From positions 1 through 32,231 of the forward strand of contig CALBFA010000078.1 of assembly GCA_937888365.1 (NCBI GenBank): 32,231 nucleotides of DNA. The letters run 5' to 3'. A program made the translations under genes and the position numbers. The notes beneath the pieces are model-generated. The model saw nothing but the letters and a program-made list of their open reading frames with translations. It made no database searches and had not been told where the DNA came from. Position 1 is the stretch's first letter, and each line of letters starts with the position of its first letter. Source of the DNA: an uncultured Fidelibacterota bacterium (GTDB lineage Bacteria; Fidelibacterota; UBA8477; JABMPR01). This document shows, piece after piece, positions 1 through 32,231 of the stretch.

Positions 1-133
1 CAACGACTTTTTTTCAAAATCAATAGGGTTACATTAATTTTGAGTCAATGCGTATCCGAGTAATTAACAATACGACTACTTGCATAATACAATATTATGG
101 AATATTTTTATGCCTTGAAGAAAAGGAGCAAAT

Positions 134-724
134 ATGAATTTTGACATGCAGAGAATTTCTGAAGTTACGGCCTTAGCTACCACTATTTTAGGTTTTATTG
201 GCGGGTTAGTTTTATACTTTAAACCCACACTTTTGGTAAACGCTAACCATTCTCTTGACAAATGGTACTCGACTAGAAAACAGCTTAAATCATTTGAAAT
301 AATGAGAGAAACCGATAGTTTCTACTTTAAATATAATAAAGTTTTTGGGACTATTATGCTTATAGGTACTTTCTATTTACTCTATATATTTTTTACGGAA
401 CTCAAAAGTTTTACACCGATGATTAAAGCGACGCCTGGATCACAACTGTTTTTATTTTGGGATATTAGTCTTAATGCCTTTCGTTATTTCGTGATTATTT
501 TTAGCATCGCAGGTACTCCCGTATGGCTATTACTCATATTTTCTCCTTTCACGCTTCAGCGATTAAATGAGTATATGAATCGGTGGATATCATCGAGAAT
601 GTGGTTAATGAAATTTGATGAAATGCATTATAGTGTTGATGGATTTGTAATCAAAAACCATAAAATTATTGGTACGCTTGTTGTACTTACTTCTCTTTTG
701 CTTTTTCTAGTCGCTGTTTTATAA
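134..724 (+). CDS. Small integral membrane protein with internal repeat, function unknown
   Basis: 196-residue protein with about four hydrophobic segments (roughly residues 10-32, 70-92, 112-140 and 177-196). I do not recognise a functional family. The two halves resemble each other: each has a hydrophobic helix, a polar stretch with a W-x-S-x-R pattern (WYSTR near 44, WISSR near 151), and then a short N/H-K-hydrophobic-hydrophobic-G-T motif (NKVFGT, HKIIGT) opening the next helix. This suggests a duplicated two-helix unit. There are no catalytic motifs. The ATG at 134 has a strong ribosome binding site (AAAAGGA, 121-127), so the start is secure. The gene stands alone; the clc gene follows after 113 bp. 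That it is a real gene is well supported; the function is unknown. Confidence 0.8.
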   Translation: MNFDMQRISEVTALATTILGFIGGLVLYFKPTLLVNANHSLDKWYSTRKQLKSFEIMRETDSFYFKYNKVFGTIMLIGTFYLLYIFFTELKSFTPMIKATPGSQLFLFWDISLNAFRYFVIIFSIAGTPVWLLLIFSPFTLQRLNEYMNRWISSRMWLMKFDEMHYSVDGFVIKNHKIIGTLVVLTSLLLFLVAVL

Positions 725-757
725 GCAAAAGAGTTTACACCTTCAACAGACAACTTC

Positions 758-778
758 AACTCAAACTAATTTTGAGTT
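758..778 (+). terminator. Possible weak hairpin terminator between the first gene and clc
   Basis: Perfect 8-bp inverted repeat AACTCAAA / TTTGAGTT with a 5-nt loop, followed by a T-rich stretch interrupted by A and G. The stem is AT-rich, so it is weak as an intrinsic terminator. It could also be an operator upstream of clc. I found no convincing clc promoter in 725-837. Confidence 0.35.
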
Positions 779-837
779 ATTTTGTTATCTCTAATTTTTT
801 ATTAAAATATTTTTTCACAGAGAGATATTAGGTTTAA

Positions 838-2922
838 ATGAGTTCCACTGCTCATATTGCTTTGGCAAAAAAATTACGCAAGCGTAGAGAACGCTATATA
901 TGGATTCAAAAGATTTTATTAAAGATAAAATCTTTTGATCAACTTTTTGTCATAATTATTGCAACGATTATTGGCTTATTTGCGGGTATTATTTCCGCTG
1001 GATTTAGATCGTTAATCGACTTATTTCGCGAACTATTTTGGCATAAAGGTGCCCTAATTGATGTCTACCGCGCAGCTCCTCTCTATTTAAAAATTGGCGT
1101 CCCAGCATTTGGTGGCGGTGCAGTCGCTTGGTTTGTGAATAGATTTGCTCCAGAAGCAAAAGGGCATGGTGTCCCTGAAGTCATGAATGCTGTGGCAACT
1201 CAAAATGGTTTTATTCGCATGAGAGTTGTTATAATCAAGGGTTTTGCTTCTGCGATGTCCATTGCAACAGGGGCTTCAGTAGGCCGAGAAGGTCCAATTG
1301 TTCAAATTGGTTCGGCCTTTGGATCAACAATTGGACAGCTTTTCCAAGTATCTACTCGTAGAATGAAAACCTTTATCGGTTGCGGTGCAGCTGCAGGTAT
1401 CGCAGCTACTTTTAATGCTCCCATTGCGGGAGCCTTATTCGCATCTGAAGTTATTTTAGGTGATTTTAGCGCAGCTGCCATCGGTCCAATTATTGTCGCC
1501 TCAGTTTTTGGGACGGTTGTTAGTCGGGCAATATATGGCGATTTCCCTGCATTTATTCCGCCCCAATATATGCTACACTCTCCTTTAGAAATTATTTTCT
1601 ATGTCATACTCGGCGTAATTACAGGAGTAGTCGCCTGGATATTTATTCGCACGCTCTACAAATCTGAAGATTTATTTGATAGCTGGAAAGCACATGTCGC
1701 TATTAAAGGACTTTTAGGTGGAGCCATATTAGGAATATTTGCACTTTATTTACCTCAAGTTTTAGGTGTTGGCTATGAAACAATGGATATTGTATTAAGT
1801 GGAAATATTGGTTTCTTTTTGGCGGTAGGTTTAGTTTTCGCTAAATTATTTGCAACAAGCTTGTCAATGGGTTTTGGAGCCTCTGGTGGTGTATTTGCTC
1901 CCTCTCTATTTATTGGATCCATGTTGGGTGGTGCCTTAGGAACTCTATTTCATACTATGTTTCCAGAAATAACGGCCAACAGCGGTGCTTATGCCCTCGT
2001 CGGTATGGCGGCAATGGTTGCGGCGACAACGCATGCCCCCATAACAGCAGTTCTTATTATTTTTGAGATGACAACCGAATATTCTGTAATTTTGCCTTTA
2101 ATGATCTCCAGTATTATAGCGATGATTATTTCATCCTATCTTTTGAATGATGCCAATATTTACACTATCAAATTATTGAGGCGTGGAATTGATATCTTTG
2201 GCGGAAAAGATATCAATATCTTAGACAAAATTAGTGTGAGTTCGCTCAAAAATACACTTTTTGAAACCGTGTCAGAAACACTTTTATTAGCAGATCTACT
2301 CAATATTATTTCCGCAAGTCAAGGGACAAATTATTATGTAAAGAACGAGGATGATCAGCTCACTGGCATTATTACGCATTCGTCCATGAGACGCTATTTA
2401 AATCATCATGAGGACATCCCCGATGATGCCCAGGCGAGTGATATGATGAATCGTAATTTCACCGTTATATATGATGAGACACCCATTCATGAAGTGTTGC
2501 GTCTTATGATACAAATGGATTTAGAGGCATTACCCGTTGTGGATACCAATAATTATATGAATGGCGAAGTTGAACGCTCATCAATAATGAGTCAGTATCA
2601 AGAATCACTCATACAAGTTGAGTCTGCTAAAGTAATTGCTAAATCAATTAAATTCCTTAAAAAACAATATCATGAAAAACTAGAAGTCCTTCCAGGATTT
2701 AATATTGCAAGAATCAATACACCCTCACAATTTGTAAATCAGACTTTAAAATCACTGAATGCTCGTCAAGTCTATGGCGTTGATATTTTATTGATTCGGC
2801 GAAACCTTGACGGCAAGGAATTTGACGTTATTCCAAAACCCAACGATAAACTATTATTATCAGATCAGCTCTTAGTATTTGGAGAAAGAAAGAAAGTTGA
2901 CCATATCTGTTCAATGATATAA
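838..2922 (+). CDS. CLC-family chloride channel with C-terminal CBS and RCK_C domains
   Basis: 694-residue inner-membrane anion channel or transporter. The CLC membrane domain covers about residues 35-445 and shows the selectivity and gating signatures GHGVPE (109-114), GREGP (149-153, gating glutamate E151) and FNAPIAG (192-198). The position equivalent to the E. coli ClcA proton glutamate (E203) is valine (V205, in FASEV), which is typical of channels rather than Cl-/H+ exchangers. A CBS pair follows (about 450-575), then a TrkA-C/RCK_C-like domain (about 615-694), both usual sites for nucleotide or ion sensing. The N-terminus is basic and cytosolic. The ATG at 838 has AGG five bases upstream. 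The gene ends at a bidirectional terminator shared with the convergent STAS gene. The family call is very secure; channel mode is inferred. Confidence 0.95.
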   Translation: MSSTAHIALAKKLRKRRERYIWIQKILLKIKSFDQLFVIIIATIIGLFAGIISAGFRSLIDLFRELFWHKGALIDVYRAAPLYLKIGVPAFGGGAVAWFVNRFAPEAKGHGVPEVMNAVATQNGFIRMRVVIIKGFASAMSIATGASVGREGPIVQIGSAFGSTIGQLFQVSTRRMKTFIGCGAAAGIAATFNAPIAGALFASEVILGDFSAAAIGPIIVASVFGTVVSRAIYGDFPAFIPPQYMLHSPLEIIFYVILGVITGVVAWIFIRTLYKSEDLFDSWKAHVAIKGLLGGAILGIFALYLPQVLGVGYETMDIVLSGNIGFFLAVGLVFAKLFATSLSMGFGASGGVFAPSLFIGSMLGGALGTLFHTMFPEITANSGAYALVGMAAMVAATTHAPITAVLIIFEMTTEYSVILPLMISSIIAMIISSYLLNDANIYTIKLLRRGIDIFGGKDINILDKISVSSLKNTLFETVSETLLLADLLNIISASQGTNYYVKNEDDQLTGIITHSSMRRYLNHHEDIPDDAQASDMMNRNFTVIYDETPIHEVLRLMIQMDLEALPVVDTNNYMNGEVERSSIMSQYQESLIQVESAKVIAKSIKFLKKQYHEKLEVLPGFNIARINTPSQFVNQTLKSLNARQVYGVDILLIRRNLDGKEFDVIPKPNDKLLLSDQLLVFGERKKVDHICSMI

Positions 2923-2944
2923 TATTGATTCCTCGCAATATTTA

Positions 2945-2980
2945 AGTAAAAAACTCCCAAATATTTGGGAGTTTTTTACT
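2945..2980. terminator. Bidirectional intrinsic terminator, 36-bp perfect palindrome
   Basis: Perfect 36-bp inverted repeat: an A-run, ACTCCCAAAT, ATTTGGGAGT and a T-run. The GC-bearing core CTCCCAAA/TTTGGGAG is flanked by A6 on one side and T6 on the other, so it works in both directions. It lies between the convergent clc (+) and STAS (-) genes and should end both transcripts. Confidence 0.9.
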
Positions 2981-2995
2981 AAATACTTTTTCAAT

Positions 2996-3340
2996 TTAGA
3001 AGGCTTTAAATGCTTCTTCTTCACTCTCCACGATTTGAAATATGCCTTCAAGTTTGCTGACTCTTATCAATGATTTGATTCGAGGTTGCGGATCAATTAA
3101 AAACAACTTCCCTTCGCGAAGATCGGCTTGTCTTTTTGCAAATAACAATCCACCTAAACCAGTACTATCGACCATTTTGACATTTTTCATATCGATTAGA
3201 ATATGTTGAAATTTTGTCTCACCATCACCAATAGCGATAAACACATCTCTTTTAAATTCTTTCACACCGACAACGTCAAAAACTGTATCAACCACATGAA
3301 TAATTAACGCGTTGTCTCTAATTTGGGTTTTAAACTTCAT
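2996..3340 (-). CDS. STAS-domain protein, anti-sigma factor antagonist type
   Basis: 114-residue single-domain STAS protein of the SpoIIAA/RsbV type. The conserved site VDSTGLGGLL (57-66) carries the serine (S59) that a partner serine kinase normally phosphorylates; when unphosphorylated, such proteins bind an anti-sigma factor or another switch partner. The length is that of a bare STAS domain. No anti-sigma kinase, phosphatase or sigma factor gene lies nearby, so the partner is unknown. The start ATG has AAGGAAG upstream (about 3347-3353). The predicted leader is about 75 nt and contains a stable hairpin. Transcription diverges from the SLC12 gene. Confidence 0.9.
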   Translation of the reverse strand: MKFKTQIRDNALIIHVVDTVFDVVGVKEFKRDVFIAIGDGETKFQHILIDMKNVKMVDSTGLGGLLFAKRQADLREGKLFLIDPQPRIKSLIRVSKLEGIFQIVESEEEAFKAF

Positions 3341-3362
3341 ACTTTTACTTCCTTAATGCACC

Positions 3363-3383
3363 AGACACCTTGGGAAGGTGTCT
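3363..3383 (-). other. Hairpin in the leader of the STAS gene
   Basis: Perfect 9-bp stem AGACACCTT / AAGGTGTCT closed by a 3-nt loop. It sits between the predicted promoter (3422-3449) and the ribosome binding site of the STAS gene, ending about 22 nt before the start codon. No T-run follows on either strand, so it is not an intrinsic terminator. It may stabilise the mRNA 5' end or affect ribosome access. Confidence 0.5.
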
Positions 3384-3421
3384 CATTATTAGTCAGACCC
3401 TGCTGTCTATTGACTGCTGCC

Positions 3422-3449
3422 AATATATTTTCAAGGGCACATTCTCCAA
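3422..3449 (-). promoter_or_regulatory. Predicted sigma70-type promoter of the STAS gene
   Basis: On the minus strand, -35 TTGGAG (3444-3449), a 16-bp spacer and -10 TATATT (3422-3427), followed by a GC-containing discriminator starting GGCAGC. The same 16-bp geometry and TATATT box occur at both tRNA genes and at rimP. Confidence 0.55.
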
Positions 3450-3622
3450 GTACAATCTTAGTTTATTATTTTTTCAAACTAAATAAAAACACTCATCAAT
3501 TGAAATATTATTACAAATCATGCTATTACTTTATTTCGCATTATTTCAAATATTATCACCGCGACAGGTTTATTTTATTTAACTTTAATCAATAAATATC
3601 GTTAAATATACAAAATAATTTA

Positions 3623-3651
3623 TTGACACAACGTTCCAATAAATCTAATAT
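3623..3651 (+). promoter_or_regulatory. Near-consensus sigma70 promoter of the SLC12 gene
   Basis: -35 TTGACA (3623-3628, perfect consensus), a 17-bp spacer and -10 TAATAT (3646-3651). The predicted start is near 3658, giving a leader of about 64 nt before the ATG at 3722. Confidence 0.75.
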
Positions 3652-3721
3652 TCCCTATGAATCATTCGACAATACGATAAGCTTACTATTTTAATATTTC
3701 ACGATAATAAAGGGACATTCA

Positions 3722-5935
3722 ATGTCAGATAATAAAAGAAGTTTAGGAACTTTTGATGGTGTTTTTACACCCACAATTCTAACAATCCTTGGTGTTATTA
3801 TGTACTTACGGATGGGTTGGGTCGTGGGAAATGCTGGTTTTGGCGGCGCCATACTCATCATCGTTTTAGCTAAAATTATTACCATCAGTACTGGATTTTC
3901 AATATCCTCGATGGCTACTAACTCCAAAGTCGGTGCAGGTGGATTCTATTCCTTAATTTCACGTTCTTTAGGATTAGAGGTCGGCAGTGCCGTCGGTATT
4001 CCACTATTCCTCTCTCAAGCCCTCGGTGGTGCATTATATATCGTCGGTTTTACGGAAGCATGGTTGGCAATTTTTCCATTGCACAGTGCTATATTGGTCT
4101 CTGTATCAGTTTTGTCTATTGCTTTTATTATTAGCATTATCGGAGCACAATTCGCTATGCGTAGCCAATATTTAATTATGGCGATTATCTCCTTATCCTT
4201 GCTATCTTTGTTTCTTGGGGCGACACCCGAAACGATTGAATTAACTACAATAGGCTCTTTTCCTAATGCAAGTTTTTGGACTGTTTTTGCCATATTTTTC
4301 CCCGCTGTAACAGGTATTTCCGCAGGAGCGGCGATGTCTGGGGAGTTGAAAGACCCGGGTAAATCATTACCTCTTGGAATTTTATCAGCTATTGGAATTG
4401 GCTTTGTTATCTATGTGGCTGTCGCTTTTTGGTTGGACCGTTTAGCCACTACCGAACAACTATTAACCAATAATGTCATTATGTTCCAAATTTCAAGATG
4501 GCATTATTTAATTGTTGCGGGCGTGTTAGGTGCAACCTTTTCCAGCGCATTAGGAAGTATTTTAGGTGCACCGCGAACATTGATGGCTATGGGACAAGAT
4601 AAAGCCATACCATTTCATAAAACGATGAGTAAAACGTATTTAGGCGGCGAACCAATTCCCGCATTAATTTTTACATTTATCATTATTCTGGTTTGTTTAC
4701 TGTTGGCTGACTTAGATACTATCGCTCCCCTATTGACGATGTTTTTTCTGGTTACATATACAACCATTAACGTCGCTGTTGCCATTGAAAACGGTCTTGG
4801 AATCCCCTCCTTTCGTCCTCGCTTTAAAACACCACTTTGGGTTTCCATTATTGGTGCGATTTGGGGGATTATTGTCATGTTTTTAATCGATCCTCTATTT
4901 GCTGGAGTTGCCTGGATTCTAGTTTTAATTTTCTACATTATTCAAATAAAAAGACGCCTTCTAACACCCTGGGGCGACATTCGAATTGGTATCTTTAATG
5001 CCATTGCTGAGTGGGGAGCACGCAAGGTTTCTCTATTCTCTAAAAACCCAAAAACATGGAAACCAAATGTAATGGTTCCCATCGAAGATCCCCAAAACTG
5101 GCCATTGTTAATGAATTTTTTAAGAGATTTAGTCTTCCCATCAGGAACTATTAGATTGTTTTCGGTACGCCTTTTAGATGAAGGAGTTCATGTCATCGTT
5201 CGTGGAATAGCAGGTCAACTTTTCGGGAAAAGGTTTCAAGAAAAAGAACAAAAAAGAATTCAACAAGCCGAGATTGAAGTTAATACCATTGAAACTCAAC
5301 TTGAAAATCTACTAGCTCCCGTACAGGCAGAAGGCTTGCTCGCCACCTCAACAGTTATTGAATGTAATAACTTTTTAGAAGGAATGAGTATTATTACCCA
5401 AGTCATGCGCGGGATGCACTTCCCACCCAATATGATTTTTTTAACCTTGAGTTTTGACAATAAAAAAGACGATAAAGTTGAAGAAATGATAACCATTGCT
5501 GTCAGAGAGAAACTCGGAATTGTCATTTTTTCTCAACACCCTCGTTCTGCATTAGGGCATCAACAAGTTGTTAATATTTGGTTACGAATGAGTAGTCCTA
5601 ATAAAGATTTAACAGTACTTCTAGCCCTTCAACTAAAAAATAATTGGCGATGCAAACTCTGCTTTATTACCGTCGTTTCGGATGAGTCTCAGAAGGATAA
5701 CTATAAAATTATACTCGAACGACTCATTGATCGCACGAGAATGCCAAGTGATACGGAAAGTCTCGTACTTGTGGGAGATTTTGCACAATGTCTGAGAGAA
5801 GCTCCTGTCGCTGATCTAAATATTTTCGGATTAAGCAACGAACTAAACGCCAACATCATGCACGATTTAGCCGACAATGCAAATACATCATGCCTTTTTA
5901 TTCGTGATGGCGGTGACGAAAGTATGGTCGTCTAG
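3722..5935 (+). CDS. SLC12-type cation-chloride cotransporter-like permease
   Basis: 737-residue membrane transporter of the APC superfamily resembling the SLC12 (Na-K-Cl / amino acid) group. The N-terminus GTFDGVFTPTILTILGVIMY followed by RMGWVVGNAG matches the first-helix signature of that group. About 12 hydrophobic segments run to residue 420. A soluble C-terminal region of about 310 residues follows, as in eukaryotic SLC12 proteins; its alternating beta/alpha pattern recalls a USP-like fold. The substrate cannot be read from sequence: cations with chloride, or amino acids, are both possible. The ATG at 3722 follows AAAGGGA (3709-3715). The gene has its own strong promoter and a clear downstream terminator, so it is monocistronic. 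Together with CLC it suggests osmotic or chloride homeostasis, which is inference. Confidence 0.9.
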   Translation: MSDNKRSLGTFDGVFTPTILTILGVIMYLRMGWVVGNAGFGGAILIIVLAKIITISTGFSISSMATNSKVGAGGFYSLISRSLGLEVGSAVGIPLFLSQALGGALYIVGFTEAWLAIFPLHSAILVSVSVLSIAFIISIIGAQFAMRSQYLIMAIISLSLLSLFLGATPETIELTTIGSFPNASFWTVFAIFFPAVTGISAGAAMSGELKDPGKSLPLGILSAIGIGFVIYVAVAFWLDRLATTEQLLTNNVIMFQISRWHYLIVAGVLGATFSSALGSILGAPRTLMAMGQDKAIPFHKTMSKTYLGGEPIPALIFTFIIILVCLLLADLDTIAPLLTMFFLVTYTTINVAVAIENGLGIPSFRPRFKTPLWVSIIGAIWGIIVMFLIDPLFAGVAWILVLIFYIIQIKRRLLTPWGDIRIGIFNAIAEWGARKVSLFSKNPKTWKPNVMVPIEDPQNWPLLMNFLRDLVFPSGTIRLFSVRLLDEGVHVIVRGIAGQLFGKRFQEKEQKRIQQAEIEVNTIETQLENLLAPVQAEGLLATSTVIECNNFLEGMSIITQVMRGMHFPPNMIFLTLSFDNKKDDKVEEMITIAVREKLGIVIFSQHPRSALGHQQVVNIWLRMSSPNKDLTVLLALQLKNNWRCKLCFITVVSDESQKDNYKIILERLIDRTRMPSDTESLVLVGDFAQCLREAPVADLNIFGLSNELNANIMHDLADNANTSCLFIRDGGDESMVV

Positions 5936-5962
5936 GCGACTTTTTATCAACAACTCCACATT

Positions 5963-6003
5963 ATCTAAACGCTAGACCTCTTTCTAATTTCTAGCGTTTA
6001 GAT
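5963..6003 (+). terminator. Intrinsic terminator of the SLC12 gene
   Basis: Perfect 14-bp stem ATCTAAACGCTAGA / TCTAGCGTTTAGAT with a 13-nt loop, followed by a T-rich tract (TTAACTTTTATTTTCT). It starts 28 bp after the stop codon. Confidence 0.85.
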
Positions 6004-6037
6004 TTAACTTTTATTTTCTAAACCATTTAATTGAGTT

Positions 6038-6043
6038 TATAAT
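6038..6043 (+). promoter_or_regulatory. Consensus -10 box placing transcription start at the acyltransferase ATG
   Basis: Perfect TATAAT with only six bases (GCAGGG) between it and the ATG at 6050. A start seven bases downstream of the box would fall on the A of the start codon, giving a leaderless mRNA. No good -35 is visible at 17-18 bp spacing. Confidence 0.5.
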
Positions 6044-6049
6044 GCAGGG

Positions 6050-7663
6050 ATGATTAAAACAAAACTTCTTTATCAATTTCTACTGAATGTCGTATCGTTT
6101 ATTTTTGGCCCCCTATTATTGCTGAATATTTTCTCGGAAAGTCATTTTCAATTTCATGTGCTAGGATTTATCGTTTCCCTTTTTGGCTTTTTCCTTTACT
6201 TCCGCGCTATTACAGATATTCTGCATTTTGGACAAGGATTTCCACTTTTCGGACTTTTTCCTAAGCGCCTTGTAAATCAGGGACTTTATACCAATAATCG
6301 ACATCCCATTATTTGGGCAACTTTATTGTATATTTTAGGCTTATTGATGTCTTATTCCCTTGATTATGCAACAATCACTATATTATTATCCATGACTTTC
6401 ATTTTATTAACCACCTATACTAAGATTATGATTGATCGAAAATTGTTGCGCTTGTTTAATGAAGATTTTATCACCTATAAAAATAGCGTCCCGTTTCTAA
6501 AATGGAAATTTATCAAATCGTCTGACATCAAAATTTCGCTCGCTCATCAAATTGTTTGGTTCTTTTCCGTCATTTTCTTCAGTATAAAATATCGAATATC
6601 TGTAACTGGGTTTCATCATATTCCCCTAAAACCGCCGTTTGTTGTTGTTGCACCCCATCAATGCTACTTCGACCCTTTCCTTTTCGGTGGATTCATTCCT
6701 TACAAAGTTCATTATATTACGACAGCCGATGTCTTTAAATCGAAATTCTTAAAATTTGGACTCGATGCGATTGGTACTATTCCCATTCGACGACACGTCC
6801 AAGATTTAAAAGCCATCCGAAAAATGTTAAATTTAGTCAAACGAGGTCAACCCGTTGGTATTTTTCCCGAAGGCGGTCGAACCATGGATGGCCGACCTCT
6901 CGAAATCGCTCCCGAAACCATAAAATTTATTCAAAAATGCAATGCACCTATTTTGCCATTGAAAATGAAAGGTGCCTTTGAAATTTGGCCTAGATGGTCA
7001 AAGGTACGACGATCAGGGAAAGTTGAGATTGAGTTTCAACCGGTTATTCCTGTTGAAGATCAAGGGGATTTAGACACACTTACGAAACGTATTAAATCCT
7101 CGATTTTTTATGACGAAACCAACTATTCTCCCACGACCTCTAAAAGGCGAGGGCATGGACTCAATGAATTGCTTTGGTCGTGTCCAGAATGCCATGAAAA
7201 CGATACAATTCAAAGTGATGGGAAAATGTCGATTTCCTGTCGTCATTGTCATGAACAATGGGACGTCTCTCCAAAGCTTCATTTAATTGGGAAACAATCA
7301 TTTACAATCGCATCATGGCTTGATACGATTCGATCTGATATTTCGCCGTTAAAATCATTCGATCCCGAATATGATTTTGAACCAGATGAAAATGCCTATC
7401 TTTTTTCAGATGTTCTATCCTATATCATTGATGACGAAGTTATCACTACGGAAAATTTATCGTTAATGATGACGAATAAAAACATTGTATTATTTCAAAA
7501 TACTAAAGTATTAGAAATATTCCCTTTTCAAGGCATCACATATTTCTCAAAGGATTTTCATCATAAATTGTCTATCGCTTTGAAAAGAATTCGCTACACT
7601 TTCGCTTTGCAGAAAACCGATATCCAAATGAAATGGTTTGATTACTTTAATAAATTGAAATAA
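6050..7663 (+). CDS. Fusion: ICMT/PEMT-like membrane methyltransferase domain + PlsC-type acyltransferase + zinc ribbon
   Basis: 537 residues in at least three parts. Residues 1-150 are membrane-spanning and carry GLYTNNRHPIIW (79-90, with the RHP motif) and EDFITYKNSVPFL (138-150), both typical of isoprenylcysteine carboxyl methyltransferase / phospholipid methyltransferase domains. Residues about 165-345 form a PlsC-like lysophosphatidate acyltransferase domain with the HX4D motif (H203-D208) and FPEGGRT (272-278). Residues 378-400 form a zinc ribbon (C378, C381, C397, C400). The last 110 residues look like a small beta-rich PH-like domain, a weaker call. A plausible role is two-step lipid modification in the inner membrane. 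The gene has no spaced Shine-Dalgarno sequence and may be leaderless. Confidence 0.85.
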   Translation: MIKTKLLYQFLLNVVSFIFGPLLLLNIFSESHFQFHVLGFIVSLFGFFLYFRAITDILHFGQGFPLFGLFPKRLVNQGLYTNNRHPIIWATLLYILGLLMSYSLDYATITILLSMTFILLTTYTKIMIDRKLLRLFNEDFITYKNSVPFLKWKFIKSSDIKISLAHQIVWFFSVIFFSIKYRISVTGFHHIPLKPPFVVVAPHQCYFDPFLFGGFIPYKVHYITTADVFKSKFLKFGLDAIGTIPIRRHVQDLKAIRKMLNLVKRGQPVGIFPEGGRTMDGRPLEIAPETIKFIQKCNAPILPLKMKGAFEIWPRWSKVRRSGKVEIEFQPVIPVEDQGDLDTLTKRIKSSIFYDETNYSPTTSKRRGHGLNELLWSCPECHENDTIQSDGKMSISCRHCHEQWDVSPKLHLIGKQSFTIASWLDTIRSDISPLKSFDPEYDFEPDENAYLFSDVLSYIIDDEVITTENLSLMMTNKNIVLFQNTKVLEIFPFQGITYFSKDFHHKLSIALKRIRYTFALQKTDIQMKWFDYFNKLK

Positions 7664-7804
7664 CATTTTTCTTATTTATTTATTTCTGTAACAACATCGG
7701 ATCTCTTTAGCTTCCTGATACGTCGATTGATTTCTCTCGCTATTTAGTTTCTTTTCTATTTCATATTGCCGTTTATCTTGTCGGAAAATCAAATAGAGGT
7801 CTGC

Positions 7805-9727
7805 GTGAAAAAAACAAAACACCTTCCTGAAATAACTGTAAAAGCTGTCATACTCGGCATTGTTTTAAGTATGATTTTAGCGGGAGCAAATGCTTATCTG
7901 GGTCTTTTCGCTGGGATGACAGCATCGGCTTCTATTCCCGCTGCAGTGATTAGTATGGGAATATTCCGACTCTTTAAAAAACATAATATTTTAGAAAATA
8001 ATATTGTCCAAACTGCGGCTTCAGCGGGCGAGTCCCTTGCAGCAGGCGTTATTTTTACAATTCCAGCTCTCATTTTAATGGGATATTGGAAAACTTTTGA
8101 TTACTGGGAGATTGCAAAAATTGCAGGCATTGGTGGATTGATAGGTGTCCTTTTTACAATACCCTTACGACGCGCTCTTATAGTAGAAGCAAAATTAAAA
8201 TTCCCTGAAGGTATCGCAACTGCCTCGGTTTTACGAACTGGAGACTCTGACGACGACAGCGATAAAGATACGCGTGAAGGCGACTTAAAAACGTTAATCT
8301 GGGGAAGTATCGTAGGAGCCATCATGAAATTTGGTCAACAAGCTTTGGCTTTATGGGGTTCCTCTATTGAAACCGTACAGGTGATGACTGTTACGCGTGG
8401 ACAAGCCGCTTTAGGGCGTTCGATTTTTGGGATGGGGATGGATATTTCTCCTGCCCTCCTTTCTGTCGGTTTTATTGTCGGACGGAATATCGCGATACTC
8501 GTTTTCGCTGGAGGACTAATTTCTTGGGGTTTCGCAATTCCTATCTACACATATTTCAACCCTTTTGACGGTAATGCAATGGATGCGGCTTGGGATATTT
8601 GGAATGAAAAAATTCGTTATCTCGGCGTTGGGGCAATGGTTGTAGGCGGTATTTGGTCCTTTATTAAACTTTTAAAACCTTTGATTATCGGCATTAAAGC
8701 CAGTCTCAATACCTATAGTTCCTTAAATACTAATATTGAAATTAAGCGCGAAGAACAAGACATTCCTATAAAATATGTTGGTATTGCTTTAGCCATTCTC
8801 ATTATCCCCATGTATTTTATGTATTTAAATGTTCTTCAGTCAAACAGTATAGCATTGATTGTTACGTTTATTATGGTTGTATTTGGATTCCTTTTTTCCT
8901 CCGTTGCCGCCTATATGGCTGGCGTTGTAGGTTCTTCCAATAATCCAATTTCAGGTGTAACAATCGCGACAATTCTTTTTTCATCCCTACTTCTTCTGGC
9001 TCTTATGGGAGCAGGTAGTATGGAGGGAGCTGCGGGTTCTATTTTAATTGGCGCAGTGGTCTGTGCAGCGGCTTCTATTGGCGGCGATAACATGCAAGAT
9101 TTAAAAACGGGCTATTTGCTTGGCGCGACGCCATGGAAACAACAAGTGATGCAAATTGTGGGAACCATTAGTGCCGCACTTGTTTTAGGTTTTGTTCTAG
9201 ATATCCTTCACACGGCTTATACAATAGGTTCGACGGATCTCCCAGCACCTCAGGCTACATTAATGAAATCCGTAGCAGAAGGTGTGTTTCAAGGGAATTT
9301 GCCATGGAATTTTGTTATTTGGGGAGCCGTTTTAGGCATTGTTATTATTTTAATGGATGTCTTTCAAGAGAGGCGAGGTTCGGATTTTAGGATACCCGTT
9401 CTTGCCGTTTCCGTCGGTATTTATCTTCCTATCGAGCTTTCAACTCCCATATTTTTGGGAGGGATGATAGCTCATTATTTAAAAATTGTAACACAATCTG
9501 ATATTGTTGAAAAACGAGGCGTTTTACTTTCTGCTGGATTAATTACGGGCGAAGCCCTCATGGGTATCATCGTCGCGCTCCCAATATTTTTTACGATGGA
9601 TAAAGAATGGTGGCCCAATATTGCTGGATTCGAAAGTTTAGGATTAATATTTTTCGCCTTAATCATTTACTGGTTTATTTCCTTGCGTAAGATGAATCAC
9701 TCAACATCTACAGAACAAACATTATAG
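7805..9727 (+). CDS. OPT-family oligopeptide transporter
   Basis: 640-residue inner-membrane transporter of the OPT family, which takes up small peptides or metal-peptide complexes. The N-terminus KHLPEITVKAVILG followed by ANAYLGLFAGMTASASIPAA is characteristic of bacterial OPT proteins, and conserved NNP (about residue 380) and GGDNMQDLKTGYLLGATPW segments follow. About 15 hydrophobic segments span the whole length. I place the start at the GTG at 7805, preceded by AGAGG with 5-nt spacing; an in-frame TTG at 7766 would add 13 residues not typical of the family and lacks a ribosome binding site. Adenosine deaminase follows after 16 bp, so the two are probably co-transcribed for nutrient uptake and salvage. 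Exact substrate unknown. Confidence 0.93.
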   Translation: MKKTKHLPEITVKAVILGIVLSMILAGANAYLGLFAGMTASASIPAAVISMGIFRLFKKHNILENNIVQTAASAGESLAAGVIFTIPALILMGYWKTFDYWEIAKIAGIGGLIGVLFTIPLRRALIVEAKLKFPEGIATASVLRTGDSDDDSDKDTREGDLKTLIWGSIVGAIMKFGQQALALWGSSIETVQVMTVTRGQAALGRSIFGMGMDISPALLSVGFIVGRNIAILVFAGGLISWGFAIPIYTYFNPFDGNAMDAAWDIWNEKIRYLGVGAMVVGGIWSFIKLLKPLIIGIKASLNTYSSLNTNIEIKREEQDIPIKYVGIALAILIIPMYFMYLNVLQSNSIALIVTFIMVVFGFLFSSVAAYMAGVVGSSNNPISGVTIATILFSSLLLLALMGAGSMEGAAGSILIGAVVCAAASIGGDNMQDLKTGYLLGATPWKQQVMQIVGTISAALVLGFVLDILHTAYTIGSTDLPAPQATLMKSVAEGVFQGNLPWNFVIWGAVLGIVIILMDVFQERRGSDFRIPVLAVSVGIYLPIELSTPIFLGGMIAHYLKIVTQSDIVEKRGVLLSAGLITGEALMGIIVALPIFFTMDKEWWPNIAGFESLGLIFFALIIYWFISLRKMNHSTSTEQTL

Positions 9728-9743
9728 AAATCGGAGAAGTATT

Positions 9744-10796
9744 ATGAAACCCGTTACGCGCGAATTTATTCATCGTTTACCAAAGCCTGAACTCCATTGT
9801 CATTTAGATGGTTCTTTGCGGATTGAAACCATGTTAGATATTGCCCAGAAGGAAAAAATTGAACTCCCTTCAAAAGATCCAGATTTATTATTAAAAGCAG
9901 TTGCTGTTTTGGACAAAGTTAAAAATCTAGAAGAGTATATTGAAAAGTTTGGCATTACTCTATCTGTTTTGCAATCTCCTGAGTCCTTACGTCGTGCTGC
10001 TTTTGAACTAGCTGAGGATGCAGCTAAAGAAAATATTAAATACATTGAAGTTCGGTATTCCCCTATTTTGCATAACAACCATGGCATGACTCCCATGCAA
10101 AGCTTAGATGCTGTTCTAGAGGGTCTTAGGGAAGCTGAGAGCGAATTTAATATTCAAACAGGTGTCATCATTTGCGGGATTCGAAATATTTCTCCCGATG
10201 TATCGCTTCAACTGGCCGAATTAGCCGTGGCGTATAAATATCGTGGCGTCGTTGGCTTTGATTTAGCAGGAGCCGAAGAGAATAATCCCGCTAAAGCGCA
10301 TATCGGTGCATTCTACTTAACACGGAATAATAATATCAATATCACATTACACGCTGGTGAGGCCTATGGTCCGGAAAGTATTCATCAAGCCATACATTAT
10401 TGCGGTGCCAACCGGATTGGACATGGAACGCGCCTTAAAGAAAACGGCGACTTATTGAATTATGTCAACGATCAACGCATTTGTTTAGAAATTTGCCTCA
10501 ATTCCAACGTGCATACGCAATCTATCAAAAAGATTGAAGATCATCCAATACGATTGTATCTTGACTATGGTTTGAGACTTTCATTAAATACAGACAATCG
10601 ACTTATTTCAAACACAACGCTAGTTGATGAATACATGACGGCCTATAAATATTTTAATTTTAATATGTTAGATTTCAAAGATATCATCATTTCTGGATTT
10701 AAAAGTGCATTTTTACATCATAGAGAACGAACGCGTCTTATCAAAGATGTAGCAGATGAGATTGATGACTACCTTGGTATTGTTCATCCTCATTAG
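9744..10796 (+). CDS. add: Adenosine deaminase
   Basis: 350 residues, the usual bacterial length. It deaminates adenosine (and deoxyadenosine) to inosine in purine salvage. The zinc and active-site motifs are all visible: HCHLDGS (H18, H20), HAGE (203-206), IGHGTR (H227) and LNTDN (D284). The last motif reads TDN rather than the TDD of many family members; such variants exist among bacterial adenosine deaminases, but adenine or other adenosine-like substrates cannot be excluded by sequence alone. The ATG at 9744 follows GGAGAAG. It lies 16 bp after the OPT transporter gene and is followed by a hairpin terminator, so it is the last gene of a two-gene operon. Confidence 0.92.
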   Translation: MKPVTREFIHRLPKPELHCHLDGSLRIETMLDIAQKEKIELPSKDPDLLLKAVAVLDKVKNLEEYIEKFGITLSVLQSPESLRRAAFELAEDAAKENIKYIEVRYSPILHNNHGMTPMQSLDAVLEGLREAESEFNIQTGVIICGIRNISPDVSLQLAELAVAYKYRGVVGFDLAGAEENNPAKAHIGAFYLTRNNNINITLHAGEAYGPESIHQAIHYCGANRIGHGTRLKENGDLLNYVNDQRICLEICLNSNVHTQSIKKIEDHPIRLYLDYGLRLSLNTDNRLISNTTLVDEYMTAYKYFNFNMLDFKDIIISGFKSAFLHHRERTRLIKDVADEIDDYLGIVHPH

Positions 10797-10808
10797 GAAT
10801 ATTAAAAC

Positions 10809-10841
10809 AAAAAAAGGCTCTTTTAATAGAACCTTTTTTTT
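10809..10841. terminator. Bidirectional terminator between add and tRNA-Ser
   Basis: A7-GG-C-TCT / AGA-A-CC-T8 hairpin with one internal mismatch. The T-run on the plus strand ends add, and the complementary T-run on the minus strand lies directly after the 3' end of tRNA-Ser, so it probably serves both. Confidence 0.8.
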
Positions 10842-10842
10842 G

Positions 10843-10927
10843 CGGAGAAGGAGAGATTCGAACTCTCGGTAGTTTGACCTACACACGCTTTCCAAGCGTG
10901 CACCTTAAGCCACTCGGACACCTCTCC
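10843..10927 (-). tRNA. tRNA-Ser(GGA)
   Basis: 85-nt cloverleaf. Acceptor stem GGAGAGG/CTTCTCC with one G-U pair and discriminator G. The anticodon loop TTGGAAA in stem CACGC/GCGTG gives anticodon GGA (10891-10893), reading UCC/UCU. It has the long variable arm typical of class II tRNAs (GTAGG/CTACC) and a T arm GAGAG-TTCGAAT-CTCTC. CCA is not encoded. Confidence 0.95.
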
Positions 10928-10968
10928 ATTTTTCAATACTGTCAGTCCAAGGACTTACAGCGAGGGCG

Positions 10969-10996
10969 AATATAATCGAAGACTTGTCGGCTGCAA
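10969..10996 (-). promoter_or_regulatory. Predicted promoter of tRNA-Ser
   Basis: On the minus strand, -35 TTGCAG (10991-10996), 16-bp spacer, -10 TATATT (10969-10974), then a GC-rich discriminator CGCCCTCG as expected for stringently controlled stable-RNA promoters. A TTGACA also occurs at 10999-11004 but its spacing (about 23 bp or more) is too long. Confidence 0.6.
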
Positions 10997-11034
10997 ATGT
11001 CAAAATATGTGAACTGCTTGAATCATATAAATAG

Positions 11035-11068
11035 AAAAACACCTAATAACCCCACTAATTATTAGGTG
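11035..11068 (-). terminator. Intrinsic terminator of ald
   Basis: Perfect 10-bp stem CACCTAATAA / TTATTAGGTG with a 9-nt loop. On the minus strand it is followed by a T5 run (A5 at 11035-11039 on the plus strand). It ends the M16 peptidase-ald transcript. Confidence 0.85.
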
Positions 11069-11093
11069 CTTCATTATTTTAAATATAGATCAA

Positions 11094-12209
11094 CTAGCCT
11101 AACAAAGTTTCAGCAGGTGAATATTCCATCGAAAATGCATCGGCAACAGCTTTGCAGGTTACATTGCCTTTGTACATATTAAGACCAAGCTTAAAACCGT
11201 CATCACTTTTTAAAGCATCGACAGGCCCCATGTCTGCAATCTTCAATACATAGGGTAATGTTGCATTTGTTAGAGCAATTGTAGATGTATAAGGCACTGC
11301 GCCAGGCATATTTGCGACACAGTAATGAACAATGCCATGTACGAGAAAAGTAGGTTTTTCATGCGTTGTTGGACGACATGTTTCAATACATCCACCTTGA
11401 TCAACAGCGACGTCAACAACGACGGATCCCTTACGCATCAATTTAAGCATATTTTTAGTCACCAGAGCAGGAGCTTTTGCACCTGGAACCAATACTGCAC
11501 CAATCAATAAATCCGTTTGAGGCAATAATTTTTTAATATTAGCAGACGTCGAATACATTGTAAAAACGTTTGCTGGCATGATGTCGTCGAGTTCTCTTAG
11601 TCTGTTGATATTTAAATCAAACATATAGACTTGAGCTCCTAGCCCCGCAGCCATTTTCGCGGCATTTGTACCGACTATTCCCCCACCAAGAATCATTACG
11701 GTGGCAGGTTTTACACCTGGAACACCGCCTAGTAATATCCCTCGTCCACCCATTCGTTTTTCAAGAAACTTAGCGCCTTCTTGCGTCGCCATTCTTCCAG
11801 CAACTTCACTCATTGGTTTTAATAATGGCAAAGAATGATTAGGTGATTCGACGGTTTCATACGCTATGGCCGTTGCCCCTGATTTCAAGAATGAGTCCGT
11901 TAATTCCTTGTCGGCAGCAAAATGAAAATATGTAAAAACAGTTTGATCTTTTCGTGCCATTGCTATTTCAACGGGTTGAGGTTCTTTTACTTTTACTATC
12001 ATGTCTGCAGTTGCCCAAATTTCTGCAGCAGTTTCAATAATAATAGCGCCTGCGTCGATATAAGCTTCATTTAAAAATCCAGAGTTTACACCTGCATTAT
12101 TTTGAATTAATACTTTGTGATGTCTTTGGACGAGAGTTTCTACACCACCGGGTGTCATGGCAACTCTATTTTCATTATTTTTAATTTCTGTGGGTACTCC
12201 GATAATCAT
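11094..12209 (-). CDS. ald: Alanine dehydrogenase
   Basis: 371 residues, the standard length. It catalyses the reversible NAD-dependent oxidative deamination of L-alanine to pyruvate and ammonia. Visible signatures are the N-terminal IGVPTEIKNNENRVAMTPGG, KVKEPQP (substrate-binding lysine), TYFHFAAD (active-site histidine) and the Rossmann glycine motif ILGGGIVG. I place the start at the ATG at 12209: GGAGG lies five bases before it and is itself part of a four-codon in-frame extension beginning at 12221. The gene lies 23 bp downstream of the M16 peptidase gene and shares its promoter. The functional link could be peptide and amino acid catabolism, but that is inference. Confidence 0.95.
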   Translation of the reverse strand: MIIGVPTEIKNNENRVAMTPGGVETLVQRHHKVLIQNNAGVNSGFLNEAYIDAGAIIIETAAEIWATADMIVKVKEPQPVEIAMARKDQTVFTYFHFAADKELTDSFLKSGATAIAYETVESPNHSLPLLKPMSEVAGRMATQEGAKFLEKRMGGRGILLGGVPGVKPATVMILGGGIVGTNAAKMAAGLGAQVYMFDLNINRLRELDDIMPANVFTMYSTSANIKKLLPQTDLLIGAVLVPGAKAPALVTKNMLKLMRKGSVVVDVAVDQGGCIETCRPTTHEKPTFLVHGIVHYCVANMPGAVPYTSTIALTNATLPYVLKIADMGPVDALKSDDGFKLGLNMYKGNVTCKAVADAFSMEYSPAETLLG

Positions 12210-12232
12210 GGCTTCCTCCATAAATCGTTAAT

Positions 12233-13465
12233 TTATATCGTGTTCTCTCCTTCGAGAATCGTTGTTAAAAACGCATCATAATTGAACAATTCTTGTGCCA
12301 ATTCCAATACTTGATTGGCTGTTACGGCCTCAATTCTTTCCATAAATTCATCCAAACTAAAATTTCGATGATAGTACATTTGTTGCCGTCCTAAGCGTAT
12401 CATACGTCTTTCCATGGATTCATCAGACATCACAACTCCAGATTTATACTGCGCTTTTACGCGTTGAAGTTCCAGCTCTGGTATAGCTTGTTTTTTAATA
12501 ATCTCAAGTTCTTGTTTTATAAGTTCAATTGCTTTTTCACTTTTTGATTTTTCTGTAGCACAATAAATGCCGAAAGTACCCGTATCTTCATAAAGGTTCA
12601 CAAACGAAAATATGGAATATGCGACACCATATTTTTCTCGAATATTCTGAAATAATCGTGCACTCATCCCTCCGCTTAATATTGAATTTAATATGGCTAA
12701 GGGCCAACGATTATTATCATGTACAGAAACGGTTCGGGTTCCATAAATCATGTGACTTTGAGATATATCCTTTTGGAAAACATATTTGCCTCTACGTGCG
12801 TCATTTTCAGGTACAATATTTCCAATGATTTTTGTTTTTCGTTTAATTTGAAAATATGCATCGACAAAATTCAATAATTGCTCGTGTTCAACAAAGCCCG
12901 CTGCAACAATAACTATTTTTTCAGGCGTATAATTTTCATTAAGATATTGATTAAGTTTATCACTATTAAATTGCCGAATTGACGATTCATTTCCAATAAC
13001 AGGCTTCCCTAAATTATGATTTGGGAAAATATGAGCATCAAAATGTTCGAAAATAACGTCGTCAGGCATATCTTGATAATCTCTTAGTTCATCAAGAACT
13101 ACTTCTTTTTCTCGCTCAATTTCGGCTTTTGGAAAAGTCGGATTCAACAATATATCGGAAAGTATATTGACAGCGATATTTAGATGTTCACTTAATACGC
13201 GAGCATGAAAACAGGTATATTCCTGCGATGTAAATGCATTGAGTGTGCCACCAACACTTTCTAATTCGTTAGCAATATCATAAACATTTCGATTTGTCGT
13301 CCCCTTAAATATCGCATGTTCAAGAAAATGTGAAATTCCTGCAACTTCATCGAATTCATTCCGACTACCCGTTCGAACCCAGAAGCCTAAGGCAACAGAG
13401 CGAACAGACGCTACACTTTCGGTAACAATTGTAAGTCCATTTTGAAGTATTGTCGATTTACGCAT
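12233..13465 (-). CDS. M16-family zinc metallopeptidase (processing peptidase type)
   Basis: 410 residues, the size of single-unit M16B peptidases such as the Bacillus YmxG/MlpA group and mitochondrial processing peptidase beta. The inverted zinc motif HFLEH (H46, E49, H50) is intact and is followed by FKGTTNR and the downstream acidic stretch EREKEVVLDELRDYQDMPDD (about 115-135) that provides the third zinc ligand. No signal peptide is seen, so it is probably cytoplasmic. In many bacteria a gene of this family follows pnp, as it does here, though a terminator and separate promoter intervene. The ATG has GGAGAG about ten bases upstream. The exact substrate is unknown. Confidence 0.92.
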   Translation of the reverse strand: MRKSTILQNGLTIVTESVASVRSVALGFWVRTGSRNEFDEVAGISHFLEHAIFKGTTNRNVYDIANELESVGGTLNAFTSQEYTCFHARVLSEHLNIAVNILSDILLNPTFPKAEIEREKEVVLDELRDYQDMPDDVIFEHFDAHIFPNHNLGKPVIGNESSIRQFNSDKLNQYLNENYTPEKIVIVAAGFVEHEQLLNFVDAYFQIKRKTKIIGNIVPENDARRGKYVFQKDISQSHMIYGTRTVSVHDNNRWPLAILNSILSGGMSARLFQNIREKYGVAYSIFSFVNLYEDTGTFGIYCATEKSKSEKAIELIKQELEIIKKQAIPELELQRVKAQYKSGVVMSDESMERRMIRLGRQQMYYHRNFSLDEFMERIEAVTANQVLELAQELFNYDAFLTTILEGENTI

Positions 13466-13554
13466 CTCTACGAAACTCTCCGCCCAGTTAGATTATTTCT
13501 AAATACTTAGATAAAATCTTAACGTTAAATTGAATGGTGTTAACTATTTACTTT

Positions 13555-13583
13555 TCTATAATGTGTATCCGTCTAACAAGCAA
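13555..13583 (-). promoter_or_regulatory. Predicted promoter of the M16 peptidase-ald unit
   Basis: On the minus strand, -35 TTGCTT (13578-13583), 17-bp spacer, -10 TATAGA (13555-13560). The leader to the M16 start would be about 80 nt. Confidence 0.5.
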
Positions 13584-13697
13584 AGGTTTAGTCTCTTTTG
13601 ATCGTTATTGATTGGCTGTTCTATCGGGCAATGATTTGAAAATTTATTTCATCTCTTTTTATCGATACAAATTAATTATATAAGTACATTAATTAAA

Positions 13698-13727
13698 ATG
13701 GCAGAGTCTTTTTACAAACTCTGCCAT
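13698..13727 (-). terminator. Intrinsic terminator of pnp operon
   Basis: Perfect 10-bp stem ATGGCAGAGT / ACTCTGCCAT with a 10-nt loop. On the minus strand it is followed by a T-rich tract (TTTTAATTAA). It lies 40 bp after the pnp stop codon. Confidence 0.8.
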
Positions 13728-13766
13728 GGTAATAGTTATCTTTGTTCATTAAATAAGACGATTAAT

Positions 13767-15947
13767 TTAGTCTCTTCTAAATCGTTTATTTCCACCGCTT
13801 CTAGAGTTATCTCTGTTGCCACTACGTTCAGGTCTTTCGCGACGAGGTGGTTCAACATAACCTTCAGGTTTTTCTAAAAGATCTCTACGGCTTAGGTTTA
13901 AGCGACCTTCTCTGTCAACTTCTAACAATTTTACTTTAACAGAATCACCAATATTTAAAATATCAGTCACTTTATCGACGCGTTCCCAAGCAAGTTTACT
14001 AATATGCACTAAGCCTTCTTTGCCTGGTAAAATTTCGACAAATGCACCAAAATCCATGATTCGTTTGACGGTACCGTCAAATACTTCATCAACTTTTGGT
14101 TTACGAACGGTATTAAATACGCGTTCATATGCAGCATCAGCAGAATCTTGATCAAGTGCAAAAATGAGCACGGTTCCATCATTATCGATATCAACTGTTG
14201 CACCTGTATCGGCAGTAATAGATTTAATATTTTTGCCTCCTGGTCCAATAACCATTCCAATATCATCAATATCAACTTGCATTGTCATATATCTTGGAGC
14301 ATAAGGAGACATTTCTGCGCGAGGTGCAGCGAGTTCTTCTTCCATGATATTAATGATATGCTCGCGTCCTTTTTTGGCTTGTTCCAATGCTTCACGCATT
14401 ATTTCAGTACTTAAACCTTGAATTTTAAGATCCATTTGGATGGCTGTTACGCCGTCACGACTACCCGTAACTTTAAAATCCATGTCGCCATAATGATCTT
14501 CATCACCGAGGATGTCGCTTAAAACAGCATGACGTTTTCCATCAGAGATGAGTCCCATTGCAATACCGGCAATCGTTTTCTTGAGACCAACGCCTGCATC
14601 CATCAACGATAAGGAACCACCGCAAACACTCGCCATTGAAGAGGAACCATTTGATTCCAATATTTCTGACACGATACGTGTTGTGTAAGGGAAATCTGGT
14701 TTTTTAGGCATATGAAATTTTAACGCTCTTTCGGCTAAATTTCCATGACCAATTTCACGACGTCCCGTAAATCCAATACGACCTACTTCACCAACACTAT
14801 AAGGTGGAAAGTTATAATGGAGATAGAATGTTTTTCTCATATCATTATCAATATCATCAATGATTTGTTCGTCATCTTTTGTTCCAAGTGTTGTAGCAAC
14901 AAGAGCTTGTGTTTCACCACGTGTAAATAATGCCGATCCATGCGCTCTAGGTAAGACACCTGTTTTTATCGTAATTTTGCGAATTTCTTCTAAATTACGT
15001 CCATCAACACGAACTCTATCTGTCATAATTCTTTCACGAATATTTGCTTTTAAACGATCCGAAAAAGTTGATTTGACAGTGCCTAAATCGTCTGGATATT
15101 CTTCTTCAAATTGCAACGCTAACGCTTTTGCAAAATCATCTTTTGCCAAGGAGCGTTTTTGTTTTTCAACAATCGAATTTAATTCAGATAACTTTGTTTC
15201 GTCAATTGCAGCGTTCACTTTGGCAATAAGTTCATCTTTTGAATGATCAATTTCCATAACGCGTTTGACAGGATTAACTTCGTCGATTATAGTTTGTTGA
15301 AAATCGATCAGAATTTTAATCTGAGTCTGTGCAAATTCAATCGCTTTTATGAGTATATCTTCCGTTACTTCGTGCAATTCACCTTCAACCATTGTGACAT
15401 CAGTTGCTGTTCCAGCGACGATAACATCCATCTCAGAAACGTTCATTTGCTCCATCGTTGGGTTGACAATGAATTCTCCATCAATGAGTCCAACCCTGAC
15501 AGATGCTAGAGGTTCTGCTAACGGTAAATCAGAAACACAAATTGCTGCTGAAGCACCCAAAACACTTAATGCATCTGCTGGATTTTCTTTGTCTGTTGAG
15601 ACAACGGTTATCATTATTTGTGTTTCAGCCATATAGCCTTCCACAAACATGGGACGTATGGGACGGTCCGTTAAACGAGCCGTCAATATTTCTTTTTCGG
15701 AAGGTCGGGCTTCGCGTTTAAAAAATCCACCTGGAATTTTTCCACCAGCATAGGTTTTTTCGCGAAATTCAACTTGAAGAGGAAAAAATCCTCGGGAAAA
15801 ATCGTTTTCTTTAGCAGCTGTAACAACTGCCAGTAGAGCAGTTTCGCCATACTGTACGAAAACTGATCCATTTGCTTGTTTGGCCATAAGACCTGTCTCA
15901 ATAGACAGCGTCTTTCCACCAAATACTATTTCTTTACGAATCAAAAA
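13767..15947 (-). CDS. pnp: Polyribonucleotide nucleotidyltransferase (PNPase)
   Basis: 726 residues, full family length. It is a phosphorolytic 3'-5' exoribonuclease and degradosome component. The order is RNase PH domain 1, helical linker, RNase PH domain 2 (with SSMASVCGGSLSLMDAGV and GDEDHYGDMDFKVTGS around the phosphate and metal sites), a KH domain with IGPGGKNIKSI, an S1 domain (FDGTVKRIMDFGAFVEILPG) and a basic, disordered arginine-rich tail. I choose the TTG at 15947 because GGAG lies six bases upstream and the family begins [M]xxKEIxxGGKTLSxETG; the longer open frame to 15968 would place the ribosome binding site inside the coding region. It lies 57 bp after rpsO, the common order. 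Confidence 0.97.
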   Translation of the reverse strand, partial: FLIRKEIVFGGKTLSIETGLMAKQANGSVFVQYGETALLAVVTAAKENDFSRGFFPLQVEFREKTYAGGKIPGGFFKREARPSEKEILTARLTDRPIRPMFVEGYMAETQIMITVVSTDKENPADALSVLGASAAICVSDLPLAEPLASVRVGLIDGEFIVNPTMEQMNVSEMDVIVAGTATDVTMVEGELHEVTEDILIKAIEFAQTQIKILIDFQQTIIDEVNPVKRVMEIDHSKDELIAKVNAAIDETKLSELNSIVEKQKRSLAKDDFAKALALQFEEEYPDDLGTVKSTFSDRLKANIRERIMTDRVRVDGRNLEEIRKITIKTGVLPRAHGSALFTRGETQALVATTLGTKDDEQIIDDIDNDMRKTFYLHYNFPPYSVGEVGRIGFTGRREIGHGNLAERALKFHMPKKPDFPYTTRIVSEILESNGSSSMASVCGGSLSLMDAGVGLKKTIAGIAMGLISDGKRHAVLSDILGDEDHYGDMDFKVTGSRDGVTAIQMDLKIQGLSTEIMREALEQAKKGREHIINIMEEELAAPRAEMSPYAPRYMTMQVDIDDIGMVIGPGGKNIKSITADTGATVDIDNDGTVLIFALDQDSADAAYERVFNTVRKPKVDEVFDGTVKRIMDFGAFVEILPGKEGLVHISKLAWERVDKVTDILNIGDSVKVKLLEVDREGRLNLSRRDLLEKPEGYVEPPRRERPERSGNRDNSRSGGNKRFRRD

Positions 15948-16004
15948 TGACTCCGTTCTAAACAACAATTACACCAAAATGTAAATGCCGCTTAATAAGT
16001 TTGT

Positions 16005-16274
16005 TTATCGGCGAATACCGAGTTTAGCTATCAATTCTTTATATTCATTTACGTCGTTGCGCATGATGTATCTAAGTAAACGACGACGTTGCCCTACTTT
16101 AATCAAAAGACCCCGACGTGTATGATGATCTTTTTTAAATTTCTTTAAATGCTCTGTTAATAGACGGATGTCTTCTGTTAATAACGCCACTTGTACAGCA
16201 GATGAACCAACGTCACCTTCTTTTTTACCGTACTCTTTAATTATAGCATCTTTTACTTCTTTTGTTAAGGCCAT
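16005..16274 (-). CDS. rpsO: Ribosomal protein S15
   Basis: 89 residues, exactly the usual size of bacterial S15, which binds 16S rRNA h20-h22 in the early assembly of the 30S platform. Characteristic blocks are VALLTEDIRLLTEHLKKFKK, DHHTRRGLLIKVGQRRRLL and the C-terminal NDVNEYKELIAKLGIRR. The ATG has a strong GGAGGG site. It starts eight bases after the ribF stop and precedes pnp, the widely conserved rpsO-pnp pair. Confidence 0.98.
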   Translation of the reverse strand: MALTKEVKDAIIKEYGKKEGDVGSSAVQVALLTEDIRLLTEHLKKFKKDHHTRRGLLIKVGQRRRLLRYIMRNDVNEYKELIAKLGIRR

Positions 16275-16282
16275 TTGCCCTC

Positions 16283-17242
16283 CTAATTGTTGAGATAATT
16301 CTCAATTAGAGACATGCAAGTCTCTTTATCGTTGTTTAGTTGTTCTGTTAATATCTCTGGGGTTTCAAACTTCTTTTCCCCCCTTAATTTTTGTAAAAAT
16401 TCGATCGTTAATCCGTTTCCATATGCAGGGGCAGTTTTCGTTTCATCTAAAAATAAATGTACTTCAATAACTTCTCCAATTTGATCATTAAATGTAGGTC
16501 TCACGCCAATATTGCACATCCCAAATGATGATTGATTATCCCATAAACACTTTACAAGATACACACCTCTATTGGGAACTACTTTTTGCGATGAATCAAG
16601 CTCAATATTTGCGGTTGGGAAAGTCAGCTGCCGCCCTCGTTGCATTCCTTTTACAACATTTCCCCTAATAATATATGAATGTCCCAGCATTGCATTCGCT
16701 AAATCTAGACGATCACCTTGAATGTGATCACGAATCATTGTACTGCTCACAGGCTGGTTTTCATTCATCAGAGCATCAATAATCGTTACGTCAAAACCGG
16801 ATGTTTTTCCGAGTTCCTGAAGAAGAGTCACATCCCCTTCTCGGTTTTTCCCAAATCGATGATCATATCCTATTATAATATGCTTTGCTTTTAAGGCATC
16901 AATTAAAACTTTTTTTATAAACGAAGCTGCATTGAGTTCAGAAAATCCTTTGTTAAAATCCAAAGCAACAAAATAATCAAGGTTAAAGTATCTTTCAGTA
17001 ATTAAAGCTTTTTCTGCGAGAGTGGATAGCAGACGAATAGGGCGTTTGTTTTTTGATCTTAAAAGCAATTGAGGATGGGGTTCAAACGTGAGTAAAATAG
17101 ACGGCAATTTTGTATTATGTGAAATCGCAACGGTTTTTTTTAAAAGGTTTTGATGACCTCTGTGGATACCATCAAAGCTACCTATCGTAACAATACTGCC
17201 TTCAACAGTTGGAAAATCGTTTAAGCAGCGGATAATTTCCAT
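16283..17242 (-). CDS. ribF: Bifunctional riboflavin kinase / FAD synthetase
   Basis: 319 residues, normal length. It phosphorylates riboflavin to FMN and adenylylates FMN to FAD in the cytoplasm. The N-terminal nucleotidyltransferase domain shows GSFDGIHRGH (21-30) and the later STMIRDHI. The C-terminal flavokinase domain shows GRQLTFPTANI and the NIGVRPTF and EVHLFLDE segments. The start overlaps the end of truB by 22 bp, indicating translational coupling; the truB-ribF-rpsO-pnp order is common in bacteria. The ATG at 17242 has only a weak GAAG site, consistent with coupling. Confidence 0.96.
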   Translation of the reverse strand: MEIIRCLNDFPTVEGSIVTIGSFDGIHRGHQNLLKKTVAISHNTKLPSILLTFEPHPQLLLRSKNKRPIRLLSTLAEKALITERYFNLDYFVALDFNKGFSELNAASFIKKVLIDALKAKHIIIGYDHRFGKNREGDVTLLQELGKTSGFDVTIIDALMNENQPVSSTMIRDHIQGDRLDLANAMLGHSYIIRGNVVKGMQRGRQLTFPTANIELDSSQKVVPNRGVYLVKCLWDNQSSFGMCNIGVRPTFNDQIGEVIEVHLFLDETKTAPAYGNGLTIEFLQKLRGEKKFETPEILTEQLNNDKETCMSLIENYLNN

Positions 17243-17886
17243 TGTTCTTCAAACTCTTCAATTGTGAGGCTATCCTCAATTTTAAAATCACCAATCGCTG
17301 TTCTTTCTAACATTTTCAAATAGCCAATTGTACCGAGGGCAGAGGCAATATCTTCTCCCAAGGTTCGAACGTAAGTTCCTTTACTACATTTAACGGTAAA
17401 CATTAAACTGTCGGATAATAATTCATTCAATTCTATGCTATAAATAAATATTTTAATAGGTTCGCGGTCCACTTCAATCCCATCCCGAGCATATTTATAA
17501 AGTCTTCTACCGTTGACTCTTTTAGCTGAAAACATTGGCGGGATTTGAGTTATTTCTCCTTCAAATTGCTTTAGAACGGATTCGATTTGTTTTATCTCAA
17601 GCTCTGGGATTTGTGATTCTTCAACAATTTTACCCTTGATGTCACCTGAATCAGTTTTTGTACCAAAATGTAACTGAGCCCGATATGTTTTTGTTAATTC
17701 CATAAATTCGTTTGATTTTTTTGTATGACGACCGGTTAAAACAATAAGAAGCCCTGTCGCAAATGGATCTAAAGTCCCAGCATGACCAACTTTTTTAAAA
17801 TGAGTGATGTCCCGAATTTTTTTAACGACATCAAAACTCGTCCAATCAACGGGTTTATTAATTAAATACGTGTTAGATGCGCTCAA
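17221..17886 (-). CDS. truB: tRNA pseudouridine-55 synthase
   Basis: 221 residues. It makes pseudouridine 55 in the T loop of tRNAs. The catalytic motif GHAGTLDPFATG contains D40, and NKPVDWTSFDVV plus KTYRAQLHFGTKTDSGD match the family core. The protein is shorter than E. coli TruB (about 314) and lacks most of the C-terminal RNA-binding extension; short forms of 220-240 residues are normal in several phyla. It starts at a TTG whose first bases overlap the rbfA stop codon (TTGA), with AGAGAT as a ribosome binding site. Confidence 0.96.
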   Translation of the reverse strand: MSASNTYLINKPVDWTSFDVVKKIRDITHFKKVGHAGTLDPFATGLLIVLTGRHTKKSNEFMELTKTYRAQLHFGTKTDSGDIKGKIVEESQIPELEIKQIESVLKQFEGEITQIPPMFSAKRVNGRRLYKYARDGIEVDREPIKIFIYSIELNELLSDSLMFTVKCSKGTYVRTLGEDIASALGTIGYLKMLERTAIGDFKIEDSLTIEEFEEQWKLSAA

Positions 17887-18221
17887 ACGATATCTCTTAA
17901 TAATTTGTTAATTTTATCCGTCGCTGCGAGAGTGTCATCCAATACAAATAAAACTTCAGGGACATATTTTAAGGGGACATTTTGACCGATATGATATCGA
18001 ATCTTTTTACGATGACCAATAATAATCCGCATGGTTGATTTCACAGCATTTTCATTCCCATAAATAGAAAAGAATATTTTGGCTGTTTTTATATCAGACG
18101 CCATTTCAACTTTAGAAGTTGTAATGAAACCCGGCGTCGTATTGGCCAAATTTCGCACCATATAATCAGCAACGGCAACCTTGATTGCGTCTGCGACTTT
18201 ATTGGGTCTCATACCTGCCAT
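17883..18221 (-). CDS. rbfA: Ribosome-binding factor A
   Basis: 112 residues, a typical RbfA: a single KH-like domain protein needed for late 30S maturation and cold adaptation. The N-terminal MRPNKVADAIKVAVADY, the central VEMASDIKTAKIFFSIYG and the C-terminal VPLKYVPEVLFVLDDTLA are family hallmarks. The ATG at 18221 is immediately after the infB stop codon, so it is probably translated by coupling; an in-frame ATG three codons later is a possible alternative start. It overlaps truB by 4 bp. Confidence 0.95.
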   Translation of the reverse strand: MAGMRPNKVADAIKVAVADYMVRNLANTTPGFITTSKVEMASDIKTAKIFFSIYGNENAVKSTMRIIIGHRKKIRYHIGQNVPLKYVPEVLFVLDDTLAATDKINKLLRDIV

Positions 18222-20708
18222 TTATTGAGAGGATTCCAATTTTCTTTTCTTTTCAACGACGGTATGGAATCTAAGCTCGTCGCCTACTTTTAGACGATCC
18301 CAGTCTTTAATTGCAATACCACATTCGTTGCCTTCAGGCACTTCTTTTACTTCATCTTTAAAACGTTTGAGGGTTTTAATGACGCCCGAATGAATCACCT
18401 CATCGTCACGAACGACTCTAATATTTAACTCCCTACGTGCGAATCCAGATGTTACTTTACAACCAGCAATGATGCCAATTTTGGGTATTTTGAAAAGATT
18501 TAGCACTTCTGCTGTTCCAATGGGTGTTTCAATTTTTTCAGGTTCTAGCATACCTTCGAGTGCTGCTTTTATTTCATCAACCGCATCGTAGATAATCGAA
18601 TAATGTCTAATATCGACATCTTCAGCTTTCGCTAATAACTTAGCTTTTGTATCTGCTTTTACGTTAAAACCAATGATAAAAGCTTTCGATGCAGATGCGA
18701 GTAAAACGTCCGATTCCTTAATCATACCAATGCCGCGATGAATAATTCGAACAGCCACTTCTTTGGTTGCCATTTTCATTAATGAGTCCGCAAGGGCTTC
18801 AATGGAACCATCGACATCACCTTTAATAACAATATTAAGGTCTTTAACTTTTCCTTCAGCAATTTGCTGAGATATTTGGTCAAGTGTTTGATGTCTCATG
18901 CGTTTGAAATCTTGTTCACGACGTATTTGTTGCCGTTCTGCACTGACTTCTTTCGTACGTTTTTCACTTTCCATAACGATGAATTTATCGCCTGCTTTTG
19001 GTACGTCTCCAAAGCCTAATATTTCGATTGGCGTGGAAGGTCCAGCTATTTTTACTCGGGCATTTCGCTCGTTGATTAAAGCGCGTACTTTACCGCTATA
19101 ATCACCGCAAACAAAAGGGTCTCCGACGCGAGCAGTCCCTCGTTGAATCAATACAGTAGCGACGGACCCTAGTCCTTTATCGAGTCTGGATTCAATGACA
19201 ATACCTCTGGCATAGGTGTCAGGATTGGCTGTTAATTCGAGCATTTCTGCTTCTAGAATAAGCTGATCCAAAATGGCCGAAACATTATTACCAAATTTTG
19301 CTGAAATTTCAATATCAGGATATTTACCACCCCAACTTTCTACAAGCATGTCATGTTCAGCGAGTTCGCGACGCACACGTTCAGTATCCGCTCCTGCTTT
19401 ATCAATTTTATTAATTGCAAAAATAATGGGAACACTTGCGGCTCTGGCATGATTAATAGCTTCGACGGTTTGCGGCATGACAGCATCGTCAGCTGCTACG
19501 ACAATAATAACGATATCTGTAACTTGAGCCCCCCTCGCACGCATAGCAGTAAACGCTTCGTGACCCGGCGTATCTAAAAATGTTAGCTCTTTACCATCAG
19601 GTAACACGACGCAATACGCACCGATATGCTGTGTTATTCCACCCGCCTCTCCAGCGATTACATTCGTACTTCGGATATAGTCAAGCAAGGATGTTTTTCC
19701 ATGATCGACATGTCCCATAATTGTAATAACGGGAGGTCTTGGCTGTAATGTACCTGTTTCTTCTTCTTCAAATTCTTCTTCAGCTTCATCAATGATTTCG
19801 TCTTGAAATTCAACATTTACTTCAAATTCACCCGCAAGAAGTTCAATAGTATCACGATCAATCCTTTGATTAATAGTCACCATCATACCCATTTCCATAC
19901 ATTTACCAATCAAATCTGAAATATCTATTTCGATTAAATCAGCAAACTCATGAAGAGCAATAAATTCTGTCACTTTAAAGATGTCTAAGGCATCCGAATC
20001 ACCTTCTTCGCCGCTTTGACCGCCACGTTTTTTACGACGTTTCTTTTCTTCAAAGGAAGAAATGGTTTTCTTAATATTTTCTTGAACTTTTTTATCATCA
20101 ACTTTATGTGTTTTTTTATTTTTATTTTGAACAGAGTGCGTGTCCTTGATGACTTTCTTAATCTTCCGTTCAATTTTATGGGCTACAATTTTGCTCTTTA
20201 CGGGTGCTTCAACTACTTTGTCTTTTTCAACGTTTGCGACGGTTTTCGTACTTTTTTTCTTTAAATTGCTTTCTTTGTCTAATATTTCTTGAGCGATCTG
20301 TTCTGCTTCTTCGCGTTGCTTCTTCTCTTTTTCAAACTTGAGTTTTTCTTCTTCTTCAAGTTTTTTTCGAGCAATAGCAACTTCCCGTAGTCTCAGTATC
20401 TCTGTTTCTTTTTTTGCATTCTCTTCATCTTCGCGCTTTTTCTTTTCAATTTCAGTTCTCTGGATGCGCTCTTCTTCTTCTGTGCGACGAGCTTCTTCAA
20501 TTATACGAAGTTCATCTTCCTTCTTTTCAATTTCTAATTGATACAAATCGGCTGCAAAATGTTTTAGAATCAAATCAAATGTTGAGCTTTCAACAACATC
20601 CATATGATTGCGAATTTCGAATCCTTTTTCACGCAAGAAAGAAACAATTTCTTGATGTGAAATATTAATCTGCTTAGCAATTTGGTATATTCTTTTGGGT
20701 GTACTCAA
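18222..20708 (-). CDS. infB: Translation initiation factor IF-2
   Basis: 828 residues. This GTPase delivers fMet-tRNA to the 30S subunit. It has an IF2_N domain (residues 1-50), a highly charged Lys/Glu-rich linker (about 55-235), a second IF2_N-like domain (about 240-300), and a G domain with GHVDHGKT (332-339), DTPGH and NKID. The C-terminal domains run to VEKKRKLESSQ. It starts at a TTG with AGAGG five bases upstream; no in-frame ATG is near. It is preceded by nusA with a 43-bp gap. The small ylxR and ylxQ genes found between nusA and infB in Firmicutes are absent. Confidence 0.98.
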   Translation of the reverse strand: MSTPKRIYQIAKQINISHQEIVSFLREKGFEIRNHMDVVESSTFDLILKHFAADLYQLEIEKKEDELRIIEEARRTEEEERIQRTEIEKKKREDEENAKKETEILRLREVAIARKKLEEEEKLKFEKEKKQREEAEQIAQEILDKESNLKKKSTKTVANVEKDKVVEAPVKSKIVAHKIERKIKKVIKDTHSVQNKNKKTHKVDDKKVQENIKKTISSFEEKKRRKKRGGQSGEEGDSDALDIFKVTEFIALHEFADLIEIDISDLIGKCMEMGMMVTINQRIDRDTIELLAGEFEVNVEFQDEIIDEAEEEFEEEETGTLQPRPPVITIMGHVDHGKTSLLDYIRSTNVIAGEAGGITQHIGAYCVVLPDGKELTFLDTPGHEAFTAMRARGAQVTDIVIIVVAADDAVMPQTVEAINHARAASVPIIFAINKIDKAGADTERVRRELAEHDMLVESWGGKYPDIEISAKFGNNVSAILDQLILEAEMLELTANPDTYARGIVIESRLDKGLGSVATVLIQRGTARVGDPFVCGDYSGKVRALINERNARVKIAGPSTPIEILGFGDVPKAGDKFIVMESEKRTKEVSAERQQIRREQDFKRMRHQTLDQISQQIAEGKVKDLNIVIKGDVDGSIEALADSLMKMATKEVAVRIIHRGIGMIKESDVLLASASKAFIIGFNVKADTKAKLLAKAEDVDIRHYSIIYDAVDEIKAALEGMLEPEKIETPIGTAEVLNLFKIPKIGIIAGCKVTSGFARRELNIRVVRDDEVIHSGVIKTLKRFKDEVKEVPEGNECGIAIKDWDRLKVGDELRFHTVVEKKRKLESSQ

Positions 20709-20751
20709 CGATACCTCTCAGGCTTCTTCTTAAAATGCAATCAAAGCTGCA

Positions 20752-22035
20752 TTAATTGTTTTCGTCTTCATCTGATATTTCAACGATTTCTTCAACTACC
20801 TGAACCTCAACTTGCTCCATTAATGCAGCTAAAAATTCATCAATTGTTTTTTCACCAAGACCTTTAATACTTAATAAAGCATCTCTACTTGTATTGATAA
20901 CATCATCAACGGTTTCAATGCCATTATCTATCAAAATATTTACGACTCGAGTCGGTAAATTATTGACGTCAATCAAAAAGACATCTTCACGAGCGGGACC
21001 TTCTGACTCATTTCTGGAACGTGCTTCAATTTCATAACCCGTGATTTTTGACGCTAGGCGTACGTTTTGACCATTTTTCCCAATGGCGATTGAAATATCA
21101 GAATTTTCGAAACGAGTGTATGCTTTTTTCATTTCTAAATCAATTTCAACTTGATAGGGTTTTGCAGGAGACATCGCCCGTGAAATTAATAATCGAGGTT
21201 CAGAACTATAGTTGATAATATCAATTTTTTCACCATTGAGTTCACGAACTATAACTTGAATACGACTCCCCTTCATTCCCACGCAGGCACCAACGGCATC
21301 GATACGTCTATCATGTGACTCGACCACAATTTTCGTACGATCGCCTGCTTCACGCGATAAAGCTTTCACTTCGATATGACCGTCTTCAATCTCAGGAACT
21401 TCATTTTTAAATAATTTTAATAGGAAATCTGGAGACGCTCTTGAGATAATAATTTCCGGACCTTTTTTCTCCCAAATCACATCTTTAATGATGGCTCTAA
21501 TCGACTCTCCACGACGGTAACGCTCGTTATAAATCTGTTCTTCACGAGGCATTTTTAATTCAGCGCGATCAATATTTATAACGATGGAATCGCGTCGTAT
21601 TTGACGAATCTCACCAATAACTATTTCACCAATGCGTTCTTTATACTCTTTGTAAACTTGTAGTCGTTCAAATTCTTGAATCTTTTGAGACAATATTTGT
21701 TTTGCATAAGTTACCAGACGTCGGCCGAAGCTATCAGGGTCTAAGACATCAATATATAAGTCCCCAATTTCTAAGTCAGGAGCTACTTTGTGAGCTGTTT
21801 CAATATCAACTTCAAAATCGGGATCATCGACGACTTCAACGACTTCTTTTTCATGATAAATCTCAATTTCACCTTTATCCATATTGACGATAACATCAAA
21901 GTTATCGACATTTCCATACTTCCGTTGGATTAAGGTTTCAAATATTTCCTTAATGATATCCGCTAGCTCTTTTCTATCGATATCTTTTTCTTTTGCTACC
22001 TGGATAAATCCTTCAACGATCTGCTTACTGATCAA
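20752..22035 (-). CDS. nusA: Transcription termination/antitermination factor NusA
   Basis: 427 residues. It binds RNA polymerase and nascent RNA and modulates pausing, termination and antitermination. The order is a NusA N-terminal domain (1-125), S1 domain (about 130-200, KERIGEIVIGEIRQI), then KH1 and KH2 (about 230-345, with VGACVGMKGSRIQVIVRELNG and IGKNGQNVRLASKITG). The C-terminus has one helix-hairpin-helix unit (DALLSIKGLGEKTIDEFLAAL) and a short acidic tail, shorter than the two acidic repeats of E. coli. It starts at a TTG with AGGAGG eight bases upstream, 15 bp after rimP. Confidence 0.97.
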   Translation of the reverse strand: MISKQIVEGFIQVAKEKDIDRKELADIIKEIFETLIQRKYGNVDNFDVIVNMDKGEIEIYHEKEVVEVVDDPDFEVDIETAHKVAPDLEIGDLYIDVLDPDSFGRRLVTYAKQILSQKIQEFERLQVYKEYKERIGEIVIGEIRQIRRDSIVINIDRAELKMPREEQIYNERYRRGESIRAIIKDVIWEKKGPEIIISRASPDFLLKLFKNEVPEIEDGHIEVKALSREAGDRTKIVVESHDRRIDAVGACVGMKGSRIQVIVRELNGEKIDIINYSSEPRLLISRAMSPAKPYQVEIDLEMKKAYTRFENSDISIAIGKNGQNVRLASKITGYEIEARSRNESEGPAREDVFLIDVNNLPTRVVNILIDNGIETVDDVINTSRDALLSIKGLGEKTIDEFLAALMEQVEVQVVEEIVEISDEDENN

Positions 22036-22050
22036 GGTTAGAACCTCCTA

Positions 22051-22503
22051 TTACCATTTAAGGACTAAATGTCCTTCAATTATTTGAGAATATGGAATCG
22101 CCAACGTCTCATTTTCAAGGCTAAACTCAAGTTTATCATCTGATACTTTCGCGAGAGTGCCTTCTACTGAAAGGGTTTTTTCTTCCTGTTTATATTTTAT
22201 AAAAAGGAGATGCCCAATATATCTGCGAAAGTGTCTAAGGGACTTTATAGAAGTGTTGATACCAGGAGATGTAACTTCAACAGTGACATTCTCGATATCT
22301 AAGTTGGGAAGACTAAACTCATGATTAATTCTTCGATTAACTTCAGAAAGTTGGCTCATAGAAATACCCGAATCAGACTCTAATTTTACCTTTAATTGGT
22401 ATCTTAAATTATGCTCTGATAATTTCCAATCAACCAGAAAAACATTTTCATCAAGAATACATTTTTCAATTTCCACTGCTATTTTTTCCTTAGGCCACTT
22501 CAT
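22051..22503 (-). CDS. rimP: Ribosome maturation factor RimP
   Basis: 150 residues, typical RimP length. It acts in 30S subunit assembly. The core VEVTSPGINTSIKSLRHFRRYIGH matches the family VEVSSPGLxRPL...DFxRxxG block, preceded by the usual IS.SQLSEVNRRIN. The order rimP-nusA-infB is the canonical one. It is the first gene of the operon; the ATG at 22503 has GAGAAGG one base away, rather close. The leader contains a strong hairpin. Confidence 0.93.
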   Translation of the reverse strand: MKWPKEKIAVEIEKCILDENVFLVDWKLSEHNLRYQLKVKLESDSGISMSQLSEVNRRINHEFSLPNLDIENVTVEVTSPGINTSIKSLRHFRRYIGHLLFIKYKQEEKTLSVEGTLAKVSDDKLEFSLENETLAIPYSQIIEGHLVLKW

Positions 22504-22533
22504 ACCTTCTCGCCTTGTTATTTCAAAAACAAA

Positions 22534-22559
22534 GAAAGTGGGCTTGTCAACCCACTTTC
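22534..22559 (-). terminator. Intrinsic terminator upstream of rimP, possible nusA-operon attenuator
   Basis: Perfect 9-bp stem GAAAGTGGG / CCCACTTTC with an 8-nt loop, followed on the minus strand by a T-rich tract (TTTGTTTTTG). It lies 53 bp after the stop of the TPR protein gene, which it should terminate. A predicted promoter just upstream (22567-22594) would start the rimP-nusA transcript at about its first base. Confidence 0.75.
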
Positions 22560-22566
22560 AACGCCA

Positions 22567-22594
22567 AATATATTTAGAGGACTTGTGTTTACAA
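22567..22594 (-). promoter_or_regulatory. Predicted promoter of rimP-nusA-infB operon
   Basis: On the minus strand, -35 TTGTAA (22589-22594), 16-bp spacer, -10 TATATT (22567-22572), discriminator TGGCG. It has the same geometry as both tRNA promoters. The predicted start near 22560 coincides with the first base of the hairpin. Confidence 0.5.
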
Positions 22595-22611
22595 GCCTTA
22601 TTATATAAAGA

Positions 22612-23280
22612 TTATTGACTGATTTTACCCAATAAATATTCTGCATTTGTTCGATTATCTTTCGATATTTTTTTGTCCAATAGATCCTGCAAAATCGATT
22701 TTGATTCAGACATGTTGTTAGCGTTAAAATAGGATAATGCTGCAGAAATTTTTAAACCGTCTTGCATGTCGCCTTTGGTAATTTTTGCCGCCTTTAAATA
22801 CGTAGCAGCCGCGTCTTGAAACTGTTCTGCTCTAACATAGCATTCAGCTAATTTTGATGTAGCAGCGAGTTTTATGATAGGATCGGATACTGTATTTGAA
22901 ACCATTGTGAATAACTCTTTAGCCCCGTCAATGTCATTAGAATCTAATTTTGAAACACCCAAATAATACGGTGCCAGTTCGGCACCAGCAACGTCACCAT
23001 ATTCAGATACGACCATTTCAAGCTCTGAAATAACGTTAGCATTTGGATTATTGGCATAAGCGTTGAGTACTTTTGTGGTTTCTAGCATTGCTTCATTTTG
23101 TGTCGTGACGATGTTATTATTCCATACCCAGGCGATAAAAAGAATCGCAAATACGCCTCCTAAAATAATATAGAAGGGGTTTTTATATTTATCATATAAT
23201 TCTTTTCCTTCTTCAAGTGCTTCAAATAAAGGGTCTGATTTAAGTTCTTTTTTTGTTAATTTTTTCTTTGGTTTTAACAT
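22612..23280 (-). CDS. YfgM-like membrane-anchored TPR protein
   Basis: 222 residues. A basic N-terminus (KPKKKLTKKELK) is followed by one transmembrane helix (about residues 38-56 of this start) and then a periplasmic region of repeated helical hairpins resembling TPR units (YLGVSKLDSNDIDGAKELF; LAECYVRAEQFQDAAATYL; SAALSYFNANNMSESKSIL). This architecture is that of YfgM/TPR_21 proteins, which in E. coli act with PpiD at the Sec translocon; here that role is only inferred. An in-frame TTG at 23292 would add four residues, but its only Shine-Dalgarno candidate is one base away, so I prefer the ATG at 23280. It lies just downstream of tRNA-Arg with no terminator between. Confidence 0.8.
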   Translation of the reverse strand: MLKPKKKLTKKELKSDPLFEALEEGKELYDKYKNPFYIILGGVFAILFIAWVWNNNIVTTQNEAMLETTKVLNAYANNPNANVISELEMVVSEYGDVAGAELAPYYLGVSKLDSNDIDGAKELFTMVSNTVSDPIIKLAATSKLAECYVRAEQFQDAAATYLKAAKITKGDMQDGLKISAALSYFNANNMSESKSILQDLLDKKISKDNRTNAEYLLGKISQ

Positions 23281-23330
23281 GGTTCCACTCAATCTCTCAT
23301 ATAATTGTTAAATATTTGGCATTCTAATCG

Positions 23331-23404
<74 letters not shown>

Positions 23405-23432
23405 CAAATCGTTGCATTTTAAAAAGCCCGCG

Positions 23433-23460
23433 AATATAAGCGAACTCCCCTCGGAGACAA
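23433..23460 (-). promoter_or_regulatory. Predicted promoter of tRNA-Arg
   Basis: On the minus strand, -35 TTGTCT (23455-23460), 16-bp spacer, -10 TATATT (23433-23438), then the discriminator CGCGGGC. It is nearly identical in -10 and discriminator start (TTATATTCGC) to the tRNA-Ser promoter. Confidence 0.65.
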
Positions 23461-23492
23461 AAGATTTAGGAACAAAATAATGATATTTAGAA

Positions 23493-23576
23493 TCAATCCT
23501 GAAATAAAGAAACAAATTCGAATTTATGACCATCAAATAGGCCTTTATCACTTAATTTCAGATTTGGGATGACGAG
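23493..23576 (-). pseudogene. Remnant: C-terminal 27 codons of an adenine deaminase gene
   Basis: In a frame different from the overlapping pilB end, this stretch reads LVIPNLKLSDKGLFD, a short spacer, KFEFVSLFQD and stop. From memory, the pattern (L/P)VIP-x-(L/I)-(K/R)-(L/I)-(S/T)-D-K-G-(L)-x-D...KFE is how bacterial adenine deaminases (Ade) end. No start codon or upstream part of the gene is present: the frame runs back only a few codons to a point where the sequence becomes pilB. I read it as the 3' stump left by a deletion. Identity rests on a short motif, so confidence is moderate. Confidence 0.55.
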
Positions 23577-24283
23577 TCTGCTAAAATTTTTAATCTCGAT
23601 ATGAGGGGGTTCATGCTTTCTTTTGGAACGGTATAATATTGTTGCAATACACCGTCGACACGGAAGCGAATACGTACATCTTTTTCTCTAGGTTCAAAAT
23701 GGATGTCACTGGCGCCTACTTTGATGGCTTCACCAAAAAGTAAGTTTACCGCTGCGACAACTTCAGTATCTCCGCCAATTTCTTTTGATACAACGCGTGA
23801 GCGATCATCGACGGTTCCATCTTCATTTTGCGTATGTACAGCATATTTTGCTGCACTATAATACATATCAATAGCCTGTTCAATATCACTTTCGGTTGCT
23901 AGTATGATGTTGATTTCCATCCCCGTATCGAGGCTCAAGTCGTCAATAATTTCTAGATTCATCGGATCCGAGATGGCAATCGTTAAAGATTCGCCTAAGG
24001 CAAAAAGAGGCATGACTTTATTTTTACGTGCAAAATCTTCTTTAATATATTCAAGTATTTTTTGCTCAACTTCATAGACCATTAAATCAAGGGTTGGTAT
24101 GCCAAGTTGCTCACTAAGGATGTCCGTAAGATCGCGTTCACTTAAAAAGCCAAGAGCTAAAATCGCTTTCCCGAGATACATGCCATGAATGTCTTTATAT
24201 TCCAGCGCTTCTTCGAGTTGGTGCGAGTCGAGCTTCCCTGCATCGATTAATAATTGTCCTAGTTGTTTTTTCATTTCAGCCAT
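23558..24283 (-). pseudogene. pilB: Truncated type IV pilus assembly ATPase PilB (N-terminal part only)
   Basis: The 241-residue frame matches the first 40% of PilB/GspE, which is normally about 560-570 residues. The MshEN-type N-terminal domain (about 5-150) is complete, and the ATPase domain begins properly (ASDIHFEPREKDVRIRFRVDG, about 190-213; MNPLISRLKILA). It then switches to DSSSQI and stops, exactly where the family continues with DLDIAERRxPQDGR. Walker A, Asp box, Walker B and His box are absent, and no remnant of them occurs in any frame downstream. The lost part is replaced by an adenine deaminase tail. It is therefore almost certainly inactive as an extension motor. It starts 11 bp after pilD with AAGGA upstream. 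Confidence 0.85.
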
Positions 24284-24294
24284 GAATTTCGTCC

Positions 24295-25077
24295 TTAAAA
24301 AGCGACTCTAATGTACCAATCAATGATGTCTTGATAACACAAAATGCTTATGAATGTCCCGAATCCCATAAAGGGGCCAAAGGGTATTTTCTGACCAATC
24401 TCCAATTTCCCAAAAGGTAACAAAGCCAAAATAAATACAGATGCGCCTAAAAACGTCATCGCGACTGCAACAATACCCGCCTTCCATCCTAAAATGAGTC
24501 CGATTACAAAGGCGTATTTCACATCGCCCATTCCCAAACTTTCCTTTTTAAATACTTTTTCACCAAGGAATCCAATAATGTAAAATCCTAAACCCAGAGA
24601 AAAAGCTCCGATGAGTGCGGGAATTAACATGGTTACACCTTGACCGAAGTATAAAGGTAAAAGCGCAAATATTCCGAGTAACAGGAGGCCATTCGGAATG
24701 ATATAATGATCCATATCAATAAATGTGATGGCAATAATCAAAATCGTGAAATAAGCCATCCCAACAAATTGCCAATTGGGACCTAAAACATAAAATAATA
24801 AAGTGAGTAATAAGGCAGTTAACAGCTCGACACTGGGATATCTCAGAGAAATGTGCATCCCGCATGACGAGCACTTCCCTCTCAATAATAAATAACTAAG
24901 GATTGGGATATTTTCTTTGGCTGTAATTTGATGTCCACATTGAGGGCATTGGGATCGAGGCTTTACAATCGATTGTTCCAAAGGAACGCGATAAATAATA
25001 ACATTTAAAAAGCTGCCAATCGCGAGTCCGTAAACAAATACGAGTATGGCAAGGATTAGCATGTTATTGTCTATCAT
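24295..25077 (-). CDS. pilD: Type IV prepilin peptidase / N-methyltransferase
   Basis: 260 residues. This inner-membrane aspartyl protease cleaves the leader of prepilins and methylates the new N-terminus. The cytosolic zinc-type tetracysteine motif is complete (C44, C47, C69, C72), as are the catalytic aspartates in IDMDHYIIPN (D121/D123) and GMGDVKY (D185). About seven hydrophobic segments are seen. The start overlaps the stop of the receiver gene by 4 bp, so it is translationally coupled in the pilus operon. The prepilin genes it would act on are not in the window. Confidence 0.95.
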   Translation of the reverse strand: MIDNNMLILAILVFVYGLAIGSFLNVIIYRVPLEQSIVKPRSQCPQCGHQITAKENIPILSYLLLRGKCSSCGMHISLRYPSVELLTALLLTLLFYVLGPNWQFVGMAYFTILIIAITFIDMDHYIIPNGLLLLGIFALLPLYFGQGVTMLIPALIGAFSLGLGFYIIGFLGEKVFKKESLGMGDVKYAFVIGLILGWKAGIVAVAMTFLGASVFILALLPFGKLEIGQKIPFGPFMGFGTFISILCYQDIIDWYIRVAF

Positions 25078-25442
25078 TCAGCGACTAATTTTTTTATTGT
25101 TTCAACCAATGCAGGTGGGACGACAGGTTTTGTAAGGTAGAGTGTGGCGCCAGATGTTACCGCTAATTGACGATCTTCGTCAGAATCTTTTGCGGAAACA
25201 ATAATGATAGGCGTATCACGAAAAGATGCATCAAATTTTAGTAATCGACACACTTGGAAACCATCAAGTTTTGGCAACATTAAATCAAGCATAATTAAGT
25301 CCGGATGAATTTTTCGAGCTTCTTGCAAACCTGTCATGCCATCCGAAGCTACAAAAGTCTCAAAACCTTCCCGTTCTAAAAAAAGACGAATTGGGTCTGA
25401 GAAAAAACTCTCATCGTCAACAATTAAAATCTTTTTACCCAT
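25074..25442 (-). CDS. CheY-like single-domain response regulator
   Basis: 122 residues consisting only of a receiver domain. Acidic pocket DD (9-10), phospho-acceptor D53 in LIMLDLMLPKLDG, switch serine S83 and lysine K105 (TKP) are all present. No output domain follows, so it should act by protein-protein contact, like PilG/PilH in twitching motility. It sits between the pilU-like gene and pilD and overlaps pilD by 4 bp, pointing to control of pilus function. No partner kinase gene is in the window. Confidence 0.92.
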   Translation of the reverse strand: MGKKILIVDDESFFSDPIRLFLEREGFETFVASDGMTGLQEARKIHPDLIMLDLMLPKLDGFQVCRLLKFDASFRDTPIIIVSAKDSDEDRQLAVTSGATLYLTKPVVPPALVETIKKLVAE

Positions 25443-25463
25443 TAGGTTCTACCCACTTTCCTG

Positions 25464-26573
25464 TTAATCTTGTTCAATTAAATCCAATTCAATTTTCATC
25501 GTATACGTGTTTTTAGCAACTGTTCGGATTAATAATTTCAAATCTGTTGGATGATCAGCATATTGTACGGCATCCTCTTCAGAAATCAACTCACTTTTGA
25601 ATAATTTAAATAATGATTGGTCAAAACTAATCATTCCTTCAGAATTCGAATTTTCGATGGTGCGTTGTAGGAGTTCGATTTCACCTTTATGAATTAAATC
25701 TTTAACACGTGCACTGGATAATAAAATTTCCATTGATGCTTGTCGACCACCGCCAATGCCAGGTACGAGACGCTGTGCAACAATACCGTTAATATTTTGA
25801 CTGAGTTGTAATTTGACCATTTCATGCTGGATGGGTTCAAAAAAACTTAAAATACGTTCAATTGTCTGTGACGCTGTTTTAGCATGCAGTGTGCTCAATA
25901 CAAGATGTCCCGTTTCAGCAAAAGACAGCGCTGCGTTCATCGTTGCTTGGTCACGAATTTCTCCGATTAAAAGCATTGACGGCGCTTCTCGCAGTGCGCT
26001 TTTCAACGCGGCTTGGTAACTGGATGAATCCTGTCCAATTTCGCGTTGGTTTACGACACTTTTTTTATGGCGATGCAAAAATTCAATGGGGTCTTCTAAC
26101 GTCAATATGTGGCCACTTAAATTGCTATTCCTATAATCAACCAAAGAAGCCAGTGTCGTAGATTTTCCACTTCCTGTCCCACCAACAATGAGTACTAAAC
26201 CTCGTTTGGCAAGGGCAAGTTCACCAATTAAATCAGGTAAACCAAGTTCATGAAAACTACTAATTTTCTCAATAATTTGTCTCACGACAAAGGCATCAGA
26301 ATTGCGCTGTTTAAAATAATTTACTCTAAAGCGCCCCACATTGGGCAAACTGTAAGTAAAGTCCAGTTCTCTATCTATCTGAAATTTTTCAGATTGCTTG
26401 CTCGTAAGCATTTCAAGCTTCAGTTTTTCAAGTATTTTTGATGTAATGATATCTTTTTCTAATGGTACCGTCTCCCCAGAAATATTCATCATTGGGTAAG
26501 CACCCATTGAGATATACAAATCGGAGGCATTGACCTCAACCATAACATTTAATAATTCTTCAATACTATACAT
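25464..26573 (-). CDS. PilU-like type IV pilus retraction ATPase paralogue
   Basis: 369 residues. A PilT/VirB11-family hexameric ATPase at the cytoplasmic face of the pilus machine. Walker A GGTGSGKST (131-139), Asp box TLEDPIEF, Walker B MLLIGEIRD and His box TGHLVLSTLHA are all intact. The sequence REAPSMLLIGEIRD is closer to PilU than PilT (REDPDVIVVGEMRD in the neighbour), and the C-terminal AIRNLIRE-type motif is replaced by VKDLIHKGE. In species with both, PilU assists PilT in forceful retraction. It starts four bases after pilT ends. The call as a PilT-like ATPase is sure; PilU is likely. Confidence 0.88.
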   Translation of the reverse strand: MYSIEELLNVMVEVNASDLYISMGAYPMMNISGETVPLEKDIITSKILEKLKLEMLTSKQSEKFQIDRELDFTYSLPNVGRFRVNYFKQRNSDAFVVRQIIEKISSFHELGLPDLIGELALAKRGLVLIVGGTGSGKSTTLASLVDYRNSNLSGHILTLEDPIEFLHRHKKSVVNQREIGQDSSSYQAALKSALREAPSMLLIGEIRDQATMNAALSFAETGHLVLSTLHAKTASQTIERILSFFEPIQHEMVKLQLSQNINGIVAQRLVPGIGGGRQASMEILLSSARVKDLIHKGEIELLQRTIENSNSEGMISFDQSLFKLFKSELISEEDAVQYADHPTDLKLLIRTVAKNTYTMKIELDLIEQD

Positions 26574-26577
26574 AATT

Positions 26578-27633
26578 CTATATACTGTTTATTGCTTTTC
26601 GCAATTCTTCATTATTACCCGCAACACTTAAAATGCTATTTTTTTCTACGATCCCTTCCACAATTAATCGATGGAAATGTTGTTCCATTGTTTGCATACC
26701 GAGTCTAGAACTTGTTTGCATCACCGATGCGAGCTGATAAGTTTTACTTTCTCTAATTAAGTTTCCAACGGCGGGATTTCCGATTAAAACCTCAAAGGCT
26801 GCAACACGACCCCCACCAATTTTTGGCAGCAACACTTGCGATATAACGCCAGCAACGGACTCGCTAAGCATAATTCGAATTTGGGATTGTCGATCGCTTG
26901 GATATTGGTCGATAATGCGATCAATCGTTTTCGGTGCGCTCATTGTGTGTAATGTGCCAAAAACCAAGTGTCCTGTTTCAGCGGCAGTTATAGCGAGGGA
27001 CGTTGTTTCTAAGTCTCTCATTTCACCCACAACAATAACATCAGGATCTTCTCGTAAAGCTGAACGTAAAGCCTTCGAAAAAGACTTCGAATTTGTCCCT
27101 ATTTCTCTATGATTCACGAGGGATTTTTTACTTTTATGAATGTATTCCAAAGGATCTTCCAGTGTGATGATATGCCGATGCGAGTGTGAGTTGATATAAT
27201 CAATGATTGTACTTAAAGTCGTTGATTTCCCGCTTCCCGTTGGGCCAGTAACCAAAATTAGCCCTTTATCCATATTGGCTAAATCTTTGAAAGATTCAGG
27301 CAATTGTAACTCTTCAAAAGAATAAATTCGGCTTGAGATTGCTCTTAATACGGCTGTATCGCCATAAAAACCTTGAAAGACATTGACACGAAAACGACCA
27401 ATGCCCAAAAAATCATAAGCAAAGTCAATTTCTTTTTCTTCCTCATAAATTTTACGTTCATAATCATTCATAATATCATATATGAGTAAATGAACATCTT
27501 CAGGGTTAAGACTGGGTAGTTTTGTCCGGCGCATTATACCGTCAACCCTAACAATGGGAGGAGAATTCGGACTTAAGTGTAAATCCGATGCATCCTGTTC
27601 TTTCATGAAATTAAGAAGATCAAATATTTCCAT
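26578..27633 (-). CDS. pilT: Type IV pilus retraction ATPase PilT
   Basis: 351 residues, typical PilT length. It powers pilus depolymerisation for twitching motility. Walker A GPTGSGKST (130-138), Asp box TLEDPLEY, Walker B VIVVGEMRD and His box ETGHLVFGTLHT are intact, and the C-terminal VGNLIRESK matches the AIRNLIRE retraction motif. It starts eight bases after the secretin stop, with GGTGGAAA about 14 bases from the ATG, so coupling from the secretin gene is likely. Confidence 0.94.
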   Translation of the reverse strand: MEIFDLLNFMKEQDASDLHLSPNSPPIVRVDGIMRRTKLPSLNPEDVHLLIYDIMNDYERKIYEEEKEIDFAYDFLGIGRFRVNVFQGFYGDTAVLRAISSRIYSFEELQLPESFKDLANMDKGLILVTGPTGSGKSTTLSTIIDYINSHSHRHIITLEDPLEYIHKSKKSLVNHREIGTNSKSFSKALRSALREDPDVIVVGEMRDLETTSLAITAAETGHLVFGTLHTMSAPKTIDRIIDQYPSDRQSQIRIMLSESVAGVISQVLLPKIGGGRVAAFEVLIGNPAVGNLIRESKTYQLASVMQTSSRLGMQTMEQHFHRLIVEGIVEKNSILSVAGNNEELRKAINSI

Positions 27634-27641
27634 AAACTATA

Positions 27642-29420
27642 TTACTTTCCACCTACGATTGTTGGAGTGATAAAAATGAGAAGCTCTCTTTTTTCGACGG
27701 CTGTTGAAGAATGTGAAAAGAACTTTTTGATATAAGGTATCCTTCCGAGAAATGGAATTCTATTCTCAGTTTGAATAAATTGATCGAAAATTAATCCACC
27801 AATCAATAATGTATGTCCATTTTCGACTGTGACTTTTGTATTGGTCGAACGTTCAGAAATAATGGGGCGATCCGCATTAGGACCAGCGAACCCGATTAAT
27901 GCTTGAACGACAGCATTTAAATCGAGGGCAATATAAGTCCCATTATTAACTTTGGGTTTTACGTTTAACGTAATATCAATATCCTGGTCTTCAAATGTGA
28001 TAGCTTGACTGCCAAACATGCTACCTTCTGGTTGCGGTACTGCAATGGGATACTTCGTTCCCGTTTTTACCGAAGCCCAGGTATTTTCAGTTGTGGTTAC
28101 TTGAGGTTCTTGAATGAGACGAGTTTCATTATCTGACGCTAAAACATCTAATAGCATATTAAAAACAGGCGTCGTCAAGGTGGCAACTCGCATATCTTTC
28201 ATAAGCCAGCCAAGACCCAGAGAAGTGGCGCTTGTAGTTGTACCATCAGCGTTTGTGGTTGTACCGGATACATCTGTTGGTCCTGAGATTGTTGCTCGTA
28301 AGTCCCAATTGATGCCTAATCTTTCGTCGGAACTGAGTTTTGCCTCAATAAATTTTACAGCAATGTTGACTTGAATAACGGGTTGATCTAAAGTCTCTAT
28401 CACTTCTTCAATATTTTCAAAATTATAGACATTATCTGTAATAATAAGGTGATCAGACGTTACTTCTTGTTCGCTTGTACCACCTGCACTCGCACCTGTT
28501 CCACCTGTAGCTGCTCCACCTCCAGTAGCGCCTCCGCCTGCTGCACCTCCACCGAGTGCACCCAGTAAGCCACCTGCCGCTTGTTGTCCAGCAGGGCTAG
28601 CTGCTGCTGCACCTCCACCCGAGCCACCCGATGTACCCGTTGAAACGGGTGAAAATACTTGAATTTGACCTTTTGGTGATAATACGTTCAACAAAGCATT
28701 TTGAATGGATTCGGCAGATACATATTCAACTTTATAAATGCGCGTACTGAGTTCTCCTGCCATTTCTTCATCTTTTGGCTTTATAACAATAATATTATCT
28801 TGTATAAACCAACTATAGCCATTTACCTTTAAAATAGCATCCAAAGCGGTTCCTAAATTTACTTTGGATAGTGCGACAGTAATGCGACCTTCAACTTTTT
28901 GACCTGCGATAATATTGAGGCTATGTTGATTGGCCAATAATCTCAAAAGATCAATCATTTGTGCATCTTTGAAGTTTAATGATACTTTCTTATTTAATAA
29001 TTCCATTTTGGGGAAAGAATGAATTTTAATATTTTGTTTTTTTATGGGAATCCATGAAACCTGCAAATCAATCCCATCAGGAGACGTTATCTCATATTGA
29101 GGCATGATATCAAAATATAGAGATATTTCTAAATGATTATTTACTTCATCAATTGATACTCTATATAAAGGGTCGAGTTGGAATTGCTTAATATAGTTGC
29201 CCCAAAAAGAACTCGTTTTTTTCACGATTAATAATAATCTTGGTGGACTTTGAGTTGCAATTGCCTCATATTCAACTTCACCCGTAAAGGCAAGAGTCAC
29301 CCCATTTTCATGAGGTGTATTATAAGGATAAATAGTCTCCAATACCGGAGAGTCGGCAAATAGATTCACCGAAAAGATTAAAGACATCCCCATTAAAACT
29401 AAAATATATTTATTCTTCAA
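27642..29420 (-). CDS. pilQ: Type IV pilus secretin PilQ
   Basis: 592 residues. It forms the outer-membrane gate through which the pilus passes. A clear signal peptide (1-22, MKNKYILVLMGMSLIFSVNLFA's stretch of hydrophobics ending in FA) is followed by an AMIN-like beta domain (about 25-125), an STN/N0 domain (about 145-205), an N1-type domain (220-255) and a Gly/Ala/Ser/Thr-rich linker (261-315). The secretin beta-barrel domain (about 335-590) ends with the conserved RIPFLGRIPYIKKFF and ELLIFITPTIV. It overlaps pilP by 11 bp. PilQ rather than GspD is favoured by the pilMNOP and pilT context. Confidence 0.93.
   Translation of the reverse strand: MKNKYILVLMGMSLIFSVNLFADSPVLETIYPYNTPHENGVTLAFTGEVEYEAIATQSPPRLLLIVKKTSSFWGNYIKQFQLDPLYRVSIDEVNNHLEISLYFDIMPQYEITSPDGIDLQVSWIPIKKQNIKIHSFPKMELLNKKVSLNFKDAQMIDLLRLLANQHSLNIIAGQKVEGRITVALSKVNLGTALDAILKVNGYSWFIQDNIIVIKPKDEEMAGELSTRIYKVEYVSAESIQNALLNVLSPKGQIQVFSPVSTGTSGGSGGGAAAASPAGQQAAGGLLGALGGGAAGGGATGGGAATGGTGASAGGTSEQEVTSDHLIITDNVYNFENIEEVIETLDQPVIQVNIAVKFIEAKLSSDERLGINWDLRATISGPTDVSGTTTNADGTTTSATSLGLGWLMKDMRVATLTTPVFNMLLDVLASDNETRLIQEPQVTTTENTWASVKTGTKYPIAVPQPEGSMFGSQAITFEDQDIDITLNVKPKVNNGTYIALDLNAVVQALIGFAGPNADRPIISERSTNTKVTVENGHTLLIGGLIFDQFIQTENRIPFLGRIPYIKKFFSHSSTAVEKRELLIFITPTIVGGK
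28476..28640 (-). repeat. Gly/Ala-rich low-complexity tract within pilQ
   Basis: Fifty-five codons (residues 261-315) encode almost only Gly, Ala, Ser, Thr and a few Gln and Leu. The DNA is imperfectly repetitive (variants of GGTGGAGG and GCAGCA) and clearly more GC-rich than its surroundings. It forms a flexible linker between the periplasmic and barrel domains. Confidence 0.8.
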
Positions 29421-29904
29421 GCGTTAACCTCACAACTTTCACTCCCTTTTTTAAATCCACATATGTTTCAGAAATATGAGCGATTGAATAGCCATTTACT
29501 TGGCCGCCAAGCTTTAATATATTCCCGTTAATAAGTACTATTTTTGAATCTCCTGAAACTGATATGCCGTTTAAAACAAGTGAGGTCTCATTCGTTCCAG
29601 GAATTTTGTCACCAAATAATGAGCCGAGACCGCTACTTTTAATCGTGTCACTATTAAGATAAAAAAAAGGATCTTTTGACCAATTCCCTACCCAAATAAA
29701 AGGTTCTGCCTTTTGATTAACGTACTGGTCTAAATTATTTTTTGAAATGAGCGATTCTTTTATCTCTTGTTTAGGTTTTGTAATCGCATCACTCACATCA
29801 GCTAAAAACAAATTAAAACCACCTTGATCAAAGAAAAACACAGTCGCAATCACAATCAATACCACGACCATAATGATAACTCTTTTCTTTTCGTTTTTAT
29901 CCAC
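29410..29904 (-). CDS. PilP-like pilus alignment protein
   Basis: 164 residues. A single N-terminal transmembrane helix (about 9-26) is followed by a periplasmic part ending in a small beta domain: LVLNGISVSGDSKIVLINGN, then GGQVNGYSIAHISETYVDLKKG. This is the pattern of PilP and of the GspC homology region, which links the inner-membrane PilMNO complex to the secretin. Unlike Pseudomonas PilP it has no lipobox; it is anchored by the helix. It overlaps pilO by 1 bp and pilQ by 11 bp. Placement and size strongly support the role. Confidence 0.8.
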   Translation of the reverse strand: MDKNEKKRVIIMVVVLIVIATVFFFDQGGFNLFLADVSDAITKPKQEIKESLISKNNLDQYVNQKAEPFIWVGNWSKDPFFYLNSDTIKSSGLGSLFGDKIPGTNETSLVLNGISVSGDSKIVLINGNILKLGGQVNGYSIAHISETYVDLKKGVKVVRLTLEE

Positions 29905-30491
29905 TATTTACCTTTTATTTCTTCTAAGTAAATGTACGAAAAGAGAACTAAGTCACTTGAAATACGTCCGTCTTTTTCCAACATAGTATTCATCTTAATT
30001 TTTCCAATATTAAGGGCAGATGGAATGGTTTCTAACGACTCCAAAAAAGCCCCGATTTTGAGGAAATCACCCTTAATTCTACAGTGTATTGGATAACGCT
30101 CAATATGCTTACCCGTTGTTTCTAAAATACTTTTTATAGCTGGAAAAGAATCTTCCATTTCAGGTGCGATACCCATGATTTCAACTTCATTTTTTTCGGC
30201 CAGAACTTTTATAAGTTGAAGTATTTCAACAAAATTATCACGTGTGGCGACGACATATTTCAAAGAATCGAAGTTTACCAGCTCTTCCTCATATTTTTGC
30301 TTAACTTCATCAAAATTGACATTGACGGCATTGATTTCTAGAAATTTATCTTTAATTTTGTTAAGATCATCCTCTAGGATGATTTCCTCGGTTCCGTACA
30401 CAGAGAATTCAATATAACCCCATCCTCCAGTAAGCATTAAACCGATTAATATCAAAGATATAAACATTATTTGAGCGGGGACTAATTTCAT
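29904..30491 (-). CDS. PilO-like pilus alignment protein
   Basis: 195 residues. One N-terminal transmembrane helix (about 8-26), a coiled-coil segment (about 40-80, EEIILEDDLNKIKDKF and on), and a ferredoxin-like periplasmic domain with YPIHCRIKGDFLKIGAFLESLETIPSALNIGKI's typical PilO pattern (RxKGxxxxxxxFLxxLE). PilO dimerises with PilN to align the inner and outer parts of the machine. It overlaps the upstream pilMN gene by 4 bp and pilP by 1 bp. Function assigned from domain pattern and gene order. Confidence 0.82.
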   Translation of the reverse strand: MKLVPAQIMFISLILIGLMLTGGWGYIEFSVYGTEEIILEDDLNKIKDKFLEINAVNVNFDEVKQKYEEELVNFDSLKYVVATRDNFVEILQLIKVLAEKNEVEIMGIAPEMEDSFPAIKSILETTGKHIERYPIHCRIKGDFLKIGAFLESLETIPSALNIGKIKMNTMLEKDGRISSDLVLFSYIYLEEIKGK

Positions 30492-32224
30492 AAGCTTAAT
30501 ATCAATTTAAAAAAGAGTCGCTCTGATAAAGATTTTTCCACATCCTGCATATCCAGTTCAACACGTCGAAATAATTTTGTTTGTTCAAAATTAAGTTGAA
30601 GATTTGCGATATGTATATCTGCAACTGTCAAATCAGAATCTACAAAACCTGTTAAATAAATAATATTTTCCGTTTCAACACCACCGGTTCCACTCCCACC
30701 TAATATTCTTTTATCAATATCCAAAGCCGTAAATTTTATATCTTTTGAAGGTACTTCAGATATTAATTTAAGGATTTCAACGATATTATTCGATTCAATA
30801 TTGTCATTATTTAGGAATGTTTGAAATCCTGTTAATACTTTAAGGTCGTTTCTAAAAACAAAGTAATCTTTGGCTTTCTCAGACATATTTGTCCAGGCAT
30901 TTTCTTGTTCCTGAATTTGGAATTCAATACTTTTAATATTTTGCTGTGAATAGTACATGGTAAGCCCGGCTATTGGCATAATAAAGACTAATAATATTCC
31001 TACTAATTTTGATAAATAAGTAAAATGGTAGTTCTTTTTAGTAGATTCAGGTAAAATATTTAGATTTTTTAATTGATCAATCATCAAAGCCAAATTGGGC
31101 GTTATATTAAGTAACCATTCGTGTCCGACCCTTTTTTCTTCATTCCCAGAAAAAAAGTCAATTCGCGCTGGATGTAATATTTTGGTCGTCAGGCTCAAAT
31201 TATCAGCCAGCGTTTCTGGTAATCCTGGTATTTTGCCTCCTATACCAGACACATAAATAGTATCCCAGTTGATTTTTGGATATTGCTTTTTAAAAAATGT
31301 CTGAGATCGATTCATTTCACTGGTAATTCGCTCAATAGCAGGCCTTAAAAATATTGTTACTTTGTAGAGACTTATTTTATACTCAGATATCATACCTTCT
31401 GAATTTTCAGGAATTCCATAATTGAATAAAATATTGTTAGCCATTTCATCATTTATTTCTACGACACCTTCTGGAGAAACGACCCTTTGTTTCAAAGCTT
31501 TGCGTATATCATTTACACCTATTGGAATCTCTCGAGTAAAAACGAGGACTCGATTGTAAATAACAACAATAATAGTTTGGTTGTCTCCCATATGTGCAAC
31601 GACATGACATCCCGATTTTTTATCAGGATAATTATGTACGAATAATTTCCATAACATTATTGGGAGTGTACTAATATTTCGTAAATGAAGTTTATGTTTT
31701 TTAAAGATTTTTTGATACTCTCCAATAATTGATGTATCACCCATAGCGATAATAATTTGCTTTGAAACATTTTCAAGTTCAGAATTTTTTAACATATAGC
31801 TAGTGTTGGTGTTGTCACTCCCAAAAGCTAAGTTTTTTGCGAGATTCCACTGAATAAATTCGTCTAGCTCTTTACCCTTTAACTCCGGAGCATTAAACAT
31901 TTGAGTTTTGACGGGGATGTCATCACCATAATAAGAGACACTTGAATTTGCTAGTTTTTTGCCATCCGTACATTGAGTCAGTACAAAATCGAGTACCTCT
32001 TTTGGGTCATTGTATATGATACCATCAACTTTTAGAGGTATCGGATATTCTTCACATCTTTCAATATACATACCCGAAAATGTCATCGTAATCTCAAGAA
32101 AACGAAAAGATGATTTGCCTTGATATATTGAAATCTTGGAGAGACTTTCATTGAAAAAGTTAAATAGATATCTTTCTATTTTTGGGAGTGTCAAAATAAC
32201 TGGGTCTCTGTTTAAGACTTCCAA
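30488..32224 (-). CDS. PilM-PilN fusion protein (5' end may extend beyond window)
   Basis: At least 578 residues. Residues about 30-395 resemble the actin-like PilM/GspL ATPase fold (KISIYQGKSSFRFLEI at the first strand, AMGDTSIIGEYQKIF, VVAHMGDNQTIIVVIYN, and IYVSGIGGKIPGLPETLA near the C-terminus of the fold). A transmembrane helix at about 405-427 is followed by a PilN-like coiled coil and periplasmic domain (430-578). PilM and PilN are separate, interacting proteins in most species; here they are one chain. The first in-frame start is the TTG at 32224, but no stop precedes it in the visible bases and no ribosome binding site is seen, so the true start may lie outside the window. Confidence 0.82.
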   Translation of the reverse strand: MEVLNRDPVILTLPKIERYLFNFFNESLSKISIYQGKSSFRFLEITMTFSGMYIERCEEYPIPLKVDGIIYNDPKEVLDFVLTQCTDGKKLANSSVSYYGDDIPVKTQMFNAPELKGKELDEFIQWNLAKNLAFGSDNTNTSYMLKNSELENVSKQIIIAMGDTSIIGEYQKIFKKHKLHLRNISTLPIMLWKLFVHNYPDKKSGCHVVAHMGDNQTIIVVIYNRVLVFTREIPIGVNDIRKALKQRVVSPEGVVEINDEMANNILFNYGIPENSEGMISEYKISLYKVTIFLRPAIERITSEMNRSQTFFKKQYPKINWDTIYVSGIGGKIPGLPETLADNLSLTTKILHPARIDFFSGNEEKRVGHEWLLNITPNLALMIDQLKNLNILPESTKKNYHFTYLSKLVGILLVFIMPIAGLTMYYSQQNIKSIEFQIQEQENAWTNMSEKAKDYFVFRNDLKVLTGFQTFLNNDNIESNNIVEILKLISEVPSKDIKFTALDIDKRILGGSGTGGVETENIIYLTGFVDSDLTVADIHIANLQLNFEQTKLFRRVELDMQDVEKSLSERLFFKLILSL

Positions 32225-32231
32225 AGGTATT

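Follow-up and report, generated by a model that had tools for sequence, protein, structure and literature searches.

A four-part protein of Fidelibacterota joining an ICMT/PEMT-type membrane domain, a PlsC-type acyltransferase, a predicted zinc ribbon and a PH-like tail

Results

The locus and its four-part gene

The window, that is, the whole stretch of DNA analysed (32,231 nucleotides from an uncultured Fidelibacterota bacterium), contains a gene for a 537-residue protein in which four parts follow each other from the N- to the C-terminus: an ICMT/PEMT-superfamily membrane domain (residues 1 to about 156), a PlsC-type acyltransferase (165-355), a CxxC...CxxC zinc ribbon (370-413) and a tail with a PH fold (447-537). 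The features are the following.

2996-3340, minus strand: STAS-domain gene (DSTG motif), conserved divergent neighbour upstream (PF01740, 2.9e-15; conservation of position)
6050-7663, plus strand: gene for the 537-residue four-part protein (ATG start, open reading frame; homologues in the phylum)
6050-6517, plus strand: ICMT/PEMT-superfamily membrane domain, residues 1-156, about four transmembrane helices (profile, Pfam in homologues, AF2 helices, hydropathy, K/R distribution)
6299-6307, plus strand: RHP motif, residues 84-86 (R84-H85-P86), kept (R in 24/25 and P in 25/25 homologues)
6431-6436, plus strand: position of the EE motif, residues 128-129, degenerate Ile-Asp in the window (alignment with 29 free-standing proteins and 26 fusions)
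6542-7114, plus strand: PlsC/LPLAT acyltransferase domain, residues 165-355 (PF01553, 1.9e-18; 5KYM; trees)
6656-6673, plus strand: HX4D motif HQCYFD, residues 203-208 (H and D in 25/25)
6863-6880, plus strand: FPEGGR motif, residues 272-277 (E274 and R277 in 25/25)
6986-6997, plus strand: WPRW signature, residues 313-316 (PRW in 25/25 four-part members; PRW or PGW in a three-part family)
7157-7288, plus strand: predicted zinc ribbon, residues 370-413, with Cys378, 381, 397 and 400 (four Cys invariant; four strands in AF2)
7388-7660, plus strand: PH-like tail, residues 447-537 (AF2 pLDDT 93; Foldseek PH/PTB; invariant KW near the C-terminus)

In third-position GC content the gene resembles its neighbours; in overall GC content it is slightly lower. 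The AF2 model of the whole protein (pLDDT 86) comprises a helical bundle, a PlsC fold, a ribbon and a PH barrel. As a whole, the chain has no match above cut-off in Pfam or NCBIfam; among the Pfam matches to its parts, the acyltransferase alone exceeds the cut-off and PEMT stays below it. The four domains and their order, which the first-pass annotation had proposed from the sequence alone, are borne out by Pfam, the family profile, AF2, Foldseek and the invariant cysteines, and its reading of the product as a lipid-modifying membrane protein is supported as well. That annotation knew of no described example, and none of this four-part layout was found in the open-access literature searched, although this supports novelty only weakly; as far as the phylum and the searched libraries go, it is not a common annotated family of known function.

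The STAS gene lies beside the fusion gene in 17 loci including the window, in the window's family (f1) and in a second family of the same order (f2); in the window, the two are separated by a gene for a cation-chloride cotransporter (3722-5935). Downstream, members of f1 have genes for an OPT oligopeptide transporter and then adenosine deaminase (7766-10796, plus strand, in the window), f2 has 3-hydroxyacyl-CoA dehydrogenase and acetate-kinase family genes, and Trp genes adjoin the fusion in the distant family f30. No lipid-metabolism neighbour is kept across f1, f2 and f30, and only the STAS gene is common to f1 and f2. Elsewhere in the window, a run of type IV pilus genes (23558-32224) includes a truncated PilB/GspE-type frame (23558-24283, minus strand), in which an MshEN domain is accompanied by no more of the T2SSE ATPase profile than its first ~65 positions.

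The N-terminal domain

The N-terminal domain of the window's protein scores 18.4 bits against PF04191 (PEMT), below the cut-off of 25, and its assignment is supported at the level of the family. A profile of 25 members matched the solved structures of ICMTs over profile positions 17-159 (4A2N, 4.8e-9; 5VG9, 2.6e-7; 5V7P, 4.2e-7), PEMT was matched by 10 of 17 homologues (best 1.2e-6) and ICMT by three, one fusion member (L070) alone clears the Pfam PEMT cut-off with 35.1 bits, and another (L035) matches the NCBIfam isoprenylcysteine methyltransferase model at 2e-9. ICMT is absent among the top 50 Foldseek matches listed for the full model, the helical bundle being short, and the sequence profile is the better evidence. 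The profile matches and the score of L070 thus identify the domain as a genuine member, by homology, of the ICMT/PEMT methyltransferase superfamily, to which the first-pass annotation had assigned it. Hydropathy and the counts of Lys and Arg fit four transmembrane helices with both termini inside, which would place the acyltransferase and the tail in the cytosol.

As a control for the EE motif, the 26 fusions were aligned with 29 PEMT/ICMT proteins that occur free-standing in genomes of the phylum. The first Glu of this motif is essential in ICMT/PEMT enzymes, in agreement with its invariance in the controls (29/29), whereas it is found in only 3 of the 26 fusions (L020, L035 and L070). At the first position, the other 23 have Gln (18) or, once each, Ile, His, Asp, Tyr and Lys; these counts are not independent, because the Gln of most f1 members stems from one ancestor. 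The second Glu is present in 26 of 29 controls and in 25 of 26 fusions, the window having Asp. The distance to the next aromatic residue is equal in fusions and controls, so the loss is not an alignment shift. Read from the alignment, the changes in most f1 members (Gln), in the window (Ile), in one f2 member (Asp) and in two f30 members (Tyr and Lys) represent several separate losses of the motif, and the methylating activity of the N-terminal domain has probably been lost in the window's species.

The window's genome also encodes a 246-residue protein (G000:C22:23062-23259 = L073 1210-1950, minus strand) close to the Leptospira lipid A 1-phosphate methyltransferase LmtA; it scores 259 bits against TIGR04571 (cut-off 325) and adjoins a gene that appears PAP2-like by eye.

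The acyltransferase domain

PF01553 matches residues 182-306 of the window's protein (E 1.9e-18; 67 bits, cut-off 23) and all 17 homologues tested, and the catalytic and substrate residues H203, D208, E274 and R277 are invariant in 25/25. The nearest solved structure is PlsC of T. maritima (5KYM), both in the search with the family profile (2.2e-23) and when the AF2 model was compared by Foldseek. The acyltransferase is the most constrained part, with 50% identity between the window and the other members, compared with 24% for the ICMT domain and 28% for the PH tail.

Two specific models of acyltransferase function fall short of their cut-offs in the window: TIGR00530 (canonical PlsC, LPA acyltransferase) with 65.3 bits against 102.95, and NF006386 (Aas-type acyl-[ACP]-phospholipid O-acyltransferase) with 65.8 bits against 1221, in an alignment confined to the acyltransferase part of a protein that has no AMP-ligase domain. 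The two scores are equal in the window; in two homologues tested, the Aas-type model is ahead of the LPA acyltransferase model (92.5 versus 75 and 73.9 versus 58.5). The fusion acyltransferases form one clade (support 99/95 in a tree from which the fragmentary E. coli YihG row was left out), and the branch that unites them with AMP-ligase types in a larger tree has 60/52, a weakly supported placement on the Aas side. A separate PlsC of the same genome exceeds the TIGR00530 cut-off (132.9 bits) and clusters in the trees with its E. coli counterpart, apart from the fusions. The genome also has PlsY, as well as phosphatidylserine decarboxylase (Psd), which is present in all 21 f1/f2 genomes searched. 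De novo synthesis of phosphatidic acid would thus not depend on the fusion gene.

The zinc ribbon and the tail

The four cysteines of the two CxxC knuckles are unchanged in all 25 homologues, and AF2 predicts this region as a four-strand beta-ribbon, as is characteristic of a two-knuckle zinc ribbon. For the tail, structure prediction yielded a seven-strand barrel capped by a C-terminal helix, in accordance with a PH superfold, and the best Foldseek matches of this model are PH/PTB domains (TM-score, normalised to the target, of 0.70 for the ARAP3 PH domain and 0.58 for that of Vps36). No Pfam bPH family is among the families listed for 24 tails, unlike the situation in bacterial bPH proteins.

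Distribution and a three-part sister family

At a presence threshold of E <= 1e-40, the four-part protein was found in 26 of 245 genomes of Marinimicrobia/Fidelibacterota, with 21-38% identity: in 20/20 genomes of f1, in 3/3 of f2, so that all 23 genomes sampled from the window's order carry it, and in three of f30. The f30 copies retain all four parts at 21-28% identity to the window. Relative to the window, f29 (see below) and f30 were placed at the level 'same phylum'. The fusion is real and old. Its spread, which the first-pass annotation had left to a survey, is thereby established within the phylum; beyond it, a contig scan with narrow peptide patterns retrieved only matches confined to the acyltransferase (Planctomycetota, Actinomycetota, Chlamydiota), and a plasmid collection contained nothing beyond PlsC-domain matches.

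A search with the tail alone retrieved the fusions and, more weakly, ten matches from eight f29 genomes. The complete f29 frames encode 415-453 residues that comprise acyltransferase, zinc ribbon and PH tail, and no match to the ICMT domain was found in nine loci examined, even at E <= 1 (one locus, L138, is masked across the acyltransferase region and another, L145, is ended by the contig end). The f29 acyltransferases join the fusions with support of 100/97, and the fusions are set apart from f29 with 85/63. This sister placement implies that the ICMT domain was either gained on the fusion branch or lost in f29. Because ribbon and tail occur in f29 without the methyltransferase domain, they belong with the acyltransferase; on this comparison of domain content, the stable unit is acyltransferase, zinc ribbon and PH tail, and the methyltransferase domain is an accessory.

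Two other acyltransferase fusions were encountered. An 822-residue protein (L124:2486-4951, minus strand) combines AMP-ligase, ACP and PlsC domains, Aas-like with its own carrier domain, and has relatives in f6, f9, f30 and f31. Mutual exclusion of this type and the four-part fusion was considered and rejected: full-length versions are absent in f1/f2, yet both occur in f30 (G227; partial in G230). On a Chlamydiae contig (L046:7308-8696, plus strand), one open frame joins a part that looks cytidylate-kinase-like by eye to a PlsC-type acyltransferase.

Discussion

On balance, we lean towards a membrane-anchored lysophospholipid-type acyltransferase, in which the N-terminal domain is an anchor or a lipid- or cofactor-binding module and the tail docks or regulates. 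The protein would be a PlsC/LPLAT-superfamily enzyme at the cytosolic face of the inner membrane that transfers a fatty acyl group from acyl-ACP or acyl-CoA to a lysophospholipid-type acceptor, and thus would act in remodelling or re-acylation beside canonical PlsC. Remodelling of lysophospholipids, or of related lipids, is favoured because the canonical pathway is separate and the Aas-type model is ahead in two homologues. The ICMT-type four-helix bundle would serve as the bilayer anchor and may have retained the ability to bind lipid or SAM, although it would no longer methylate in the window's species and most relatives. Zinc ribbon and PH domain together would make up a tail in the cytosol, with a role either in docking, on lipid headgroups or on a partner, or in gating of the acyltransferase. 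Since methylation is probably lost, attachment of fatty acids to lipids is most likely the protein's one reaction and not one of two. What is said here of the acyl donor, its acceptor and a role for the ICMT domain is inferred. It should be noted that RHP and the second Glu are present in most fusions and the EE motif in three, so some of them may still bind the cofactor or even methylate.

More specific ideas about the N-terminal domain are less secure. It might have taken on a new, non-catalytic function as a module that presents lipid or senses SAM and that feeds or gates the acyltransferase, while the PH domain reads the surface of the membrane, so that methyl-donor or lipid status would control acyl remodelling; this we put forward tentatively, as a rather unlikely scenario. 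A family that is functionally split, with a catalytic methyltransferase only in EE-bearing members (some of f2 and f30) and a decayed one in f1, is of similarly low probability: the motif is confined to L020, L035 and L070, of which L035 and L070 are also those with the methyltransferase-model matches given above, but the first Glu varies (Asp, Tyr, Lys) even inside f2 and f30, which suggests weak constraint there as well.

The first-pass annotation had suggested that the protein may methylate and acylate the same substrate, that is, a bifunctional enzyme whose N-terminal domain methylates a headgroup amine, carboxylate or phosphate of the lipid that the PlsC domain acylates. The part of this proposal that stands is the lipid-type nature of both domains, which come from lipid-acting superfamilies. 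There is also a precedent, because RhlM, a bacterial ICMT-family enzyme, methylates a lipid to produce rhamnolipid methyl esters, and a conserved Glu, one or other of the pair, and the His contact SAM (PMC11069360). In line with this, RHP and the second Glu are mostly retained, and three fusions keep the complete EE motif. Methylation as such is weakened by the replacement of the first Glu in 23 of 26 fusions including the window, by the three-part sister without a methyltransferase domain, and by the ICMT domain being the least conserved of the four parts, so that two reactions on one lipid now appear unlikely.

A reductase-like member of the ICMT fold (DUF1295/steroid 5-alpha-reductase type), using NAD(P)H instead of SAM, would explain the DUF1295 matches in 8 of 17 homologues (best 1e-5), but is very improbable, as the top solved-structure matches are SAM-dependent ICMTs and the PEMT matches are stronger and occur in more members. 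An assembly or annotation chimera, which might be suspected because the window's N-terminal domain alone falls under the Pfam cut-off, is refuted by the identical four-part reading frame in 26 genomes, mostly of other species and from separate assemblies, a recurrence that also argues against chance and frameshift.

The membrane-anchored acyltransferase that we favour adds to the bacterial lipid acyltransferases an apparently undescribed layout from an uncultured marine phylum, one in which a lipid enzyme of bacteria bears a PH-fold domain. Three-part versus four-part proteins and EE-bearing versus EE-less members offer a clean natural comparison of what a decaying integral-membrane methyltransferase domain gives an acyltransferase.

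Compared with known systems, the protein shares HX4D, the Arg of motif II, FPEGGR and the Pro of motif IV with the PlsC/LPLAT superfamily (5KYM), but differs from it and from Aas-type proteins in that its acyltransferase is preceded by an ICMT-type membrane domain and followed by the zinc ribbon and PH tail. With ICMT/PEMT methyltransferases (4A2N, 5VG9; RhlM) it has in common the membrane helices, the GxY...RHP motif, the second Glu and the YxxY region, whereas most fusions lack the first Glu of EE, an acyltransferase is attached, and the window's copy is under the Pfam cut-off. The seven-strand barrel and C-terminal helix of its tail are those of PH-fold domains (ARAP3, Vps36; bacterial bPH). 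The AMP-ligase-ACP-PlsC protein of the same phylum (L124) likewise fuses the acyltransferase to lipid-related domains, but with other partners, without zinc ribbon or PH tail, and in other families, co-occurring with the fusion in f30. Closest are the three-part f29 proteins (L139-L146), which have the same acyltransferase clade, the four Cys, a PH tail with the conserved Trp and the PRW/PGW signature, and differ by the missing ICMT domain and an identity of ~20% to the window.

Follow-up and report, generated by a model that had tools for sequence, protein, structure and literature searches.

The window analysed here, a whole contig of 32,231 bases, contains a junction between pilB and ade, an adenine deaminase gene (Table 1). 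It probably arose through one deletion, the ends of which had hardly any homology, and which joined codon 236 of pilB to ade at the 27th codon from its stop. The ade gene would have had the same direction as pilB and a place upstream of the tRNA-Arg-nusA-infB operon. The window belongs to a 2.53 Mb draft genome of 110 contigs, which is 95% complete with 0.17% contamination, about 5% of the genome being absent from the assembly. It was compared with 19 genomes of the same family and 3 of the same order, none of them of the same genus. Among named relatives, those nearest in PilB are MAGs labelled Bacteroidetes and Candidatus Neomarinimicrobiota, which hints at a Marinimicrobia-like identity. 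A literature search recovered no paper on this pilB/ade join.

Table 1. Features around the pilB/ade junction (positions in the window)
Feature	Position	Strand	Basis and remarks
TPR_21 protein gene	22612..23292	-	Pfam
tRNA-Arg (CCT), intact	23330..23404	-	ARAGORN
Promoter region of the tRNA-Arg operon (AAATC...TTGT...TTATATT.G.G.GCTTTTT)	23405..23468	-	Conservation seen in some family and order members; 17 upstream regions compared
ade tail: last 27 codons and stop	23493..23576	-	PF13382; own-genome match with a relative's Ade; C-termini of relatives
Last part of the truncated pilB ORF, out of frame	23558..23575	-	Translates ade sequence as SSSQI and a stop; ORF list, sequence
Junction	23576..23577	-	Parents have no more than 1-2 bp in common; comparison with relatives' pilB and ade DNA
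pilB remnant	23576..24283	-	Codons 1-236: MshEN domain and start of T2SSE domain; Pfam, relatives of 550-556 aa
pilD (prepilin peptidase), intact	24295..25077	-	Only A24_N_bact gene found in the genome
Upstream pilus cluster, intact	25074..32230	-	Response regulator, two PilT-like ATPases, secretin, PilO-/PilN-like genes, PilM (reaches contig end)

The pilB ORF (24283-23558, minus strand) encodes 241 aa, in which Pfam recognizes an MshEN domain at residues 60-145 (E 3e-20) and just positions 5-69 of the 370 of the T2SSE domain. Homology to PilB is unbroken up to codon 236 (...ISRLKILAD, last base 23576), with 48-61% identity to the closest relatives through this codon, and there is none beyond it; PilB of relatives continues from the same point with MDIAESRRPQDGR. 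The coordinates of the original prediction, which had the homology end after ISRLKILA, are correct to within 1-2 bases. Where no contig end interrupts the gene, close relatives have a full-length pilB of about 550 aa (550-556), of which the remnant represents the first 43%. The Walker A P-loop (GPTGSGKT), which begins at residue 311-317 in relatives, is absent from the stub with its truncation at 236, and hence the stub would be unable to hydrolyse ATP. Automated annotation would call the 241-aa product 'PilB', yet it cannot be expected to act as an ATPase.

Downstream of the break, 23576-23496 (minus strand) encodes LVIPNLKLSDKGLFDGHKFEFVSLFQD in another frame, followed by a stop codon at 23495-23493. 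This tail had been proposed to be the C-terminus of an adenine deaminase, and it proves to be one: 1) A search against all of Pfam matched it, as anticipated, to the extreme end of PF13382 (positions 151-169 of the 169 in the profile, E 8.2e-4), although the 19.3 bits of this match lie below the curated cut-off of 27, as is expected for 27 residues. 2) The full-length Ade of a family relative, used as a query against the whole genome, found the tail as its sole match (E 2.4e-5). 3) The ade genes of the family (n=16) have the C-terminus LLVIPDIKLSDKGLFDG..F.F...F and stop at about the same position as the tail, which is identical to the family form LLVIPDIKLSDKGLFDGxxFxFxxxF at 15-18 of the first 21 residues. 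Full-length ade is present in most relatives. Differences between the tail and the DNA of 16 relatives number 77, 15 and 205 at first, second and third codon positions, respectively, and this excess at third positions suggests that the tail spent most of its past within a working gene. The last 65 codons of the pilB remnant likewise show normal constraint. As both remnants look constrained, the deletion is most likely fairly recent. Both genes are dead, the pilB stub for want of a P-loop and the ade tail because it is out of frame and lacks its own start. The same window also carries an intact gene for adenosine deaminase (PF00962; 9744-10796, plus strand), an enzyme distinct from the lost adenine deaminase.

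The two sides of the join derive from separate genes, each of them intact in relatives, and both remnants point the same way, as the original prediction had it. A frameshift or a point nonsense mutation is ruled out, given that the DNA downstream is that of ade and not of pilB. At the join the pilB DNA of relatives reads GC(A/T/C)GA(C/T)ATGGAT as against GCAGAC, then the junction, then TCGTCATC in the window, and the ade DNA of the family resembles GCNCTNCTCGTCATCCC. We found neither a second copy of the join sequence nor a long repeat in the genome, and with no repeat at the join a repeat-mediated deletion can be dismissed. The GC content is 0.37 on either side, and the tetranucleotide composition of both sides fits the other contigs of the genome.

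What lay beyond the break on each parent gene is absent from the assembly. The rest of PilB had been reported as missing in every frame, and the cognate 3' part of pilB was not found anywhere in the genome, the best match being a 47% paralogue on another contig (C101). In relatives a sigma-54 regulator, pilC and pseudopilins come directly after pilB. For the cognate pilC we recovered just a 29% paralogue, adjoining the C101 pilB; the two pseudopilins of the cluster gave no match in the genome, and its sigma-54 regulators match that of the cluster essentially only over general domains. There is no PF13382 domain elsewhere in the genome and no other piece of ade was found. This absence from a 95%-complete genome of the missing parts of both genes and of the genes after pilB supports the predicted deletion.

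Among the alternatives, the one that survives best, unlikely though we consider it, is an assembly or library artefact, in which a chimeric read or a misjoined contig fused two unlinked places, possibly from two strains. In its favour, the draft genome is split into 110 contigs and relatives show no linkage of pilB and ade; the remainder of both genes would also be missing if their other halves had gone unassembled or unbinned. However, a simple misjoin should leave both missing halves as the ends of other contigs, and neither is present, while the composition of both sides is that of the genome. Further, with at most 1-2 bp in common the join offers no repeat on which a k-mer assembler could go astray, and an artefact would therefore require chimeric molecules; because of this minimal overlap and the even composition, a misjoin driven by repeats appears unlikely.

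The region to the right of the join bears on how ade came to lie there. The family conserves the order tRNA-Arg (CCT), TPR gene, a gene for a 150-aa protein, nusA and infB. What varies is the DNA upstream of the tRNA-Arg promoter: the sister genus has F17/F16 there, the sister family a different gene and the window the ade tail. The family gene F17 stands immediately before tRNA-Arg in the sister genus but sits on a different contig in the window's genome (C96; L101:6321-7013), and hence other rearrangements have occurred too. The order pilB...ade-tRNA-Arg, which the original prediction had looked for in relatives, was found in none of those inspected: no relative examined has ade adjoining tRNA-Arg or near pilB, and a search of 245 genomes of the phylum never placed ade and the TPR gene on one contig among the matches listed. 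The placement of ade before tRNA-Arg seems confined to the lineage of the window, and on this account a lineage-specific gene order would have been needed before the deletion.

These rearrangements also allow a reading slightly less probable than an artefact, namely that the join is real but marks the breakpoint of an inversion or translocation, its reciprocal halves having later been lost or lying in unassembled parts. The variation between genera upstream of tRNA-Arg and the separate location of F17 are in keeping with it, but the loss of both reciprocal halves, neither of which was found, requires an extra step. That the short PilB is instead a functional, naturally short MshEN-type protein with only a chance resemblance to ade in its wake is hardly credible, in spite of its whole MshEN domain and open ORF, as all close relatives with an uncut gene encode at least 550 aa, the ade match is significant and the stop sits where ade genes end.

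Under the favoured deletion, a lineage-specific rearrangement would first have placed ade before tRNA-Arg, in line with pilB. The deletion would then have taken the PilB ATPase core and about 95% of ade, presumably along with the sigma-54 regulator, pilC and the pseudopilins, while sparing the tRNA-Arg promoter and the pilus genes upstream of pilB. Given an ancestor with the family's gene order, of the order of 10 kb would have been removed. That pilB and ade formerly stood in line on a single chromosome is our inference, as are the extent and mechanism of the deletion. A single event probably destroyed an adenine deaminase gene and half a pilus cluster.

In the remaining half, the genes from the secretin to pilB are arranged as in relatives of the family. 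The genome also encodes a second, apparently complete type IV pilus cluster (C101:76001-96000) with PilM, N/O-like genes, a secretin, a PilB of 570 aa, PilC, PilT and pseudopilins, adjoining ftsA- and ftsZ-like genes. Most family members have two or three A24_N_bact genes as against the one found here, and it is plausible that the upstream pilus genes were kept since the second system needs the PilD of the window. More tentatively, and with some doubt on our part, the lineage might have stripped one of its two pilus systems of extension motor, platform and pseudopilins, the upstream half being retained because PilD, and perhaps the secretin and retraction ATPases, now serve the other.

The pilB closest to that of the window (59-61% identity) comes from a genome of another family (G039), where it lies on a contig of 11.6 kb (C60), whereas same-family copies show only about 50%; lateral transfer or a binning error might account for this. 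G039 lacks a full-length second PilT-like gene. A chimera of two organisms, which this closeness had brought to mind, was rejected, as family and order members are equally close or closer for the other genes of the cluster and the composition fits the window's genome.

Compared with known systems, the stub is through its first 236 residues an ordinary member of the PilB/GspE-type assembly ATPases (T2SSE with an MshEN N-terminus), from which it differs in having neither ATPase core nor P-loop. Similarly, the last 27 codons and stop match the family C-terminus of Ade (the PF13382 C-terminal domain), but the amidohydrolase core and all other than profile positions 151-169 of 169 are gone, and no enzyme could be expressed. 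The join offers a clear-cut case of reductive deletion among uncultured bacteria and opens no large question. With an ancestral gene order that is deduced and was seen in none of the relatives examined, it resembles illegitimate gene-fusing deletions, with short or no homology, in three respects: its pieces are co-directional, they have almost no sequence in common where they meet, and the intervening genes are gone.
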